NCBI GenBank assembly: GCA_016191845.1
Contig: JACPVF010000007.1
Coordinates: 310,001-374,000 of the forward strand
Direction of reading: 5' to 3'
Source of the DNA: Chloroflexota bacterium
GTDB lineage: Bacteria; Chloroflexota; Anaerolineae; Anaerolineales; Villigracilaceae
DNA: 64,000 bases
Shown here one piece after another: positions 1 through 64,000 of the stretch. Below the pieces are notes generated by a model. That model saw nothing but the letters and a program-made list of their open reading frames with translations. It was not told the origin of the DNA and ran no database searches. Position numbers and translations under genes: made by a program. Every line of letters begins with the position of its first letter. The stretch's first letter is position 1.

Positions 1-766
1 TTTCTTCGATATGGGCCTTGGCCTGGATGGTGACACGGCCGCGCCCCTTGCCATAGGCCTCCTCGATGGCCTCCTCGCCCTTCTGCTCGACGATGATCCC
101 ACCCGTGGGGAAATCTGGACCCTGGACGAATTCCATTAAATCTTCGACGTTGATGTCGTCGAGTTTTTCCCATTTTTCGAGCATGTACACGAGCGCATCC
201 ACCACCTCGCCCAAATTGTGCGGCGGGATGGAGGTGGCCATGCCGACGGCGATACCCGTCGCGCCGTTTACCAGCAGGTTGGGGATGGCGGCAGGCAACA
301 CGGACGGTTCTTCGAGCGTGTCGTCGAAGTTGCCCGTGAAATCGACCGTGTCCTTGTTGATGTCGCCCAGCATGTCCATGGCAGGGTTGGCCAGGCGGGC
401 CTCGGTATAACGCATCGCAGCGGGCGGATCTCCATCCACCGAGCCAAAGTTACCCTGTCCATCGACGAGCATGGTGCGCATCGAGAAATCCTGCGCAAGG
501 CGCGCCATGGCCTCGTACACGGACGCGTCGCCGTGCGGATGATATTTGCCCAGCACCTCGCCGACGATACGAGCGGATTTCTTGTAAGCGCTGTCGGCGC
601 GGATGCCCATGTCGTACATGGCGTACAGGATGCGGCGTTGCACGGGCTTGAGTCCGTCACGGGCGTCGGGCAGGGCGCGCGAGACGATCACGGACATGGC
701 GTAATCGAGGTACGCCTGCTGCATCTCGTGGTCGATGTCAATTTTGCGGATCGCGTGGGTGGCCAT
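1..766 (-). CDS. gyrA: DNA gyrase subunit A, N-terminal part (gene leaves window)
   Basis: This is the N-terminal quarter of the GyrA breakage-reunion subunit, which with GyrB introduces negative supercoils using ATP. Read on the minus strand, the protein opens [20 protein letters not shown] and continues with the family signatures [31 protein letters not shown] and [20 protein letters not shown]. It also has [15 protein letters not shown], which contains the active-site tyrosine, and later [15 protein letters not shown]. The quinolone-determining region reads GDASVYEA. The start is the ATG at 764-766, and a promoter lies about 90 bases upstream. The 3' end lies beyond base 1, so full length cannot be judged. 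It could in principle be parC, but the sequence alone resembles gyrA. Confidence 0.95.
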
Positions 767-852
767 AAAACTCCAATACCTCTCACCCCATCCGCTCTCC
801 CTGAAGGAGAGAGACAAGAGGCGAGGGAAAATATGTTCTAAGTTGCGGGGCA

Positions 853-881
853 ATCTTACGGGGAAAGGGGCGGGGCGTCAA
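853..881 (-). promoter_or_regulatory. sigma-70-type promoter of gyrA
   Basis: On the minus strand TTGACG (876-881) and TAAGAT (853-858) are separated by exactly 17 bases. This places transcription start near 846, about 80 bases upstream of the gyrA ATG. The intervening leader (767-845) contains a CTCTCC...GGAGAG inverted repeat around 795-815 resembling dispersed intergenic repeats. Confidence 0.65.
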
Positions 882-920
882 GTGCGGTTTGAGTTAAGGA
901 GGGGGAAATTCAATCATTAT

Positions 921-2309
921 TTATTTTTTATTTCCTTCCAAGGCAAGAAAAACAAATAATGGCTGTTTTCTGGTTTCTTTTATCCTTTCTGAAGTTCCAG
1001 AATATCCACCCAGAAAATTTTCTTTGATCACTCCGGCCCCTAATCCAGATACTGCACTTAAAGTTAAATCAATATTTCCAAAAACAAAAGCTGCCCCGGC
1101 AGAAAGGCCAATAATCACGCCACTTGCAATTGCCTTCATTCGCAGGTCAGATTTTATACTTTCCCATTCCTGTTGTAAAACAGAATACTCTGCCTTTAGT
1201 CTATCAATAAAATCAAAAGTTTTCGCTTCAAGTGTATGCAAATTTTGTTTTTCTGAACTTAGCATCCACATATCTCTTAGATAAACTCTAAACCTACTCA
1301 AGTAACCCTTTTTTCTAAGCATTAATGCATCTTGCAACGAAACATTGTGTAAAAATGGAAAATCTAATTGTTGAAATGAGATACCTAATTGCTGAAATAT
1401 ATCTGTTTGAGTCTCCCTACCTCTTTCGATCTCGGATAGTTCTTGATAAATGAATTGGTGTTCAAAAATAAGAAATGCACCAATAGTATCTGCAATATCA
1501 TTTGCTACTAAAAGTGATGTGCCAAAACTAAAATCAATTATTTGCCCTCTCTGAGAGCTCTTAAAATATTTATCATAAAACTCCTGATTTAATCTAAAAC
1601 GTATTGGGTACTTTTCTTCATAATCTTTTGCTAAACTTAGCAATTCATCTTTATCCTCAAGAGAATATTTATCACCCATTTTATCCAATACGTCTAACAC
1701 AGAGAAACGGTTTACTTCTTCCACACTTAGCAGGAGTCTCAAAGTCATGAATTTACCGTAATCTTCATTGACTTTTTTCTTTGTCAAGATAGGCAACAGC
1801 ATAGACCATTTACGCAAAATTGAATCCCGTAGTTCTGGCTTGTAATAAAGCAAGCTTGGTATAACAATAACAATTTCTTCCCTAATCCACTCCTCCAGTG
1901 CACAAAGGCCCAGAGCTCTATTTACTAAAACTTCTACCCATGCTGCCGGACGTTCTGCGATTTGGTTATATGGCAAATCATTAAAAGGATCTATTAATAC
2001 AATCTGGTCCACATATAAGCAATGCCGAACAATAAGATTTAACAATATATTGGCATCTGGCTGGCCAAGATATAGACCACGTAGCCTAGTAGCATCAGCC
2101 TGCGGCAATATTTTCGAGCTACTAAGTTGTGTAGGGCGTACAAATGCAAAATACTCCTTGCAAAAGTTAAGAACATCAAGTGGCGAAATCTCAGCCAAAA
2201 CTTTGACCTCATCACCTTGACCTACTATGTGAAAATGTTTTCGAAACAATGAGATTTCTTTTAGGGCACTTTGAATAAAGTAATTATTTTTTCCATGTTT
2301 GTTTGTCAT
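921..2309 (-). CDS. AT-rich unknown protein with C-terminal hydrophobic segments
   Basis: I do not recognise this 462-residue protein. Residues 1 to about 385 are charged and helical in character, with many Leu, Ile, Glu and Lys and no obvious catalytic motif. Residues about 392-432 form two hydrophobic, Gly/Ala-rich stretches (AIASGVIIGLSAGAAFVFG and LTLSAVSGLGAGVI) that could be a membrane hairpin. A short basic tail follows. Base and codon use are clearly AT-rich (many TTA, AAA, ATA and AAT codons), unlike the GC-rich genes on both sides, which suggests recent acquisition. GGAG lies about 10 bases before the ATG. It is isolated between gyrA and kbl and flanked upstream by a 46-bp palindrome. 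A membrane-anchored accessory or defence role is possible but unsupported. Confidence 0.7.
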   Translation of the reverse strand: MTNKHGKNNYFIQSALKEISLFRKHFHIVGQGDEVKVLAEISPLDVLNFCKEYFAFVRPTQLSSSKILPQADATRLRGLYLGQPDANILLNLIVRHCLYVDQIVLIDPFNDLPYNQIAERPAAWVEVLVNRALGLCALEEWIREEIVIVIPSLLYYKPELRDSILRKWSMLLPILTKKKVNEDYGKFMTLRLLLSVEEVNRFSVLDVLDKMGDKYSLEDKDELLSLAKDYEEKYPIRFRLNQEFYDKYFKSSQRGQIIDFSFGTSLLVANDIADTIGAFLIFEHQFIYQELSEIERGRETQTDIFQQLGISFQQLDFPFLHNVSLQDALMLRKKGYLSRFRVYLRDMWMLSSEKQNLHTLEAKTFDFIDRLKAEYSVLQQEWESIKSDLRMKAIASGVIIGLSAGAAFVFGNIDLTLSAVSGLGAGVIKENFLGGYSGTSERIKETRKQPLFVFLALEGNKK

Positions 2310-2367
2310 TGGCTATTTTCTCCAATCCTAAGGAAAACTATACAATAAATTCTATAAGTACGCAATA

Positions 2368-2413
2368 AGACACAAAAGGACGAATTCGATATCGAATTCG
2401 TCCTTTTGTGTCT
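2368..2413. repeat. 46-bp perfect palindrome with no spacer
   Basis: Bases 2368-2390 are the exact reverse complement of 2391-2413. The centre is GAATTCGATATCGAATTC. Beyond the perfect part, pairing continues with a one-base bulge (CAATA on both sides). It lies 18 bases past the kbl stop and 58 bases before the AT-rich gene, so it may act as a transcription terminator, but no long T run follows on the minus strand. It marks the border between GC-rich and AT-rich DNA. Confidence 0.8.
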
Positions 2414-2431
2414 ATTGACGGTTTATTTTTT

Positions 2432-3613
<1,182 letters not shown>

Positions 3614-3682
3614 GGAGTCTCCTGTTGGGTAAAAAGAATGCAAAATGATTATAGACCGAAGGCCGCGAGTTGGCTGTCACCT

Positions 3683-4918
3683 TTAACGGGTGATATTTAG
3701 AACATCCCAGACGCGTCTTCGAAAGCCAAATCGATGCGGAAACATGAGGCCGAACAATAAGAGGAGTTCAGCAAAATAAAAGGTGCCCCAGAGAGAAAAA
3801 TGGGCAGACAAGTTAGCCAGCAATAGGATCGAAAAGATCAGCGGCAATAGGGCCACATCCCTTGCAGCCCAATACCTTTCGCGGAGAAGCACAGACATCA
3901 ATCCGACCAGCGGCACGATCAAGGCAACCAGGTCATGGAAATGCAGATGAGGTGCCGCAAAGACGCTCACCAGAACAGCGACGCCGATCTGCTTCTCGCC
4001 GATCCTATCAGAACGAAGCCAAAAGAAACAGAGGCCTGCCAGTGCCAGAAAATACAGAACCCACCCGTCCAGGTGAATAGCGTCAACAGATAAAAATGGG
4101 AACAGGCGCAACAATAAGGCGACAACGTTAACCATGCTGCTTTCGTTCAATTGATACCCCGCTCCGCTTCCGCTCAAGAAAAGAGTACGCAGGAAACCCA
4201 CGATCCCATCAAAACCAGCATAAGCGAGACTGAATAGCCCCAACCCCAGGCAGCCAAGCATAAAATACCACCATACCTTGCGCCGCTTGAAGAGAAATGG
4301 CACAGCCAACAGCAAGGCAATATGTGGGCGAATTGCCGCCAGGCTCAATCCCAACCCTGCAGCTTCATCTCTCTCTGTCAGAATTCCGTACATCCAAATA
4401 CACAATCCAAGATAGAGGAAAGCGCTATCCTGACCAATGACGAGACTTTCGAACGCTGGAAAGAAAAGTATCATGCCACTTATCAGCACGAACCACTCGA
4501 AGCGTGAAAATCCATTACCCTTGACGACGCTTGCAATGGGAATCAGGCCAAGCAGAAGAAACACCATCATCAACGCATCCCACAACATGAATGACTGAAC
4601 AAAATTCGAGGTGACGATAAGTCGGGGAAGCAGGATCGAAAAGGGTGGATGCGCAAAGAGGTAAAGTTCCCCTTGTGGGATGTCAACGCCGAGGACCTCG
4701 GCCTGATATCTCTGCTGTATGGCCAGATTATAGACCTGTGAGGGTCCCTCATTTGCAGCAGTGCGGCCAGCGGCGTACAGACCGATGAAGTCTGAACTCA
4801 AATATTGTTCGGGCGCCGTCATCCATTGCACCCACAGGACGCCATACACGATGGCCAAGGAAAGGATCGATGTAAGGGCAAAGATGCGGCGAAGATCGAC
4901 CATTGGCTCAAAACACAT
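3683..4918 (-). CDS. GT87-like polytopic glycosyltransferase (DUF2029)
   Basis: A 411-residue membrane protein with about ten hydrophobic helices. The first extracytoplasmic loop reads SSDFIGLYAAGRTAANEGPS, typical of the GT87/DUF2029 family with its Asp-Phe and Tyr-x-Ala-Gly pattern. Characterised members (PimE, AftC of mycobacteria) transfer mannose or arabinose from polyprenyl-phosphate donors on the outer face of the membrane. Substrate here is unknown. The start codon shares a base with the stop of the upstream gene (TGATG at 4916-4920), indicating translational coupling to the helicase-associated protein. No Shine-Dalgarno site is visible. An internal ATG at 4903 is an alternative start. 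The link to the DprE-like pair at 9-11 kb is inference. Confidence 0.65.
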   Translation of the reverse strand: MCFEPMVDLRRIFALTSILSLAIVYGVLWVQWMTAPEQYLSSDFIGLYAAGRTAANEGPSQVYNLAIQQRYQAEVLGVDIPQGELYLFAHPPFSILLPRLIVTSNFVQSFMLWDALMMVFLLLGLIPIASVVKGNGFSRFEWFVLISGMILFFPAFESLVIGQDSAFLYLGLCIWMYGILTERDEAAGLGLSLAAIRPHIALLLAVPFLFKRRKVWWYFMLGCLGLGLFSLAYAGFDGIVGFLRTLFLSGSGAGYQLNESSMVNVVALLLRLFPFLSVDAIHLDGWVLYFLALAGLCFFWLRSDRIGEKQIGVAVLVSVFAAPHLHFHDLVALIVPLVGLMSVLLRERYWAARDVALLPLIFSILLLANLSAHFSLWGTFYFAELLLLFGLMFPHRFGFRRRVWDVLNITR

Positions 4919-6507
4919 CAGGAAGGGTTTGACAGATCCTCGGCCAGATATCCCAACTCAGCCAGCGCCGTCATCACCTTGGACTGCGCCCCGTCCTTGA
5001 TCACCACCGTGGTGGGACCGAGGTTCTCGCCCAGGAAACGTGCCGCCTTGGACTTACGCAACTCTTCCAGGACCTCGGGCCGGCTGACCCGCAAAACAAC
5101 CTGACTCTGCACCCGTGCCTCGGTTCCGTTAACCTCCCAGCGTTTGAGCGTTTTGGTCAACTGCGGCGGGACACCCGCCTCCGAATATTTCGCCAACAAC
5201 GCCAACAGGTGCTCCACCTTGAGGCCCTGCGCACCCGCCCTGGTCAGCGAAGACGCTGTGATGCGGTAGGGATATTCCTCGGGTTTCTCGTCCTCCCACT
5301 CGCAGAAGCGCGCGATCTGGTAACGCGCCGCCCGCGGAAACAGGCGCGGTACCAACAAACGTCCATTGGACGAAATGCCGATCTTTCCCTTTTCTTCTCT
5401 TTTCTCCATCCATGTTGTCAGCCGAAAGGCAGTAACAGGGCCGCCGCTCTCCGCGCTGGCCAGGTCAGCCATACCCAGCCAATGCAGCAGATCGATGAAA
5501 TGTTTGACGAGCGCGCCGTCGACTTCGTCCCAGCAGGCAAAGCCGCGCAAGTAGGCGCCATCGGCAACACGCTTGATGAACCACGAATCGTAATCACCTG
5601 CAGGACGCTGAAAATCGGGAAACTTGTCCTTCACTGCACGGACAAGGGCAGACAGGCTCCACCATTTCCCCGCAGGGATAGCCTCGATCAGATTCAGCAG
5701 GAATTCACGCGTCTCCTGTGGATGGTTGCTCCACTCGCCTTCACAAACCAGGCTGGGAATCAGACGAAGTTCGTTGAACGTTTCACTGGTGGTCCAGGCA
5801 TCGCGCAGTATCTGAAGCGCGTCGGCTCGCGGCGATTCGAGGAATCTGCGCACGGCGTCGGCCTGAGGCACATTGCCTTTGAGCAGTTTCGCCGTTGTCA
5901 GCAGCGCGCGCAGCCGCGGCTCGGATGGGTAGTCCGCCTGGCCCATGCGCAAGGCGGCCAGCAGTGTGGTGGCATCATCGAGGATGCGATCCGTGGCGGG
6001 GAGTTCGTGCGCGCGCTCGACGGGCGAGGCAGGACGCCCCAGCGGCTCACCGCTCGATGCAGAGTCGGGGCGGGCCAGGCTAAGGATCAGCGGCAGCAGG
6101 TCTTCGGGAATGAAAGCGAATTCCTGAGGCCCCTTGTCGGTATCGAAGAAGGCACGCGCCAGCAGGGCACGGTAGAAGAGACTCTCGGCAGGCGAGGCGG
6201 GTTTGAGATGCGGCTTCTCGCGGTCACGGCGGCCCACGCCCATCTCGCGGATGTCGCCAAAGCGGCGGGTGAACTCGGCCCAAGGCAGGCGACCGTCGTT
6301 CGCGGTCAACGCTGTGAGAGCAGAACGCGATTCAGCCGAGAGCGAGTCGAGGACTTCGGCGACCAGCTCGGGGTCCAGGAGCGAAGCGGCCAGTTCTTCG
6401 GCGGCGGGATCGGCCTCGACGGAGTCCAGTTCCAACCCCCACAGTCCCGCGACGATGCGCAGGTGGCCGAGGTCATGTTTCTGGAGGGAGGCAAGCAGGG
6501 TGGGCAT
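4918..6507 (-). CDS. helicase-associated protein, XPB/Ssl2-like
   Basis: This roughly 529-residue protein is rich in Leu, Ala and Arg. It resembles the helicase_C_3/XPB-Ssl2 N-terminal family found in Chloroflexota and Actinobacteria. Features seen are an N-terminal HDLGHLRIVAGLWGLEL segment, several winged-helix-like repeats (residues about 60-140 and 270-400) and a C-terminal TVVIKDGAQSKVMTALAELG strand-helix unit. No Walker motifs are present, so it is not itself a helicase. The ATG at 6507 is preferred over the upstream one at 6558. The upstream start would put a complete intrinsic terminator inside the coding sequence. It is coupled to the GT87-like gene downstream, an odd pairing. A DNA-binding or repair accessory role is a guess from the family. 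Confidence 0.5.
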   Translation of the reverse strand: MPTLLASLQKHDLGHLRIVAGLWGLELDSVEADPAAEELAASLLDPELVAEVLDSLSAESRSALTALTANDGRLPWAEFTRRFGDIREMGVGRRDREKPHLKPASPAESLFYRALLARAFFDTDKGPQEFAFIPEDLLPLILSLARPDSASSGEPLGRPASPVERAHELPATDRILDDATTLLAALRMGQADYPSEPRLRALLTTAKLLKGNVPQADAVRRFLESPRADALQILRDAWTTSETFNELRLIPSLVCEGEWSNHPQETREFLLNLIEAIPAGKWWSLSALVRAVKDKFPDFQRPAGDYDSWFIKRVADGAYLRGFACWDEVDGALVKHFIDLLHWLGMADLASAESGGPVTAFRLTTWMEKREEKGKIGISSNGRLLVPRLFPRAARYQIARFCEWEDEKPEEYPYRITASSLTRAGAQGLKVEHLLALLAKYSEAGVPPQLTKTLKRWEVNGTEARVQSQVVLRVSRPEVLEELRKSKAARFLGENLGPTTVVIKDGAQSKVMTALAELGYLAEDLSNPS

Positions 6508-6517
6508 GGGCGGAATC

Positions 6518-6555
6518 AAAAAGGTTGGACGGTCAAATTGTAACCGTCCAACCTT
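6518..6555 (-). terminator. intrinsic terminator after the lipid kinase gene
   Basis: Bases 6521-6533 pair perfectly with 6543-6555 (13 bp, 9-base loop). On the minus strand the hairpin is followed by TTTTTG. It ends the transcript of the lipid kinase gene and shows that the next gene starts at 6507, not 6558. Confidence 0.8.
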
Positions 6556-6569
6556 CAACCTGCAACTTT

Positions 6570-7490
6570 TTATCCTTTGACAACCTGGAGCGCGTTTGGC
6601 AGGACCTCGATGCTCACCTTGCGTAGATTGCTGCCGAAACTGGTGAGGATCTCGCCGTCAGCGTGGATGTAGAGCGGGCGGTCGGAGGTGAGACTAAACT
6701 TCTGGCACGAACCCATGCGAATCTGTTTTGTGAAGCGCATGTGTGTTCCTTTGAGGAACTCGGGCAGCAGGCGGAACATCATCGCCCGCGAAACCTTGCG
6801 CACCGTGATGAATTCCAACGTACTGTCGGTCATGCTCGACTCGGGCGAGAGCACAAAGCCACCGCCCTCGCGTCCACCATTGCACAGGGTGGTCATCAGT
6901 ACGGTATCGTCCCAGGATTCGCGGTCGGTCTCGATATGAACATGGGCAGGGTCATGGTTGAGGATGATGGTTTGGAGCACGGCGACGAGATAAATGAAAA
7001 ATCCGCGCAGCACGGGGATGCGGTGCGAGCGGATGGTGACCACGGTATCGAAGCCCATGCCGATCGTATTGTCGAAATATTCCTTGCGGCCGTGTTCGTC
7101 GGTCATCAGACCCAAGTCGACGGACGAGGGCAGACCACTGAGCGCGTGCGCCAGGGCATGGTCTGACTGCTTGGGCAGGCCGATGGCATGGGCAAAGTCA
7201 TTGCCCGAGCCGACGGGCACCACGCCCAGGATGGGTCGGCGCTCCTCAGGGATCTGCATCAGCCCATTGATCACCTCGTGGACCGTCCCATCACCGCCCA
7301 TGGCAATGACCATGTCGTAGCCCTGCTCGCCCGCCTGGCGCGCCAACTCGATGGCGTGACCCGGGTAGACCGTGCCGCTCCAATCTGCATTGCCGTGCTC
7401 GCTGGCGATGACACGCAGGTCACGGGCCACCTGCCAAGCATGGCCCATGTCGGCCATGGGATTCAGAATGATCTTGACTTTACGGGGCAT
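6570..7490 (-). CDS. diacylglycerol kinase-family lipid kinase
   Basis: The 306-residue protein belongs to the DAGK catalytic (YegS/DgkB-like) family, which phosphorylates diacylglycerol or related lipids with ATP at the membrane face. Its hallmark nucleotide motif is AMGGDGTVHEVINGLM at about residues 79-94, preceded by KIILNPMAD near the N-terminus. A second family motif, VPVGSGNDFAHAIGLP, follows. The substrate cannot be told from sequence, and sphingosine-kinase-like relatives exist. GAGGAG precedes the ATG by about 9 bases. It is followed by a strong terminator, so it is probably a single-gene unit or co-transcribed only with the upstream GGDEF gene, 63 bases away on the same strand. Confidence 0.85.
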   Translation of the reverse strand: MPRKVKIILNPMADMGHAWQVARDLRVIASEHGNADWSGTVYPGHAIELARQAGEQGYDMVIAMGGDGTVHEVINGLMQIPEERRPILGVVPVGSGNDFAHAIGLPKQSDHALAHALSGLPSSVDLGLMTDEHGRKEYFDNTIGMGFDTVVTIRSHRIPVLRGFFIYLVAVLQTIILNHDPAHVHIETDRESWDDTVLMTTLCNGGREGGGFVLSPESSMTDSTLEFITVRKVSRAMMFRLLPEFLKGTHMRFTKQIRMGSCQKFSLTSDRPLYIHADGEILTSFGSNLRKVSIEVLPNALQVVKG

Positions 7491-7553
7491 GGAAGACTTC
7501 TCCTCAATGATTTAAAAGTATAACCCCACAGGAGGACATGCGTGGCTTCGAAC

Positions 7554-8813
7554 TTATAAATCGAAGGAGTTGGGGCCGCTGAGCGGTCCGGTGAATCCGT
7601 GCGCCACCAGGAAGGAACCGCGTTCATGCTTCTTGGCGCGGTAGAGGGCCTCGTCGGCAGCGCGCAGCAGATCGGCGCCGCTCATGGCGTGGATCGGGTA
7701 CATGGCGATCCCACCCGAGACGCCCAGATGGACGATCCCACCGCCCGGCGCGGGGAAACGGAACTGGCGGATGCGCTCGAGCAGTTTCTCGGTGACGAGA
7801 CGGGCGGCGGGCAGGTCGGTCTGGACCAGGATGAGGGTCATCTCATCGCCGCCGTAGCGGGCCAGGAAGTCGCTGGAGCGCACGCTGGTGGCCATGTAGT
7901 TGAAGACTGCCCGCAACACCTGGTCGCCCACGATGTGACCATAGGTGTCGTTGACATTTTTGAAGCCGTCCAGGTCCATCATCACCACCGTAAAGGGGTA
8001 TCCTGTGCGGCGCGCGGCCAGCACCTCCCGTTCCAGGCGTTCGTCAAGAGCGCGGCGATTGGGCAGGCCTGTGACCGTATCGCTGTAGGCCTGCCGGCTG
8101 ACAAGTTGGTGCAAGCTCGCGTTGGAGATGGCCACGGCAGCCTGGTCGGCCAACAGGCCCAACAGGCGCAGTTCAGAGGGCGAGAACGGGCCCTCCGAGG
8201 TCCGCGACAGATTCATCACGCCCACCACGTTCTGGTTAATCTTCAGGGGGATGCCGATGATCGAGCCTTGTTTTCGATAGGGTTCTTCTTTATAAAGTTC
8301 ATGCAAAGACATGCGCTCGATTATGATCGTCTCTCCCCGTTGCGCCACAGTATTGGTCAACCCATCCTTGCGCGGAATCGTGTATGGCTGGCTGCGCACT
8401 CCCGACTGATCGAGCGCCGCACCAAATTCAAGCGCACCATCCTTATATAGGAAGATGTCCACAGAGAAAGTATGCTGGACCAGACGCATGGCTTCGCTCA
8501 CCACGGCGTTGAGCACCGTCTGCAGGTCGAGGCTGGACGTGAGGCTGAGGCTGAGTTTCTTGAGCGCATCCAACTCGTCAGCCTGCTGCTTAAGCAACGA
8601 TAGCAGAGCATGGTCCGCAGAAAACCCCTTGCGGGGCAAAATCTCTTGTCCAATATTGGGCGAGTCGGCTTCAGGCTGTGAAGGTTGTGATAATGTCTCG
8701 ATCAGATTGAGAAGTTCCTGACGCTCCGCCTGAGACAGCCGCCCATCCTCCAGGACGATACGCCGCGCCTGCTCCAAAACCTCGGCCCTGTGGTTGGGTG
8801 TTGCTGTGTTCAT
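7554..8813 (-). CDS. GAF-domain diguanylate cyclase
   Basis: This 419-residue cytoplasmic sensor probably makes cyclic di-GMP. Residues about 1-60 are helical, 80-235 form a GAF domain (SLDLQTVLNAVVSEAMRLV, then GVMNLSRT...FSPSELRLLGLLADQAA), and 245-405 form the cyclase domain. The signature is GGDEM rather than GGDEF, near residue 319, so Met replaces the final Phe. The preceding RSSD, five residues upstream, is an intact product-binding inhibitory site. TGLPNRRALDERL and MMDLDGFKNVNDTYGH are normal. It stands alone and shares its upstream region with the divergent dprE2-like gene. Confidence 0.85.
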   Translation of the reverse strand: MNTATPNHRAEVLEQARRIVLEDGRLSQAERQELLNLIETLSQPSQPEADSPNIGQEILPRKGFSADHALLSLLKQQADELDALKKLSLSLTSSLDLQTVLNAVVSEAMRLVQHTFSVDIFLYKDGALEFGAALDQSGVRSQPYTIPRKDGLTNTVAQRGETIIIERMSLHELYKEEPYRKQGSIIGIPLKINQNVVGVMNLSRTSEGPFSPSELRLLGLLADQAAVAISNASLHQLVSRQAYSDTVTGLPNRRALDERLEREVLAARRTGYPFTVVMMDLDGFKNVNDTYGHIVGDQVLRAVFNYMATSVRSSDFLARYGGDEMTLILVQTDLPAARLVTEKLLERIRQFRFPAPGGGIVHLGVSGGIAMYPIHAMSGADLLRAADEALYRAKKHERGSFLVAHGFTGPLSGPNSFDL

Positions 8814-8934
8814 TTCACTTTCGTTCCATTATGATAAGGTTAATAAAGAATCGTAATTACGACAATCATACGCATGTCTCAATCGGACAAATCTGATAAG
8901 CAATCCAATTATAAATCAAGGCATAGACAGATTG

Positions 8935-8943
8935 TGTTAAAAT
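8935..8943 (+). promoter_or_regulatory. extended -10 element for the dprE2-like gene
   Basis: TGTTAAAAT is an extended -10 (TG, one base, TAAAAT at 8938-8943), 30 bases before the GTG start at 8973. The divergent region 8814-8934 is AT-rich and probably also holds the promoter of the GGDEF gene. No clear -35 was found. Confidence 0.4.
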
Positions 8944-8972
8944 GAACATAGTCCCTTTTGATGGAGAATCCT

Positions 8973-9758
8973 GTGACCGACACCCTCAAGCCTGCTCCCG
9001 CCACCCCGCTCCAACCCCGCCGACGGGCGATCTTGATTGGCGCGGCTCAGGGGATTGGCGCTGCCCTGGCAAAAAAACTCGCGGACGAGGGGTATACCCT
9101 GGCCCTGGTCGACCGCAACCCTGAACGGCTGAACAAAGTCTGTGTGGACATCAATGCGAATGGCCAAAGTGCCGTACCCTACCAACATGACGTCACCGAC
9201 TACGAGTCCGTTCCCGCCACCCTGTGCCGCATCGTGGCTGACCTGGGTGGTTTGGACCTGTTCGTCTACGTGGCGGGCGTGATCCACTTCCCCGCGCTGG
9301 ATGAATACAACTTCGAGCAGGACCACAAGATGGTCGAGGTCAACCTGCTGGGCGCGATGGCCTGGATAAGTCAGGTGGCTCCCATGTTCCAGAACGCCAA
9401 ACGCGGACAGATCGTGGGTGTCTCGTCGGTGGCGGGCGATCGCGGCCGTATCGGCAACCCAGGCTACAACACGTCCAAGGCCGGGCTGACCACCTACCTT
9501 GAAGCGTTGCGCAACCGTCTGACTCGTCATGGCGTCAACGTCATCACCATCAAACCTGGCATGGTCAAGACCGAGATGCTGACCCTGCCCGGGGCGCCGC
9601 GCCCCATGTTCGCGGTCACGCCCGAACAGGCCGCGAATGAGATCGCCAGGGCCATCCGCAAACGCAAGCAGGTCACATATGTCTCGGGGTTATGGCGTTG
9701 GATCATGCTGGTCATACGCCACATTCCATCAGTGATCTTCCGCCGCATGTCATTCTAA
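8973..9758 (+). CDS. DprE2-like short-chain dehydrogenase
   Basis: A 261-residue SDR enzyme. The Rossmann motif is GAAQGIGAALAKKLA and the active site is VSSVAGDRG followed by YNTSK (Ser, Tyr, Lys). The C-terminal tail WIMLVIRHIPSVIFRRMSF closely matches, from memory, the end of mycobacterial DprE2, which reads VMMVLRHIPRSIFRKLPI. Ordinary SDRs lack this tail. DprE2 reduces the keto intermediate made by DprE1, giving polyprenyl-phosphoryl-arabinose. The DprE1-like gene follows directly, supporting the pairing. GTG 8973 is chosen because GGAG lies 6 bases before it. ATG 8961 in frame has no ribosome site and is the alternative. The substrate remains inference. Confidence 0.75.
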   Translation: MTDTLKPAPATPLQPRRRAILIGAAQGIGAALAKKLADEGYTLALVDRNPERLNKVCVDINANGQSAVPYQHDVTDYESVPATLCRIVADLGGLDLFVYVAGVIHFPALDEYNFEQDHKMVEVNLLGAMAWISQVAPMFQNAKRGQIVGVSSVAGDRGRIGNPGYNTSKAGLTTYLEALRNRLTRHGVNVITIKPGMVKTEMLTLPGAPRPMFAVTPEQAANEIARAIRKRKQVTYVSGLWRWIMLVIRHIPSVIFRRMSF

Positions 9759-9762
9759 AAAT

Positions 9763-9800
9763 AGACCCTAAGGGTTTTGGAAACCCTTAGGGTCTTATTT
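9763..9800. terminator. 15-bp stem hairpin between the DprE-like genes
   Basis: Bases 9763-9777 pair with 9781-9795 (AGACCCTAAGGGTTT and its complement, 3-base loop), followed by TATTT. It lies 5 bases after the dprE2-like stop and 25 before the dprE1-like start. It could reduce read-through or stabilise the transcript end. A near-identical arm (AGACCCTAAAGGTC) forms the hairpin after the ferritin gene. Confidence 0.65.
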
Positions 9801-9824
9801 AAAAAAGAAAAAAGAAGACTTAAT

Positions 9825-11207
9825 ATGAACAACACTTTCACCCAGCTCGAAAACTTTGGGCATTCTCTCAAGACTGCCTGCTATCGTCTTCAACCGAAGA
9901 CCAACGAAGAAATCCATGAAGTGTTCCAGCTTGCCAAGAAGCAGGGATTAACCGTCACTGCGCGCGGAGCGGGACGCAGCTACAACGATGCCTCGCTCAA
10001 CGGCGGCGGGATCGTGATGGATCTGACAGCGATGAACCGCATCCTCGAATGGGATCCGGCCACGGGCCTCGTCCGTGGGGAGCCTGGCGTTACGCTCAGC
10101 CAGTTGTGGCAGAAAGTCCTGCCCGACGGTTGGTGGCCGCCCGTCGTCTCGGGCACCATGACCACCACCCTGGGCGGCTGCCTGGCAGCCAACGTCCACG
10201 GCAAGAATAACTATCGTGTAGGACCCATCGGCGAGCACGTGGTCGAGTTCACGGCGCTGCTGCCCACGGGTGCGGAAATCACCTGCTCCCCGCAAAAGAA
10301 TGCCGACCTGTTCTACTCGATGATCGGCGGCTACGGCATGTTGGGCATCTTCACCGCGGTCACGCTGCAGATGAAAAAGGTTGAGTCCGGGCTGCTCGAA
10401 GTGCATGCCATGCCGTCGCGCACGCTCAAGGAACAACTGCAACAGATCGAGGATGGCGCACCTAATTACGATTACATCGTCGGCTGGCTCGATTGCATCA
10501 CCGTCGGCCACGGTCAGGTCCACGCGGCCAATTATCTGCACGAGGGCGAAGACCCTGAACCGAAGAAGACCCTGCAGCTTTCGTATCAGAACCTGCCCAG
10601 TCGTTTGTTCGGCGTGATGCCCAAAGCCTGGCTGCATTATTTCATGACGCCTTTCGTGAACAACGTCGGCTGGTGGGGTGTGAACCATGCCAAGTACATC
10701 ACGTCACTGCGCACACATACCTTCCGCCAGAGTCATGCGGCCTTCCACTTTCTGCTGGATTACGTGCCCGACTTCGAACGTTCCTACGGGCGCGGCGGAC
10801 TGATCGAATACCAGTCGTTCCTGCCCAAGGAGACGGCGCTTCAGGCCTGGACCGAGATGCTGAATCTCTCCGTCAAAATGGGACTGCCCTCCTACCTCGG
10901 CGTGACCAAACGTCACCGCCCCGACAAGTTCCTGCTAACCCACGCCAATGACGGCTTCTCGCTGGCGCAGGATTTCAAGGTCACGGACGGCAACCGCAAG
11001 CGCCTGTCCGCGATGCTGCAGGAGTATGACAAGATCGTGCTGGCCAACGGCGGACGTTTCTACTTCGTGAAGAACAGCGAGACGACAGCCGAAACCACGC
11101 TGAAGTTCTACGGCGAAGAGACCGTGGAGAAGTTCAAGAAATTGAAGAAGCGCTGTGACCCGAATGGGTTGTTGGAATCGGACCTGTATCGCAGAATTTT
11201 TGGATGA
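9825..11207 (+). CDS. DprE1-like FAD-dependent oxidoreductase
   Basis: The 460-residue flavoprotein is the same length as mycobacterial DprE1, which oxidises the 2'-OH of decaprenyl-phosphoryl-ribose. The FAD-binding PCMH domain shows RGAGRSYNDASLNGGG (about 47-62), EPGVTLSQLWQKVLP and SGTMTTTLGGCLAANVHGKN. The C-terminal part shows YFVKNSETTAETT and ends RCDPNGLLESDLYRRIFG, matching the DprE1 ending. Lys416 corresponds to the catalytic Lys418 of the mycobacterial enzyme. Ala381 stands where the inhibitor-reactive Cys387 lies. The ATG at 9825 is used because the upstream in-frame start lies inside the terminator hairpin. It is preceded by the DprE2-like gene, the reverse of the mycobacterial order. 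A generic sugar or alditol oxidase is the alternative. Confidence 0.75.
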   Translation: MNNTFTQLENFGHSLKTACYRLQPKTNEEIHEVFQLAKKQGLTVTARGAGRSYNDASLNGGGIVMDLTAMNRILEWDPATGLVRGEPGVTLSQLWQKVLPDGWWPPVVSGTMTTTLGGCLAANVHGKNNYRVGPIGEHVVEFTALLPTGAEITCSPQKNADLFYSMIGGYGMLGIFTAVTLQMKKVESGLLEVHAMPSRTLKEQLQQIEDGAPNYDYIVGWLDCITVGHGQVHAANYLHEGEDPEPKKTLQLSYQNLPSRLFGVMPKAWLHYFMTPFVNNVGWWGVNHAKYITSLRTHTFRQSHAAFHFLLDYVPDFERSYGRGGLIEYQSFLPKETALQAWTEMLNLSVKMGLPSYLGVTKRHRPDKFLLTHANDGFSLAQDFKVTDGNRKRLSAMLQEYDKIVLANGGRFYFVKNSETTAETTLKFYGEETVEKFKKLKKRCDPNGLLESDLYRRIFG

Positions 11208-11210
11208 TCC

Positions 11211-11240
11211 TGTTGGGGCGAACGGCCGTTCGCCCCAACA
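11211..11240. terminator. 30-bp zero-spacer palindrome, probable terminator
   Basis: TGTTGGGGCGAACGG (11211-11225) is followed at once by its reverse complement (11226-11240), then CCGTTTTTAT. It starts 4 bases after the DprE1-like stop and ends 20 bases before lipB, so it probably separates the two transcripts. Confidence 0.65.
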
Positions 11241-11259
11241 CCGTTTTTATAGGTAGTAT

Positions 11260-12024
11260 ATGAAATTAGATGTCATCGACCTTGGTTTGATCGAATATGA
11301 AACAGCCTGGAAACTACAGGATGACTACGCGGCGGACATTGCCCTGGGCAAGCGTCCGCCGACGTTGTTGTTGCTGGAGCATCCGCACGTGTACACGTTC
11401 GGGCGCAGGGGTCAGGCGGAGAATCTGCTGTGGGGTGAGGAGCAGTTGAAGCAGCGCGGCGTGACGATCCACTGGGTGGATCGCGGCGGCGATGTGACCT
11501 ATCATGGGCCAGGACAGTTGGTGGGGTATCCGCTGCTGCCGCTGGGACAGATCAGACCTGACAGGTTTCCCGCGGAGTCTTCCAACCCTGGAGACGATTC
11601 TGAAAGACCTGTCAGGTCTGTGGAATATGTCGGCTATGTGCGCAAACTGGAAGAAATGCTCATCACGGCGCTGGCCCGTTTGGGAGTGGGAGCAGGTCAA
11701 CACGCGGGCAAGACAGGGGTGTGGATCCAGGCGGATGCGTATTCTCGCTGTCCCCGCTGTCGGCCCGAGGATCGCGAGAAACCTGCCAAGCTGGCCGCCA
11801 TCGGCGTCAAAGTGGACGCACGCGGCGTGACTCGTCATGGCTTCGCGCTGAACGTGAATCCAGACATGACCTACTGGGACGGCATCATCGCCTGCGGGCT
11901 GGCAGGCGAACCCGTCGTCTCGCTCGAAGACCTGCTCTTCCCACCGCCGACGATGGAACGCGTCAAGCAGGAAGTGGTCCGCGCGTTTGGAGAAGTGTTT
12001 GAATATGAAACAGGTCACGCCTGA
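11260..12024 (+). CDS. lipB: octanoyl-ACP:protein transferase (LipB)
   Basis: LipB moves octanoyl from acyl carrier protein to lipoyl domains, the first step of lipoate synthesis. The 254-residue protein has RRGQAENLL, the signature RGGDVTYHGPGQLVGYPLL, Lys184 in AAIGVKV and the catalytic Cys212 in GIIACGLAGE. It differs from the family in two ways. Residues about 98-121 are extra and are encoded by a palindromic repeat (11553-11620). Residues about 160-172 (DAYSRCPRCRPED) form a second short insertion with a CxxC pair. Both sit in loops, and all key residues remain, so function is probably kept. The stop codon forms the loop of the following terminator. No lipA lies nearby. Confidence 0.88.
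   Translation: MKLDVIDLGLIEYETAWKLQDDYAADIALGKRPPTLLLLEHPHVYTFGRRGQAENLLWGEEQLKQRGVTIHWVDRGGDVTYHGPGQLVGYPLLPLGQIRPDRFPAESSNPGDDSERPVRSVEYVGYVRKLEEMLITALARLGVGAGQHAGKTGVWIQADAYSRCPRCRPEDREKPAKLAAIGVKVDARGVTRHGFALNVNPDMTYWDGIIACGLAGEPVVSLEDLLFPPPTMERVKQEVVRAFGEVFEYETGHA
11553..11620. repeat. in-frame palindromic repeat inside lipB
   Basis: The 68-base element begins CAGACCTGACAGGT (11553-11566) and ends with its exact reverse complement (11607-11620). The inner parts are also partly complementary. It is translated in frame as part of a loop absent from typical LipB proteins, between GYPLLPLGQ and YVRKLEE. Confidence 0.75.
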
Positions 12025-12036
12025 GGCGTGACCTGT
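12010..12036. terminator. terminator whose loop is the lipB stop codon
   Basis: ACAGGTCACGCC (12010-12021) pairs with GGCGTGACCTGT (12025-12036). The three-base loop is the lipB TGA, and TTTTGATTTTG follows. It also lies just past the stop of the convergent gene ending at 12050, so it may serve both. Confidence 0.8.
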
Positions 12037-12049
12037 TTTGATTTTGCTT

Positions 12050-12997
12050 CTACTGAGCGCGGACCAGATCCTCACGGACCCAGGCCACAGTCTCGCGGAT
12101 GGCCTGCTTCAACGGAGTGCCACTCCAGCCGAAGGCCTGTTCTGCTTTGCGGGTGTCAATGACGAAGGGCTGAGTCCACTCGTACATCATCTCAACCGTT
12201 TCGCGCATCATCGGGTTGAACATGCCCAGGAAACGCATCATGTTCGCGCCCGCCGCCAGATATTTGACCTTATGTCCCAGTTCGCTTTCCAGCATGGACA
12301 CGAACTCTGCCTGCGTGACCGCGGCTGGGCTGGGCGTGAACCAGACCTGACCAAGCGCCTCGTCGCGCGTCCCGAGAGTGGCCAACAGCTTGCCGAAATC
12401 GGGCGCATACGAGAACGAGTGCGGCTGGTCCATTTTGCCGAGCAGATTGATGGTCTTGTTAAGAACGGCGGGGCGGATCGCCAGGTCGGTGACAATGTGA
12501 TCGTCAGGGCCGAAGAAGTTGGAGGCACGCCCAATGGTCGCGCGGACCTTTCCACTGCGATGTGCTTCCATCACAGCCTCGGCCATGTCAGCGCGCACAC
12601 GGCCCTTCTTGGTATGTGGCTGATAAGGCATGTCTTCGCGGATGGGTTGACCCTGTGTGTCGCCGTACATATAGAGATTATCGGCCACAATGAACTTTGC
12701 CTCATTAGCCGCAGCCGCTTCGAGGATGGCCGCCTGAAAGCGGGGGAACTTTTCAGTCCACTCGTTATAGGCAGGCTGGGCACATTGATAGACCGCAGTT
12801 GCGCCCCGCGTCAGTTCCTTGTTTCTGGCGGTGTCGTACGCATCGCCAGCGGCGATCTCTGCGTCTGCAGGCAGGTTGTCCGTTTTGCCCGAGCGATTGA
12901 TCAGACGCACCTGTTTGCCCTGCTTGAGCAATTCACGCGCTGTCCACTTGCCTAATGGACCTGTTCCAAAAATAACGTGCAATTCGTTTTGAGTCAT
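12050..12997 (-). CDS. NAD(P)-dependent epimerase/dehydratase-like protein
   Basis: A 315-residue extended SDR/NmrA-like protein. The N-terminal Rossmann motif is VIFGTGPLGKWTARELL, followed by the acidic-patch strand VRLINRSG, and a central NLYMYGDTQGQPIREDMPYQ segment holds the YG-containing active-site region. A GRASNFFGPD stretch is typical of the family. The substrate is not evident. AGGAG precedes the ATG by 8 bases. It is the last gene of a same-strand series (TetR, double flavodoxin, DUF3291-like, this gene) with gaps of only 20-94 bases, suggesting one TetR-controlled redox operon. Confidence 0.72.
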   Translation of the reverse strand: MTQNELHVIFGTGPLGKWTARELLKQGKQVRLINRSGKTDNLPADAEIAAGDAYDTARNKELTRGATAVYQCAQPAYNEWTEKFPRFQAAILEAAAANEAKFIVADNLYMYGDTQGQPIREDMPYQPHTKKGRVRADMAEAVMEAHRSGKVRATIGRASNFFGPDDHIVTDLAIRPAVLNKTINLLGKMDQPHSFSYAPDFGKLLATLGTRDEALGQVWFTPSPAAVTQAEFVSMLESELGHKVKYLAAGANMMRFLGMFNPMMRETVEMMYEWTQPFVIDTRKAEQAFGWSGTPLKQAIRETVAWVREDLVRAQ

Positions 12998-13017
12998 AAG
13001 AATCTCTCCTTGTGTGG

Positions 13018-13452
13018 TTAAGCGGGCGGCATGGGCGGCACGAAGCCTGCGATCATCGTCTCAGGCGCAGTGCGGCCCGCAGCCTGCATGGACGAGGGAT
13101 GCTTCACTTTGGAAAGCCGTCCCTCAACCAACATACGGCGATGCGCCTCCTCCCAGGTTGGCAGTTCGACAGTGCCTTGCGTCCAGCGCACGACAGAGGC
13201 TTCACTGCATATCTCCGAGAGCAGTCGCATGGCCACCTGGTGCGCGCCCGACCCACGATACTTCTTCATCAAAGTTTCATCCTGCCAGACCGTCTTGGTC
13301 CAGACCACATTGTTCTTCTCGAAACGCGTCTGCGCGCCGAGGGCACCTTCCGCCTTTTGAGCCTGGGCCGAGGTACGTATGGCATGCAGCAGGAACAGCG
13401 GCAAATACCAGATGGAGCGAACGCGCAGACGGGTGATGGATACGTTGTACAT
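13018..13452 (-). CDS. DUF3291/monooxygenase-like small protein
   Basis: The 144-residue protein resembles DUF3291 or spheroidene-monooxygenase-like ferredoxin-fold proteins. It shows LRVRSIWYLPLFLLHAIRTSAQAQ near the N-terminus (given as two overlapping pieces, LRVRSIWYLPLF and HAIRTSAQAQ), then VVWTKTVWQDETLMKKYRGS and GAHQVAMRLLSEICSEASV. The pattern of a Trp-rich strand followed by a SGAH helix is the family hallmark. No cofactor motif is visible, and function is unknown. AGGAG lies 7 bases before the ATG. It sits between the flavodoxin fusion and the epimerase-like gene with gaps of 27 and 20 bases, so it is certainly in their operon. Confidence 0.6.
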   Translation of the reverse strand: MYNVSITRLRVRSIWYLPLFLLHAIRTSAQAQKAEGALGAQTRFEKNNVVWTKTVWQDETLMKKYRGSGAHQVAMRLLSEICSEASVVRWTQGTVELPTWEEAHRRMLVEGRLSKVKHPSSMQAAGRTAPETMIAGFVPPMPPA

Positions 13453-13479
13453 TTCTAAACTCCTTTGGCGTTTTGAAAG

Positions 13480-14760
13480 TTAAATTTTTTGATACGGGCG
13501 GTCTCGCAGGTGTTTCTCCACACCATAACCTTTAGCCTGCTGCCTCCAACCGAGGCCGCCAAAAAACCGGTAAAGCCAGTTGGGGATGATGGGGCGAGCC
13601 ATCAGGTCGCGCGCGGACCCCGGGATGGGCCGTCCATCCGCAAGCGCCTCGGCGGCGAGGTCAAGCGCCTGCTTGAGCGGAATCGCGCGCCCGTCCACCT
13701 CGCGAAGCGGCACGCCGTGGATGAGGCCCTCCCCGCCCCCCAGGGCCAGCGACCCAAGCCAGGTCATGCCTGTCTGTTTGGCAAATTGCGCGCAGATGGA
13801 CAGGGCCGTGTCATTGTGACTCGCTTCGGGGAATCCGCAATTGGCGATGGCAGCAAAACTTTGTGTGACCTTCACGCCGGCGCGGTGTGCAGCGACCTTC
13901 TCCAGTGCGGCGATGACGGGCGCAGGCAGGCTGTCCACGTAGAGCGGGAAGGCCAGCACGACCAGATCGGCGGCATCGAGTTGTTCCAAGGTAAGACGCG
14001 TCCGCTCGGTGGAGTTGAAGGTGGTGTAGATTTGCACCGTCTCAGTTTCGACCCCGCGCGCGGACAGTTGCTCCATCAGGTAGCCACCCAGTGAAGCAGA
14101 CGTGCTCTTCTTCGTACGTGGACTCCCCACCAGCAGCGCGGCACGTTTGACGGGAGCGGCCGCAGCAAAGGAGAGGTCGATCGTAGGCAGGGCAGGCGCA
14201 GGCGTGGACTCTTTGTGACGAACGGAGTCCAGCCAGCCACGGAGTTGCGCGTCCACGTCTGAGGTCGAATCCACGATCCCGCATACCGCTATGGATGCGT
14301 ACATGTTGATCGCGTTGCGCTCCGCAAGATGACGGAAAATCGCTTCCGCTTGCGCATCGGGCGTATCCATCCACCCGATGGAAAGGGTATCGGGATAGCG
14401 TGGATAGCGGCGTTGATGATGGATCTCACCGTTGATGGTGGTAAAGAAAGGCGAGATATTCTGGATCTGATGATCGACCGCGCGTTTGAGCGCCGATGAG
14501 ACACCGCCGAAAGTGACGGGCGTGAGGTAGATGACCAGGTCACTGTGCATGATCTTCTCGGCGATGACGCGGTTGTCGTCATCAGTATTGCACAAGCCTG
14601 GGCTGCGCACCCAACAGAAGAAATCACCGGCGCAATTACCGATTCTTTGCTCACGCAGGACGAGGGTTTCGGCATCGGGGAGTTGGGCATGCAAGGCCGT
14701 ATTGAGTTTTTCGGCCATGGGGTCGCCTGCATGGGAACCGTCGAGGATCAGAGTTTTCAT
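13480..14760 (-). CDS. tandem flavodoxin-fold NAD(P)H/FMN reductase fusion
   Basis: This 426-residue protein carries two flavodoxin-like FMN reductase domains. The first (about 1-185) begins KTLILDGSHAGDPM and has the Cys-rich NCAGDFFCWVRSPGLCNTDD typical of NAD(P)H-dependent FMN reductases, then VIYLTPVTFGGVSSALKRAV. The second (about 205-400) begins RAALLVGSPRTKKSTSASLG and has the VVLAFPLYVDSLPAPV loop. It ends in a Trp/Tyr-rich tail. Such duplicated reductases may reduce quinones or nitro compounds; the substrate is unknown. ATG 14760 is chosen because GGAG lies 6 bases upstream. Two further ATG or Met codons upstream lack spacing. It follows the TetR gene by 94 bases. Confidence 0.72.
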   Translation of the reverse strand: MKTLILDGSHAGDPMAEKLNTALHAQLPDAETLVLREQRIGNCAGDFFCWVRSPGLCNTDDDNRVIAEKIMHSDLVIYLTPVTFGGVSSALKRAVDHQIQNISPFFTTINGEIHHQRRYPRYPDTLSIGWMDTPDAQAEAIFRHLAERNAINMYASIAVCGIVDSTSDVDAQLRGWLDSVRHKESTPAPALPTIDLSFAAAAPVKRAALLVGSPRTKKSTSASLGGYLMEQLSARGVETETVQIYTTFNSTERTRLTLEQLDAADLVVLAFPLYVDSLPAPVIAALEKVAAHRAGVKVTQSFAAIANCGFPEASHNDTALSICAQFAKQTGMTWLGSLALGGGEGLIHGVPLREVDGRAIPLKQALDLAAEALADGRPIPGSARDLMARPIIPNWLYRFFGGLGWRQQAKGYGVEKHLRDRPYQKI

Positions 14761-14854
14761 TTTCATCTCCGTGTTCTGGCAACATTTGAGCACCGCCGCG
14801 ATGGTCGCATCGCACGGGAAACAATGATTTGAAAGATGACTACAAAGTGTTTGC

Positions 14855-15535
14855 TTACAGGTATTGGAGCAGCATGGTCTCGATCTCGCGGCGGAAGATC
14901 TCGCCCATGTCGGCGATGACGGGCGGAATATGATTCCCGATCTCGAGCATCACCAGGCCGTGCACACGGCTCCAGACCACGATGGTCAGGTGGAGCACTT
15001 CGAGGTCAGCAGGCTCGATCTTCTGCCAGGCTTCGAGCATGGACTTCAACGCAGGCGTCATGGAGGCCAGCCGCTCAGTGTGAAGTTGTCTGCTGTTGTA
15101 CAGCGCCTGGATGGTGGTCGCCAGCGGCACGATGGCATTGGCAGCCGCAGGGAAGGTGATGTCGTCAGGGGCCGCGTAGTTCGGGATGGGCGTGCCGAAG
15201 ATAAGCTGATAACGCTGAGGGTAGGTCACGGCCCACTCGCGGTAGGCCAGGCCCAGGGCTTTGAAGCGGGTCTTGAGGTCCGTTTCGGGCAGGGCGGCGA
15301 TGGCTGACAATTGAGATTCGCCCAGCGAGGTGTAAGCGTCCACGATCAGGGCCGTGACCAGCGCATCGCGGTCGGCGAAGTAGTTGTAGATGGCGGGTGC
15401 AGTGATGCCCAACTCGCGCGCGATGGACCGCAGCGACAGCGCTGCTGCGCCCGTTTCGGCGATCTGCCTCCAGGCGGTTTCCTTGATGGCGTCCCGGAGT
15501 TGGGGAATCTGTTGTCGACGGGTAGGTCGAACCAT
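14855..15535 (-). CDS. TetR-family transcriptional regulator
   Basis: A 226-residue repressor-type protein. Residues about 12-58 hold the helix-turn-helix (AIKETAWRQIAETGAAALSL, then SIARELGITAPAIYNYFADR). The C-terminal ligand domain resembles the TetR_C_33/WHG type (YREWAVTYPQRYQLIFGTPI). ATG 15535 follows GGAG with 5 bases spacing. A GTG two codons upstream is the alternative. It is the first gene of a minus-strand operon with the flavodoxin fusion, DUF3291-like and epimerase-like genes. A near-palindrome directly in front of it (15551-15580) is the likely operator, so it probably represses itself and the operon until an unknown redox or xenobiotic ligand binds. Confidence 0.88.
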   Translation of the reverse strand: MVRPTRRQQIPQLRDAIKETAWRQIAETGAAALSLRSIARELGITAPAIYNYFADRDALVTALIVDAYTSLGESQLSAIAALPETDLKTRFKALGLAYREWAVTYPQRYQLIFGTPIPNYAAPDDITFPAAANAIVPLATTIQALYNSRQLHTERLASMTPALKSMLEAWQKIEPADLEVLHLTIVVWSRVHGLVMLEIGNHIPPVIADMGEIFRREIETMLLQYL

Positions 15536-15550
15536 TTTCACTCCTTAGTT

Positions 15551-15580
15551 AATTTACACTGTAAATATACAGCGTAAATT
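15551..15580. promoter_or_regulatory. TetR-type operator palindrome
   Basis: This 30-base imperfect palindrome has arms AATTTACACTGTA and TACAGCGTAAATT around AATA. Only two positions per half break symmetry, and the TTTACA/TGTAAA core is usual for TetR operators. It ends 15 bases before the TetR start codon, where it would block the promoter. Confidence 0.6.
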
Positions 15581-15711
15581 ATGTCTTGTCAAGGGAAAAG
15601 GATCTCGGAAGGCTACGGGAAGACTTCCGAGGTCTGGTTCACCCCATCCGTTTTGGTGATTGAAGCCATCCCTCCCACCGTGATATAGTCGGCGAAATCA
15701 AGGAGCGACCC

Positions 15712-17439
15712 ATGAATCAAAAACTCCACCGTCGTGATTTCTTGAAAGTAGCGGGGACTTTGGCCGCGGCCAGCCTGGTGGCCTCGTGCGCGCCGAACAA
15801 TTCCTCCCCGACCTCCACCCTTCTGCCTGATACCACCACTCCGCTCCCACCCACCTTCCCGCCGCTCCAGCCGCCGACGGCGTCCGCGCCGCTGGCGGTT
15901 ATCGCCCTCAACCGCATGGGATTCGGCCCACGGCCTGGGGATGTCGACGCCTTCAATGCGCTCGGTTCCAGCGACGACGAGCGATTGCGTGCTTATGTAG
16001 CCCAGCAGTTGAATCCCGACTCCATCGATGACAGCGAGTTCGAGTCGCGATATGCGGCGGCGGGATTCGAGACCCTGCAAAAATCCGCTGATGAACTGTA
16101 TGCCGACCACATTGTCAACAATCCTTACGACATGAACGACGACACCTATTGGGACTGGTACAGCAAACCCGCGTATGAGTTGGTCGAGGCCACCTTCTTG
16201 CGCGCAGTATACAGCCGCAAACAATTGGTCGAGGTGCTGACCGATTTCTGGCACAATCACTTCAACGTCTATTTCTGGCAGGACGATGCCGTGCCCATGC
16301 TGGTCTCGTACCACCGCGACGTACTGCGCGCTCACATGCTCGGCAACTTCCGTCAGATGCTCGAAGCGGTCGCACAGCATCCGTCCATGCTGTATTACCT
16401 GAATCAAAATAACAGCTCCGACGCGGGGCCGAACGAAAACTACGCGCGCGAGTTATTCGAACTGCACACGCTCGGCGCGGAGAATTATCTCGGCGTGCTC
16501 GACCCGAACACGATCCAGAAGGATGCCAACGGCGTGGCGGTCGGCTACGTCGACAACGACATCTACGAAGCCGCGCGCTGTCTCACGGGCTGGCGTGTCG
16601 ACGATGACCTCGGTGACTGGGAGGACGGCGTCGAGAAGTCGGGCCGCTTCCTGTACTACAAACCCTGGCATGACCGCTTAAACAAACTGGTGCTCGGCAA
16701 ATACATCCCTGCCGACCAGCCCGATCTGCAGGATGGCCGCGACGTGCTCGACCTGTTGGCCCGTCACCCTGGGACCGCTCATCACATCGCCCGAAAGCTG
16801 GCCCGCCGCTTGATCAGCGACGTCCCGTCTGAAGCCGTGATCCAGGCCGCCGCAGACGTGTTTCTCGCCAACCTCGACGCACCCGACCAGCTCAAGCGCG
16901 TGGTCGAGACCATCCTGCTCTCCGAGGACTTCCGCCTGACGTGGGGCCAGAAGATCAAGCGTCCGCTCGAAGCGACCATCGCCATGCTGCGTGCCACGCA
17001 AGCCGAGTTCACTCGCCTGCCAAGCGGCGTTTCGTGGATGTCCTCATTGATGGGACAGGCCTTCTTCGAGCGGCGTCCGCCCGATGGCTATCCCGACACA
17101 ATGGAGGCCTGGGCCAACAGCATGTCGGTACTGTATCGCTGGAACTTCGCCGTCGGCCTGACCGACAACTGGATGGATGATCAGGAGCAGCAGCGCACTC
17201 TCCGCACCGACCTCCGCGCGCAGACCCCGCCCGAGGTCCATACCCCCGCTGCCCTGGCCGATTTCTGGATCCCCCGTCTGCTGGGCCGCCCCATGTCGGA
17301 CGAGAATCGTCAGGCCGTGATCGACTTCGTCCGTCAGGGCTATGGCGAGAACGACGAAATGTCCGATGAAGATCTCGACTACTGGGGCCGCAGCATGGTC
17401 GCGCTGATCCTGATGAGCCCAGATTTTTCGATGCGCTGA
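15712..17439 (+). CDS. Tat-exported DUF1800 protein, probable lipoprotein
   Basis: The 575-residue protein begins MNQKLHRRDFLKVAGTLAAA. The twin-arginine motif RRDFLK is followed by a lipobox-like LVASC, so export folded by Tat with lipid attachment is likely. A Pro/Thr-rich linker (about 30-60) leads to the DUF1800 domain, with LNRMGFGPRPGDVDAF at its start, FWHNHFNVYF, HPSMLYYLNQNNSSDAGPNE, ENYARELFELHTLG and AARCLTGWRV. The biochemical role of DUF1800 is not established. It is followed by a DUF1501 gene, the usual partner, 213 bases downstream. A TATAGT -10-like element lies about 27 bases before the AAGGAG ribosome site. Confidence 0.85.
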   Translation: MNQKLHRRDFLKVAGTLAAASLVASCAPNNSSPTSTLLPDTTTPLPPTFPPLQPPTASAPLAVIALNRMGFGPRPGDVDAFNALGSSDDERLRAYVAQQLNPDSIDDSEFESRYAAAGFETLQKSADELYADHIVNNPYDMNDDTYWDWYSKPAYELVEATFLRAVYSRKQLVEVLTDFWHNHFNVYFWQDDAVPMLVSYHRDVLRAHMLGNFRQMLEAVAQHPSMLYYLNQNNSSDAGPNENYARELFELHTLGAENYLGVLDPNTIQKDANGVAVGYVDNDIYEAARCLTGWRVDDDLGDWEDGVEKSGRFLYYKPWHDRLNKLVLGKYIPADQPDLQDGRDVLDLLARHPGTAHHIARKLARRLISDVPSEAVIQAAADVFLANLDAPDQLKRVVETILLSEDFRLTWGQKIKRPLEATIAMLRATQAEFTRLPSGVSWMSSLMGQAFFERRPPDGYPDTMEAWANSMSVLYRWNFAVGLTDNWMDDQEQQRTLRTDLRAQTPPEVHTPAALADFWIPRLLGRPMSDENRQAVIDFVRQGYGENDEMSDEDLDYWGRSMVALILMSPDFSMR

Positions 17440-17450
17440 TTTATTCCGCC

Positions 17451-17531
17451 CTGAGCGAAGTGAGGCGTGGTGGTCAAGTAGGTCGGTGTTCTTCCAGCCA
17501 TATCGAGACCCAGCTGAACGCAGTCGAAGGG
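17451..17531. repeat. pair of degenerate CTGAGCGAAGTCGAAGGG words
   Basis: The DUF1800-DUF1501 gap contains CTGAGCGAAGTGAGG (17451-17465) and CTGAACGCAGTCGAAGGG (17514-17531), direct variants of one 18-base word common in dispersed bacterial intergenic repeats. A third variant, CTGAGCGGAGCCGAAGAG, lies at 33436-33453. Nothing else is evident in 17440-17652. Confidence 0.5.
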
Positions 17532-17652
17532 CAGATGACAAAAGCAACTATTATTTTCCATCTCCCCGGGCCTCAAAGAACTTTCGGCCCTCCGCTCACG
17601 TGTGCCTGCGGCCCAGTGCAGGCAGGACGAAGTATTGAAGAAGGAACCTCCC

Positions 17653-18882
17653 ATGCCCAATTATTCCCGCCGAAACTTTTTGCAGGGCTGCTCCTACGCC
17701 ATCGCTTCGATGGCAGGCGCGCGCTTGAGCAACCTGGCTTTCTCCGCGCAGAACAACACCGACACACTGGTGGTCGTCTTTCTGCGCGGCGCCTGGGACT
17801 CGTTGAACGTCGTTCCGCCCATTGACGGCGACGACCGCGGCCTGTACGAGAAGGCGCGCCCCAGCATCAAGATCCCCGCCGACGCCTTGCTGCGCCTCGA
17901 CAATCAGTTCGGCCTGCATCCCGCACTCTCGCCGCTGTACGACCTGTATCAGCAGGGCAAGATGGCTGTGGTCCACGCCACGGGTTTGAACGTGGACACG
18001 CGCAGCCACTTCGACGCACAGGAATTCATCGAATTGGGAACCCCGGGCATCAAGAATACGTCCACAGGTTGGATTACACGTCACCTGCAATCCACCCCCA
18101 GCGGCTCGACGGGGTTGGTTCCCGCCGTATCGACCAACGGCCTGCCTACTGCACTTTTAAATTACACGCCCACGGTCAGCATGAATACCTCGTCGGATTT
18201 TTCGCAATGGGACAATGGCACGGTCGCGCAGCAAAAGGAAGCACTGCGCAAAATGTACGGAGGGAACACGCTGCTCGAACAGGTCGGCCGCCGCACCCTG
18301 GATGCACTGGATGTGGTGCAACCGCTGGTGAGTCAGGACTACGTTCCCTCGAACGGCGCATCCTACAACGATGACGATTTCGGGCGCCAACTCCAGACCG
18401 TGGCGCAGATGATCAAGCTCGAACAGGGCTTGCAGGTCGCCACCGTCGACTTTGGCGGCTGGGACACGCACGAGTACCAAAACGACGGCGCGGGCGGCTA
18501 CATGGCCGGCCTGCTTTCCTCGCTCGGCAGTGGACTGGCCAACTTCTATCAAGACCTCGACTCGGGCTACACCAACCATCTCTCGGTGATGGTGATCAGC
18601 GAGTTCGGGCGGCGGCTGGTACAGAACGAATCCAACGGCACCGACCACGGTCACGGCTCGGTGATGCTCACGCTGGGAGGCGGCGTCAATGGTGGACAGG
18701 TCTTCGGCCAATGGCCCGGACTGAGCAACGAGCAACTGTACGACCACGCCGACCTGGCCGTCACCACCGACTTCCGCCAGGTGCTGGGCGAGCTGCTCAC
18801 GTCCCGCCTGGGCAACCCCAACCTGGAGACCGTCTTCCCAGGCTTCAGTGGGTACAACCCTTTGGGTGTCTTCCATGGGTAA
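17653..18882 (+). CDS. DUF1501 protein with twin-arginine start
   Basis: A 409-residue protein beginning MPNYSRRNFLQGCSYAIASM, with a twin-arginine motif SRRNFLQG and a hydrophobic segment. The DUF1501 domain shows DTLVVVFLRGAWDSLNVVPP, LHPALSPLYDLYQQGKMAVV, NVDTRSHFDAQEFIELG, TVDFGGWDTHEYQNDG and SEFGRRLVQNESNGTDHGHG. The fold belongs to the alkaline-phosphatase-like superfamily, and the conserved Asp/His residues are kept. ATG 17653 follows AAGGA by 8 bases. The DUF1800 gene precedes it, so both probably act together outside the membrane. The substrate is unknown. Confidence 0.85.
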   Translation: MPNYSRRNFLQGCSYAIASMAGARLSNLAFSAQNNTDTLVVVFLRGAWDSLNVVPPIDGDDRGLYEKARPSIKIPADALLRLDNQFGLHPALSPLYDLYQQGKMAVVHATGLNVDTRSHFDAQEFIELGTPGIKNTSTGWITRHLQSTPSGSTGLVPAVSTNGLPTALLNYTPTVSMNTSSDFSQWDNGTVAQQKEALRKMYGGNTLLEQVGRRTLDALDVVQPLVSQDYVPSNGASYNDDDFGRQLQTVAQMIKLEQGLQVATVDFGGWDTHEYQNDGAGGYMAGLLSSLGSGLANFYQDLDSGYTNHLSVMVISEFGRRLVQNESNGTDHGHGSVMLTLGGGVNGGQVFGQWPGLSNEQLYDHADLAVTTDFRQVLGELLTSRLGNPNLETVFPGFSGYNPLGVFHG

Positions 18883-18957
18883 GACCAAAGTACACGTTGA
18901 CTTTTTGACTTGAAGCCTTTACACTACATCAAAATTGGTCGTTTTTCGGAGGAGTTT

Positions 18958-19533
18958 ATGGCGTTTCAATTTGTAATGCGTTCAGGCCCCACGCCGGGGG
19001 CTGTCTATCCTCTCGAAGGGGATCAGCTTACCATCGGGCGCGATTCGACCAACGGAGTGGCCATCAATGACCCCGAGGTCTCCCGCCGTCACGCCCGCCT
19101 GACCTTCCAGGGCGGCAAGTACGTGCTCGAAGACTTGGGATCCACCAACGGGAGCTTCGTCAACGGCCAGCGATTAAGCGGACCGCACGTCCTCAAGGCG
19201 GGCGACGTGGTTGCCCTTGGCGAGCAGATCGTCCTAATGTACGATGCCGCCAACATCGACCCGGGCGCCACCATCGCTTCACCGCGCAACGCAGTGCGCA
19301 TGCCGCCCGTGGCTTCTCCCGCCCCGGCCCCTGTGGCGCCACCCCCGCCTGTGCAGAACTATGCGGGACAGGTCCCCGGGGCCTACACCCCACCGGCCAA
19401 GAAGAACAATCTGCTGCCCATCTTCATCATCGTGGGTGTGTTGTTCTTCATTTGTCTGTGCGTCGCGGCGCTCTTCTATATCGACGCGAACTATCTATGG
19501 TGCACGTTCTTCCCCTTCATCAACGGCTGCTAA
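18958..19533 (+). CDS. FHA-domain membrane-anchored protein
   Basis: The 191-residue protein has an N-terminal FHA domain (about 1-95) that binds phosphothreonine. It shows LTIGRDSTNGVAINDPEVSR, RRHARLTF and LEDLGSTNGSFVNGQRL. A Pro/Ala linker (about 110-150) leads to one transmembrane helix (LLPIFIIVGVLFFICLCVAA) and a short tail. The FHA domain probably faces the cytoplasm and recruits a phosphorylated partner, but no Ser/Thr kinase gene is present in the window. ATG 18958 follows GGAGGAG by 4 bases. The transcript ends at the hairpin 19550-19580. Confidence 0.8.
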   Translation: MAFQFVMRSGPTPGAVYPLEGDQLTIGRDSTNGVAINDPEVSRRHARLTFQGGKYVLEDLGSTNGSFVNGQRLSGPHVLKAGDVVALGEQIVLMYDAANIDPGATIASPRNAVRMPPVASPAPAPVAPPPPVQNYAGQVPGAYTPPAKKNNLLPIFIIVGVLFFICLCVAALFYIDANYLWCTFFPFINGC

Positions 19534-19549
19534 TTCCACCTGCCCCATC

Positions 19550-19580
19550 GCCCTCGCGAGCCCATCGCGAGGGCTTTTCT
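19550..19580 (+). terminator. intrinsic terminator after the FHA gene
   Basis: GCCCTCGCGA (19550-19559) pairs with TCGCGAGGGC (19565-19574) with a 5-base loop, followed by TTTTCTTTT. Confidence 0.85.
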
Positions 19581-19650
19581 TTTGGCGGAATCCGCCCGCT
19601 TCGTTGTAAAATGGGACAGCATTGACTACAATGGATGAAGAGCAGACATC

Positions 19651-20865
19651 ATGACCGTTGAGCGTCCCGAACACATCTCGCCCAAATGGGGATCCACCAC
19701 CAAGCTTGTGGTGGCGTTGACCTTTGTGGCCATCGTGGCTGCCTTATTGGTCAAGTTCCAGTTCATCCTCAGCCCGCTGGTGCTGGCGCTGCTGCTGGCT
19801 TATCTCATCCAGCCGGTAGCCAACCTGCTGCACCGCACACGCCTCGCATGGGGACTTTCGGTCAGTCTCATCTACCTGCTGATTCTGGTCCTGCTGCTCG
19901 GCCTGCTGACCGTCAGCGGTGTGGGATTGGTCCAACAAGTGCAGAGCGTGGTCACCATCGCGCAAGACGGCCTCACCCGTCTGCCCGCCCTGATCGCGGA
20001 AGCCTCGGGCAAGGTCTACAATTTTGGGCCCTTCCAGTTCGACTTCAGCCACCTCGACCTGAACCAGGTCAGCAGCCAGGTGTTGGGCATGATTCAGCCG
20101 CTGCTCAGCCGTACCGGGTCCCTGCTGGGTACGCTGGCAGGCGGCGCGGCCAACTTCCTCGGCTGGACCTTCTTCGTCCTGTTGGTGTCCTACTTCTCCC
20201 TGCTCGAAAGCGGTGGTTTGCGCGAACGCATCCTCAGCCTCGAGGTCCCGGTCTACGGCGATGACCTTGCGCGCCTGAGCCGCGAACTGGGCCGCATCTG
20301 GAACGCCTTCCTGCGCGGACAGATCATCATCTTTTTCCTGACCGTCATTGTATATACAATCGTGCTCACCACTCTGGGCGTGAGTTATGCCATTGGGTTG
20401 GCCCTGCTGGCCGGGCTGGCGCGCTTCGTGCCCTACGTGGGTCCCGCCCTCAACTGGCTGACCCTGTCGCTGGTGGCCTACTTCCAGGTCTACAAGCTCT
20501 TCGGCATAGAGCCGCTCTACTACACTCTGCTGGTGTTGGGTCTGGCCCTCTTTATCGATCAGATCTTCGATAACTTCATTTCCCCGCGCATCATGTCGAA
20601 CGCGCTCAAAGTCCACCCCGCCGCGGTGTTGGTGGCCGCCATCATCGCCGCCAACCTGTTTGGCATTCTGGGCGTGGTGGTGGCGGCGCCCATCCTCGCC
20701 ACGGTGACGCTCTTCTGGAACTATATCCTGCGCAAGATGCTCGACCTCGACCCGTGGCCCGACCCCGAACCTCATCAGCCGCCCCCGCCGCCCGGTGGGC
20801 GGACCCTCGTCCAACTGCGCCGCTTCTGGCGGACCCTGCGCCTGCCCCGCGCCCCCAAGGCTTGA
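19651..20865 (+). CDS. AI-2E-family (TqsA/PerM-like) membrane transporter
   Basis: A 404-residue polytopic membrane protein. N-terminal helices include LVVALTFVAIVAALLV and FILSPLVLALLLAYLI, followed by QPVANLLHR. The family core is in the second half: FFLTVIVYTIVLTTLG, AIGLALLAGLARFVPYVGPA, IDQIFDNFISPRIMSNALKV and HPAAVLVAAIIAANLFGILG. About eight membrane helices are expected, and the C-terminal tail is Pro-rich and cytoplasmic. Members export small molecules or ions (for example Na+/H+ exchange), and AI-2 transport should not be assumed. It stands alone. Confidence 0.85.
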   Translation: MTVERPEHISPKWGSTTKLVVALTFVAIVAALLVKFQFILSPLVLALLLAYLIQPVANLLHRTRLAWGLSVSLIYLLILVLLLGLLTVSGVGLVQQVQSVVTIAQDGLTRLPALIAEASGKVYNFGPFQFDFSHLDLNQVSSQVLGMIQPLLSRTGSLLGTLAGGAANFLGWTFFVLLVSYFSLLESGGLRERILSLEVPVYGDDLARLSRELGRIWNAFLRGQIIIFFLTVIVYTIVLTTLGVSYAIGLALLAGLARFVPYVGPALNWLTLSLVAYFQVYKLFGIEPLYYTLLVLGLALFIDQIFDNFISPRIMSNALKVHPAAVLVAAIIAANLFGILGVVVAAPILATVTLFWNYILRKMLDLDPWPDPEPHQPPPPPGGRTLVQLRRFWRTLRLPRAPKA

Positions 20866-20912
20866 CCAGCCCTTCAGGCTGTTTCTGCAAAATTCAACCA
20901 AGGAGAACCCCC

Positions 20913-21092
20913 ATGTCCAACCATGACGAACCCAAGACCGAGACCCTGGCCGAGACCGAGAACTACCTGGCCTGGAAGGCCGAAGAGCCCGATGGCGAGA
21001 CCACCTATCACATCGAACTGAACAATGTCACGGTCCATTTCTTCGAAGAGGAATGGCAGGAATTCCTGCAACTCGCCAAACTGCTCAAGTAA
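20913..21092 (+). CDS. 59-residue acidic protein of unknown function
   Basis: A short, Glu-rich soluble protein. The central part TTYHIELNNVTVHFFEEEW looks like two beta strands and the end (QEFLQLAKLLK) an amphipathic helix. No family is recognised. AAGGAGAACCCCC ATG is a good ribosome site. The gene lies between the AI-2E-type permease and the P1 peptidase, and a perfect 14-bp hairpin follows it. Confidence 0.65.
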   Translation: MSNHDEPKTETLAETENYLAWKAEEPDGETTYHIELNNVTVHFFEEEWQEFLQLAKLLK

Positions 21093-21106
21093 CCGAACAC
21101 CAGATG

Positions 21107-21137
21107 ATCTTGCGAAGGCTGATAGCCTTCGCAAGAT
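21107..21137. terminator. perfect 14-bp hairpin after the 59-residue gene
   Basis: ATCTTGCGAAGGCT (21107-21120) pairs with 21124-21137 around GAT. There is no T run after it on the plus strand, so it may be an RNA end-stabilising hairpin rather than an intrinsic terminator. Confidence 0.5.
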
Positions 21138-21149
21138 TACATACATCCC

Positions 21150-22157
21150 ATGAAATTGAACGATACCATCACTGACGTGCCCGGCCTCGAGGTCGGGCAC
21201 GCGCAGGACAACGAAGCGCTGACCGGTTGCACGGTCATCCTGTGTCGCAAAGGGGCCGTCGGCGGCGTGGACGTGCGCGGCAGCGCGCCCGGCACGCGCG
21301 AGACCGACCTGCTCAACCCGCTCAACCTGGTGGAAAAGGTCCACGCGGTGATGCTGGCGGGCGGCTCGGCCTACGGTCTGGATGCGGCAGGCGGCGTGAT
21401 GCGCTACCTCGAAGAACACAAGATCGGTTTCAACACCGGCGCGGGACTGGTGCCCATCGTCCCCGCGGCCATCCTGTTCGACCTGGGTATCGGCCGCGGT
21501 GACGTACGTCCCGATGCGGCCATGGGCTACAAGGCCTGCGAAGCTGCGTCCACGGAGAAGGTGACCGAGGGCAACGTGGGCGCGGGAACAGGCGCAAGCG
21601 TAGGCAAGCTCTTCGGGGCAAAGCAGGCCATGAAGTCCGGGCTGGGCAGCGCCAGCATCGCCATCGGCGGCGGGATCGTGGTCGGGGCCATTGTTGCGGT
21701 CAATGCCTTCGGCGACATCCTCGATCCGAAGAACGGAGAGATCGTGGCGGGCTTGCGCTCAGCGGAGGTCGGCCCCTTCCACATCGGCGCAAAGGGTTAT
21801 TTCGCCGACACGCAGGAAATGATGAAGTCGATGCTCGGGCGCAACGTGCTGGGCTTTGCCACCAAGGCCAATACCGTGCTGGCGACGGTCGCCATCAACG
21901 CAGACCTGACCAAGGCTGAGGCCAACAAGATGGCGCAGATGGCCCACGATGGCCTGGCACGCACCATCCGCCCTGCTCACACCATGCTCGACGGTGACAC
22001 AATTTTTGCACTAGCTACAGGCGGCCACAAAGTGGATGTGACCACGGCGGGCGCATTTGCGGCGGAGGCATTGAGCATCGCCGTGCTGCGTGCGGTGCGC
22101 GCGGCCGCGCCCGCGGGTGGACTGCCCGGCTTGAAGACCGACGGGGCAACCGCTTGA
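21150..22157 (+). CDS. P1-family (DmpA/S58-like) N-terminal-nucleophile peptidase
   Basis: The 335-residue protein matches P1 family aminopeptidases (DmpA-like), which self-cleave to alpha and beta chains. Visible are ITDVPGLEVGHAQD, LLNPLNLVEKVHAVMLAGGS, AYGLDAAGGVMRYLEE, EGNVGAGTGASVGKLFGAK and IAIGGGIVVGAIVAVNAFGD. The second half ends with TMLDGDTIFALATGGHKVD. The self-cleavage site was not assigned. Family members release N-terminal D- or L-residues from peptides, and the natural substrate is unknown. Its TGA overlaps the TTG start of the following membrane protein. Confidence 0.85.
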   Translation: MKLNDTITDVPGLEVGHAQDNEALTGCTVILCRKGAVGGVDVRGSAPGTRETDLLNPLNLVEKVHAVMLAGGSAYGLDAAGGVMRYLEEHKIGFNTGAGLVPIVPAAILFDLGIGRGDVRPDAAMGYKACEAASTEKVTEGNVGAGTGASVGKLFGAKQAMKSGLGSASIAIGGGIVVGAIVAVNAFGDILDPKNGEIVAGLRSAEVGPFHIGAKGYFADTQEMMKSMLGRNVLGFATKANTVLATVAINADLTKAEANKMAQMAHDGLARTIRPAHTMLDGDTIFALATGGHKVDVTTAGAFAAEALSIAVLRAVRAAAPAGGLPGLKTDGATA

Positions 22158-23824
22158 GTCTTTCGCAAAAAATTTCCCTTCCGAAATTCAGCGTGGCCTG
22201 GCTGCTCAGCAGCCTGGTCACGTATTTTGTGTTGGGCTTTCTGAAAAACTTCCATGCCGACTGGGCGCTGATCCTGTGGGGCATTCTCTTCCAAACCACC
22301 AGCGTCGGCTTGAGCTATTATCTGATCCGCGAAACAAGATTCAACCTCCGCGAACACGGGCTGACAAGCGCTGTAACATTGGCCGCGTTTTTGTTCGCGG
22401 GAGGCGTAGTTTGGATGCTGAACCAGTTCCCGAACTGGTACGACATCCACTTCTTTTTGCTGCCTGTCTCGGCCTGGTTCGTCGCGTTGATCCTGCTCTC
22501 GGCAGGCTGGATGTTCGCCGCATTGACGTGGGCCCATCCGCGCGAGGAAGGGTTCCTCTCCAGCCGATTCTTCGTCACCCTGCGCAACAACCTGCCTGGA
22601 CTTCTGCTTGCTCTGGCGTTCTTCATCGTCTACTTCTCCCTGGCCGTGACCTACAGCATCGTGCTGCGCGACCCCACCCAGAACTTCGACGATAACTTCT
22701 ACGACGCCGACCCCACCAGTTGGATGAACCGTTTCGTCGCGCCCGTCGATCAGTTGATCGACATGCGACCCGTGCATCCGTTCGCCTTTCTGATCTTCCG
22801 CCCGTTGACCTGGCTGCTGGGCCTGCTGCTCAATGGGAATCATTTCTATGCGGCGCTGCTCCTCAATGCAGGCGCGGGCGCACTGTGCGTCTTCCTCGCG
22901 TGGACCCTGGTCCGCCGCTGGACGAATTCGACCTATGCCGCGTTGTTCGCGTCCCTGCTGGGTGTCAGTGCTGCGCATCTCGTCTTCAGTACGTTCCTCG
23001 AAACTTACATCTTCTCCGCCGCCACGCTGACGGCTTTCCTGTTGGCCTTGCAACACGAAGAGAAACCACTCAAGGCGCTGGTTCCGCTCGGCCTGCTGAC
23101 CTTCGGCATCACCATCACGAATTTTATCCAAACCGGCATCCTTTTTCTTTTTTCGGAATTTAAACTCCCAAAACTCATCAAGTACGGGCTGATCGTGGTC
23201 GCCCTGGCCTTTCCGCTGGCCTGGCTGCAACATACACTTTATCCCACCAGTCAACCCTTTTATGACCTCGCCGTCATGCGCGCGGAAAATCGCTACTCGG
23301 CCAACGTCAACACCCCCGAGCGCGTCTACGAACGCGCCTACGTAATGGGACGCACGGTCACGCTCTACAGCGTCATCGGCCCGCGCCCGCTGGCGTTGAC
23401 GGAGGAAGTCGGCTGTCACTTCCCATGCTTCAAGACCTACAAGCCGAGGTATGGCCCCGATTTGATCACCTCCTATGCAGGCTTTGGCAGCTGGCTGACG
23501 CGCGCCTGGTTCGTCATTTTGATCCTCGCCTTTGGCCTCTTCATGTGGCGGTTGATCCAGTCACCCAAGGCCTCCCTGCTGGAACTCGGGCTGCTGCTAT
23601 GCATCCTGTTCAACTTCGTCATGCACGTGGCCTACGGTGACGACCCGATGCTCTACTCCCCCGACTGGACGTACGCTCTTGTCTTCTTCGTGGCCCTGGC
23701 CTTTCGGCCTCTCGCCAACAAAAAGTGGTTCCAGGCCGCGGGCCTGATCTTCCTCTCTGCGCTGATGGTCAACAACTGGACCTTCCTGCGCGCCATGCTC
23801 GCAGCGGTTGCGCCGTACTTGTAA
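22154..23824 (+). CDS. GT-C-like polytopic membrane protein, copy 1
   Basis: A 556-residue protein with about 11-12 hydrophobic helices. It starts with TTG at 22154, overlapping the previous stop. The large loop after the fifth helix holds DPTQNFDDNFYDADPTSWMN, with several Asp residues placed as in GT-C glycosyltransferases. It continues DMRPVHPFAFLIFRPLTWLL, FLETYIFSAATLTAFLLAL and TFGITITNFIQTG. The same string of motifs is shared with the next gene, showing tandem duplication. The donor is probably a polyprenyl-phosphate sugar, as for all GT-C enzymes, but acceptor and sugar are unknown. No close named family is recognised. Confidence 0.6.
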   Translation: MSLSQKISLPKFSVAWLLSSLVTYFVLGFLKNFHADWALILWGILFQTTSVGLSYYLIRETRFNLREHGLTSAVTLAAFLFAGGVVWMLNQFPNWYDIHFFLLPVSAWFVALILLSAGWMFAALTWAHPREEGFLSSRFFVTLRNNLPGLLLALAFFIVYFSLAVTYSIVLRDPTQNFDDNFYDADPTSWMNRFVAPVDQLIDMRPVHPFAFLIFRPLTWLLGLLLNGNHFYAALLLNAGAGALCVFLAWTLVRRWTNSTYAALFASLLGVSAAHLVFSTFLETYIFSAATLTAFLLALQHEEKPLKALVPLGLLTFGITITNFIQTGILFLFSEFKLPKLIKYGLIVVALAFPLAWLQHTLYPTSQPFYDLAVMRAENRYSANVNTPERVYERAYVMGRTVTLYSVIGPRPLALTEEVGCHFPCFKTYKPRYGPDLITSYAGFGSWLTRAWFVILILAFGLFMWRLIQSPKASLLELGLLLCILFNFVMHVAYGDDPMLYSPDWTYALVFFVALAFRPLANKKWFQAAGLIFLSALMVNNWTFLRAMLAAVAPYL

Positions 23825-23833
23825 AGGATTCTC

Positions 23834-25837
23834 ATGCGCTGGCTGACCAGTCTCTTCCTTTCCATTGGTCTCTCGATCTCCGTCGCTGCTCACGCCTTCG
23901 GCCTGCTAGACCGTCCGCTCAGCGAGCAGGCCCTGCTCGTCACGGTTGCCGCCATCGGCTTCGGCGTGTTGACCTTTCAGGTCTATCCGTTTTTTGAGAG
24001 GCATTTTCAATCCTCACAATATAAGAACATCCTGCTGACCCAGGCGCTATTTGCCGGGATTGCGGCCGCCATTCTTCTGCCTGCGCCCGCACCCGTTGTT
24101 CATCTCGTGGACGGTTTCGCCTGTTTCGGCCTCAGCCTTGCCCTGATTGCCCCGTTCGCTTCCGGGTATGACCAACAAAAAAATTCCCGGGCGTTGTTGA
24201 GCGTCCTCCTCGCCGGGCCTTTTGCTTATGTCAGCACTGGATTGATCAGCCATTTCTATCCCAGCTACTTGACTCTGCCTCTGTCGATCCTTTGCCTGCT
24301 CCTCACAGGATCGACTTTCTACGTCATCTTAAGCTATGTCCAAGAGCAGCCTGCCCCGTGGACCCTGAACCTGGTCCCCGTGATTCTGGCGTTTCTCTTC
24401 GCCCTGGCCTGGATTATGCTGGCATTGGGCTATCCCAACATATTTGACTACACACGCTTTACATTGACGCCTGCTTTTTCCGCGCTCTTTGTCGCAGCCT
24501 GGGTCCTCTCCCCCGCCTGGCTGGCCTGGACAGTGAAGACCTTCGACGAGCGTGGCTGGTCCGCGCGCCTGCAAGCAACTCGTGTCGCGATCTTTGCACG
24601 CAAAAACATCTTGGGGCTTCTGCTGGCGGGCATGTTCACCCTTGGCTACACCGTGCTTAGTTTCACCTTCAACCATCCTGGCCTCGACCAGACCGAAAAC
24701 TTTCTCGCCATCGACAACTTCGCCTGGATGGGTCGTCTGGCAGACGCCAACGGCACGAATATCGAGATGCGCGCCGTGCACCCGTTCGCGTTCTTCATCT
24801 TCCGCCCCATCGTCTGGCTGCTGTCCCTGCTCTTCAACGGGGACCGCTATGCCGCCACGCTGCTGCTGGTTCCGCTCACAGGCGGACTGTGCGTCCTGCT
24901 GGCTTATCGCTTCATCAAGCGCTGGTCAGGCTCGGAGACGTACGCGCTGGTGTCCGCCTCCCTGCTGGGAGCCAGCGCTACGCACGTGGTCTTCGGTTCC
25001 TTCGTCGAGTCGTATATTTTCTCGGCGGCGGTTCTGCTCTTGTTCTTCGTGTTGCTACTTGAAGAGAAGGCACATTTCCTGGCATTGGTCGCCGTCGGCA
25101 CGCTGACCTTTGGCATCACCATCACCAACTTCATCCAGACCTTCATCGGCTATATGGTGGCGCGCCCCAAGTTCAAGTCCATCTTCATGTTCGGGCTGCT
25201 GGCTTCGGGCCTTTCCATCACGCTGACCGTGCTGCACGCGGCGACCTTCCCCTCCGCGCTGATGTTCTTCGATCCCGCGGGGGCAGGCGTCGAATCCGAT
25301 TATGCCATCCCGCTCGTCGGCGCGCCCGCGTGGAAGATCATCGGCCGCGCCATGCTGTTGGTGCGCAACATCTTCCTGTACAACATCGTCGCACCGCAGC
25401 CTTACATCCTCACCACGGAAGTTGGCGGGACGTTTCCGCGTTTCAACTTCTTCAAGATCGCGCCGGGCAGTTACAGCTACAGTTCGTTCGATGGGCTGGG
25501 CAAAGTCCTTGTCGCTGTCTGGCTTCTCCTGCTCGTCGCGGCGGCGGTGGCTTTCGTCTGGAAGCTGGTCCGCGCCCGCAAATTCGACCTGACCGCCGCT
25601 TTCCCGCTGGTCATCCTCTTCAACTTCGCCTTGCACATGACCTATGGATTCGAGCCCTTCCTCTATGCCGCAGACTGGACCTATGCGCTGGTGCTCTTCG
25701 TCACAGCGTCGCTGTCCGATCTCGGCAAGCAACGCTGGTTTCAGATTGTTCTTTTGATTTTCATTGGATTGCTGATGATCAATCAGTGGAACTTCATCCG
25801 CGTCATGTTGGAAGCCATTTCACCATTTTTTAAATGA
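23834..25837 (+). CDS. GT-C-like polytopic membrane protein, copy 2
   Basis: This 667-residue paralogue of the preceding gene has extra N-terminal helices (about 110 residues more). Shared blocks are EMRAVHPFAFFIFRPIVWLL, FVESYIFSAAVLLLFFVLLL and TFGITITNFIQTFIG, with an equivalent Asp-rich loop (LDQTENFLAIDNFAWMG). It ends with YGFEPFLYAADWTYALVLF, matching YGDDPMLYSPDWTYALVFF of copy 1. The gap between copies is 9 bases, so they are one operon. The second catalytic-type carboxylate is Glu where copy 1 has Asp, hinting at a different specificity. A hairpin follows. Confidence 0.6.
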   Translation: MRWLTSLFLSIGLSISVAAHAFGLLDRPLSEQALLVTVAAIGFGVLTFQVYPFFERHFQSSQYKNILLTQALFAGIAAAILLPAPAPVVHLVDGFACFGLSLALIAPFASGYDQQKNSRALLSVLLAGPFAYVSTGLISHFYPSYLTLPLSILCLLLTGSTFYVILSYVQEQPAPWTLNLVPVILAFLFALAWIMLALGYPNIFDYTRFTLTPAFSALFVAAWVLSPAWLAWTVKTFDERGWSARLQATRVAIFARKNILGLLLAGMFTLGYTVLSFTFNHPGLDQTENFLAIDNFAWMGRLADANGTNIEMRAVHPFAFFIFRPIVWLLSLLFNGDRYAATLLLVPLTGGLCVLLAYRFIKRWSGSETYALVSASLLGASATHVVFGSFVESYIFSAAVLLLFFVLLLEEKAHFLALVAVGTLTFGITITNFIQTFIGYMVARPKFKSIFMFGLLASGLSITLTVLHAATFPSALMFFDPAGAGVESDYAIPLVGAPAWKIIGRAMLLVRNIFLYNIVAPQPYILTTEVGGTFPRFNFFKIAPGSYSYSSFDGLGKVLVAVWLLLLVAAAVAFVWKLVRARKFDLTAAFPLVILFNFALHMTYGFEPFLYAADWTYALVLFVTASLSDLGKQRWFQIVLLIFIGLLMINQWNFIRVMLEAISPFFK

Positions 25838-25860
25838 TTTTTTACTGTATCATAAGGAAT

Positions 25861-25893
25861 AAAAAACTCGGAAGCCAGTGGCTTCCGAGTTTT
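25861..25893. terminator. bidirectional terminator between convergent genes
   Basis: AAAACTCGGAAGCCA (25863-25877) pairs with TGGCTTCCGAGTTTT (25879-25893), one-base loop, with A/T runs on both sides. It lies between the stops of the GT-C-like gene and the convergent small membrane protein. Confidence 0.85.
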
Positions 25894-25906
25894 GCTTCCA
25901 TCGTCG

Positions 25907-26290
25907 TTACGCGTGCTTGCTCTTCAGTTCATCCTTGAAGATCAGGCTGAGCACGATGCTCACGACGCTCACGATTAGGCCGCCCAGGAAGGCGGGCCAG
26001 AACCCGTTCACTGCCAGGCCCAGGTCGAACCAGCCGCCGATCTGTCCCGTCAGCCAGAACATGAAGGTATTGATCAACAGTGTAAACAGGCCCAGGGTCA
26101 GGATGATGAGCGGGCAGGTCAGTACGGTCAGCAATGGACGCAGGAAGGCGTTGACCAGGCCGAAGATCAGCGCCAGCCAGATGATCGAGGTCCAGTTTCC
26201 GCTGAAGTCCACGCCGTGCCCATCGAGTAAGAAGATCGCCGCATACAGCGCGGCGGCATTGATGATCCAACGCAGAAAGAATTTGGTCAT
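25907..26290 (-). CDS. phage-holin-family (PF04020-type) small membrane protein
   Basis: A 127-residue protein with four membrane helices: FFLRWIINAAALYAAIFLL, IIWLALIFGLVNAFLRPLLT, PLIILTLGLFTLLINTFMFW and PAFLGGLIVSVVSIVLSLIF. The central NAFLRPLL and LPLxxLTLGLFxLLIN pattern identifies the mycobacterial-type holin family, widespread in chromosomes and not a sign of prophage. Function is unknown. ATG 26290 follows AGGAG by 5 bases. The protein 5 residues longer in the same frame has no ribosome site. Confidence 0.8.
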   Translation of the reverse strand: MTKFFLRWIINAAALYAAIFLLDGHGVDFSGNWTSIIWLALIFGLVNAFLRPLLTVLTCPLIILTLGLFTLLINTFMFWLTGQIGGWFDLGLAVNGFWPAFLGGLIVSVVSIVLSLIFKDELKSKHA

Positions 26291-26318
26291 TTGAACTCCT
26301 TTCATTCAAAATACGAAT

Positions 26319-27305
26319 TCACGCCTGGGAAGTTGCGCCTTCATACTCCATCCAGAGTAATGTACGCAGCGGAGCAAATCCCGCTGCGCGGATGGCTTCG
26401 TCGAAATCGCCCTTGGGATACTCGAGCGTCAGGTGTGGATACCCGTTCAGCGTGCGCCGCGCGTGGAGAAGCAGACTCAATACCGCTTCGCGGCTGGACC
26501 CCGGGCCTGCTGCCAGCCAAAGGGCATTTGGCTCCCGCCCAGAGGGAATCACTGCCAGCGCCGCCTCGAGTTGATCGCCTTTCAAGGCCGACCATTGGCG
26601 GATCCCCATGTCCACGAAGAACAAATAAATCATATTCCACTGCCCGGGCCTGAGCGGGGAAAAATTCCATTTGCCGTACCAGGCCAGGGCGTCGGGATAG
26701 GTCTGGTGCAGCCATTCCTGCTGACGGGGCCAGTCGCGGCCCGCCCGTCCCCCAATGGAGATATCCGATTTCGGGATGGGCAGGGCGCGGTCGCAATACC
26801 CCTTCCAATTCGTGCGGCGGGCACGTTCGCGGAAACCGAGGTCGCTGTAAAGTTGCACCGCGCCCGGGTTGTCCTCGCGGACGTGCAGCCAGATGGAAGC
26901 TTTATGATCGAGACCATGCTGGATGGCGCGCTCGGTCAGGGCACGGGCAATGCCGCGTCGACGGAAATCGGGGTGAGTGGCCACATTGGCGATCAGGTAC
27001 AGCCGCTGGCCATTGTAGCGAAACGGCACCAGACTGGCGTTGCCGACAACCTTGCTGTTTTCCTCCCAGACATAACCCGTCAGCGGCAGGGACGTGCTCT
27101 CGGCCATTTTGGTGGCCCAATGCAGGAAGCTCTCGTCGCGTCCCGCGCGACGCATATCCTGCACGTAACGCTGACCATCACTGTCCATTGTGCTGGCGAA
27201 ACACAACTCGATCAAGTCCGCCACGTGCGGCAGGTCACGCAGGATGTTGAGCGGCCGCAAATTAGGATGGGGGTTGGCGCGGACCGGTATCGGAATGGAG
27301 GCCAT
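26319..27305 (-). CDS. GNAT-family N-acetyltransferase
   Basis: A 328-residue protein with a GNAT fold in residues about 15-175. The acetyl-CoA motif is VATHPDFRRRGIARALTERA (motif A, R-x-x-G-I-A), followed by LHVREDNPGAVQLYSDLGFR. The remaining 150 residues resemble a second, weaker GNAT-like half with no intact CoA motif. The substrate is unknown. No ribosome site precedes the ATG; instead TATAAT lies only 6 bases upstream, implying a leaderless message. The neighbouring holin-family gene is 28 bases downstream on the same strand. Confidence 0.75.
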   Translation of the reverse strand: MASIPIPVRANPHPNLRPLNILRDLPHVADLIELCFASTMDSDGQRYVQDMRRAGRDESFLHWATKMAESTSLPLTGYVWEENSKVVGNASLVPFRYNGQRLYLIANVATHPDFRRRGIARALTERAIQHGLDHKASIWLHVREDNPGAVQLYSDLGFRERARRTNWKGYCDRALPIPKSDISIGGRAGRDWPRQQEWLHQTYPDALAWYGKWNFSPLRPGQWNMIYLFFVDMGIRQWSALKGDQLEAALAVIPSGREPNALWLAAGPGSSREAVLSLLLHARRTLNGYPHLTLEYPKGDFDEAIRAAGFAPLRTLLWMEYEGATSQA

Positions 27306-27311
27306 TGGGCA

Positions 27312-27317
27312 ATTATA
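27312..27317 (-). promoter_or_regulatory. -10 hexamer placed for leaderless start
   Basis: On the minus strand TATAAT ends 6 bases before the GNAT ATG, so transcription would start at or next to the start codon. No convincing -35 is seen. Confidence 0.45.
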
Positions 27318-27391
27318 GCGCGTTATGTGGACAGGAAAAAAGTCCCCCGGGCAACATTCTCAGAGATTCTCAGGGCATGCATCTATACAAT

Positions 27392-29941
27392 TTATGGTCT
27401 GTTTTCGAGGAAAATCCGCACAACCTGTGGGTCAAAGTATCTGCCAGCCTGTTCTTCGATGTAGTGGTATGCATCTTCATGAGACCAGGCCTGGCGATAA
27501 GGACGGTCAGAGGTCAACGCATCAAAGACATCCACCACGGCAAAAACACGGGCAGATAGGGGAATGTGTTCTCCTTTCAACCCAAACGGATAACCGCTGC
27601 CGTCCCACCGCTCATGATGATAATAGGGGACCTCCAAAGCGTGTCTCAAGTATTTGATCGGCGAAAGCATCTGATAGGCATAGACAGGGTGTTGCCGCAT
27701 GATCTCCCATTCACGGCCTATCAGGTTTCCCGGTTTCAGCAGAATCGCATCTGGCACGCCCATCTTTCCAATATCGTGAAGCAGCGCTCCGCGACGAAGG
27801 TCCATTTTTTCCGCCTCACTCATCCCCATTTTTTCGGCCAATTGCAGGGCCATCTGCGTTACTCGTTGGGTATGACCTTCAGTCTCCCTATCGCGCAGAT
27901 CAAGCGCACGCGACCAGCCTTCTATGGTCGCATCATACGCGAGGGTAAGTTCTGTGTTGGACCGTTGTAAATTTTCAAATAACGAGGCATTCTCAATTGC
28001 GATAGCCGCCTGGGTAGCCAGGGTCTCAAAATAATCCAGCCAGGCCAACTCTGGCTCAAACGTTTTTCGGTGAAAAAGTTCGAGCACGCCTTTGACCTGT
28101 CCCTTGACCATAAGAGGCGTTGCACAATGGAGTACAAACCCTTCTTCGGATAGAAATAATGGACGGATAAAACCTTCGTCCACCTTTTCGATATCCAGAC
28201 AGGAAACCGTACGACATTCCTGGGCGGCGCGTCCAGCACAACCATCCCCAAGCCTGACGCATGACTGTTCGACACCCTTGGTCCTGAACCCAATACCTGC
28301 TGCGTAATCCAACATGTGAGTGACAGAATTCAGCAGGAGGATACTGACCGCATCCACCCCAAGCTCATTTTTTACATTATCCAGAATAACACCAAGTGTG
28401 GCATTTATATCGACATTGCTGGTGATGGCAACATCGATTTTATGCAAAGCGATCAACCGTCCCAGTTGCTGTTCAGTCTGCTCATGAAGCATGATGCGAT
28501 AAAGAGCATTTGCCGCAATGTCAGCAATGGCGTTGAGCAGTCGCAGGTCCTGCTCCAGGATATCAGCACGGCGGGCGATCCATAATGCGCCAATCGATTG
28601 TTCTCGCGCAATCAGGGGGATGGCTGCCACGCAACGAGAGTCGCCCAACAGGTCAGGGCGATAGAAAAGGGAATCAGAATCTGCATTATTGTTCAGGTAG
28701 CTTTTTTTATTTTTGATAACCCAACCACTTATTCCCATTCCTTGCGGGACAACCAGGCCACTAAACCTTTCTCCCACAACCCCACGTCCCATTTCGACGA
28801 CAATTCCTTCGTTTGATGGAGAGGGCAGGGCAATCATGGACCCTTCCGCATCAAATAAATCGAGTAATTGGTCGAGAACAACGCTGAACATTTCGGTCCG
28901 GGTGACCGCCTGCCGCATTGCAGAACTGACGGTAACAATGACTTCCCGTTCTCGCTCATGCTGTTTGCGCTCGCTGATATCCTTCTTGATGGCGATAAAA
29001 TGACTTATTTCCCCCTGTTCCCCGTGCACGGGTGAAATGGTCATTTCTTCTGTGTAAAGGCGTCCATCCTTGCAGCGATTTATCAGTTCGCCGTGCCAGG
29101 TCTCTCCAGAGAGGATCCTGTTCCAAAGATTGGCATAAAAATCCTGGCTTTGTTTTCCAGATTTCAGGATATTAGGTGTCTGCCCAACAATTTCCTCACC
29201 AGAATATCCTGTAAGGCGGGTAAAAGCGGAATTGGCCCATATAATCTTCCCCATATTATCAGTAATCAATATGCCGTTGGCAGCAGCCTCCAAAGCAGTC
29301 CCTTGAAGGCGCAATTGTGCTTCGCGCTGACGAAGCGCCGCCTCAGCCAGTCTCCTAGTTTCAACTTCCTCCTGAAGCCTTACATTCGCATCTACTAAAT
29401 CCCGTGTGCGCTCCTCTACCTTACGCTCCAATTCGAACTGGGACCTTTGCAAAAGTTTCCTTTGCAAGCGATTCTCAAGCGATAATGCCACATAATTCGC
29501 CAAATTCTTGATAAAGGGCTTATAAGCATCAAAAACATCAGAATCATTCACACGGAAAATAAAAAAACCGAAAGGATGGTTCAAAGATGCAACCAGAGCG
29601 GACTGCATGCCTTTTTGTTCACCCAACTCACATTGAAAGTCAAAGCCCGGCAGGAATGCGGCCATTTCGTCTAATTCGATGGAAGTTGTGTGGAAAGAAC
29701 TACATCTTCCACAAACTTTATTTTCCATCTCCCTTTTTTGAGCAGTCATGCCCTGCAAACATACACGGCAGGAGGTCACGCCAGGGATGCCTACCAGCGC
29801 CTCAGCAAAAAAATCCGCAATATGCGTCGTATCGGGCAGCACAAAATCAATATTTTGTGCTGCCAGGATTTGTCCAAGGACACGCGGATCAACCTCGTAC
29901 CGTTTCCCCCCTTTTTGGTCATGCACTTCACTGGAGGTCAT
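27392..29941 (-). CDS. PAS/GAF multi-sensor cyclic-di-GMP phosphodiesterase (HD-GYP)
   Basis: An 849-residue soluble sensor protein. In order: an N-terminal sensor of about 160 residues with two Cys pairs (CRVCLQG near 57 and CGRCSSF near 77), a coiled coil (about 165-225), PAS domain (226-330, GKIIWANSAFTRLTGYSGEE), GAF (340-480), GAF (490-645, GVDAVSILLLNSVTHMLDYA) and HD-GYP (about 660-849). The phosphodiesterase motifs are complete: HTQRVT, LLHDIGKMGVPD, HHERWDGSGYPFG and DVFDALTSDRPYR. It should hydrolyse cyclic di-GMP. The Cys pairs could bind a metal or act as a redox switch, which is inference. The MEDS-domain gene lies 19 bases upstream on the same strand, so the two are probably co-transcribed. 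Confidence 0.88.
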   Translation of the reverse strand: MTSSEVHDQKGGKRYEVDPRVLGQILAAQNIDFVLPDTTHIADFFAEALVGIPGVTSCRVCLQGMTAQKREMENKVCGRCSSFHTTSIELDEMAAFLPGFDFQCELGEQKGMQSALVASLNHPFGFFIFRVNDSDVFDAYKPFIKNLANYVALSLENRLQRKLLQRSQFELERKVEERTRDLVDANVRLQEEVETRRLAEAALRQREAQLRLQGTALEAAANGILITDNMGKIIWANSAFTRLTGYSGEEIVGQTPNILKSGKQSQDFYANLWNRILSGETWHGELINRCKDGRLYTEEMTISPVHGEQGEISHFIAIKKDISERKQHEREREVIVTVSSAMRQAVTRTEMFSVVLDQLLDLFDAEGSMIALPSPSNEGIVVEMGRGVVGERFSGLVVPQGMGISGWVIKNKKSYLNNNADSDSLFYRPDLLGDSRCVAAIPLIAREQSIGALWIARRADILEQDLRLLNAIADIAANALYRIMLHEQTEQQLGRLIALHKIDVAITSNVDINATLGVILDNVKNELGVDAVSILLLNSVTHMLDYAAGIGFRTKGVEQSCVRLGDGCAGRAAQECRTVSCLDIEKVDEGFIRPLFLSEEGFVLHCATPLMVKGQVKGVLELFHRKTFEPELAWLDYFETLATQAAIAIENASLFENLQRSNTELTLAYDATIEGWSRALDLRDRETEGHTQRVTQMALQLAEKMGMSEAEKMDLRRGALLHDIGKMGVPDAILLKPGNLIGREWEIMRQHPVYAYQMLSPIKYLRHALEVPYYHHERWDGSGYPFGLKGEHIPLSARVFAVVDVFDALTSDRPYRQAWSHEDAYHYIEEQAGRYFDPQVVRIFLENRP

Positions 29942-29960
29942 AAGAAAACCACATCATCTT

Positions 29961-30575
29961 TTAATGACTTGTTTTGAGATTTTTGAGGAATTCCTCGGGT
30001 TGTATGTAAAACGGATTACGGATGATCTGCCCCTGTGCGACCATGTACGGGTGGACCTGCAATACTTTGAACAATGTGGCTCCATCAAAACGGCGGGCAT
30101 CATACTGGCACATGCCGATCCGTGGAAAATCGTGCTCGATCATATTGAGACCCACTTCATATTCCAGGAAACGGTCAGCGTCGGGAATGTTTCTCAAGAC
30201 CCAGGTCATCTCGCCGCAGGCGCGTGAAGCGCTGAAACCAGCCTGTCTTGCTGTACCATAACGCGATATGGCATTGTCAAGCACCTGACGGGGCGCATGA
30301 TGCCCGCCCGGACAATAGGCACTCTCGGCGCTGAGAATGCGGAAAGCCTCGCTCTCCTCAAAGCCCAGCCCCATATCCGACAGCCAGGCATGTATTTCTT
30401 CTGAAGGGGTGGTGTCTGTAAAATAGCGAACGATCTCCCCATTCCGTATGCCAGCAGCCAGGTATTTAGAAACGATTCTCTGACGCTGTTCTTCGTTATC
30501 ATAGATCAGACACAGATGGTGACATTCCGGGACAGCCTCCGTAGTGAAGCCCAAATCCAACGCATGGTCATCCAT
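29961..30575 (-). CDS. MEDS-domain sensor protein
   Basis: A 204-residue protein with one MEDS domain (as in DcmR of methylotrophs and many sensor kinases). Visible are CHHLCLIYDNEEQRQRIVSK, LAAGIRNGEIVRYFTD and RACGEMTWVLRNIPDADRFL followed by YEVGLNMIEHDFPRIGMCQY (adjacent pieces). These suit a small-molecule sensing fold related to RecA/KaiC. ATG 30575 is used because AGGAG lies 6 bases upstream. An in-frame ATG 13 codons earlier lacks one. It precedes the HD-GYP gene and probably provides its input. Confidence 0.75.
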   Translation of the reverse strand: MDDHALDLGFTTEAVPECHHLCLIYDNEEQRQRIVSKYLAAGIRNGEIVRYFTDTTPSEEIHAWLSDMGLGFEESEAFRILSAESAYCPGGHHAPRQVLDNAISRYGTARQAGFSASRACGEMTWVLRNIPDADRFLEYEVGLNMIEHDFPRIGMCQYDARRFDGATLFKVLQVHPYMVAQGQIIRNPFYIQPEEFLKNLKTSH

Positions 30576-30821
30576 TTTTCTCTCCTTTTCAAAATAGGTA
30601 GAGACCTCCGACATCTGGTCTCGAAATCTGGGGAACAGCTACTCTAACTCTAAACCAGTATGCTCTTCAACTAGTGGATGTCCTGGCCTTGAAAGAAACG
30701 CAATCATTTCACCCCTAATTAACCCGCACGTACGACCTTCTTGCAAAAGATGGAACGTGTTCATGCCGCTTTTATTTTGACACATTATTTGCTGATTGGC
30801 TATATTTTTTAGGGATTTGTA
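30576..30821. other. gene-free AT-rich stretch upstream of the MEDS gene
   Basis: No credible coding sequence, tRNA or repeat was seen here. A 62-codon open frame on the minus strand has no ribosome site and AT-rich, non-coding-like composition. The stretch probably holds the promoter for the MEDS and HD-GYP pair, but no clear -35/-10 pair stands out. Confidence 0.5.
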
Positions 30822-30855
30822 AACCAAAAGCTCCCGGGGATGCCTCGGGAGCTTT
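30822..30855 (-). terminator. intrinsic terminator of leuS
   Basis: On the minus strand AAAGCTCCCG (30846-30855) pairs with CGGGAGCTTT (30827-30836), followed by TTGG. It begins 24 bases after the leuS stop. Confidence 0.75.
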
Positions 30856-30878
30856 ATTTAAAAGTGTAGGCAGCTTGA

Positions 30879-33353
30879 CTACACGACGATATTGACCAAC
30901 TTCCTGTTCGCCACAATGACCTTGCGTGGCTCCTTGCCTTCCAGATACTTCTGGACGTTGTCGCTGGCCAGCGCCGCAGCCTTGATCTGGTCCTCGCTGG
31001 CTTCGGCTGGAACGACGATCTTGTCACGCAGCTTGCCGTTGACCTGCACAGGGATCTCGATGGAATCGTCCTTGGCGGCGGCTTCGTCTACCTGCGGCCA
31101 GGATTGCTGATGGACCGAGTAAGTCTTGCCCAGTTGACCCGTCCACAGTTCTTCGGCGATGTGCGGAGCGATGGGAGCCAGCATCTTCAGGTAGATCTCC
31201 TGAGCTTCCTTCCAGGCGTCGCTGCCAGCCACGCCCGCTTCACGAGCCTTGTACATTTCGTTCATCAATTCCATCAGCGCGGAGATGATGGTGTTGAACT
31301 CGAAGTTCTCGAAGTCACGCGTCACCTTGCGCAGGGTCTGGTGAACCTTGCGGCGCAGATTCTTCTTCGCTTCATCGGAACCAGACCCAGGCAGGGTCGG
31401 GTCGGTGAACAGGGTCCAGGTGCGGCGGATCCAGCGGGCGGAACCTTCGATGCCCTGCGAGTCCCACGGGGCACCCATCTCCCAGCGCGCGAAGAACATC
31501 AGGTAGGCGCGCACGGTGTCGGCGCCGTATTTGTCCACCAGAATATCGGGCGCGATCACATTGCCGCGGCTCTTGGACATCTTCTCGTTGTCCTCGCCCA
31601 GCACCATGCCTTGATTGCGCAGTTGGATCATCGGCTCGTTGCCTTCGGTGATGCCCGCATCGCGCAGCGCCTTGTGGAAGAATCGCGTGTACAGCAGGTG
31701 CATCGTGGCGTGCTCGATGCCGCCCGTGTAGGTGTCCACGGGCATCCAGTAATTGTATTCAGCATCGTCGAACGGACCCTTGTCATACTTCGGCGACAGA
31801 TAGCGCAGGTGATACCACGACGAGCACATGAAGGTGTCCATCGTGTCAGTCTCGCGCTCGGCGGGCCCGCCGCACACGGGGCAGGTGGTGTTCTTCCAGG
31901 TCGGGTGCAGCTTCAGCGGCGACTCACCTGTCGGCTTCCACTCCACGTCCTCGGGCAGGGTCACGGGCAGTTGATCATCGGGCACGGGATTCCAGCCGTG
32001 GATGGGGCAATTCACCATCGGGATCGGCGCGCCCCAATAACGCTGACGGCTGATCAGCCAGTCGCGATAACGATAGTTGACCGACTCTTTGCCGACGCCT
32101 TTTTCTTCCAGCCAGTCGATGACCCTGGCAATGCTGGGATTCTTGCGTCCCTTCTCGACGTTGACCCTGGTCCCGTTTAACATGCCTGAGTTGACCATCA
32201 CGCCAGGTCCCACATAAGCGGCTTCCATCGTGGACCCGTCGGGCGCGTCCTGACCCTCAGGCTGGATCACGGGGATGATCTCCAGACCATACTTGCGGGC
32301 AAAGGCGAAGTCACGTTCATCGTGCGCAGGGACAGCCATGATGGCACCCGTGCCGTACGACATCAGCACATAATCCGCGATCCAGATCGGGATGCGCGCG
32401 CCGTTGACGGGGTTGATGGCGTAGCCGCCCGTGAAGACGCCCGTCTTTTCCTTATCCACCGCACCGCGTTGAATATCGGACTGACGCGCAGTTTGTACTT
32501 TGTACTCTTCCACGGCGGCCTTGTTCTCGGGCGTGGTGATCTCGTCCACCAGCGGATGCTCGGGCGAGAAGACCATGAAGGTCGCTCCCCACAGCGTGTC
32601 GGGGCGGGTGGTAAAGATCTCGACGTCGTGGTTGCCCACTTCCGTCTTAAAGATGACCGAAGCGCCTTCACTGCGGTCGATCCAGTTGGTCTGCAGGGTC
32701 TTGACCGTCTGCGGCCAGTCCAGGCCATCGAAGTTCAGCAGTTCATCCGCGTATTTGGTGGCCTTGAAGAACCACTGGTTCAGGTCCTTCTTGATGACAG
32801 GAGTACCGCAGCGTTCGCAGTGACGGTCATCGCCCCAGACCTGTTCGCGCGCCAGCGTGGTGTTGCAGTTCGGGCAAAAGTCCACGGGCGACATCTTGCG
32901 ATAGGCCAGGCCCATCTTATACAGTTGGATGAAGAACCACTCGGTCCATTTGTAGTATTCAGGTTCGCACGAGACAGCCTCGCGCTCCCAGTCGAACATG
33001 GCGCCCATCGAGCGCAGTTGTTTGCGCATGCGCACGATGTTGTCACGGGTGCGCACCATCGGATGGATGCCGCTCTTGATGGCCGCATTCTCAGCGGGCA
33101 GGCCAAAGGCGTCGAAACCCATCGGGAACAGCACGTTATACCCCTTCATGCGCATGTACCGCGCGCGCGCATCGGAGGGCGTCATCGCATACCAGTGACC
33201 GATGTGCAGGTCACCGCTGGGATAGGGCAGCATGGTCAGTGCGTAATGTTTCGGCTTGCTATTGTCGATCACCGAACGATACAACTGATCCGCGTCCCAT
33301 TTGGCTTGCCACTTGCTTTCTATCTCTTTCGGATTGTAGTGAATATCTGCCAT
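30879..33353 (-). CDS. leuS: leucyl-tRNA synthetase
   Basis: LeuRS charges tRNA-Leu. The 824-residue protein begins MADIHYNPKEIESKWQAKWD. The class I signatures are PSGDLHIGHWYA (HIGH) and EKMSKSRGN (KMSKS), and DWLISRQRYWGAPIP is present. A Cys zinc site appears as FCPNCNTTLA and CERCGTPV, and a second as CPVCGGPAE. The CP1 editing domain (about 220-420) contains IEIFTTRPDTLWGATF... with TTRPDT intact. Start ATG 33353 follows AGGA by 4 bases, whereas the longer form has no site. It lies 205 bases downstream of ilvE, with no terminator in between, so the Leu T-box may control it too. Confidence 0.97.
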   Translation of the reverse strand: MADIHYNPKEIESKWQAKWDADQLYRSVIDNSKPKHYALTMLPYPSGDLHIGHWYAMTPSDARARYMRMKGYNVLFPMGFDAFGLPAENAAIKSGIHPMVRTRDNIVRMRKQLRSMGAMFDWEREAVSCEPEYYKWTEWFFIQLYKMGLAYRKMSPVDFCPNCNTTLAREQVWGDDRHCERCGTPVIKKDLNQWFFKATKYADELLNFDGLDWPQTVKTLQTNWIDRSEGASVIFKTEVGNHDVEIFTTRPDTLWGATFMVFSPEHPLVDEITTPENKAAVEEYKVQTARQSDIQRGAVDKEKTGVFTGGYAINPVNGARIPIWIADYVLMSYGTGAIMAVPAHDERDFAFARKYGLEIIPVIQPEGQDAPDGSTMEAAYVGPGVMVNSGMLNGTRVNVEKGRKNPSIARVIDWLEEKGVGKESVNYRYRDWLISRQRYWGAPIPMVNCPIHGWNPVPDDQLPVTLPEDVEWKPTGESPLKLHPTWKNTTCPVCGGPAERETDTMDTFMCSSWYHLRYLSPKYDKGPFDDAEYNYWMPVDTYTGGIEHATMHLLYTRFFHKALRDAGITEGNEPMIQLRNQGMVLGEDNEKMSKSRGNVIAPDILVDKYGADTVRAYLMFFARWEMGAPWDSQGIEGSARWIRRTWTLFTDPTLPGSGSDEAKKNLRRKVHQTLRKVTRDFENFEFNTIISALMELMNEMYKAREAGVAGSDAWKEAQEIYLKMLAPIAPHIAEELWTGQLGKTYSVHQQSWPQVDEAAAKDDSIEIPVQVNGKLRDKIVVPAEASEDQIKAAALASDNVQKYLEGKEPRKVIVANRKLVNIVV

Positions 33354-33396
33354 TCGTTCCTCATTGGAATTGATTTCTGTAGTCAATGGCCTGATC

Positions 33397-33504
33397 TCAG
33401 GCGGCCTTGAAGAGCGGGAGGCGCGGAAGCCTGCTCTGAGCGGAGCCGAAGAGAAGAGGCCCCTGTTTCCAGAAGATATAGTTGATTTGGATTTTAGGTT
33501 TCAT
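33397..33504 (-). CDS. 35-residue open frame, candidate leader peptide before leuS
   Basis: An ideal ribosome site (AAGGAGG, 5-base spacing) precedes ATG 33504. The frame encodes 35 residues (MKPKIQINYIFWKQG, then PLLFGSAQSRLPRLPLFKAA) with five Leu in the second half, and ends 43 bases before leuS. GCCTGA/TCAGGC forms a small hairpin at its stop codon. Part of the frame (33436-33453) is a dispersed repeat word, so it may instead be chance coding on a repeat. Confidence 0.4.
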   Translation of the reverse strand: MKPKIQINYIFWKQGPLLFGSAQSRLPRLPLFKAA

Positions 33505-33557
33505 TCGTGCCTCCTTTTAGATTTTTATGTCCTTGCGAGGTTCTTCGCAGCGACATG

Positions 33558-34481
33558 TTATTTCACGATCGTCATCCATCCATGCGTATCGGGCAGGTCG
33601 CCACGGATAATGCCAAAGAACTGATCCTGGATCCGCTTCGTGATCGGACCTCGTCCACCGCTGCCGATCTGGATGCGGTCCACCGAGCGGACGGGTGTCA
33701 CCTCGACGGCGGTCCCGCTGAAGAAGATCTCGTCCGCGATGTAAAGCATCTCGCGCGGGAAGGTCTCTTCGCGGACCTCGTAGCCCATCTCGCGCGCCAG
33801 GCTGATCACGTATCCACGGTTGACGCCCAACAGGATCGACGCGCCCACAGGCGGCGTATAGATCACGCCGCGATAGACAACGAAGACATTCTCACCGCTG
33901 CCTTCGCTGACATGGCCGTTGATGTCCAGCGTGATGCCTTCCATGAAGCCCATGTCGGCAGCTTCCATCGTCACATAGCCTGAGTTGACGTAGTTGCCGC
34001 CCGCCTTGGTCAAGCCTGCATGCGTGTCAGGAGCCATGCGGCGCCAACTACTGACCATCACATCCACGCCGTTCTCGATGCCTTCCTCGCCCAGGTAACG
34101 GCCAAAGTCAAAGGCGATGATGGCGAACTCGGTCGGCGAATTGCGTGCGTCCAGCGCGATCGTCCCTGAACCTTTATACGCCAGCGGACGAATGTAACAA
34201 GACTTCAACCCATTGCGTCGCACCGTCTCAACGATGGCGGCGGAAACTTCCTCGGGGGAATACGGCAGATCCATGCGCAGGATGCGACACGAGTCGAACA
34301 GCCGGCGTACATGCGGCTCCAAGCCCAGGATGGCTGTTCCATTCTTCGACTCGTACGCGCGCAAGCCTTCGAATACGCTTGAGCCATAATGCAGCGCATG
34401 CGTCGTGATGTGGACGTTGGCTTCGTCCCATTTCACAAACTGACCGTTATGCCAGATCCATTCCGCTTTCGGTATCGCCAT
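33558..34481 (-). CDS. ilvE: branched-chain amino acid aminotransferase
   Basis: This PLP-dependent class IV transaminase catalyses the last step of Leu, Ile and Val synthesis, using glutamate. The 307-residue protein has HALHYGSSVFEGLRAYES, PHVRRLFDSCRIL, CYIRPLAYKG and the PLP-binding AGLTKAGGNYVNSGYVTMEA (Lys). It also has GHVSEGSGENVFVVYRG and FFSGTAVEVTPV. ATG 34481 is used because GGAG lies 6 bases before it; an ATG two codons upstream overlaps that site. A T-box leader precedes it directly, and leuS follows. Confidence 0.93.
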   Translation of the reverse strand: MAIPKAEWIWHNGQFVKWDEANVHITTHALHYGSSVFEGLRAYESKNGTAILGLEPHVRRLFDSCRILRMDLPYSPEEVSAAIVETVRRNGLKSCYIRPLAYKGSGTIALDARNSPTEFAIIAFDFGRYLGEEGIENGVDVMVSSWRRMAPDTHAGLTKAGGNYVNSGYVTMEAADMGFMEGITLDINGHVSEGSGENVFVVYRGVIYTPPVGASILLGVNRGYVISLAREMGYEVREETFPREMLYIADEIFFSGTAVEVTPVRSVDRIQIGSGGRGPITKRIQDQFFGIIRGDLPDTHGWMTIVK

Positions 34482-34497
34482 ATTCATCTCCAGTAAA

Positions 34498-34812
34498 TAA
34501 AAAAGCCTTCATCCACTTTGGGACGAAGGCCTGCTCCGCGGTACCACCCGAATTCGTCATTCAGTCTGTCATCCTTCGTCTTGTAGCTTTTAGACTACCT
34601 GACCAACGACTATCCAACAAAACGACGCACTTTAACGCTATAACGGGCTTTCCCGTCATCGACTACTGCATTTCACCGATGAAGTCCCTCGTCAGAGGAG
34701 GCGGGCGAGTTCAGCCTGATGCATTCCCGTGGACACCATGAAGGGCTTTCACCTCACTCTCCCTTCTCGCTGACGGGATGGCTTACTACTCCAGCCATGA
34801 CTTTTAAATATG
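34498..34812 (-). promoter_or_regulatory. T-box leader riboswitch, Leu (CTC) specifier, before ilvE
   Basis: The minus-strand RNA has the T-box element GGGTGGTACCGCG (34537-34549). It is followed by an intrinsic terminator, GCCTTCGTCC ... GGATGAAGGC and TTTTTT (34498-34530). Upstream, stem I shows the conserved GAGGTGAAAGCC distal element and a base helix GTCAG/CTGAC. The specifier loop reads GAA-CTC-G, with CTC at 34707-34709, a leucine codon. Uncharged tRNA-Leu would bind stem I and the TGG bulge, favour the antiterminator and turn on ilvE and probably leuS. Confidence 0.92.
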
Positions 34813-34819
34813 TTTTTCG

Positions 34820-34825
34820 ATTATA
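34820..34825 (-). promoter_or_regulatory. extended -10 of the T-box transcript
   Basis: The minus strand reads TGCTATAAT, an extended -10, giving a start near 34812. It directly abuts the terminator hairpin of the tRNA unit upstream. Confidence 0.6.
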
Positions 34826-34830
34826 GCACA

Positions 34831-34857
34831 AGAGCGACCGGGGAAACCAGTCGCTCT
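34831..34857 (-). terminator. hairpin ending the tRNA-Ala transcript
   Basis: AGAGCGACCGG (34831-34841) pairs with the reverse arm 34847-34857 around a 5-base loop, with one mismatch. It starts 7 bases after the tRNA-Ala(GGC) gene. Confidence 0.6.
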
Positions 34858-34863
34858 CACAGG

Positions 34864-34936
34864 TGGACCCAGGGGGATTCGAACCCCCGACCTTCTCAAT
34901 GCCATTGAGACGCGCTCCCAACTGCGCTATGGGCCC
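34864..34936 (-). tRNA. tRNA-Ala (anticodon GGC)
   Basis: A 73-base cloverleaf read on the minus strand. The acceptor GGGCCCA pairs with TGGGTCC plus discriminator A. The D arm is GCGCAGTTGGGAGCGC. The anticodon arm TCTCA-ATGGCAT-TGAGA gives anticodon GGC, and the T arm is GGGGGTTCGAATCCCCC. CCA is not encoded; CCT follows. It decodes GCC and GCU. Confidence 0.95.
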
Positions 34937-34997
34937 TTGGTCGGATTTTGCGAGCAGCGAACTTCGACTTACAAGTTGTCCACTGTTCGCTGCCTAG

Positions 34998-35070
34998 TGG
35001 ACCTGAGGGGATTCGAACCCCTGACCTCCTCAGTGCGATTGAGGCGCGCTCCCAACTGCGCTACAGGCCC
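34998..35070 (-). tRNA. tRNA-Ala (anticodon CGC)
   Basis: A 73-base cloverleaf on the minus strand. The anticodon arm CCTCA-ATCGCAC-TGAGG gives anticodon CGC for GCG codons. The T arm is AGGGGTTCGAATCCCCT. The D arm is identical to that of the neighbouring tRNA-Ala(GGC), 61 bases downstream, so the two form one transcript that arose by duplication. Confidence 0.95.
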
Positions 35071-35209
35071 GTAAACAAGGCGAGTGACATTCTACCTGAC
35101 GCAGGAAGGGATGTCAAGCGCCGGCAAAAAGGGAATTTGTAGGTTTACGTCGCGCTTCAAAGTGTGTAAAATACAGGCCGGTTTCACCCAAGAGAAAAGA
35201 GAGGTAGTT

Positions 35210-35371
35210 ATGTATATCGATCCCAACACTGGCGGCATGCTTTTCCAGGTATTGGCCGCCGCCTTCGTTGCCGTTTCCGGCGTGGTGCTGGTTTTCGGCA
35301 GCAAGATCCGCCAATCCATCGCCAGCCTGCGCCGCCGCATGCGCAAGGACAAGGACGAGGATAGCGAATAG
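35210..35371 (+). CDS. small YIDPNTG membrane protein
   Basis: A 53-residue protein beginning MYIDPNTGGMLFQVLAAAFV, with one transmembrane helix and a basic tail (SLRRRMRKDKDEDSE). The YIDPGTG-type start is a known pattern of short membrane proteins placed next to sugar or phosphodiesterase enzymes; function is unknown. GAGAGG lies 5 bases before ATG 35210. The stop is directly followed by the ATG of the alkaline-phosphatase-like gene, so the two are translated together. Confidence 0.75.
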   Translation: MYIDPNTGGMLFQVLAAAFVAVSGVVLVFGSKIRQSIASLRRRMRKDKDEDSE

Positions 35372-37195
35372 ATGCGCACGATCATCACAGGGTTTGATTC
35401 ATTCGACCCGGGCACGTTTGAAAGACTGCTCGAACAGGGGAAGATGCCCAATTTGGGCAAATACGCCAACGCAAGCGGATATTCCCGCCTCGAAGTCTGT
35501 TCGCCGCCTCAGACCGAAGTCTCGTGGACCAGCATCGCCACCGGCGTGGACCCCGGCTCGCACGGCATCTTCGACTTCGTCCACCGCGACCCCGCCTCTT
35601 ACATCCCATACGTCTCGCTGCTGCCCACCCGTCAGAGTGCGGTCGGTGAGCAGTTCATGCCGCCCTATACCACCAAGACCCTCTTCCACGAGGCGGCTGA
35701 CATGGGCTTCCCGTCCACAGCATTGTGGTGGCCTGCCCTCTTCCCCGCGCGGCCCGAGATCCCCGTCGGAACCATCCCCGGCTTGGGGACGCCCGACATC
35801 CGCGGTCAGTTGGGCGTGGGCACTCTCATGACCAGTGAGCCTTCCGAAAAGAAGAAGACCCAGGTGCTCAAACTAGAATCAAGCGGGCGCGGAAAGTTCA
35901 GCGGCGCACTCGAAGGGCCAAAGACCAAGACCAAAGATGGGATCAAGCCCATCCTCCTGCCGGTCACGGTGGATGTTCTCGACGAGACCTCCGCCCGTTT
36001 TACCATCGGCAAACAAACCCTGGACCTGAAGCTGGGTCAGTGGAGCCCGATCCTCGAGCTCCAGTTCCCGGCCGGATTCATGTCCACCCTACACGCCATC
36101 ACCCAGGTCATCCTCACCGAAGTAAAGGGGCGCGTCAGTCTGTATTTCCTGCCGCTGCAAATTCATCCACTGCATTCGCCGTGGCATTACGCCGCCCCAT
36201 CCTCGCTGGCCAAGGATTCGTGGACCAACGCCGGGCCATTCCTTACGCTCGGCTGGCCGCAGGATACCAACGCCCTCGAAGATGACTGCATCACCGACGA
36301 ACAGTTTCTTGCCCTGTGCGACTCGATCTTCGAGTCGCGCAAGCGTGTCTTCTATCGCCGTCTCGATAACTTCAAGGAAGGTGTGCTGGCGGGCATCTTC
36401 GATTGTCTCGACCGCGTCCAGCATATGTTCCTGCGCGACCGCACCGACATCGTCGAAGACTGGTATCTCAAACTCGATGGCTTCGTCGGCGACGTGCAGA
36501 CCCGCATCGACAAACTTGGCCTGCAGAAGTACCGCTACCTGGTCATGTCGGACCATGGCTTCAAGACCTTTGAGACCAAGATCAACGTCAACCACTGGCT
36601 GGTCCAGAACGGCTATATGACCCTGACCACGCCTGACGGCGGCGACCTTAGCAAAGTGGATTGGTCCAAGACCCGTGCCTACGCGCTCGGCCTCAACAGT
36701 CTGTACCTGAACGTGGCAGGCCGCGAAGGCCAGGGTATCATCCAAGCCACAGAGCTCGAAGCCCTGCTCGAAGAGATCCGTACCAAACTGTTGGATTGGA
36801 AGACCCCCAACGGCGAAACGATCTTCAACCGCGTATTACCCAAGCATGAGGCTTTCACGGGGCCCTATTCCCGCCTCGGCCCGGACCTGGTGCTGGGCTA
36901 CGCCCCGAGATTCCGAGCCTCGTCTGAGACCGGCCTCGGCAAGATCGGCACAACCGACCTGGAGGCCAATACGGACCACTGGGGCGCGGACCACTGCATC
37001 GATGCCAACGCCGTGCCCGCCGTCATCTTTGCCAACCGTGACGTGGCCAATATGCCTGGCATTTCCTTCCGCGACATTCCGTTCCTGGCTTTGGGCAAAC
37101 ACCTTGATCAGTCCTATATCAAGCCGCCTTCGCAGATGGGTCCTCAAGGCCAGAAAGACCTGGAGGAGCGCCTCAAAGGATTGGGGTATCTTTAA
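35372..37195 (+). CDS. alkaline-phosphatase-superfamily phosphodiesterase/nucleotide pyrophosphatase-like
   Basis: A 607-residue protein of the type I phosphodiesterase/NPP group. The metal and nucleophile region shows GFDSFDPGTFERLLEQGKMP (metal Asp9) and CSPPQTEVSWTSIATGVDPG (Thr48 as likely nucleophile), then SHGIFDFV. The later metal ligands are MSDHGFK near residue 391 and DHWGADHCID near 540. No signal peptide is seen. It differs from most family members in starting directly with the metal strand. Substrate is unknown. It follows the YIDPNTG protein without a gap and precedes a sulfotransferase by 2 bases, so the three make one unit, perhaps acting on a sulfated or phosphorylated polymer. 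Confidence 0.8.
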   Translation: MRTIITGFDSFDPGTFERLLEQGKMPNLGKYANASGYSRLEVCSPPQTEVSWTSIATGVDPGSHGIFDFVHRDPASYIPYVSLLPTRQSAVGEQFMPPYTTKTLFHEAADMGFPSTALWWPALFPARPEIPVGTIPGLGTPDIRGQLGVGTLMTSEPSEKKKTQVLKLESSGRGKFSGALEGPKTKTKDGIKPILLPVTVDVLDETSARFTIGKQTLDLKLGQWSPILELQFPAGFMSTLHAITQVILTEVKGRVSLYFLPLQIHPLHSPWHYAAPSSLAKDSWTNAGPFLTLGWPQDTNALEDDCITDEQFLALCDSIFESRKRVFYRRLDNFKEGVLAGIFDCLDRVQHMFLRDRTDIVEDWYLKLDGFVGDVQTRIDKLGLQKYRYLVMSDHGFKTFETKINVNHWLVQNGYMTLTTPDGGDLSKVDWSKTRAYALGLNSLYLNVAGREGQGIIQATELEALLEEIRTKLLDWKTPNGETIFNRVLPKHEAFTGPYSRLGPDLVLGYAPRFRASSETGLGKIGTTDLEANTDHWGADHCIDANAVPAVIFANRDVANMPGISFRDIPFLALGKHLDQSYIKPPSQMGPQGQKDLEERLKGLGYL

Positions 37196-37197
37196 TC

Positions 37198-37812
37198 ATG
37201 CTGAAGAAACTCTTCGGGCGCCAGCCTGCCCCCGTCCAAAAGGAAATCGTGGTCGTCTCCGGCCTGCCCCGCTCGGGCACTTCGATGATGATGAAGATGC
37301 TCGAGCAGGGCGGCCTGCAGGTCGTCACCGATTCTCTGCGCACTGCCGACGACGACAACCCAAACGGCTACTACGAGTTCGAGACCGTCAAGCAGATGCC
37401 CAGCGGCCAGACCGCCTGGCTGGATGGTGCGCAGGGCAAGGTGGTCAAGGTCATTTCGGCGTTGCTGGAATACTTGCCCCCCCAATACCACTACAAAGTC
37501 ATCTTCATGGAACGCGCCATCGGCGAAGTGTTGGCCTCACAGAAGAAGATGCTGGTCAATCGTCAGGAAGAGTCAACCATCAGTGACGCAGAGATGCAGG
37601 AACAGTTCCAGAAACATGTGGCAGCAGCCAAATACTGGCTGGCGCGCCAGCCCAACATCTCGGTCTTGTATGTGGATTACAACAAGATGCTGACTGCACC
37701 CGATCCGCTCTGCCAAACCATTGTCGATTTCCTCGACATGGGCCTGGATATAGACAAGATGCGCGCCGTGCCCAACGAACGCCTGTACCGCAACCGCGTT
37801 CCGCGTTCGTGA
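37198..37812 (+). CDS. sulfotransferase-family protein
   Basis: A 204-residue cytoplasmic protein. The PAPS-binding P-loop is VVVSGLPRSGTSMMMKMLEQ (residues about 18-37). Later, VIFMERAIGEVLASQKKMLV resembles the second conserved block holding the sulfate-donor-binding Arg. The protein is short for the family, which suggests a minimal domain. The acceptor is unknown. It is the third gene of the unit beginning with the YIDPNTG protein, and the next 219 bases hold the rpoC promoter. Confidence 0.72.
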   Translation: MLKKLFGRQPAPVQKEIVVVSGLPRSGTSMMMKMLEQGGLQVVTDSLRTADDDNPNGYYEFETVKQMPSGQTAWLDGAQGKVVKVISALLEYLPPQYHYKVIFMERAIGEVLASQKKMLVNRQEESTISDAEMQEQFQKHVAAAKYWLARQPNISVLYVDYNKMLTAPDPLCQTIVDFLDMGLDIDKMRAVPNERLYRNRVPRS

Positions 37813-37842
37813 AAACACCCAGAAAACTCACTTGAGATTCGC

Positions 37843-37870
37843 TTGACTTTCATCTAATCCGGCGTATAAT
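37843..37870 (+). promoter_or_regulatory. sigma-70-type promoter of rpoC
   Basis: TTGACT (37843-37848) and TATAAT (37865-37870) are 16 bases apart. They lie about 30 bases after the sulfotransferase stop and give a 155-base leader before rpoC. Confidence 0.75.
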
Positions 37871-37907
37871 TTAGGGGTTGGATTCAAAAACAGTCGGGCA
37901 TTCCCCA

Positions 37908-37948
37908 GCAAGCGCTTGAGAAAAAATCTCAGAGCGCTTGCGTTTGTT
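37908..37948 (+). terminator. leader hairpin with T-rich tail ahead of rpoC
   Basis: GCAAGCGCTTGAGA (37908-37921) pairs with TCTCAGAGCGCTTGC (37927-37941), one bulged G, A-rich loop, followed by GTTTGTTTGTCT. It is downstream of the promoter and upstream of the coding sequence, so it could act as an attenuator or a processing site. Confidence 0.55.
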
Positions 37949-38031
37949 TGTCTCTTGGATGCGCCATCGCCAGCCATGTAAAGAGATTGCCTGACGAGCA
38001 CTTAATTTTTTTGGTGACAAGGAGAGGACCA

Positions 38032-41000
38032 GTGGAAACCAAGGGCCTGACCGCACTCCGCATCAGCCTGGCCTCACCCGCCACGATCATGTCGTGGTCT
38101 TACGGTGAGGTGCTGAAACCCGAAACGATCAACTATCGCCGCTTGAGGCCAGAAAAGGATGGGTTATTCTGTGAGGCCATCTTCGGCCCGACCCGCGACT
38201 GGCAGTGCTATTGCGGCAAATACAAGAATCCCCGCTATAAAGGCATCGTCTGTGACAAGTGCGGCGTCGAAGTGACCCGCGCTGCCGTCCGCCGTGAGCG
38301 CATGGGCCATATCTCGCTGGCCACTCCGGTCGCGCACATCTGGTACACGCGCCGCGTCCCCTCGTACCTGGGCATGTTGTTGGACATCTCCCGCCGCAAC
38401 CTGGACCGTGTGCTGTATTTCGCGCAGTATATCGTCACCTACGTGGACGAGGAAGCCCGCAAGAAGGCCCTGCAGCGTCTCGAAGACGAGATTACCGTCT
38501 CGGAGCGGGAGCAGGCTGCGGGCACCAACGCCAAGATTGCCGAGATCAAGACCCATCGCGATCGTCTGATTGCCGACATCAACCAGAAGCGCGCTGCCCT
38601 CGAGCAGGATTATGACGAGCGCATCGCCGAGCAACTGGACCCGATCATCAAGGAAGGCCAGAAGCTCGAGAAGACCCTCCAGGATCAGATGGGCCAACCC
38701 GCCAAGAAGGACGTTCTCTTCGGCACTGATAATGAGAAGATTCTGAGCGCTGGCGACAAGATCACCAGCAAGCAGATCAGCCAGGTGCAGAAGATCGTGG
38801 CTCGCAAGCTCGAGGCCTTGGAGAACGATCTCAAGGATCAGAAGTACCGCCAGTTGGAAGATCTGAAAATGGAGACTGGCCGCATCAAGGCCGATGCCGA
38901 GATGCAGATGGAGGCTCTGCGCAACGAACTGGAAAGCCAGACCTCCTCGTCCAACACCTCCTCCTCGCGCATGCGTGACGAACTGGTGGAACTGCGCCCG
39001 TTCACCTTCATCAGCGAGACCCGCTACCGCGAACTGAAGCAGCGCTGGGGTCAGGTCTTCCGCGCCGATATGGGCGCCGAGGCCTTCTATGACATCCTCA
39101 GCCGTCTCGACCTTGACCGCCTGTCGCAGGAACTGTGGCACGAGGTCCGTACCACCAAGAGCAAGCAGAAACGCAAGAAAGCTACCACCCGTCTCAAGGT
39201 CGTGGAAGCCTTCAAGCGTTCGGGCAACCGCCCCGAGTGGATGATCCTCACCGTTCTGCCGGTCATCCCGCCCGACCTGCGCCCGATGGTGCAGTTGGAC
39301 GGCGGCCGCTTCGCCACCTCCGACCTGAACGATCTGTACCGCCGTGTCATCAACCGCAACAACCGCCTGAAGCGCCTGCTCGAACTGGGCGCCCCGGACG
39401 TTATCATCCGCAATGAGAAGCGCATGTTGCAGGAAGCGGTCGATAGTCTGATCGACAACTCGCAGCGCGGCAAGGCGCTCAGTCGCCGTGGCCGCCGTGA
39501 ACTGAAGTCGTTGAGCGACATGCTCAAGGGCAAGAAGGGACGCTTCCGCCGCAACCTGCTCGGCAAGCGCGTGGACTACTCCGGCCGTTCCGTGATCGTG
39601 GTTGGCCCGCAACTCAAGCTGTACCAGTGCGGTCTGCCCAAGACCATGGCGCTGGAATTGTTCCGCCCGTTCGTGATCGCCCGTCTCGTCCAGAACAACT
39701 ACGCTGCCAACGTCAAGGGCGCGCGCCGTCTGATCGAGCGCAACCGCCCCGAGGTCTGGGAAGCACTGGAAGAGGCCATCAAGGAACGTCCCGTCCTGCT
39801 CAACCGCGCACCCACGCTGCACCGCCTCGGCATCCAGGCTTTCGAGCCAGTGCTGATCGAAGGCTCCGCCATCCAGTTGCATCCGCTCGTGACCACCGCC
39901 TTCAACGCGGACTTCGACGGCGACCAGATGGCTGTGCATGTGCCGCTCTCGCAAAAGGCCGTGCAGGAAGCCCGCGAACTGATGCTGGCCTCCCGTAACC
40001 TGCTCAAACCCGCCGACGGCGAGCCGATCATCTCCCCGTCCAAGGACATGGTGCTTGGCGTGTACTACCTGACCATGTCGCAGAAGGCCGCCCACAAGGG
40101 TGACGGCCGCGCCTTCGCCGATCTCGACGAAGTGGAACTCGCCTACAACCTCGACCAGGTCCACGTCCATACCGAGATCAAGCTCAAGGTCACGACCTGG
40201 TACGACGACAAGAACAACCGCCTGTCCAAGCCCGAGACGCGCGTCATCGACACGACCATCGGCCGCGGTCTCTTCAACCGCATCCTGCCTCCCGAGGTTC
40301 AGTTCGTCAACCGCAAGCTGGACAAGGGCGGCGTGAAGGACCTGATCGCCGAAGTGTACGAACTGTGCGGCCAGGACGTGACCACCGAGGTGGCCGACCG
40401 CGTCAAGAGCATGGGCTTCGAATACGCCATGAAGTCGGGTACCACGCTGGCCGTGGCCGACATCTCCATCCCGCCGGAGCGCAAGACCATCATCGCTGAT
40501 GCCCTCCAGCAGGTCGAATCGGTGCAGCGTGACTTCCGCCGCGGTCTGTTGACCGAGCAGGAAAAGAACGAGCGCGAGATCAGCATCTGGCAGGGCACCA
40601 CCGACAAGGTGGCTGACGCCGTCAAGAAGCACATGGACCCCGACGGCAACCTCTCGACGATGGCGACCTCCGGCGCGACGAAGGGTGGGTTCTCCACCAT
40701 CTCGCAGTTGGCCGGCATGCGCGGTTTGATGGCTGACCCCTCGGGCCGCATCATCCCGCTGCCGATCCGCTCGAACTTCCGCGAAGGCCTGACGGCGTTG
40801 GAATACTTCATCTCGACGCACGGCGCCCGCAAGGGTCTGGCCGACACCGCGCTCCGCACGGCGGACGCCGGTTACCTGACCCGCCGCCTGGTCGACATCG
40901 CCCAGGACGTCATCATCAACGAATACGACTGCGGCACACACGACGGCGTCTACATCCGCAAGTCCGACGACGTGGCCGGTCAGTCGATGGCCAGCCGCAT

Positions 41001-42279
41001 GTACAGCCGTCTGGTGGCCGAGCGCGTGCTCGACCCGAAGACCGGCGAAGTGCTGGCCGATTACAACGATGTGATCGACCACAAGCTGGCCTACAAGATC
41101 GTGTCGGCCGGCGTGACCGAGGTCAAACTGCGCTCGCCCATGACCTGCGAACTCGACCACGGTATCTGCTCGAAGTGCTACGGCCTCGACCTGGGCCGCG
41201 GCGACATGGTCGCTCTCGGCGCCGCCGTTGGCATCGTGGCCGCCCAGTCCATCGGCGAGCCTGGCACACAGTTGACGCTGCGCACGTTCCACACCGGCGG
41301 CGTGGCCTCGGCCGGCTCCTCCGACATCACCACCGGTCTCCCGCGCGTGGAGGAAATCTTCGAAGCGCGCAAACAGCCGAAGGGTGAAGCCGTCGTGGCC
41401 GAGATCAGCGGCACCGTCAGCGTGTTGCTCTCCGAGAAATACGCCGACCTGCGCGAGGTCAAGATCGAACACTCCGAGATGGTCCACGACGAGTACTCCA
41501 TCCCCGAAGATTGGAAGTTTGTCGCCAAGGATGAATCTGAAGTCAAGGTCGGTGACGTCCTGGCAACTCTCGAAGACGCCACCATCGTAGCCCAGCACGG
41601 CGGTCGTGTGGCCGTCGAAAAGAAGGCCCGTAAGATCATCGTCTCCTATGAACAGCGCGAAGAGGTCGTGGAGGAGATTCCCACCACTTCCCGCCTGCTC
41701 GTCCGCCAGGGCGACAAGGTGGAAGCTGGTCAGGCGCTCACCGAAGGCTCGCTCAACCCGCATCGCATCCTGCGCATCAAGGGCCGCGACGCCTGCCAGA
41801 TGTACCTCATGACCGAGGTCCAGAAGGTGTACCGCTCGCAGGGTCAGAACATCCATGACAAGCACTTCGAGGTCATCATCCGCAAGATGCTGAGCAAGGT
41901 GCAGGTCACCCGCCCGGGTGATACCAAGTACCTGCCCGGCGATGTAATCGACCGCCTTGAAATGCGCAGGGTCAACGAGGCACTGCTGGCCGATGGCAGG
42001 CAGCCCGCCAAGTTCGCCGAAGTGTTGTTGGGCGTCACCAAGGCCTCACTGAGCACCGACTCGTTCCTCTCGGCCTCCTCGTTCCAGCACACCATCAAGG
42101 TGCTGGCTGGCGCGGCCATTGGCTCCACCACCGACCCGCTCTTCGGTCTGAAGGAGAACGTGATCATCGGCAAGCTCATCCCTGCCGGCACCGGCTTCAT
42201 TCCCGACCGCTTCAAAGACACGGAAGGTAAGCAAGGCCAGGCCTCGCAGTGGACGGAACTCTCCGACGCCACGGCATAA
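38032..42279 (+). CDS. rpoC: DNA-directed RNA polymerase subunit beta'
   Basis: The catalytic beta' subunit of RNA polymerase. With the GTG start at 38032 (GGAG 7 bases upstream) the protein has 1,415 residues, within the known range. It shows the zinc ribbon (CYCGKYKNPRYKGIVCDKCG, near residue 60), the coiled-coil-rich region at about 145-310 which is longer than in E. coli, RNLLGKRVDYSGRSVI, and the Mg-binding NADFDGDQMAVHVPLS near residue 625. Trigger-loop and C-terminal blocks (GLADTALRTADAGYLTRRLV, QSIGEPGTQLTLRTFHTGG) follow. rpoB does not lie upstream; a sulfotransferase does. It has its own promoter, leader hairpin and terminator. Confidence 0.97.
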   Translation: METKGLTALRISLASPATIMSWSYGEVLKPETINYRRLRPEKDGLFCEAIFGPTRDWQCYCGKYKNPRYKGIVCDKCGVEVTRAAVRRERMGHISLATPVAHIWYTRRVPSYLGMLLDISRRNLDRVLYFAQYIVTYVDEEARKKALQRLEDEITVSEREQAAGTNAKIAEIKTHRDRLIADINQKRAALEQDYDERIAEQLDPIIKEGQKLEKTLQDQMGQPAKKDVLFGTDNEKILSAGDKITSKQISQVQKIVARKLEALENDLKDQKYRQLEDLKMETGRIKADAEMQMEALRNELESQTSSSNTSSSRMRDELVELRPFTFISETRYRELKQRWGQVFRADMGAEAFYDILSRLDLDRLSQELWHEVRTTKSKQKRKKATTRLKVVEAFKRSGNRPEWMILTVLPVIPPDLRPMVQLDGGRFATSDLNDLYRRVINRNNRLKRLLELGAPDVIIRNEKRMLQEAVDSLIDNSQRGKALSRRGRRELKSLSDMLKGKKGRFRRNLLGKRVDYSGRSVIVVGPQLKLYQCGLPKTMALELFRPFVIARLVQNNYAANVKGARRLIERNRPEVWEALEEAIKERPVLLNRAPTLHRLGIQAFEPVLIEGSAIQLHPLVTTAFNADFDGDQMAVHVPLSQKAVQEARELMLASRNLLKPADGEPIISPSKDMVLGVYYLTMSQKAAHKGDGRAFADLDEVELAYNLDQVHVHTEIKLKVTTWYDDKNNRLSKPETRVIDTTIGRGLFNRILPPEVQFVNRKLDKGGVKDLIAEVYELCGQDVTTEVADRVKSMGFEYAMKSGTTLAVADISIPPERKTIIADALQQVESVQRDFRRGLLTEQEKNEREISIWQGTTDKVADAVKKHMDPDGNLSTMATSGATKGGFSTISQLAGMRGLMADPSGRIIPLPIRSNFREGLTALEYFISTHGARKGLADTALRTADAGYLTRRLVDIAQDVIINEYDCGTHDGVYIRKSDDVAGQSMASRMYSRLVAERVLDPKTGEVLADYNDVIDHKLAYKIVSAGVTEVKLRSPMTCELDHGICSKCYGLDLGRGDMVALGAAVGIVAAQSIGEPGTQLTLRTFHTGGVASAGSSDITTGLPRVEEIFEARKQPKGEAVVAEISGTVSVLLSEKYADLREVKIEHSEMVHDEYSIPEDWKFVAKDESEVKVGDVLATLEDATIVAQHGGRVAVEKKARKIIVSYEQREEVVEEIPTTSRLLVRQGDKVEAGQALTEGSLNPHRILRIKGRDACQMYLMTEVQKVYRSQGQNIHDKHFEVIIRKMLSKVQVTRPGDTKYLPGDVIDRLEMRRVNEALLADGRQPAKFAEVLLGVTKASLSTDSFLSASSFQHTIKVLAGAAIGSTTDPLFGLKENVIIGKLIPAGTGFIPDRFKDTEGKQGQASQWTELSDATA

Positions 42280-42294
42280 CCAGCCACGAAACAG

Positions 42295-42327
42295 AGAGAC
42301 GCCAGCAATGGCGTCTCTTTTTTTTAT
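42295..42327 (+). terminator. intrinsic terminator of rpoC
   Basis: AGAGACGCCA (42295-42304) pairs with TGGCGTCTCT (42309-42318) with loop GCAA, then TTTTTTT. Confidence 0.9.
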
Positions 42328-42328
42328 T

Positions 42329-42334
42329 TATAAT
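42329..42334 (+). promoter_or_regulatory. -10 hexamer placed for leaderless start
   Basis: TATAAT ends 7 bases before ATG 42342 and overlaps the end of the rpoC terminator T-run. No ribosome site lies between, so the message is probably leaderless. Confidence 0.45.
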
Positions 42335-42341
42335 CGGACCG

Positions 42342-43157
42342 ATGCCATATCTGCGCTCTTCATCCAAAAAGCCCGTGGGACTCCCCACCCGCGGGAAGAC
42401 CGCCTCGAACCGACTGCGCCGCGTGGACAATTTCGTCCTGCTCTACGAGCCGTCTCTACTCACGCGGACCGATGGCCTGTTCGCCGATTCCCTGTTCGTG
42501 GACCTCGGCTATGGGTTCGATCCGCGCACTACGCTCGAAAGCGCTTCCCGTTTTCGGAAGGCGAATCCCAACCTGCCCATCCTGGGCGTGGAGATCGACA
42601 AGGATCGCGTGGAGGCCGCCCAGCCTTTTGCCGACGAACGGACGTTCTTCCGTCTGGGCGGCTTCAACCTGCCGCTGCAAGCAGGCGAGCGGGTGCGCCT
42701 GATCCGCGCCTTCAACGTGCTTCGTCAATACGAGGAGCAGGATTTTGCGCCCGCCTATGAGACTCTGGCTCCTTATGTGCTGCCCGGCGGACTGATGATA
42801 GAAGGCACGTCTACGCCGTTCGGGCAATTGTGGTCCGCCAACCTGGCCAGAGGGACGGAAGCCGGGACATGGGACTTCGAAGCATTGGTCTTCAGCACCA
42901 ACTTCCGCACAGGGTTTAACGTGGAAGAGTTCCAGACCATTCTGCCGAAGAACCACATCCATCATGTTGTGGCAGGCGAACCCATCCACGCCTTCTTCGA
43001 AGCGTGGAAACGCGCCGCCGCGGAGAATATCGGCGCAAAGGTCTACGGGGTAAGGCAGTGGTTCAGTGCCGCCGCCGAAAGCCTCTCGGCGCGAGGGTAC
43101 AAGATCGACCTGCACCGCAAGTGGCTATCCAAGGGATGGTTGATTTGGTATCTGTGA
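42342..43157 (+). CDS. SAM-dependent methyltransferase-like protein
   Basis: A 271-residue class I methyltransferase-like protein. The AdoMet region shows FADSLFVDLGYGFDPRTTLE, ILGVEIDKDRVEAAQPFA and VRLIRAFNVLRQYEEQDFAP (motif IV region). The substrate is unknown. The start ATG 42342 has no ribosome site; a TATAAT sits 7 bases before it. The 3' end overlaps the end of the convergent membrane-protein gene by 33 bases. Confidence 0.7.
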   Translation: MPYLRSSSKKPVGLPTRGKTASNRLRRVDNFVLLYEPSLLTRTDGLFADSLFVDLGYGFDPRTTLESASRFRKANPNLPILGVEIDKDRVEAAQPFADERTFFRLGGFNLPLQAGERVRLIRAFNVLRQYEEQDFAPAYETLAPYVLPGGLMIEGTSTPFGQLWSANLARGTEAGTWDFEALVFSTNFRTGFNVEEFQTILPKNHIHHVVAGEPIHAFFEAWKRAAAENIGAKVYGVRQWFSAAAESLSARGYKIDLHRKWLSKGWLIWYL

Positions 43158-43571
43158 GTCCTTTTTCTTCCTGAACAAAAAGAACGGCACGAGGAACAGC
43201 GGCAGCGAGAGGCCCAATCCGCACAATGCACCGCCGCCGAACATCCCACCGATGGATGCCAATGCAAATTGCTCATTGCGGATGATCTGTGTGCTGCCAT
43301 CGGGCATGGTGCAGGTGATCTCCACGGTATGACCACGCGTTCCCGAAGGGCTGGTCGTGGTTGACGTGGAGGCGCCCTGGTCTTCGCTGGTCGAGACCGC
43401 GCCCGGGCAAAAGACCATCACCGCCACCTGACGGCTGACGGCGTCGCTGGAGAATAACATGGGACCCAGCAGGAACGAAGAGGCAACCACAATCCCGCAT
43501 GCCAGCGCAAACAGAATCACCCAGGTCACCAACCGCAGACCCCAGACACCCTTGTTCGTCTCAAGTTTCAT
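43125..43571 (-). CDS. two-helix membrane protein of unknown function
   Basis: A 148-residue protein with one N-terminal helix (LRLVTWVILFALACGIVVAS), a Ser/Thr-rich extracytoplasmic part of about 70 residues (EDQGASTSTTTSPSGTRGHT), a second helix (LCGLGLSLPLFLVPFFLF) and a short basic tail. There is no recognisable domain. The 3' end overlaps the convergent methyltransferase-like gene. Confidence 0.6.
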   Translation of the reverse strand: MKLETNKGVWGLRLVTWVILFALACGIVVASSFLLGPMLFSSDAVSRQVAVMVFCPGAVSTSEDQGASTSTTTSPSGTRGHTVEITCTMPDGSTQIIRNEQFALASIGGMFGGGALCGLGLSLPLFLVPFFLFRKKKDSQIPNQPSLG

Positions 43572-43682
43572 CTTGTACCTCCAAATTTAGATAAATTGTA
43601 TCCAGTTTCAATCTCCATCCCTATCACCTGTTTGGCGCATTCGGCCAAATCAGGTATCATCCAACCCAAAAAGGACAACCAT

Positions 43683-44120
43683 ATGGATAATCTTCCTATC
43701 ATCATCCTGATCGGGCTGGCAGGCGGGATCGCAGTGGGCTTGCAGAGTCCGCTGTCCAGCCTGATGAGTCAGCGCATCGGCACGCTGGAGAGTGTCTTCA
43801 TCGTGCACATTGGCGGAGCGATTGCGTCTCTCCTGCCCCTGTTGTTCTACAGCGGCGGGAAGTTGAGCCAGTGGCGGACGGTGCCCTGGTACGCACTGAT
43901 TGCGGGGGTATTCGGGCTGGTGGTCATTGGCGCGGTCAGTTACATGATTCCCCGCATCGGCGTGGCAGCAGCGACCATCACCATCGTGGCAGGCCAGATC
44001 TTGATTGGCGTACTGCTGGATCATTTCGGGCTGTTGGGCGCGAGTCCACGCCCGCTCGACGCGTCGCGCCTGCTGGGACTGGCGGTTGTCCTCGTGGGAG
44101 TCTGGTTGACGGTCAAGTAA
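43683..44120 (+). CDS. DMT-type small membrane transporter (DUF606/YdcZ-like)
   Basis: A 145-residue, four- to five-helix protein with the DUF606 pattern: IILIGLAGGIAVGLQSPLSS, ESVFIVHIGGAIASLLPLLF and VPWYALIAGVFGLVVIGAVS, then AAATITIVAGQILIGVLLDH. It would dimerise to a transporter; substrate unknown. The start ATG follows AAAGGAC by 6 bases. A strong hairpin follows. Confidence 0.8.
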   Translation: MDNLPIIILIGLAGGIAVGLQSPLSSLMSQRIGTLESVFIVHIGGAIASLLPLLFYSGGKLSQWRTVPWYALIAGVFGLVVIGAVSYMIPRIGVAAATITIVAGQILIGVLLDHFGLLGASPRPLDASRLLGLAVVLVGVWLTVK

Positions 44121-44131
44121 AATCCAAAATA

Positions 44132-44166
44132 AAAACGGCCTCCCTATAGGGAGGCCGTTTTTTGTT
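44132..44166. terminator. zero-spacer terminator after the DUF606-like gene
   Basis: AAAACGGCCTCCCTA (44132-44146) pairs with its reverse complement starting at 44147, followed by TTTTTTG. It ends about 10 bases before the stop of the convergent beta-helix gene. Confidence 0.85.
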
Positions 44167-44174
44167 GCATAGAC

Positions 44175-46232
44175 CTATGGTGCAGAGGGGGTGGAAGTTG
44201 GTGGCTCCTCCGTCGGGGGGACAATATCTGTAGGAGCGTCCGTGGGGGCGGGCGTCTCAGAGGGGATGGGCGTCTCTGTCGGCGCGGGGGTCAAGGTGGG
44301 AGCCTCCGTCGCGGTGGCGGTAGCAGGCACAGAAGTCGGTGAACTAACAGCGGTGGGCGTGAAGGTGGGTGTGACGAGAATTGTCTGTCCTGCCGAGTTT
44401 GTGTCGTACTCAATGTGCAGGAGCGGAGCGCCCGCCGCATCGCCATCGAAAGCCGCCGCCACGCGTTTGTCGTTTAGACCACTGATGAGGAAGACCATCG
44501 CATTACCTGCGGACCAGTCCGTGCGGTTGACGATCTCCTGCACCAGACCGGCAAGATTGGGCGTAGCCTGGGTAGCGTCGGTCGTGCCGGCTGAGGTCCA
44601 GGCAGAAGGTTTCCATACGATGTTCTCCATCGTGAGCGACCGCGAAGAGAGGTCCATCGAGGTAGTGGAGAAGGATGGAGCATTTCCGACCGCCTGGCCG
44701 CGGACATACAGGGCCACCGTATTGGAGGATACAGCTGCCGACTTGAACTGGATGTAGGCATTGACGATCTTCGCACCCTGTGGAATGTTGACGCCCGTGA
44801 AGCGCAAACCCACGGTCTGCAAGCCATTGTCATTGACAAGTTCGAGCGTGGCATGGGTGAGGTTGACCCCGCCCGAGGCGTTCTCTTCGGCGTCATCGCC
44901 GCTCGAGGCAATACGGATATCCACGCTGCGCTGGCCCTTGGGAGGCAGCACCGTGCTGTTCGGGCGGGCCGGAACCGTAGCAGTGGCGGTGGCCGCAGTT
45001 GTAGCGGTCGCTTTAACGGCGGTCGCCGTTGGCGGCGCCACGGTGACAGTGGTCTGGGAGCCTATCGTGCTGAACTCCCACGCGCCCACATCGGGGCGGG
45101 AATCGCGCGCATTGTTGGCTGCATCCGTCAACACGCCAAGAGACGCACCCGCGTTCACACCCGGTGAATTCTGGGTCAGTTTGAAGGAGGTCATCGTGTA
45201 CCCGGGCGTGGACGAGAAGACCGCGCTGCTTTGGTTATTCTTTATAGTGGCGTTATCCGGGGAGATCGCGCCGGCAGCGATGTTATTTCCAATGGTGATT
45301 CCCTGGTTGGCGGGCTGATGGCTGATGGAAATGGCCTTGCCGCCGCCGTACACATTCCAGATGGTGTTGTGTGCGATGAGTGCACCAACCAGGCCGCCAT
45401 TCGAGATATTGGAGGATACGCCGTAGAAGCTCAGTCCTTTACAGCCGTACGAGATGTTGTTGACGATAGTCAGGTTGCCAAGTTGGCCACCCCACCCCGA
45501 GTAATATTCCTCGCCGATCAGGATGCCTGTGGCGGGCTGACCCGAGCGATAGTAATTGGTATTGCTCGTGCAGTACGCAAAGCTGCGCTGCAGGGTGACC
45601 TGCTTGCTGTTATCGAGGTAAAAGTTGGCGCTGAAGTTATCGTACGAGGTGACGTTCGTGATCGTGACGTTGACGCCGCGCGTGACGGCCAATCCCTCAC
45701 CGCAGTTGTGGAAGACCTGTCCGTTCGAGAGCTGGATATCCTCGCCTCCGTAGGAGACCTTCAAGCCCGAACCCCACGAGCCCGAACCCGAGCAGGAGCT
45801 GCCACTTTTGTTCTCATTGACATTATCATGCACCGAGAAATCGGAGAGCTTGACGTGCTTGCCGCTGATGGTGACGCCGTGCTGCGTAGCGCCGGTCACT
45901 TCCAGTCCGCTGACTTCGACATAAGATCCTGTGATGACCACCGACTGGATGACCGCCGGGCCGGTCACCTTGATCGGCTGTGCGGCGGTGCCAGACTTGG
46001 TAATTTGCAGGGCCGTGTTATACGTGCCCGACTTGATGACCAGGGTCTTGCCGGCACCCAGGTTCTTGGCGCCGGTCGCGATGGAACAGGGGGAGGTCTG
46101 GGAACAGGCGGTGCCACTCCCAGTGGTGGAAACATACACATTGCTGGTGGCGGCCTGAGCGGTAAAGACGCTGCCAAAGACCAACATCAGCCCTGCGAGA
46201 AGCCCTATAACACGATAGATTGTATTTTTCAT
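44175..46232 (-). CDS. secreted right-handed beta-helix protein with Thr/Pro linkers
   Basis: A 685-residue exported protein. The signal peptide is MKNTIYRVIGLLAGLMLVFG with cleavage after AQA. Residues about 30-390 form a parallel beta-helix of pectate-lyase type, with repeated short strands such as VTISGKHVKLSDFSVHDN and NGGLVGALIAHNTIWNVYGG. A TAT-rich linker (about 395-430) leads to a jelly-roll-like domain (about 435-615, with VDIRIASSGDDAEE and TLELVNDNGLQTVGLRFTGV). A long Thr/Pro tail completes it and may be glycosylated. The enzyme activity is not evident. The roughly 175-base leader upstream is structured. Confidence 0.75.
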   Translation of the reverse strand: MKNTIYRVIGLLAGLMLVFGSVFTAQAATSNVYVSTTGSGTACSQTSPCSIATGAKNLGAGKTLVIKSGTYNTALQITKSGTAAQPIKVTGPAVIQSVVITGSYVEVSGLEVTGATQHGVTISGKHVKLSDFSVHDNVNENKSGSSCSGSGSWGSGLKVSYGGEDIQLSNGQVFHNCGEGLAVTRGVNVTITNVTSYDNFSANFYLDNSKQVTLQRSFAYCTSNTNYYRSGQPATGILIGEEYYSGWGGQLGNLTIVNNISYGCKGLSFYGVSSNISNGGLVGALIAHNTIWNVYGGGKAISISHQPANQGITIGNNIAAGAISPDNATIKNNQSSAVFSSTPGYTMTSFKLTQNSPGVNAGASLGVLTDAANNARDSRPDVGAWEFSTIGSQTTVTVAPPTATAVKATATTAATATATVPARPNSTVLPPKGQRSVDIRIASSGDDAEENASGGVNLTHATLELVNDNGLQTVGLRFTGVNIPQGAKIVNAYIQFKSAAVSSNTVALYVRGQAVGNAPSFSTTSMDLSSRSLTMENIVWKPSAWTSAGTTDATQATPNLAGLVQEIVNRTDWSAGNAMVFLISGLNDKRVAAAFDGDAAGAPLLHIEYDTNSAGQTILVTPTFTPTAVSSPTSVPATATATEAPTLTPAPTETPIPSETPAPTDAPTDIVPPTEEPPTSTPSAP

Positions 46233-46238
46233 GGTTTT

Positions 46239-46410
46239 CTCCTTTGCGGGAACCCGCCCGTTTTACGCCGAGTGGGTTCTTGCAGGTTTGCTTTGGCCCG
46301 GCGGCTTGGCAAAAACGGACGGTTTGCCTCGCGTCGAGGGCATTATGGCCCGGGAAGAGGGGTCACCCCCCATGACCCGGGTACTAAAACCACCTACAGA
46401 CCTGTTAGCC
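46239..46410 (-). other. structured leader RNA of the beta-helix gene
   Basis: On the minus strand the region contains stacked helices. ACGCGAG (46328-46334) can pair with CTCGGCGT (46265-46272) around an inner GGCAAA/TTTGCC hairpin (46308-46328). GAACCC (46274-46279) can pair with GGGTTC (46250-46255), which excludes the first helix. Further upstream, GGGTCA/TGACCC is nested in CCCGGG/CCCGGG (46349-46381). The ribosome site AGGAGA is at 46239-46244. The remaining stretch 46411-46624 has a hairpin at 46517-46545 and a TATAAT at 46586 for polX. Confidence 0.4.
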
Positions 46411-46624
46411 TGACAGATTGGAAAAGTGGGCAGGCCCCGTTTTGCCGACAAATTCTGCATTTCACAAACCAATTCTTGGAAAAGGATTAATCCCGCCTAA
46501 CTTTTTTGTTGGGCCCCGTTTTCGGGCATTTTCTCCCCGAAAACGACCATTTTTTGGCCCCCTCCGCCTTGGATTGGCTTGGGCGTATAATTCGTTCAGA
46601 GCCGACTTTTAGAGGAGAATCCCC

Positions 46625-48352
46625 ATGCTGAACAACAAACAACTGGCCGACACATTCACCCTGATCGCCAACTTAGTGGAAATCAAAGGCGAGGTCATCT
46701 ACGTCATCCTGGCCTATCGCAAGGCGGCGGAGAGTCTTGCCAGCCTGCCGCGCGAGGCCAGCGAATATTGGAAAGAAGGCAAACTGCGTGAAATCCCCGG
46801 CGTGGGAAAGGCCATCGCCGAGAAAATTGATGAATTACTTAGTACTGGCAAACTCGAATTCTTGGAAAAGCTCAAACAAGAAGTCCCCGAAAGCCTGGCC
46901 TCCTGGCTGCAAGTCCCAGGGCTGGGACCGAAGAAGGTTGCAGCGATCTGGAAGGCGCTGAACATCACCACCCTGCCCGAGTTGGAGGCCGCCGCCAAAG
47001 ATGGGAAACTGCGCAGCCTGCCAGGCATGGGAGCGAAGTCTGAGGCGGCCATCCTCGAAGGGATTGCGTCGCTGGCCCGCCGCTCGGGGCGGATTCCGTT
47101 GGGGCGGGCGTATCCACTCGCCCAGGAGATCATCCGCATCCTCAAGGGAGTGGAAGGCGTCGTCGCCGCGGAGCCCGCTGGCAGCCTCCGGCGCATGCGC
47201 TCCACCGTCGGCGACCTGGACATCCTCGTCGCGGCGAAGGAGTCTGCGCCGGTGATGGAGGCCTTCGTCAAATTGCCGGGCGTCAGCCGCGTACTGGGCC
47301 AGGGCGAGACCAAGTCCAGCATCGAATTCGGCGACGGGGTGCGGGCGCAAGTCTGGGTACATCCGCCCGAGAAGTTCGGCACGGCGCTGCAATACGCCAC
47401 GGGTTCGAAGGATCACAACGTGCAATTGCGGCAGATCGCCCTCGCCAAGGGACTCTCGCTCTCCGAGCATGCGCTGACCAAGACCGACGGCAGTGGCGAA
47501 ATTTTATGCGCCACCGAAGCGGAGGTATACGAACGCCTCGGCCTGCCGTGGATTCCGCCCGAGTTGCGCGAGGATCGCGGTGAAGTGGCGGCAGCCAAGG
47601 CTGGCAAGCTCCCGAAACTGATCGAAGTCAAAGACATCAAAGCCGACCTGCAAACCCATTCCAATTGGAGCGATGGCAAGTTGACCATGTTCGAGATGGC
47701 GCGCGCGGCTGCCAAACGCGGCATCAAGGTCATCGCCTTCACCGACCATTCCGTCAGCCTGGGGGTGACAGGCGGCCTGAGCATGGATGATCACAAGAAG
47801 CAGGCCGCGGAGATCAAGAAGATCCAGAAGCAACTGGGGGATGACATTCTCGTCCTGCACGCCACTGAGGTCGAGATCAAGGCGGATGGCACGCTGGATT
47901 ATCCCGATGAATTCCTGGCCTCGCTCGACCTGGTGCTGGCCTCGTTGCACACGTCGCTGCGCCAACCGCGCGAGAAAGTGACCGAGCGCCTGCTCAACGC
48001 CATCCACAACCCGCACGTGGACATCATTGGTCATCCCACGGGGCGGCTGATCCCCGACCGTGAAGGCGCCGACCTCGACATGGATGCCGTGCTCAACGCC
48101 GCCGCCGAAACAGGCGTGGCGCTGGAGATCAATGCCCACCCCTCGCGCCTCGACCTGGACGACGTCTACGCGCGCCGCGCAAAGGAGATGGGGATTCCCA
48201 TCAGCATCAACACCGACTCGCATTCCGAGGAGGACTTCGATAATCTCTTCTACGGCGTGGCCATCGCCCGCCGCGCCTGGTTGACCAAGGCAGACGTCAT
48301 CAACTGCTGGTCGCCAGATAAATTATTGAAATGGCTGAAGAAACGAGGATAA
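46625..48352 (+). CDS. polX: DNA polymerase X / PHP exonuclease (PolX)
   Basis: A 575-residue PolX. In order: an 8-kDa-like HhH domain (about 1-80, IPGVGKAIAEKIDELL), a second HhH (VPGLGPKKVAAIWKALN), the Pol-beta palm with GDLDILV (Asp197 and Asp199) and a GSLRRMRSTVG block, and the C-terminal PHP domain (about 335-575) with DLQTHSNWSDG, FTDHSVSLG, DIIGHPTGRL and NTDSHSEEDF. The third palm carboxylate is missing: at its place VRAQVWVHPP has Gln242. PHP metal ligands look complete, so 3'-5' exonuclease or AP-endonuclease activity is likely. It is followed directly by a small membrane protein. The start follows GAGGAG. Confidence 0.9.
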   Translation: MLNNKQLADTFTLIANLVEIKGEVIYVILAYRKAAESLASLPREASEYWKEGKLREIPGVGKAIAEKIDELLSTGKLEFLEKLKQEVPESLASWLQVPGLGPKKVAAIWKALNITTLPELEAAAKDGKLRSLPGMGAKSEAAILEGIASLARRSGRIPLGRAYPLAQEIIRILKGVEGVVAAEPAGSLRRMRSTVGDLDILVAAKESAPVMEAFVKLPGVSRVLGQGETKSSIEFGDGVRAQVWVHPPEKFGTALQYATGSKDHNVQLRQIALAKGLSLSEHALTKTDGSGEILCATEAEVYERLGLPWIPPELREDRGEVAAAKAGKLPKLIEVKDIKADLQTHSNWSDGKLTMFEMARAAAKRGIKVIAFTDHSVSLGVTGGLSMDDHKKQAAEIKKIQKQLGDDILVLHATEVEIKADGTLDYPDEFLASLDLVLASLHTSLRQPREKVTERLLNAIHNPHVDIIGHPTGRLIPDREGADLDMDAVLNAAAETGVALEINAHPSRLDLDDVYARRAKEMGIPISINTDSHSEEDFDNLFYGVAIARRAWLTKADVINCWSPDKLLKWLKKRG

Positions 48353-48353
48353 G

Positions 48354-48629
48354 ATGTTGAAATTCCTCAAGCCGTCCCTTCTCAAGATTGTCGTCACACT
48401 GATTCTGTTCGTCGGCCTGACCTGGTTGTGGAGCCTGAAGAACATGTTCATCATGGATGCCTCCTTCCATGGCCTGCCGCTGACTTTCTACACCGTCTGG
48501 GGACCCTGTCAGGCGGGACAGACCTGTTCGGAGTTCAACGGGCTCAATTTTGGGCTGGACCTCGCGCTTTGGTACCTCATCGGCGCATTCCTCGTGGGCC
48601 GATTCGCGCGGAAACCGAAGCCATCCTGA
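48354..48629 (+). CDS. 91-residue two-helix membrane protein
   Basis: The protein has helix 1 (KIVVTLILFVGLTWLWSL), an extracytoplasmic loop with a Cys pair (WGPCQAGQTCSEFNG) that could form a disulfide, and helix 2 (LDLALWYLIGAFLVGRFA). No family is recognised. The ATG is separated from the polX stop by one base, so it is translated together with polX. Confidence 0.6.
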   Translation: MLKFLKPSLLKIVVTLILFVGLTWLWSLKNMFIMDASFHGLPLTFYTVWGPCQAGQTCSEFNGLNFGLDLALWYLIGAFLVGRFARKPKPS

Positions 48630-48725
48630 GGCGTTGTGCGGATGGGGCGCGGCGTGGTATGATGCTCCCGCCCGCTCCCTGACCGTAGTCGGCGGCGGGT
48701 GCAACCCTTATTTTTTGGAGTACCC

Positions 48726-49700
48726 ATGACCAACGACCCCATCTCTGCTGGAGAGGTCCGCTTCTTCAGCGGAAGTTCCAATCCAAAACTGGCCGAGAGC
48801 ATTGCCGCCAAATTAGGCGTGCCGCTCGATGAAACCAAGATCACACGTTTCAGCAACGACAACATGTATATCCAACTCGGCGCCAGTGTACGGTACCGCC
48901 GCGTGTACATCGTGCAGTCGCTCTCGCAGCCTGTCAACGATCATCTAATGGAATTGCTGATGATGATCGACATTGCACGTGGCGCAGCAGCCTCCGAGAT
49001 CCACGCCATCATTCCGTACTTCTCATTCGGCCGCTCGGACAAGAAGGATGCCCCGCGTATCTCCATCACGGCGCGCCTGGTCGCTGATCTGCTCCAGACG
49101 GCAGGCGCCACGCATGTGATGAGCATGATGTTCCACTCGCCGCAAGTGCACGGCTTCTTCGCCGTCCCCACCGACCCGCTCAGCAGCCGTCCTGTCTTCA
49201 AGGACTATCTGGCTCAGAAGGACCTGAGCGGCGCGATCATCGTTGCACCTGATATGGGGCAGGCCAAGTCGGCTGCGCGGTTCGCGCGCACGCTCGACCT
49301 GCCCGTGGCCGCCGGCAACAAAGAACGCGTCTCCGACACCGAGGTGGTCATCAGCGGCCTGGTCGGCAACCAGGTGCGCGGGCACAAGCGTGCACTGGTC
49401 TACGATGACGAAATCGCCACGGGCGGCTCGATTCTCGAACTCAGCCGCGTGCTGGTCAACGAAGGCGTGGAAGACATCATGGTCGTCTGCACACACGGCG
49501 TCTTCAGCCGCAACGGGCTCGAACGTCTGGCAGAAGTGCCGCAAATCAGCGAGATCATCACCACCGACACGGTCCACATTCCGCCCGAGAAGTCCCATCC
49601 CAAGCTCAAGGTGCTCTCGGTGGCGCCCATCTTCGCGGAGGCCATCCGTCACAACTTCAGCCGCGAGTCGCTCAGCGACCTGTTCGTGTACGGCGAATAA
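48726..49700 (+). CDS. prs: ribose-phosphate pyrophosphokinase (PRPP synthase)
   Basis: Makes PRPP from ribose-5-phosphate and ATP for nucleotides and, here possibly, polyprenyl-ribose synthesis. The 324-residue protein has the N-terminal FFSGSSNPKLAESIAAKLGV, TRFSNDNMYIQLGASVRYRR, YFSFGRSDKKDAPRISITAR and the PRPP signature ALVYDDEIATGGSILELSRV (residues about 220-240). The central DD is intact. GGAG lies 5 bases before ATG 48726. A terminator follows. It is a single-gene unit. Confidence 0.92.
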   Translation: MTNDPISAGEVRFFSGSSNPKLAESIAAKLGVPLDETKITRFSNDNMYIQLGASVRYRRVYIVQSLSQPVNDHLMELLMMIDIARGAAASEIHAIIPYFSFGRSDKKDAPRISITARLVADLLQTAGATHVMSMMFHSPQVHGFFAVPTDPLSSRPVFKDYLAQKDLSGAIIVAPDMGQAKSAARFARTLDLPVAAGNKERVSDTEVVISGLVGNQVRGHKRALVYDDEIATGGSILELSRVLVNEGVEDIMVVCTHGVFSRNGLERLAEVPQISEIITTDTVHIPPEKSHPKLKVLSVAPIFAEAIRHNFSRESLSDLFVYGE

Positions 49701-49727
49701 AAGACATACAAAACATAACTTCATCAG

Positions 49728-49785
49728 AGATGAACAGTGATGGACGGAAATTCGAACCAGTACCATTCCTGTTCATCTTTTTTAT
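49728..49785 (+). terminator. intrinsic terminator of prs
   Basis: AGATGAACAG (49728-49737) pairs with CTGTTCATCT (49769-49778) around a 31-base loop, followed by TTTTT. The large loop is unusual but the T run is good. Confidence 0.65.
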
Positions 49786-49824
49786 GACGTATCCAAATTT
49801 CGGGACATTTTAGGAAGAAGGGAC

Positions 49825-50337
49825 ATGGATACCATCCTCGAGACTCCCCGCCTGCGTCTGATCCCGTTGAGCGAACGTCAACTTGGCCTGTGCCTGCACA
49901 ACCTACCCGCCTTCGAGCAGGACCTTGGCTTTCCGTTCGCGCGCGATGTGGTGGACACGTCCGTACTGCGTGCGCTGGGCATGAAGCTCAAGAAGATGAG
50001 GCAGGCGGACCCGTCCACACACCTGTGGTACACCTACTGGCTGATCGCGCTCAAGGCGGAGAATATCGGCGCAGGGCTGGCCGGCTTCAAGGGTTATCCC
50101 AAACAGGACGGCTCGACCGAGATCGGGTACGGGATCAGCCCGAGGTTCCAGAATCAGGGGTATATGACAGAGGCCGTTCGAGGTCTGGTCGATTGGGCAT
50201 TCTCTCATCCATTCTGCAAAACGGTGACCGCCACCACAGTCAAGAATCCCGCTTCCAACCGCCTGCTGCAAAAGATCGGCGCGGAATTGATCGAACAGAA
50301 CAGAGACTCTTTTTCGTGGAAGATAAACCGTGTCTAA
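49825..50337 (+). CDS. RimJ/RimL-type GNAT acetyltransferase
   Basis: A 170-residue GNAT protein. It begins ILETPRLRLIPLSERQLG and has EIGYGISPRFQNQGYMTEAV (acetyl-CoA loop QNQGYMTEA) and VKNPASNRLLQKIGAELIEQ. The acceptor may be an N-terminus, a peptide or an antibiotic. It is not in an operon. Confidence 0.8.
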   Translation: MDTILETPRLRLIPLSERQLGLCLHNLPAFEQDLGFPFARDVVDTSVLRALGMKLKKMRQADPSTHLWYTYWLIALKAENIGAGLAGFKGYPKQDGSTEIGYGISPRFQNQGYMTEAVRGLVDWAFSHPFCKTVTATTVKNPASNRLLQKIGAELIEQNRDSFSWKINRV

Positions 50338-50366
50338 GTGTGTACACCTGTGGCATGGAATGACTG

Positions 50367-50372
50367 TATAAT
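50367..50372 (+). promoter_or_regulatory. -10 element of the ferritin gene
   Basis: TATAAT lies 39 bases before the ferritin ATG, preceded by ACTG. No good -35 is visible, and no Fur- or DtxR-type palindrome was recognised. Confidence 0.45.
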
Positions 50373-50410
50373 TTAAACATGGAATAAAAACCATTCAAAA
50401 GGAGATACCC

Positions 50411-50905
50411 ATGATCGGAAAAGCGATGCAAGATACCATCAATGAACAGATCAACAAGGAACTCTTCTCCTCCTACCTGTATCTTTCGATGGCTGCCTAC
50501 TTCGAGGACAAAAGCCTGCCCGGCTTCGCGCACTGGATGCGCATGCAAGAAGCCGAAGAACGCGAGCATGCCATGAAGTTCTACGACTTCCTGCTCGAGC
50601 GCGGCGGCAAGGTAATGCTCAAGGCCATCGATGCCCCCAAGACTGAGTGGACGTCCACCATGGAAGTGATGCAAGAGGTTGCCGAGCACGAGGCCAAGGT
50701 TACTGCTTCGATCTACGCCCTCTACGAACTGGCCCTCAAAGAAAAGGACTATCCCGCCCAGATGATGCTGCAATGGTTCATCACCGAGCAGGTCGAAGAG
50801 GAGAAGAACGCGGCCGAGATCATCGCCAGCCTGAAGATGATCGAAGCCCACGAGACTGCCGTCCTGCAGTTGGATCACCGCCTGGGCAAGCGCGGCGGCG
50901 ACTAA
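50411..50905 (+). CDS. non-haem ferritin
   Basis: A 164-residue ferritin that stores iron as a 24-mer cage. The four-helix bundle shows INKELFSSYLYLSMAAYFED (first ferroxidase Glu), FAHWMRMQEAEEREHAMKFY (EEREH ligands) and EKDYPAQMMLQWFITEQVEE (EQVEE ligands). No haem-ligand Met typical of bacterioferritin is at the expected place, so FtnA is favoured. AGGAG precedes the ATG by 5 bases. A strong terminator follows. Confidence 0.92.
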   Translation: MIGKAMQDTINEQINKELFSSYLYLSMAAYFEDKSLPGFAHWMRMQEAEEREHAMKFYDFLLERGGKVMLKAIDAPKTEWTSTMEVMQEVAEHEAKVTASIYALYELALKEKDYPAQMMLQWFITEQVEEEKNAAEIIASLKMIEAHETAVLQLDHRLGKRGGD

Positions 50906-50915
50906 AGGTCAGGAT

Positions 50916-50957
50916 AAAGACCCTAAAGGTCTGTTAGACCTTTAGGGTCTTTTATTT
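50916..50957 (+). terminator. intrinsic terminator of the ferritin gene
   Basis: AAAGACCCTAAAGGTC (50916-50931) pairs exactly with 50937-50952 around TGTTA, then ATTTTTT. The arm resembles that at 9763-9777. Confidence 0.9.
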
Positions 50958-50970
50958 TTTGGGAGATTTC

Positions 50971-51417
50971 ATGGACAACATCATCATCCGTCGCGCCACC
51001 GCCGACGACAAGCCCGACTGGCTGCGCATGCGGCTGCTTTTATGGACCTATGCCACTGCCGAAGGCTTCGAACCACAACTGGACCCGACCCTGGCGAATC
51101 CCGATATGGCGGTCTTCATCGCCGCCCTGCCCGACGGACGGCGGGTCGGCTTCCTCGAAGCGGGTACGCGGACCTATGGCGAGGGGTGCGAGACCAGCCC
51201 TGTCGGCTACGTGGAAGGCATCTACGTGGAAGAGGACCTGCGCGGACGGGGCGTAGCCCGTCTCCTGATGCAGACCGCCGAAGATTGGTCGCGTGAAAAA
51301 GGCTATCAGGAGATCGCCTCCGACACCTGGCTGGAGAACGATGCCAGCATCCAGATGCATCTGCGCATGGGATACGAAGAGATGGAACGCCTCGTACATT
51401 TTGTGAAAAAGTTATAA
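50971..51417 (+). CDS. AAC(6')-like GNAT acetyltransferase
   Basis: A 148-residue GNAT protein with the typical AAC(6')-I string: GEGCETSPVGYVEGIYVEED, RGRGVARLLMQTAEDWSREK, EIASDTWLENDASIQMHLRM and GYEEMERLVHFVKKL. These match chromosomal aminoglycoside 6'-N-acetyltransferase-like proteins; the physiological substrate of such chromosomal copies is often unknown. ATG 50971 follows GGGAG by 6 bases, directly after the ferritin terminator, so the two are probably independent. Resistance should not be assumed. Confidence 0.72.
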   Translation: MDNIIIRRATADDKPDWLRMRLLLWTYATAEGFEPQLDPTLANPDMAVFIAALPDGRRVGFLEAGTRTYGEGCETSPVGYVEGIYVEEDLRGRGVARLLMQTAEDWSREKGYQEIASDTWLENDASIQMHLRMGYEEMERLVHFVKKL

Positions 51418-51448
51418 TGAATATCTCTGCCCAGAGCGAATTGGACTT

Positions 51449-52501
51449 ATGAATACATTCCTCCTTTACGGTTCCTACGGTTATACAGGCCGGTTGATCC
51501 TCGACCTGGCGGTTCAAAACGGACTCAAGCCACTGCTGGCAGGCCGCGACGAGACACGTCTCAAAGCGCAGGCTGAACAGTACGGGTTGGATTATCGCGC
51601 CTTCAGCCTGGACAATTCATCTGCGCTGGATTCTGCTCTATGTGAAGTGGACGCCGTGTTGCATTGCGCGGGTCCGTTCGTGCTGACCTTCCGCCAGATG
51701 GCCGAGGCCTGTCTGCGCACGAGACGACATTATGTGGACATCAGCGGCGAGATCGAGGGCTTCGAAGCGCTGGCCGCGTTGGATGGGGAGGCTCGCGCAG
51801 CAGGCATCATGATGCTGCCCGGCGCAGGCTTCGACGTGGTCCCCACGGATTGCCTCGCCGCGCATCTCAAACGGCGCCTGCCCTCGGCCACGCACCTGCG
51901 TTTGTTCATCCGCAGTGTGGGAGCGGGTGTCTCGCGCGGCACGGCCAAGTCGGGCATCGAGAACATGCATCGCGGGGGACGCATCCGCCGCGACGGAAAG
52001 ATCGTCAGCGTGCCGCCCGTCTGGCGCATCCTGCCCGCGGACTTCGGACGCGGCCCCGTGCAGACGGTGTCCATCGGCTGGGGCGATGTGTCCACGGCGT
52101 ATCACAGCACGGGCATCCCCAACGTCGAGACCTACATGGCCTTCCCGCGTGCAATGGTCGACGCGCTGTATCTGACACGCTGGTTCGGTCCACTGATGTA
52201 TTCACGGCCGATGAAGTCCCTGCTCCAATCGCTGCTCAACCTGACGCCGCTCGGCCCCGACGGGCAGGCCCGTCAGCGTGGACGGGCGCTCATCGTCGGT
52301 GAGGTCAGCGACGCGACGGGAAAGGTGGTGCGAGGCCGCCTTCAGACAAGCGAAGGCTACTCGTTCACTGCCCAGGCCACAGTCGAGGTAATGAAGCGCA
52401 TCCTGGGGCTGGACCTGCGGACCGGCTTCCAGACCCCCAGCCAGGTTTACGGCGCAGACTTCGTCCTGCAATTTCCGAACGTGAAACGCGAGGATTTGTG
52501 A
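51449..52501 (+). CDS. saccharopine-dehydrogenase-family NAD(P)-binding protein
   Basis: A 350-residue protein with an N-terminal Rossmann motif LLYGSYGYTGRLILDLAVQN and a family block AGRDETRLKAQAEQYGLDYR. It also has DAVLHCAGPFVLTFRQMAEA and HYVDISGEIEGFEALAALDG. The family contains saccharopine and homospermidine dehydrogenases and trans-acting enoyl reductases; substrate unknown. Its stop overlaps the GTG start of the PEBP-like gene by 4 bases (GTGA). Confidence 0.78.
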   Translation: MNTFLLYGSYGYTGRLILDLAVQNGLKPLLAGRDETRLKAQAEQYGLDYRAFSLDNSSALDSALCEVDAVLHCAGPFVLTFRQMAEACLRTRRHYVDISGEIEGFEALAALDGEARAAGIMMLPGAGFDVVPTDCLAAHLKRRLPSATHLRLFIRSVGAGVSRGTAKSGIENMHRGGRIRRDGKIVSVPPVWRILPADFGRGPVQTVSIGWGDVSTAYHSTGIPNVETYMAFPRAMVDALYLTRWFGPLMYSRPMKSLLQSLLNLTPLGPDGQARQRGRALIVGEVSDATGKVVRGRLQTSEGYSFTAQATVEVMKRILGLDLRTGFQTPSQVYGADFVLQFPNVKREDL

Positions 52502-53022
52502 GAGTCTGGATCCTCGTTTTGATTCTGTTCCTGACCGCCTGTTCTGCCCCTGCCCCTTCGGAGGTTCCCATGACCCTGACCCTTTCCAGCAATGCATTTG
52601 CCACGGGACAATCCATCCCGTCGAAATATTCGTGCCTCGGCCGCGACATCTCGCCCGACCTGTCCTGGACCGACGCACCCGCCAACACCCGCTCTTTCGC
52701 GCTGATCGTCGACGACCCCGATGCGCCGATGGGAACCTGGGTACACTGGGTGCTCTTCAACCTGCCCGCCTCGGCGCGGAGCGTGCCCGAAGATGCGGGC
52801 GCGTCGCTCCCTGCAGGCAGCTTGCAAGGTAAGAACTCTTCGGGGAATGCAAAGTATATGGGACCCTGTCCGCCTTCGGGCACGCACCGCTACTTCTTCA
52901 AGCTGTACGCGCTCGACACGCTGTTGGACCTACCCAAAGGCGCCAGCAAAGCGGACCTGCTCAAAGCGATGGAAGGTCACATCCTGGCACAGGGTGAATT
53001 AATGGGGACGTTCAGCAAGTAA
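52498..53022 (+). CDS. YbhB/YbcL (PEBP)-family lipoprotein
   Basis: A 174-residue protein with a lipoprotein signal (MRVWILVLILFLTACSAPAP, Cys15). The PEBP fold shows IPSKYSCLGRDISPDLSWTD, FALIVDDPDAPMGTWVHWVL and GPCPPSGTHRYFFKLYALD, the conserved ligand-pocket blocks. Ligand and role are unknown. The GTG start overlaps the previous stop, so translation is coupled. A hairpin follows the stop. Confidence 0.88.
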   Translation: MRVWILVLILFLTACSAPAPSEVPMTLTLSSNAFATGQSIPSKYSCLGRDISPDLSWTDAPANTRSFALIVDDPDAPMGTWVHWVLFNLPASARSVPEDAGASLPAGSLQGKNSSGNAKYMGPCPPSGTHRYFFKLYALDTLLDLPKGASKADLLKAMEGHILAQGELMGTFSK

Positions 53023-53027
53023 ATGCC

Positions 53028-53058
53028 GTACTGACCGCAGTTGAACTGCGGTCAGTAC
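53028..53058. terminator. 15-bp stem hairpin after the PEBP-like gene
   Basis: GTACTGACCGCAGTT (53028-53042) pairs with 53044-53058 around one base. No T run follows, so it may be an RNA-protecting end or a weak terminator. Confidence 0.55.
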
Positions 53059-53081
53059 AACAAATCGATCAAGGAAACATC

Positions 53082-53981
53082 ATGGCCAGTTATCTCGGCG
53101 AGATCGCGGGCATCGCGACCTCGCTCTTCTATGCACTCAACTCGGTCTTCATCACCCGTGCGGGACAACAGGTCGGCGCGACGGTCTCGAACCGCACGCG
53201 CGTAGTCTTCGCGCTGCTCTACTTGATGGTCATCAACCTGGTCTTCTTCGGTCAGATCCTGCCGTTCAGCGCCGACCCGCAGCGCTGGACCTGGCTCTCG
53301 CTCTCGGGCTTCATCGGCCTGGCCCTGGGCGACGCATTCCTCTTTCAGTCATACCTGACCATCGGTCCGCGTTTGGGCAACCTGCTGCTCAGCCTGTATC
53401 CCATCTTTGGCGCGCTCGAAGCATGGATCTTCCTGGGCGAGTCGCTGCGCGCGGGGCAGATCCTCGGCATCCTTGTCACGCTGGCGGGCATTGTCTGGGT
53501 GGTCTTCGAGCGCGGCAACGGTGGAGAAAAGATGCCGCGTCACATGGCAGTCGGCGTCTTGTACGGCGTGCTGTCCGCCATCTTCCAGGCCACGGGCTTC
53601 GTCTTTTCCAAACAGGGCATGTACGGCACATTCTCGCCCTTCCAGGGCAACGCCATCCGCATGCTGGCCGCCATGTTCGGGCTGCTGCTCATCGCCGCGT
53701 TCCAACGCCAGGTCGGGCAGACGGTCACCACATTGCGCGAGAATCCCTCCGCCTTCCGCATGTTGATGCTGGCTGGCTTTATCGGCCCCGTGCTGGGCGT
53801 GTCCCTTTCGCTGTACGCCGTCCAGAACGCCGAGGTCGGTGTGGCCAGCACGCTCACCTCGCTCGCGCCCATCTTCATGCTGCCCATCAGCCATTTCGTC
53901 TTCAAGGAAAAACTCAACTGGCAGGCCATCGCGGGCACGCTGCTCGCCATGGCGGGCGTAGCCATCCTCTTCCTCTTATGA
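53082..53981 (+). CDS. EamA/DMT-family transporter
   Basis: A 299-residue, ten-helix drug/metabolite transporter-type protein with two EamA repeats. The first opens with IAGIATSLFYALNSVFITRA and the second with MAVGVLYGVLSAIFQATGFV. Each repeat ends with a conserved ILGILVTLAGIVWVVF- or AIAGTLLAMAGVAILFLL-type helix. The substrate is unknown. AAGGA precedes the ATG. Its stop overlaps the esterase ATG (ATGA, 53978-53981). Confidence 0.85.
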   Translation: MASYLGEIAGIATSLFYALNSVFITRAGQQVGATVSNRTRVVFALLYLMVINLVFFGQILPFSADPQRWTWLSLSGFIGLALGDAFLFQSYLTIGPRLGNLLLSLYPIFGALEAWIFLGESLRAGQILGILVTLAGIVWVVFERGNGGEKMPRHMAVGVLYGVLSAIFQATGFVFSKQGMYGTFSPFQGNAIRMLAAMFGLLLIAAFQRQVGQTVTTLRENPSAFRMLMLAGFIGPVLGVSLSLYAVQNAEVGVASTLTSLAPIFMLPISHFVFKEKLNWQAIAGTLLAMAGVAILFLL

Positions 53982-55102
53982 AAAAGGATATCCTGACCCG
54001 ACTCCAAACCGAAGGCAATCCACTCATCAGCGGGAAGCGCGCCACTTTTTATTGGATGGGCGACTGGGCCCCGCACCTGATCAGCGACCTGCACGATTGG
54101 GAAGACGGCCCCCAGCCGCTTGACCCCGTGCCTGATTCCGCCACCCCGCTCTGGTCCACATCCCTGACCCTGCCCCGCGACGCCTACGTCGAGTACGCCT
54201 TCTTCAACCCGCACACCCGTCAGCGTTACGCGGACCCGTTCAACCCGCGCAGCGTCAACAACGGCGTGGGCGGACGCAACCATTTCTTCTACATGCCCGA
54301 GTCCACGCCCACGCCGCTGACCCAGGTCCGCGCGGATGGAAAGCGCGGTACGGTCACCCGCCACAAGGTCGATACGGGGATGCTGGCGGAGGATGGTCAG
54401 CGCGAGGTGTATCTGTATCAGCCGCCCGTGCGGACACCCGTTCCGCTGCTGGTCGTGTACGACGGCCCCGATTACCTGCAGCGCACCCAACTGGCCACGA
54501 TGGTCGACAATCTCATCACGGAGAAGCGCATCCGCCCCATCGCGATGGCCTTCCTGCAAAACGGACGCAGTCGCCGCGGCGTGGAATATGCCTGCTCCGA
54601 CGCCGTCATCGCCTGGCACGACCATGTCATCCTGCCGCTGGCGCGCAAGCACCTCAACCTGCTGAACATCCAACGCAACCCGGGCGTGTATGGCGTATTG
54701 GGTGCGTCCTTTGGCGGATTGATCTCGCTCTACACGGGCTTGCGCATGCCCGAAGTGTTCGGGAAGGTGCTCAGCCAGTCGGGCGTGTTCGAGTCCGAAG
54801 GCCGCGACTTCGCCGTCGTGGACCTGGTCCGCGCGGGACAGGCACACGACCAACTCAAGATCTGGATGGACGTGGGCCGCTTCGACTCGCTGCTCAAAGA
54901 CAACCGCCGCCTGCAGCCCATCCTGCGCGAGCACGGCTACGACGTGGCCTATCGCGAATTCAGCGGCGGGCACAACTACACCGCCTGGCGCGACGACCTA
55001 TGGCGCGGGCTGGAAGCGTTATTTCCGTCTGAGCGGACGGCGAGTAAGCGTAGCGAACCGAGGTGGAAGTTGAAACCGAACGGAATACAGTCAAAATCAT
55101 GA
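53978..55102 (+). CDS. enterochelin-esterase-like alpha/beta hydrolase
   Basis: A 374-residue protein. Residues about 1-110 form an Ig-like/CBM48-type domain (ATFYWMGDWAPHLISDLHDW, YVEYAFFNPHTRQRYADPFN), and about 120-350 an esterase-D-type domain. It shows PVPLLVVYDGPDYLQRTQLA and the nucleophile elbow GVLGASFGGLISLYTG (Ser in GASFGG). A late His lies in SGGHNYTAWRDDL. The last 24 residues (SERTASKRSEPRWK...) are basic and may derive from a repeat. It is coupled to the EamA gene and to the NUDIX gene by ATGA overlaps at both ends. Confidence 0.8.
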   Translation: MKKDILTRLQTEGNPLISGKRATFYWMGDWAPHLISDLHDWEDGPQPLDPVPDSATPLWSTSLTLPRDAYVEYAFFNPHTRQRYADPFNPRSVNNGVGGRNHFFYMPESTPTPLTQVRADGKRGTVTRHKVDTGMLAEDGQREVYLYQPPVRTPVPLLVVYDGPDYLQRTQLATMVDNLITEKRIRPIAMAFLQNGRSRRGVEYACSDAVIAWHDHVILPLARKHLNLLNIQRNPGVYGVLGASFGGLISLYTGLRMPEVFGKVLSQSGVFESEGRDFAVVDLVRAGQAHDQLKIWMDVGRFDSLLKDNRRLQPILREHGYDVAYREFSGGHNYTAWRDDLWRGLEALFPSERTASKRSEPRWKLKPNGIQSKS

Positions 55103-55563
55103 TCGTCGCCACCCTCTGCTATATCAAACACAACGGCCGTACGCTGATGGTCCACCGCAACCGCAAGCCCAACGACATCCACGCGGGCAAGTGGAACGGA
55201 CTGGGCGGCAAGGTCGAGGCGGGAGAAAGCCCCGAGATGTGCATCCGCCGCGAAGTACTGGAGGAATCGGGGCTGACCATCCATGATCCGTATTTGCACG
55301 GACTGCTCATCTTCACCAACTTCAAAGGGCAGGACTGGTATGTGTTCGTCTTCACCGCCACACAATTCGACGGCGACCTGATCGACTCGCCCGAGGGGCA
55401 TCTCGAATGGATCCCCGACGCGGAGTTCGTCTCACTGCCCCTGTGGCCCAGCGACCGCATCTTCCTGCCGTGGATTGGGAACGGCCGCTTCTTCTCCGCG
55501 CATTTCCGCTACGATAACGAGACCATGCTCGGGTACGAGGTATCTTTTTATCCGCCGCAGTGA
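55099..55563 (+). CDS. NUDIX hydrolase (8-oxo-dGTP diphosphatase-like)
   Basis: A 154-residue NUDIX protein. The complete box is GGKVEAGESPEMCIRREVLE followed by ESGL (G-x5-E-x7-REVLEESGL). The flanking WNGLGGK and the later FTNFKGQDWYVFVFTATQFD resemble MutT/MTH1-type 8-oxo-dGTP diphosphatases. ATG 55099 overlaps the esterase stop (ATGA), so it is used in place of an in-frame upstream start. It is the last gene of the EamA-esterase-NUDIX unit. Confidence 0.85.
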   Translation: MIVATLCYIKHNGRTLMVHRNRKPNDIHAGKWNGLGGKVEAGESPEMCIRREVLEESGLTIHDPYLHGLLIFTNFKGQDWYVFVFTATQFDGDLIDSPEGHLEWIPDAEFVSLPLWPSDRIFLPWIGNGRFFSAHFRYDNETMLGYEVSFYPPQ

Positions 55564-55574
55564 ATTATGAAAGT

Positions 55575-55593
55575 GTCAGGCCACAGGCCTGAC
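55575..55593. repeat. 8-bp hairpin just before the GH8 gene
   Basis: GTCAGGCC (55575-55582) pairs with GGCCTGAC (55586-55593) around ACA, followed by AGGAGG and ATG 55608. The hairpin lies immediately upstream of the ribosome site and could modulate translation. Confidence 0.5.
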
Positions 55594-55607
55594 CTACAGG
55601 AGGAACC

Positions 55608-56936
55608 ATGAATCACAAAACAACCTGTCTGTTTCTGTTACTGGTGCTCACCATAAGCGCCTGCGCACCGACCGCAACTGCCACGCCCAGCGCGTCCCCG
55701 CTTCCCCCGACCAATACATCCCTGCCTCCCACGGCAACTGAGATTCCCACACAAGAGTCGACGGGAATCGCCCGCCCTTTCCCCCAGCATGTGACCTATG
55801 CCACAGGCAGCATCCTGCCAAGCCATCGCACTCAGGCACAACTCGACGGTGATGTGCGCGCCTTCTACGACGTGTGGAAGCAAACCTACCTGCTCGAAGC
55901 AGGCACCAGCGCGGACGGGCATCCACTCTATCGCATCGCCTTTGGCGAATCTGCGCCCAACCACGACCAGACCGTCTCGGAAGGTCAGGGCTTTGGCATG
56001 GTCATCGTGCCCATCATGGCAGGTTACGACCCCGACGCGCAGACTCTGTTCAACGGCCTGTGGGAGTTCGTCCGCGCGCATCCCAGCGAGGTTGACTCGC
56101 GCCTGATGGACTGGAAGGTGCCCGAGTCCATTGATGGCAATGACAGTGCCTTCGACGGCGACGCGGATATGGCCCTCGGCCTGCTGCTGGCCGACGCGCA
56201 ATGGGGCAGCGCTGGCCGCATCAACTACAAGGCTGAAGCCGAGACTTTGCTCAGCGGCATCCTCGAATCGACGATCGGACCCGAGAGCCGTCTGCCCATG
56301 CTTGGAGACTGGATCGACGCCTCGGGTTCAGAGTACAACCAGTACACGCCGCGCTCGTCCGATTTCATGCTGGCTGACTTCCGCGCGTATGAACGCGCCA
56401 CGGGCGATCCCGTCTGGGATGAGGTCATTGCCAACAGTCAGGCGGTGATGCTGTCCATTCAGGAGAACTACAGCCCACAGAACGGACTGATGCCCGACTT
56501 CATCATGATGACAGGGGACGAACACACCCCGCAGCCTGCTCCGCCCGATTTCCTCGAAGGCGCCGACGATGGGCACTACTCCTACAACGCGGGCCGCGTC
56601 CCGTGGCGGGTCGGCGCGGATGCCTTGCTCAACAACGACGCCACCTCGCGCGCCATCGCGCAGAAAATTTCCCTGTGGGTTGAATCCACCACGAACGGAG
56701 ACCCGACAAACATCAAGGCAGGTTACGACCTGGATGGCAATCCTCTGCCCGACAGTGACTACTTCACCACCTTTTTTGTCGCACCGATGGGTGTCGCCGC
56801 CATGACCGACTCCAGCCAACAGGAGTGGCTAAATGCAGTTTACGATTCGGTCTACGACCAGCATGAAGATTACTATGAAGACTCGGTTACACTACTCTGT
56901 CTTTTGGTCATGACAGGGAACTTCTGGACGCCATAA
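55608..56936 (+). CDS. glycoside hydrolase family 8 lipoprotein
   Basis: A 442-residue GH8-type enzyme cleaving beta-1,4 polymers such as cellulose, chitosan or xylan-like chains. The lipobox is ISAC (Cys19), followed by a Pro/Thr linker to residue about 60. The catalytic blocks are TVSEGQGFGMVIVPIMAGYD (general acid Glu) and SAFDGDADMALGLLLADAQW (conserved Asp). Later, PWRVGADALLNNDATSRAIA matches the family. It is a surface lipoprotein and sits alone, downstream of the NUDIX gene. Its exact polymer is unknown. Confidence 0.85.
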   Translation: MNHKTTCLFLLLVLTISACAPTATATPSASPLPPTNTSLPPTATEIPTQESTGIARPFPQHVTYATGSILPSHRTQAQLDGDVRAFYDVWKQTYLLEAGTSADGHPLYRIAFGESAPNHDQTVSEGQGFGMVIVPIMAGYDPDAQTLFNGLWEFVRAHPSEVDSRLMDWKVPESIDGNDSAFDGDADMALGLLLADAQWGSAGRINYKAEAETLLSGILESTIGPESRLPMLGDWIDASGSEYNQYTPRSSDFMLADFRAYERATGDPVWDEVIANSQAVMLSIQENYSPQNGLMPDFIMMTGDEHTPQPAPPDFLEGADDGHYSYNAGRVPWRVGADALLNNDATSRAIAQKISLWVESTTNGDPTNIKAGYDLDGNPLPDSDYFTTFFVAPMGVAAMTDSSQQEWLNAVYDSVYDQHEDYYEDSVTLLCLLVMTGNFWTP

Positions 56937-56989
56937 CCTATCGCACATCCCCCGACAATCCAGCAAACTCCGCCGCCCGCAATTACAGG

Positions 56990-56995
56990 TAAAAT
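56990..56995 (+). promoter_or_regulatory. -10 hexamer placed for leaderless start
   Basis: TAAAAT ends 6 bases before ATG 57002 and no ribosome site is present, implying a leaderless message for the prenyltransferase gene. Confidence 0.4.
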
Positions 56996-57001
56996 AGCCC
57001 C

Positions 57002-57877
57002 ATGCTCAAAGCCCTGCTCAAAACCATGCGTCCGCGCCAATGGCCGAAGAACGTTTTTCTCTTCGCCGCGCTGGTCTTCGACAAACAGCTCTTCCTCCTG
57101 GATTCCTTCCTGCGCACTCTGGGCGGATTTACGCTCTTCTGCCTGGTCTCCTCCTCGGTCTACATCTTTAACGACCTGGCAGACATCGAAGCCGACCGCC
57201 AGCATCCTGTCAAGAAGAATCGCCCCATCCCGTCGGGCCAGTTGCCCGTCGGCGCGGCCTGGGTGGCAGGCATCCTGCTGGTAGTGGTATCGCTGGCGCT
57301 GGGCTACTGGCTCTCGCCTGCATTCGCCGCGGTGCTCGGGCTGTACTTCCTGATCAACATGGCCTACTCGAAGTGGCTCAAGCACGTGCCCATCCTGGAT
57401 GTGCTCATCATCGCCTCGGGCTTCGTGCTGCGCGTTGCCGCGGGCGTCACGCTCATCCATGTGGAGCGTTTCTCCCCCTGGTTGTACGTGGTCATGAGCC
57501 TGCTCTCGCTCTTCCTTGGCTTTGGTAAACGCCGTGCTGAGTTGGCGCTGCTGGCCAAGGGTGCGGGTTCACACCGCAAGGTGCTTGAAGGCTACACCCT
57601 GCCTCTGCTCGATCAATACATCATGATCGTCTCGGGCACCACCATCGTGGCTTACTCGCTCTATACCTTCTCGGCCCCCAACGTCCCCGAGAATCACACC
57701 ATGATGCTGACCATCCCCTTCGTGGTGTATGCCATCTTCCGCTACATGTACCTCGTGCAGGTCAAGCAGGAGGGCGGCGCGCCCGAAGAAGTGTTGCTCA
57801 CCGACCGTCCCTTCCAGGTTGCCATGGGGCTATGGGCTGCGAGCGTCATCGCAATCTTCTACTTCTTTGCCAAATAA
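57002..57877 (+). CDS. UbiA-family prenyltransferase, DPPR-synthase-like
   Basis: A 291-residue polytopic enzyme. The two Asp motifs are FNDLADIEADRQHP (N-D-x-x-D-x-x-x-D-x-x-HP) and PILDVLIIASGFVLRVAAG. The order RPRQWPKNVFLFAALVFDKQ, then KKNRPIPSGQLP, matches decaprenyl-phosphate phosphoribosyltransferase (Rv3806c type), which joins PRPP to decaprenyl phosphate. Menaquinone-type UbiA enzymes differ in the first motif context. It is followed 3 bases later by mevalonate kinase, so polyprenol supply and use are together. The start has no ribosome site. Confidence 0.75.
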   Translation: MLKALLKTMRPRQWPKNVFLFAALVFDKQLFLLDSFLRTLGGFTLFCLVSSSVYIFNDLADIEADRQHPVKKNRPIPSGQLPVGAAWVAGILLVVVSLALGYWLSPAFAAVLGLYFLINMAYSKWLKHVPILDVLIIASGFVLRVAAGVTLIHVERFSPWLYVVMSLLSLFLGFGKRRAELALLAKGAGSHRKVLEGYTLPLLDQYIMIVSGTTIVAYSLYTFSAPNVPENHTMMLTIPFVVYAIFRYMYLVQVKQEGGAPEEVLLTDRPFQVAMGLWAASVIAIFYFFAK

Positions 57878-57880
57878 TTC

Positions 57881-58807
57881 ATGACCGTTGCCTCCGCACC
57901 TGGAAAAATCATCCTGTTTGGCGAACATGCTGTCGTGCATGGTCGGCCTGCGATCGCGGTACCCGTCACCCAGGTCCATGCGGATGTGGAGGTGGTGGAG
58001 TCGTCCCGCCCAGGGATTTGGATCCACGCCCCAAACGTTGACCTCGACGTCGAACTGAACGCGCTCCCCTCAGACCATCCGCTGGCGGCCGTCATCCATA
58101 ACCTGCTCTTCAGCCTCGGCATTTCCCCGTTCCCCCCGCTCGATATCACAATCAATTCCACCATTCCCGTCGCCTCCGGGCTTGGCTCGGGGGCAGCCGT
58201 CTCCGTGGCGCTCGTGCGTGCGCTATCCTCCGCGCTTGGTCATCCATTGACCGATGAGCAGGTCAACGCCTTCGCCTACGAGATCGAGCGTCTGCACCAC
58301 GGCACGCCCTCGGGCATCGATAACACCGTTATCACCTACGCCAAGCCCGTGTACTTCATCAAAGGCCATCCCATCGAAACGCTGAAGGTCAGCAGGCCGT
58401 TCACCTTGGTCATCGGTGATACAGGCATTCCTGCGCCGACCAAGCAATCGGTGGGCGACGTGCGCCGCCTGTGGACGAAGAACAACCTGCGCATGGAACA
58501 GGTCTTCGATGAGGTTGCGCAGATCTCACTGATGGCGCGCCGCATCATCGAAAGCGGACAGCCCGAAATGCTTGGCGATTTGATGAACCAAAACCATGCC
58601 TTTCTGCAAGAGATGACCGTCTCCTCGCCTGAACTGGATGCGCTGGTGCGTGCCGCGCGCAAGGCGGGTGCACTGGGTGCCAAGATGAGCGGCGGCGGGC
58701 GCGGCGGCAACATGATCGCGTTGGTCACGCCCGAAACAGCGGAACCCGTCTCCATGTCCCTGCTCGCTTCAGGCGCCAGGCGAGCCATCATCACACAAGT
58801 CGAATGA
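57881..58807 (+). CDS. mvk: mevalonate kinase
   Basis: The 308-residue GHMP kinase phosphorylates mevalonate in isoprenoid synthesis. The motifs are ASAPGKIILFGEHAVVHGR (motif 1), TIPVASGLGSGAAVSVALVR (phosphate loop), GTPSGIDN (catalytic Asp) and AKMSGGGRGGNMIAL (motif 3). It indicates a mevalonate route rather than DXP alone, as in several Chloroflexota. It shares an operon with the UbiA-type gene (gap 3 bases) and overlaps the CPBP gene by 4 bases. Confidence 0.9.
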   Translation: MTVASAPGKIILFGEHAVVHGRPAIAVPVTQVHADVEVVESSRPGIWIHAPNVDLDVELNALPSDHPLAAVIHNLLFSLGISPFPPLDITINSTIPVASGLGSGAAVSVALVRALSSALGHPLTDEQVNAFAYEIERLHHGTPSGIDNTVITYAKPVYFIKGHPIETLKVSRPFTLVIGDTGIPAPTKQSVGDVRRLWTKNNLRMEQVFDEVAQISLMARRIIESGQPEMLGDLMNQNHAFLQEMTVSSPELDALVRAARKAGALGAKMSGGGRGGNMIALVTPETAEPVSMSLLASGARRAIITQVE

Positions 58808-59415
58808 AGCGGCTGGCTCCCATCCTGGCGTATGGGGCCGTGGCAATCGGCCTGTTCTGGGCGCATAGCGCCTGGGGCGCCTTACTCAGTTTCCACGCCG
58901 CCATGTTGTGTGCGCTCTGGCTCGATCGTTCCAACCTCCCCCCACTCTCCCTTCTCGTCAAAAGGAATTATCGCCGCTGGATCGTTGTCAACTTACTGAT
59001 CGGCAGTCTCAGTGGACTCGCCCTGTACATGCTGTGGCCGTGGCTGAATATTGCACCTGATCTGTCCACACAGCTTGAAGCGCTTGGTCTGACTCGTGCG
59101 ACCTGGCCCGCCTTCATCCTCTACTTCACGCTTGTCAACCCATGGATCGAGGAATTTTTCTGGCGCGGCTATTTGGGCAGTTCTTCCAAATGGCTTGTAG
59201 GCATGGACTTCGTCTTTGCAGGTTATCACGGCATGCTGTTGATCGGGCGGGTGAGCCCACTCACATTGCTCCTGGCCCTATCCGGTCTGGTGTTCGCAGG
59301 CTGGTTCTGGCGGCAAACCTTGCGTAGGGATGGCGGGCTGCTGGCCGCAGGACTGGGTCACATGCTGGCAGACCTGACCATCTTGCTGGCCGTGTATTAC
59401 ACAGCCATTGTTTGA
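58804..59415 (+). CDS. CPBP-family intramembrane protease-like protein
   Basis: A 203-residue, six- to seven-helix protein. The three conserved motifs of the CAAX-protease/bacteriocin-processing family are present: NPWIEEFFWRGYLGSS (EE..R), AGYHGMLLIGRV (H) and GLGHMLADLTILL (H-x-x-x-D). So the catalytic Glu and His residues are kept. The ATG overlaps the mevalonate kinase stop (ATGA), so it is translationally coupled. The substrate, perhaps prenylated proteins or unrelated, is unknown. Confidence 0.8.
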   Translation: MKRLAPILAYGAVAIGLFWAHSAWGALLSFHAAMLCALWLDRSNLPPLSLLVKRNYRRWIVVNLLIGSLSGLALYMLWPWLNIAPDLSTQLEALGLTRATWPAFILYFTLVNPWIEEFFWRGYLGSSSKWLVGMDFVFAGYHGMLLIGRVSPLTLLLALSGLVFAGWFWRQTLRRDGGLLAAGLGHMLADLTILLAVYYTAIV

Positions 59416-59440
59416 AACCCACAATTGGATTCATACCTGC

Positions 59441-60214
59441 ATGGATATCTTTGCTCTAAAATTAATTCTCGCCCCGCTCATCATCGGTTCGGCCAGTCTG
59501 GCGGGACGTAAGTGGGGGCCAGCCGTCAGCGGTTGGATCGTGGGCATGCCGCTCACTTCAGGCCCGGTCATCTTCTTCGTGGCACTCAGCCACGACGCAG
59601 CCTTTGCCGCCAACGCCGTGCTGGGCGTCATCAGCGGTGGCCTCTCGTTGGTGGCCTATGCGCTGACCTACGCCTGGGTTTCCACCCGATTCCGCTGGCA
59701 GATCGCGCTGGCCAGCAGCCTGACCGTCTTTGCGATCAGCACAACCCTCCTGCAAAATTTCACGTTCCCGCTCTGGCCGATTTTTTCCGTTGTGGTCTTC
59801 GTCATTTTGCTTGGGCTTTCCCTGATGCCGCGCGAGGATATCGAACTCAGCGATGCTCAACCTGGCCCGTGGGACATTCCCATGCGCATCCTCATCGGGA
59901 CGAGCTTCATCCTGCTGCTGACAGGCATCGCCCCGATGATCGGTTCACGCCTGACCGGCCTGCTAACCACCATTCCGCTGTACGTGACCATCCTGACGGT
60001 CTTCTCGCATCGTCACCAGGGAGCTGCTGCCGCGGCCCACGTCCTGCGCGGACTGCTCTATGGCTTGTTCGCATTTGCAGGATTTTTCCTCGTGCTCAGC
60101 CTGTTGATCGAGAAGGCCAGTTTGGGTGTGGCGTTTGGGTCCGCCATTCTGACGGCCCTGCTGGTACAAGGTTGTACGTTGTTGATCCTGAGAAAAAGTC
60201 ATCGCCCGTCGTGA
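59441..60214 (+). CDS. eight-helix membrane protein of unknown function
   Basis: A 257-residue protein with about eight hydrophobic helices, among them LKLILAPLIIGSASLAGRKW, VVVFVILLGLSLMPREDIEL and GLLTTIPLYVTILTVFSHRH. A conserved-looking GWIVGMPLTSGPVIFFVALS segment resembles the DUF-type membrane proteins of Chloroflexota; I do not recognise a named family. It lies 25 bases after the CPBP gene. Its last codons form one arm of the terminator with its stop codon as loop. Confidence 0.6.
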   Translation: MDIFALKLILAPLIIGSASLAGRKWGPAVSGWIVGMPLTSGPVIFFVALSHDAAFAANAVLGVISGGLSLVAYALTYAWVSTRFRWQIALASSLTVFAISTTLLQNFTFPLWPIFSVVVFVILLGLSLMPREDIELSDAQPGPWDIPMRILIGTSFILLLTGIAPMIGSRLTGLLTTIPLYVTILTVFSHRHQGAAAAAHVLRGLLYGLFAFAGFFLVLSLLIEKASLGVAFGSAILTALLVQGCTLLILRKSHRPS

Positions 60215-60228
60215 CGACGGGCGATGAC
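60198..60228. terminator. terminator whose loop is a stop codon
   Basis: GTCATCGCCCGTCG (60198-60211) pairs with CGACGGGCGATGAC (60215-60228), and the loop is the TGA stop of the membrane-protein gene. On the minus strand it is followed by TTTTT, so it terminates the convergent lipoprotein operon. Confidence 0.8.
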
Positions 60229-60238
60229 AAAGCGGGGG

Positions 60239-61294
60239 TCATTTCAGATACTGGTTGAAAAAGTCCAGCACCATTTGAGGAATCTGTGCCGGGTCGGGGT
60301 CTGGGATTCCGCCTACGGGATTGAATCCGTGTCCCGCGTTCTGTACGATGACCAATTTAGCGGGCACATTCTGCTCGCTCAGGCGGTTGTACAGGATAAA
60401 GGCCTGCTCGACCGGCACCAGTACATCGCGATCTCCATGCAAGATGAGAAAGGGCGGGTCGTCCGGGGTGACATAGGTGACCGGACTGCCCGCTGCATAC
60501 AGGTTGGATGGGAAGGCATTCGTCAGGAGCGCCACTTGTTGATCGGTGGTCATGGGAGTAGTCAAGTCGGTGGGGCCAAACATGTCCACCACAGCCTGCA
60601 CACGACTGGAATATTCCAGGTATTGGCCCACGTCGAAGCCTGCGCTTTCGTCCGCCGTACCCATCAGAGACACGAGATGTCCGCCTGCTGACGCACCCCA
60701 TACGCCAATGCGATCCGGGTTGATATTGAAGTCAGTGGCGTGGGCGCGGATCGAACGGACAGCGCATTTCACATCCTGGATCATGGCGGGGAACAGAAAC
60801 TCAGGCGCCAATCGATAATTGACCGAAAACACCGCAAAACCATTTTGAATCAACATGGCAGTCTCAGCCAGGCTTGGACCGTTGCGCTTATCTCCGGCCG
60901 CCCACCCGCCGCCGTGAACGTACATCACAACGGGCGCAAGCTGGCTGCGATCCTCTGGGAGATAGACATCCATCTTTAAGTCCACACCGCCCAGCGTACA
61001 GTAGGTCATGTCAGACAGCGTCGGGGACACTCCCTGCGACTGGGTGGAAATCTCCGCCGTGGGCGGAAGCTCCACCGTCGGCGCGGCAGCCAGGGTTGGC
61101 TCCCAGGTGGGCGGGATAGCTGTGGATGGATTCCGCGTGGCAGGAATGATCCACGGTATGGATGTGGGGGCCGCCTCGGTGTTCGAGGCAGTTGTCGGCA
61201 GGGACAGCGGAGTGGGGATCGCCGTAGCGTTCCCACCACGACAGGCAAGGGCAAGTCCGCCCAAGAGGACGATTAAAAAGGTGAGTCGTTTCAT
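60239..61294 (-). CDS. alpha/beta-hydrolase lipoprotein, copy 1
   Basis: A 351-residue lipoprotein of the BD-FAE/HSL-like group. The signal is MKRLTFLIVLLGGLALACRG (Cys18). A Pro/Thr linker (about 25-90) leads to the hydrolase with PVVMYVHGGGWAAGDKRNGP (oxyanion HGGGW), DRIGVWGASAGGHLVSLMGT (Ser in GASAGG), FLILHGDRDVLVPVEQAFIL (Asp) and NAGHGFNPVGG (His). The triad is complete. It is a tandem paralogue of the next gene. The substrate could be a carbohydrate ester. Confidence 0.85.
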   Translation of the reverse strand: MKRLTFLIVLLGGLALACRGGNATAIPTPLSLPTTASNTEAAPTSIPWIIPATRNPSTAIPPTWEPTLAAAPTVELPPTAEISTQSQGVSPTLSDMTYCTLGGVDLKMDVYLPEDRSQLAPVVMYVHGGGWAAGDKRNGPSLAETAMLIQNGFAVFSVNYRLAPEFLFPAMIQDVKCAVRSIRAHATDFNINPDRIGVWGASAGGHLVSLMGTADESAGFDVGQYLEYSSRVQAVVDMFGPTDLTTPMTTDQQVALLTNAFPSNLYAAGSPVTYVTPDDPPFLILHGDRDVLVPVEQAFILYNRLSEQNVPAKLVIVQNAGHGFNPVGGIPDPDPAQIPQMVLDFFNQYLK

Positions 61295-61375
61295 GTCAAT
61301 TTAAGAAAGATGGTTCCCATCCTTCCTGGCGATGATAATCGCACCTTATGAGAAGAGCGTTAACCCAAACATCCT

Positions 61376-62341
61376 TCATTTTAGGTTTTTTGTGAAGAAA
61401 TCCAGGATCATCTGCGAAAGGCCGCCGCGGCTTGGGTCGATCGCGCCGCCCGTGGGTTTGAATCCGTGCCCCGCGTTATGGACAATAACCAACGTGGCAG
61501 GCACCCCCGTCGCGGTCAGGCGATCGTACAGAATCTGGGATTGCTCCATCGGCACAACTTCGTCCTGATCGCCTTGCAGGATAAGGAAGGGCGGGTCATC
61601 GGGTGTAATGTAGGTGATGGGGCTGGCCGATTCGAGTTGCTCCAGAAAGAAAACACGGCTGGCGTTCTGCTCCTGTTGCGGCCTGAATTCCTGGAGCAGG
61701 TCGGATGGGCCAAACATGTCGACCACGGCCTGCACGCGGCTGGAGTATTCGAGATACTGTCCCACGTCGAAGCCCGCGCTTTCGTCCGAGGTGCCCAGCA
61801 GTGACACGAGGTGTCCACCCGCCGAGCCGCCCCACACGCCAATATGCTCGGGGTCGATGTGATATTCGTCGGCGTGGGCGCGGATGGAGCGGATGGCGCA
61901 CTTCACATCTTCGATCATGGCGGGGAAGCGGTACTCGGGCGCCAGCCGATAGTTGAGCGAAAAGGCCACAAAGCCTGCCTTGACCAGCACAGGGATTTCA
62001 GGCGTGCCTGCGCCTGCGCGCTTGTCACCGCTCGTCCAGCCGCCGCCGTGGATGTAGATCACCGCGGGCACGGGCTGACTGGTATCGGCAGGGAAATAGA
62101 CATCCATCTTGACGTCCATGCCGTCCATCGTGCAGTAGGTGACATCCCGCAGCGAGGGCTGAATCCGATTTCGCAGCGGTGTGACGGACGGGTCCTCTTC
62201 GTCGGGCGGGAGGACGGAAGGCGTGACCGTTGCTTCGGCGGTCGGGACCGCTGTCATCGCAGACGCGGGTGTCTCCGCTGTGCGGGCACAAGCCAGGGAG
62301 AGGACACTGAGCAGGGCGAGAAGGAGAATGAGTCTTTTCAT
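61376..62341 (-). CDS. alpha/beta-hydrolase lipoprotein, copy 2
   Basis: A 321-residue paralogue of copy 1. Signal MKRLILLLALLSVLSLACAR (Cys18). The triad motifs are PAVIYIHGGGWTSGDKRAGA, HIGVWGGSAGGHLVSLLGTS, ILQGDQDEVVPMEQSQIL and NAGHGFKPTGG. The linker is about 40 residues shorter than in copy 1. The shared segment SAGFDVGQYLEYSSRVQAVV shows recent duplication. Same strand, 81 bases upstream of copy 1. Confidence 0.85.
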   Translation of the reverse strand: MKRLILLLALLSVLSLACARTAETPASAMTAVPTAEATVTPSVLPPDEEDPSVTPLRNRIQPSLRDVTYCTMDGMDVKMDVYFPADTSQPVPAVIYIHGGGWTSGDKRAGAGTPEIPVLVKAGFVAFSLNYRLAPEYRFPAMIEDVKCAIRSIRAHADEYHIDPEHIGVWGGSAGGHLVSLLGTSDESAGFDVGQYLEYSSRVQAVVDMFGPSDLLQEFRPQQEQNASRVFFLEQLESASPITYITPDDPPFLILQGDQDEVVPMEQSQILYDRLTATGVPATLVIVHNAGHGFKPTGGAIDPSRGGLSQMILDFFTKNLK

Positions 62342-62360
62342 GGGATCCTTGTTTTGTAAG

Positions 62361-63467
62361 TTATTTCCTTGCCATTGCTACAATATCTTCCGAGGTAACC
62401 ACGGTCAGATGTGAGGCGGCATAGGCGATGAGTTCCTCGTAAGCGGCCAGGATGGCGGCCTGGTCTTCGGGTGTGCGGGGCATGGATGGGTCAGGCGCGT
62501 TCAGATCGTATGGCGGGGATAGCGGCCTGTCCTTTTTATTCCCGCCCATCGTAAAGTAGATCGACGACCAGGCTTCCGCGCCCGAGCGATAGAAATTGTT
62601 CTCGTGAATCAACGAGGTGATGAATGGTCCCCGCGTATAGCCGTGACTGTACCACTCGGCCAATTGGCGCTGTAACAGGGCTGTCGGGTTGTACTCGTCC
62701 GCGTTGGAGCTGGACATGAAGTTCCACCAGAAGTTATCGCCGCCATCGATCTCGGTGGTGCGCGTGATGCTGAAATCGCTGGGACGCACCAGCAGCCCGT
62801 TGACATATTCAAACGGGCGATTTACCTTTGTGCCTTCCTCATGATACAGCAGGGTCATCTGCGCGCCAAGCGAAGCATAAACCCGCTGGGCCGCGTCCTT
62901 GATGCGCGGATCGTTGTTGGGTGCAGGCGCGACCACGGGCTTGTGCCCAAAGACCTGCGCTACGTAGGTGTAGCCGCCTGGACGGGAACGGTCCAGGTCG
63001 CCCGTTTCGAGGTCGAGCGCATAGGTCTCGTAATCGAGCAGAGTCTGGTACAACTCGGCATCGCTAAGGTTCTTCAAACGCGAGTCGAAACCAGTATAGA
63101 GCGGGTGTGGCGGACGGACATGGTAGCTGATGGTCATGTCCGAGTTCCTGAAGCGCTCGATCACATCAAGACGCTGCTCGGCCAAGGCACGCGTGATCTC
63201 GGCGGTAAAGTAGAAATCACCGCGCACACCGTACCTCTCGAACAGGTCTACCAGTTTGAGCAACAGGTCGGCGCTCTCGTTGGGATGGGTCCAGTCATGG
63301 ACATTGACAGCAAAGGTCACGTACGCGCCGTCATTCTGGCTGTCCACCTCGGGGAGAAGGGAATCCGTGGAAACAGGAGCAGGTGCGGGTGGGGTCTGAG
63401 TCACGGCCGGGGCACAGGCAACGACCAACAGCGGGATCAGGCCCAGGGTCAGGATCAATCGCTTCAT
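62361..63467 (-). CDS. polysaccharide-deacetylase-like lipoprotein
   Basis: A 368-residue lipoprotein, with signal MKRLILTLGLIPLLVVACAP and a short linker. The catalytic part begins YVTFAVNVHDWTHPNESADL (Asp in NVHDW) and has GVRGDFYFTAEITRALAEQR and SYHVRPPHPLYTG, which fits the start of the NodB/CE4 barrel. The metal His pair H-x(3-5)-H in its usual form is not evident, so activity is uncertain. ATG 63467 is chosen because it begins a proper lipoprotein signal. The upstream partial gene is 8 bases away. Confidence 0.55.
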   Translation of the reverse strand: MKRLILTLGLIPLLVVACAPAVTQTPPAPAPVSTDSLLPEVDSQNDGAYVTFAVNVHDWTHPNESADLLLKLVDLFERYGVRGDFYFTAEITRALAEQRLDVIERFRNSDMTISYHVRPPHPLYTGFDSRLKNLSDAELYQTLLDYETYALDLETGDLDRSRPGGYTYVAQVFGHKPVVAPAPNNDPRIKDAAQRVYASLGAQMTLLYHEEGTKVNRPFEYVNGLLVRPSDFSITRTTEIDGGDNFWWNFMSSSNADEYNPTALLQRQLAEWYSHGYTRGPFITSLIHENNFYRSGAEAWSSIYFTMGGNKKDRPLSPPYDLNAPDPSMPRTPEDQAAILAAYEELIAYAASHLTVVTSEDIVAMARK

Positions 63468-63475
63468 GCATCCCC

Positions 63476-64000
63476 CTAGCGCAGGTCGATGTCTGGGTGG
63501 GCAGACTGCCAGGCAGTGTAAGCGTCGGCCATTTCGGAGAAGGTGGCCCACTTCACTTGTCCGCTGGCGACCAGTGGGTCCACCACCTCACTCAGAAATT
63601 TCTCGAGGACAGCAAAGGGATGTTGCGGGTCGCCGCGGAATTCACCCGGATGAACCGTGAAGTGGAAGACATTGACCTTTCCCGCCTCGGCTGTCACCAG
63701 CGAAGCATACAGGCTCTGCTTGAGATATTCGAAATAGACCTCATCGCCGCCTGCTGTGTCCGAGCGGCGCATCGAAGCGAAGTCGTTCTTGTCGTACAAA
63801 CCTTCAGGCAGGAAGACTACCATGCCGTTCGGGTCATGCTGTGCAAGAAGAGAGACATCACTGCCATCGGTCCCGCCTGTGGGCCGCCAGGGGTGGATTC
63901 CCACCAAGGCCAGGTCAGTGGATTGCGTCTTGGGATTCTTCCAATCGCTGTTCACATCCAGGCCCGCGCAGGCCGCCGCCTCGAAGAGATTCGGATACAG
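63476..64000 (-). CDS. deacetylase-like protein, C-terminal part (gene leaves window)
   Basis: The open frame continues to base 64000 without a stop, so the N-terminus lies beyond the window. Visible are 174 residues including DLALVGIHPWRPTGGTDGSD, GKVNVFHFTVHPGEFRGDP and VKWATFSEMADAYTAWQSAH, like the C-terminal half of polysaccharide-deacetylase-like proteins. It is the first of four same-strand genes seen here (63476, 62361, 61376, 60239) which probably form a surface-carbohydrate operon. Confidence 0.5.
   Translation of the reverse strand: MYPNLFEAAACAGLDVNSDWKNPKTQSTDLALVGIHPWRPTGGTDGSDVSLLAQHDPNGMVVFLPEGLYDKNDFASMRRSDTAGGDEVYFEYLKQSLYASLVTAEAGKVNVFHFTVHPGEFRGDPQHPFAVLEKFLSEVVDPLVASGQVKWATFSEMADAYTAWQSAHPDIDLR

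Follow-up and report, generated by a model that had tools for sequence, protein, structure and literature searches.

The window analysed here, a stretch of 64,000 nucleotides taken as a whole, carries on its minus strand a T-box leader (about 34802-34503) followed by 2 genes, ilvE and leuS. The ilvE gene (33558..34487) encodes a branched-chain aminotransferase (TIGR01122, 388.9 bits; NF005146) and perhaps starts at 34481, as in relatives. The leuS gene (30879..33353) encodes a leucine-tRNA ligase (TIGR00396, 993.1 bits), with an ATG after GAGGAACGA that was placed by comparison with the related locus L017. A tRNA-Ala(GGC) gene (34862..34936, minus strand), found by tRNA scans of the window and its relatives, is a conserved neighbour upstream of the T-box, and a further tRNA-Ala gene lies in the window at 34997-35070. 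An earlier sequence-only reading of this DNA had proposed a leucine-specific T-box ahead of ilvE and leuS. Sequence reading and the match to RF00230 confirm the T-box as real and the NCBIfam profiles confirm ilvE and leuS, so that the observation stands while its interpretation is supported in part; a non-canonical Stem I, an absent K-turn and a small open reading frame (ORF) before leuS had been overlooked.

The T-box leader and its specifier

The covariance model RF00230 matched the leader at 34723-34516 with 56.7 bits (E 9.6e-12; cmscan with an E-value threshold), below the gathering cut-off of 93 bits, and for this reason the T-box is absent from the default Rfam scan of the window, which returned 2 tRNA-Ala genes only. 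Among the 8 RF00230 matches of the same genome, 1 lies above the gathering cut-off, and this cut-off is therefore a weak criterion here, since 7 of 8 T-boxes fail it. The 2 computational checks suggested with the sequence-only reading both favoured a T-box: the Rfam model matched, though below its gathering score, and the folded leader was more stable than all 100 shuffled versions (z −3.76). The T-box sequence with its UGGN bulge, the antiterminator and the intrinsic terminator, described as complete in that reading, are all present. The T-box sequence and antiterminator (34520..34549, minus strand), with the core GGGUGGUACCGCGG, are conserved in 42 sequences, and the UGGU at 34546-34543 would pair with the ACCA end of tRNA-Leu, in whose gene A73 was read. 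Terminator scan and sequence reading place a terminator of 12 pairs followed by a U run at 34503..34532, and an S-turn AGUA was read as well. Upstream of these elements lie Stem II with an S-turn (34656..34682), read from the sequence and aligning to Stem II of the Rfam model, and the Stem IIA/B element CGGGAAAGCCCGUUA (34641..34655), taken from the Rfam alignment.

An extended −10 promoter-like sequence, TGCTATAAT (34820..34828, minus strand), was found by sequence reading and would set the transcription start near 34813; TGTGCTATAAT lies upstream of the T-box in several relatives. Immediately 5′ of TTGTGCTATAAT is an inverted repeat, AGAGCGAC/GTCGCTCT (34831-34857, minus strand), for which a tRNA terminator joined to a promoter and an operator are candidate readings, and several relatives repeat the inverted repeat and TTGTGCTATAAT-type arrangement with different sequences. 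Of the 44 relatives scanned, 42 have the tRNA-Ala(GGC) gene ahead of their leuS T-box, accompanied by tRNA-Ala(CGC) in 37. Only 13-20 nt separate the tRNA from Stem I in 6 relatives, which leaves little room for a separate promoter and therefore suggests that in these 6 the T-box may share a transcript with the upstream tRNA-Ala.

The specifier loop has on its 3′ side GAACUCG (34706..34712, minus strand), facing AGUAGUA (34790-34784), and the specifier is CUC at 34709-34707, as previously read. As expected of a T-box, the loop carries an S-turn and its codon agrees with leuS, the gene downstream; it is flanked by 2 covarying helices in which 96.1% and 95.9% of cells are paired (n = 43). A tRNA-Leu(GAG) gene with A73 is encoded in the genome, and CUC is the specifier in 74% of the Leu T-boxes of TBDB (PMC7778990). 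LeuS was found in 52 of the 61 genomes of the GTDB family. The DNA upstream of leuS was read in 45 of the 52, the genome of the window included, and in G012, where leuS is cut by the contig end, giving 46 in all (L069 repeats L019); the T-box core occurs in all 46 and GAACTCG in 45, with none found in L062. By eye, the T-boxes of the genome (L001-L008) use 2 registers, GAA-XXX for Leu, Val and Trp and GAAN-XXX for Phe, Thr, Ser and Ile, and because both coexist in one genome, gene and motif lend the register equal support. The additional base in the second group would allow a specifier shifted one base later (UCG, Ser), and AAC (Asn) might also be considered. Against either stand the common register of the Val, Trp and Leu T-boxes, each yielding the codon of its own gene (GUC for valS and UGG for trp, by eye), the presence of leuS downstream in 46 of 46 genomes read and the purine after CUC, as in known T-boxes (PMC7583486). 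We therefore attach almost no weight to a Ser or Asn specifier and retain CUC.

Architecture of Stem I

Stem I as a whole (34683..34802, minus strand) was delimited with alignment A2 and its pair counts. A2 holds 43 rows: the window was added to 44 loci, from which L032, with a wrongly set start of Stem I, and L040, nearly identical to L039, had been removed; alignment A3 was made without L031, L040 and L042. At the base, helix 0 joins AGUC (34799..34802) to GACU (34686-34683), with 92.4% of cells paired and two-sided changes at 4 of 4 pairs. Helix 1 joins GGCUGG (34791..34796) to CCCGCC (34705-34700), with one U-C mismatch in the window (96.1% paired, n = 43), and helix 2 joins AGCC (34780..34783) to GGCU (34716-34713; 95.9%, n = 43). 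At the far end, helix 4 (AAGGG/CCCUU, 34741..34765; 98.6% paired, n = 43) closes the distal loop AGAGUGAGGUGAAAG, and beside it the AG bulge AGCGAG (34766..34771), read from the sequence and conserved in A2, would form the first T-loop of the tRNA-elbow module, a role described in PMC7583486. The AG bulge and distal loop, which make up the double T-loop module expected of a T-box, are conserved in the 43 sequences.

Between these parts Stem I, described as complete in the sequence-only reading, departs from the canonical form. Helix 3 joins UCCCGU (34773..34778) to ACGGGA (34730-34725), a strand that lies in the loop of a further hairpin, helix 5 (34721..34736; loop CC-ACGGGA). Helix 3 is paired in 94.9% of cells in the 43 family sequences and in 97.0% in 70 sequences of the class, in which two-sided changes occur at 6 of 6 pairs; the corresponding values for helix 5 are 89.0% and 93.7%. 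In A2, helices 1 to 4 are nested as usual and helix 5 crosses helix 3. In the window the 3′ strand of helix 3 abuts the 3′ strand of helix 5 without a spacer, and helix 5 itself (GUGU 34736-34733, AUGC 34724-34721) is weak, with 2 of its 4 pairs being G-U. The strut of Stem I thus seems to be a pseudoknot in which the loop of helix 5 supplies the 3′ strand of helix 3. A canonical Stem I drawn by eye for the window was dropped once it was aligned with its relatives, and the minimum free energy fold of the window alone gives a different Stem I without a pseudoknot, from a program unable to make one.

Comparison within the family and the class is in line with this arrangement. For the whole structure in A2, 0 of 500 shuffles reached the observed value in any measure. 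A covariance model built from A2 (R1) contains 5 of the 6 helix-3 pairs and none of helix 5. Across the class it detected Leu T-boxes in 143 of 249 genomes, and with it 70 class sequences were aligned as A5. Of the rows of A5, 52 represent every locus beyond the family whose Stem I was recognised, whether positive or negative in the script described below; the other 18 were chosen among pattern-scan loci already positive in that script, the negatives L133 and L153 being left out. A5 has 137 two-sided cells, of which 105 fall in helix 3 and 32 in helix 5; shuffled alignments have 31.3 (sd 4.5) and slid versions at most 23. Among 5 measures, 4 were reached by 0 of 500 shuffles, and the count of pairs with two-sided change was reached by 10 of 500. 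A MAFFT alignment of 80 class sequences (A4) had been tried for the pair counts and was replaced by A5, its pseudoknot region being visibly misaligned.

The same arrangement was sought by a script requiring a helix 3 of 4-7 bases just before the AG bulge, a partner strand in a loop closed by 4 or more pairs and a 3′ spacer of 0-1. Part of the sequences came from named GTDB contigs, which were scanned for GAACTCG followed 95-125 bases later by GGGTGGTACCGCG; this pattern scan gave at least 118 stretches. Dropped were 14 loci without a recognised Stem I (L062, L104, L106, L110, L121, L141, L144, L146, L259, L261, L269, L275, L276 and L281) and 3 without helix 4 (L118, L137 and L183); 195 of 198 distinct sequences remained in the script test. 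The script was positive for 102 of the 111 distinct Stem I sequences from Anaerolineae and for 0 of the 41 named others (named sequences being those among the matches listed), a zero that is partly a length effect (0.4 expected), since canonical Stem I 3′ parts are short. By group, the script was positive in 39 of 44 family sequences, in 50 of 52 from the rest of the class (51 without L224, which belongs to the family) and, among the matches listed, in 13 of 15 named Anaerolineae, grouped from record titles and including one Thermoflexales; 14 of 43 sequences not labelled at that time were also positive among the matches listed. With shuffled 3′ parts the counts were 4.0 (family), 7.4 (other class), 1.4 (named Anaerolineae), 0.4 (named others) and 1.3 (unlabelled). 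The 3′ spacer was 0 in 37 of 39, 49 of 50 and 12 of 13 script matches of the family, other class and named Anaerolineae, respectively. Exchange of the 5′ strand between sequences kept the match in 1323 of 1954 trials, a weak control because many sequences have UCCCGU-like strands.

When the pattern-scan loci were sorted by NCBI class, positives among the matches listed were 18 of 20 Anaerolineae, 1 of 1 Thermoflexia and 8 of 15 Chloroflexota without class. Outside these 3 groups the script gave 0 of 63 among the matches listed (Bacilli 0/36, Clostridia 0/2, Desulfuromonadia 0/10, Dehalococcoidia 0/9, Myxococcia 0/3, Thermomicrobia 0/1, no phylum 0/2). The other T-boxes of the genome gave 0 of 6, of which 5 are informative (helix 4 of L004 is mis-set); the trpE T-box (L002), not parsed by the script, falls outside this count. 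The window itself (4 pairs, 2 of them G-U) lies below the script threshold, as do L032, L047, L048, L066, L262, L268, L133 and L153; by eye, each of these 8 shows either a wrongly set helix 4 or a bulge or mismatch. A strong case of helix 5 is found in a cultured species, Thermanaerothrix daxensis (L126), where the pseudoknot-bearing T-box precedes leuS.

Two other accounts of these helices were weighed. The T-box could be ordinary, with helix 5 a chance hairpin within a variable bulge, as might be thought from the weakness of helix 5 in the window and from the Leu T-boxes of Firmicutes, Geobacter and Dehalococcoidia, whose strut looks uninterrupted (by eye; script 0 among the matches listed). 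The pairing of helix 5 in 93.7% of cells with 32 two-sided cells (n = 70), and its fixed place around the helix-3 strand, make a chance hairpin very improbable. Alternatively, helix 5 could form first during transcription and later yield to helix 3, Stem I itself then being a switch. Covariation of both helices agrees with this, and several family members have a helix 5 made weaker by G-U pairs and A-C mismatches. However, helices 3 and 5 have no base in common, whereas alternative helices usually share a strand, and almost every script match lacks a 3′ spacer, as expected if the 2 helices stack simultaneously; we consider a switch of this kind improbable. The separate strands and the missing spacer suggest instead that helices 3 and 5 coexist, as parts of one pseudoknotted strut.

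The base of Stem I also differs. A K-turn (GA motif) is found there in nearly all T-boxes and is not treated as obligatory, and the same review asks if any T-box functions without one (PMC7583486). A simple GA...GAG K-turn pattern occurs in 0 of 44 sequences of the family, in 44 of 52 from the rest of the class and, among the matches listed, in 34 of the 41 named others. In its place the window has an extra hairpin, CCUC-UGAC-GAGG (34687..34698, minus strand), which is paired in 71.8% of cells in a noisy part of the alignment. A script for helix 0 plus this hairpin matched 32 of 44 family sequences and is not specific, as it also matched 15 of 52 other class sequences and 6 of 41 named others (among the matches listed). 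We read the basal K-turn as replaced in this family by a three-way junction, for which the pairing is better evidence than the script.

Genes behind the T-box

As had been noted, no convincing terminator separates ilvE from leuS: the gap contains one terminator-like stem of 6 pairs with a poor tail (33475-33460), and the scan found no promoter-like site on the minus strand of the gap. The scan as a whole is at shuffle level (3 terminator-like sites against 3.2 and 3 promoter-like sites against 2.3). A search of the genome for a dispersed repeat in the gap matched the gap itself only. In the family, 7 genomes share the order T-box, ilvE, leuS; the stop codon of ilvE and the start codon of leuS overlap in G021 (ATGA), and 18 bases separate the two genes in G012. 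Joint control of the 2 genes, as proposed in the sequence-only reading, thus appears well supported by the gap, the kept order and the overlap in G021.

A close ilvE homolog (E up to 1e-80) is present in 7 of 61 genomes of the family, every time between the T-box and leuS. At least one ilvE of this type occurs in 57 of 61, and the T-box ilvE is an extra copy, since the genome of the window has 3. In L018 (G007 C36) the T-box ilvE has one in-frame TAG, which may mark a decaying copy or an assembly error. In L018, L019, L020, L043 and L050, LeuS is extended at its N terminus by a long lysine/alanine-rich, histone-H1-like segment, which the LeuS of the window lacks. On the LeuS tree the 7 ilvE genomes fall on several branches, giving 5 changes of which at least 3 are forced by well-supported branches. 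A single origin of the T-box-ilvE order was rejected on these grounds; 25 of 500 shuffles gave as low a number, and with this result and the changes on the tree gain and loss of ilvE are indistinguishable.

Elsewhere in the class, the 52 loci of other families have leuS within 900 bases of the T-box in 32 cases, ilvE in 10, leuS at 939-1548 bases in 5, neither in 3 and a contig end in 2. All 10 ilvE genes score as TIGR01122 and NF005146, and leuS lies behind ilvE in 4 of the 10, the fetched piece ending or showing none in the others. At the remaining loci and 2 pattern-scan loci the first genes include methyltransferases, metallo-beta-lactamase-like, Nudix, hydrolase and YdjM-like genes; genes with no obvious leucine link follow a Leu T-box in other Anaerolineae at L244, L245, L253, L254, L152, L255, L103 and L246. 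The T-box-associated genes of the genome itself are pheS, trpE-trpS-trpGD, thrS (by eye), trpB-like, valS, ileS, ilvE-leuS and serS. Biosynthesis and charging under one T-box are thus not unique in the genome, because trpE, trpS and trpGD follow one Trp T-box. The linkage of an aminotransferase and a synthetase, called unusual in the sequence-only reading, proves uncommon and not unique, as ilvE recurs after a Leu T-box in the class (10 of 52 loci).

It could be asked whether the T-box serves leuS alone, ilvE being a passenger that is dispensable for the leucine response. The T-box accompanies leuS in 46 of 46 genomes read while ilvE intervenes in only 7, other genes (methyltransferase, Nudix, metallo-beta-lactamase-like, hydrolase) come first at some loci of other families, 2 further ilvE paralogs lie elsewhere in the genome and the LeuS tree requires 3 to 5 label changes. 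On the other side, ilvE is the commonest first gene after leuS (10 of 52 class loci outside the family, plus the 7 family genomes) and its product makes leucine. A passenger ilvE is in our view unlikely, with enough in its favour to be taken seriously. By comparison of the genomes, the T-box is an old leuS T-box in the family, and the picture suggested is that of a leuS T-box into which other genes, most often ilvE, were inserted.

A small ORF of 35 codons, MKPKIQINYIFWKQGPLLFGSAQSRLPRLPLFKAA (33397..33504, minus strand), precedes leuS, with a strong Shine-Dalgarno sequence, AAAAGGAGG, followed by ATG; it is leucine-rich and was recognised by ORF reading and from relatives. ORFs of a similar kind were found before leuS in 22 of 44 family leaders, so that the ORF is conserved in part of the family, in 2 or 3 sequence types. 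One type contains FWKQGPLL. Searched as a DNA pattern, FWKQGP has a single match in each of 7 genomes out of 61, always in the leuS leader, and the reversed pattern has 2 matches in 61; in the 7 ORFs, which were grouped by that peptide, the codons of FWKQGPLL show 11 variants, all synonymous. Since the 22 ORFs were selected by eye on the basis of Leu-Leu or comparable runs, their leucine content is not evidence, while their codon choice is: CUU and CUC make up 86 of 116 leucine codons in the ORFs against 202 of 1766 in the leuS genes, and 46 of 72 when the Leu-Leu pair is left out. This choice may reflect RNA pairing, since the CUU-CUC stretch is complementary to the Shine-Dalgarno sequence of the ORF (by eye and in some folds). 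By eye, over the 137 bases inspected, no consistent hairpin with a U run follows the 22 ORFs. The small ORF is possibly a second, ribosome-based leucine sensor.

Proposed mechanism and comparison with known systems

The results taken together point to a transcriptional, leucine-specific T-box with a rebuilt Stem I ahead of ilvE-leuS, a reading to which we give a probability of about 85%. Comparison of sequences shows the T-box, its specifier, the covarying helices 0 to 5 and the gene order. Uncharged tRNA-Leu(GAG) would contact CUC with its anticodon and the module of AG bulge and distal loop with its elbow, and the strut between these contacts would consist of helix 2 and the stacked helices 3 and 5. 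Its ACCA end would then pair with UGGU, so that the antiterminator replaces the terminator and RNA polymerase continues into ilvE and leuS; an aminotransferase of the leucine pathway and the enzyme that charges the tRNA would rise together. With charged tRNA the terminator would stay. The tRNA binding, the antitermination and readthrough, the single transcript for both genes and the coaxial stacking of helices 3 and 5 are the steps we infer. A fit between the pseudoknot and the long variable arm of tRNA-Leu is a guess, and the Leu T-boxes of Firmicutes do without such a pseudoknot. A more speculative idea, which we think rather unlikely, is that the leuS leader reads the same tRNA twice, with the pseudoknotted Stem I fitting the long variable arm and binding uncharged tRNA-Leu(GAG), and the ORF decoding CUU/CUC, so that both transcription and translation of leuS would follow a single tRNA species.

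T-boxes are already known, among them Leu T-boxes and those ahead of leuS, as are leader peptides in front of leuS, and T-boxes have been reported in Dehalococcoides (PMC2494555) and in Chloroflexi generally (PMC3766115). In the accessible parts of PMC7778990 and PMC7583486, the T-box pseudoknots described are those of Stem IIA/B only. No Stem I pseudoknot was recognised in the literature searched, which did not extend to the T-box surveys of 2008 (Vitreschak) and 2009 (Gutierrez-Preciado) or to TBDB; the same literature gave no record combining T-box and Anaerolinea, and such a pseudoknot or a Chloroflexota leuS T-box may figure in the 2008 and 2009 surveys. Within that literature, a pseudoknotted Stem I seems to be new for a T-box. 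Stem I has been described as a ruler between the anticodon and the elbow of the tRNA (PMC4919913), and Leu T-boxes with a pseudoknotted strut, together with a family lacking the K-turn, offer natural material for both the ruler and the K-turn questions; the design of mutants could draw on their many compensatory changes, and Thermanaerothrix daxensis is a cultured carrier of the pseudoknot. The small ORF would add a second sensor that can be tested.

The leader resembles class I T-boxes (RF00230) such as the ilv-leu leader of B. subtilis (CUC) in its core, antiterminator, terminator, Stem II and Stem IIA/B, and it differs from them in the putative pseudoknotted strut, in the K-turn missing from the family and in a score below the Rfam gathering cut-off. 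The altered Stem I may be one reason for this low score; it is not the sole reason, because T-boxes of the genome without the pseudoknot also score low. With the Leu T-boxes of Firmicutes the leader shares the specifier loop with an S-turn, the AG bulge, the distal loop and the CUC codon. Kissing-loop hairpins, such as the HIV-1 dimerisation site, have a short loop helix with a 5′ spacer of a few bases and a 3′ spacer of none or one. The predicted pseudoknot is comparable to these in its short loop helix and spacers and differs in being intramolecular and closed by the AG-bulge module. The small ORF resembles the leader-peptide attenuators of leuS in Streptomyces, short ORFs rich in leucine codons (PMC1262725), and the leucine-rich attenuator in front of ilv-leu in S. 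aureus (PMC5794164); unlike in those systems, no conserved terminator was seen behind it, and it lies downstream of a T-box. Finally, the Stem IIA/B pseudoknot is also a pseudoknot within a T-box leader, situated downstream of Stem II (PMC7583486), whereas the one proposed here lies inside Stem I of a leader that has Stem IIA/B too.
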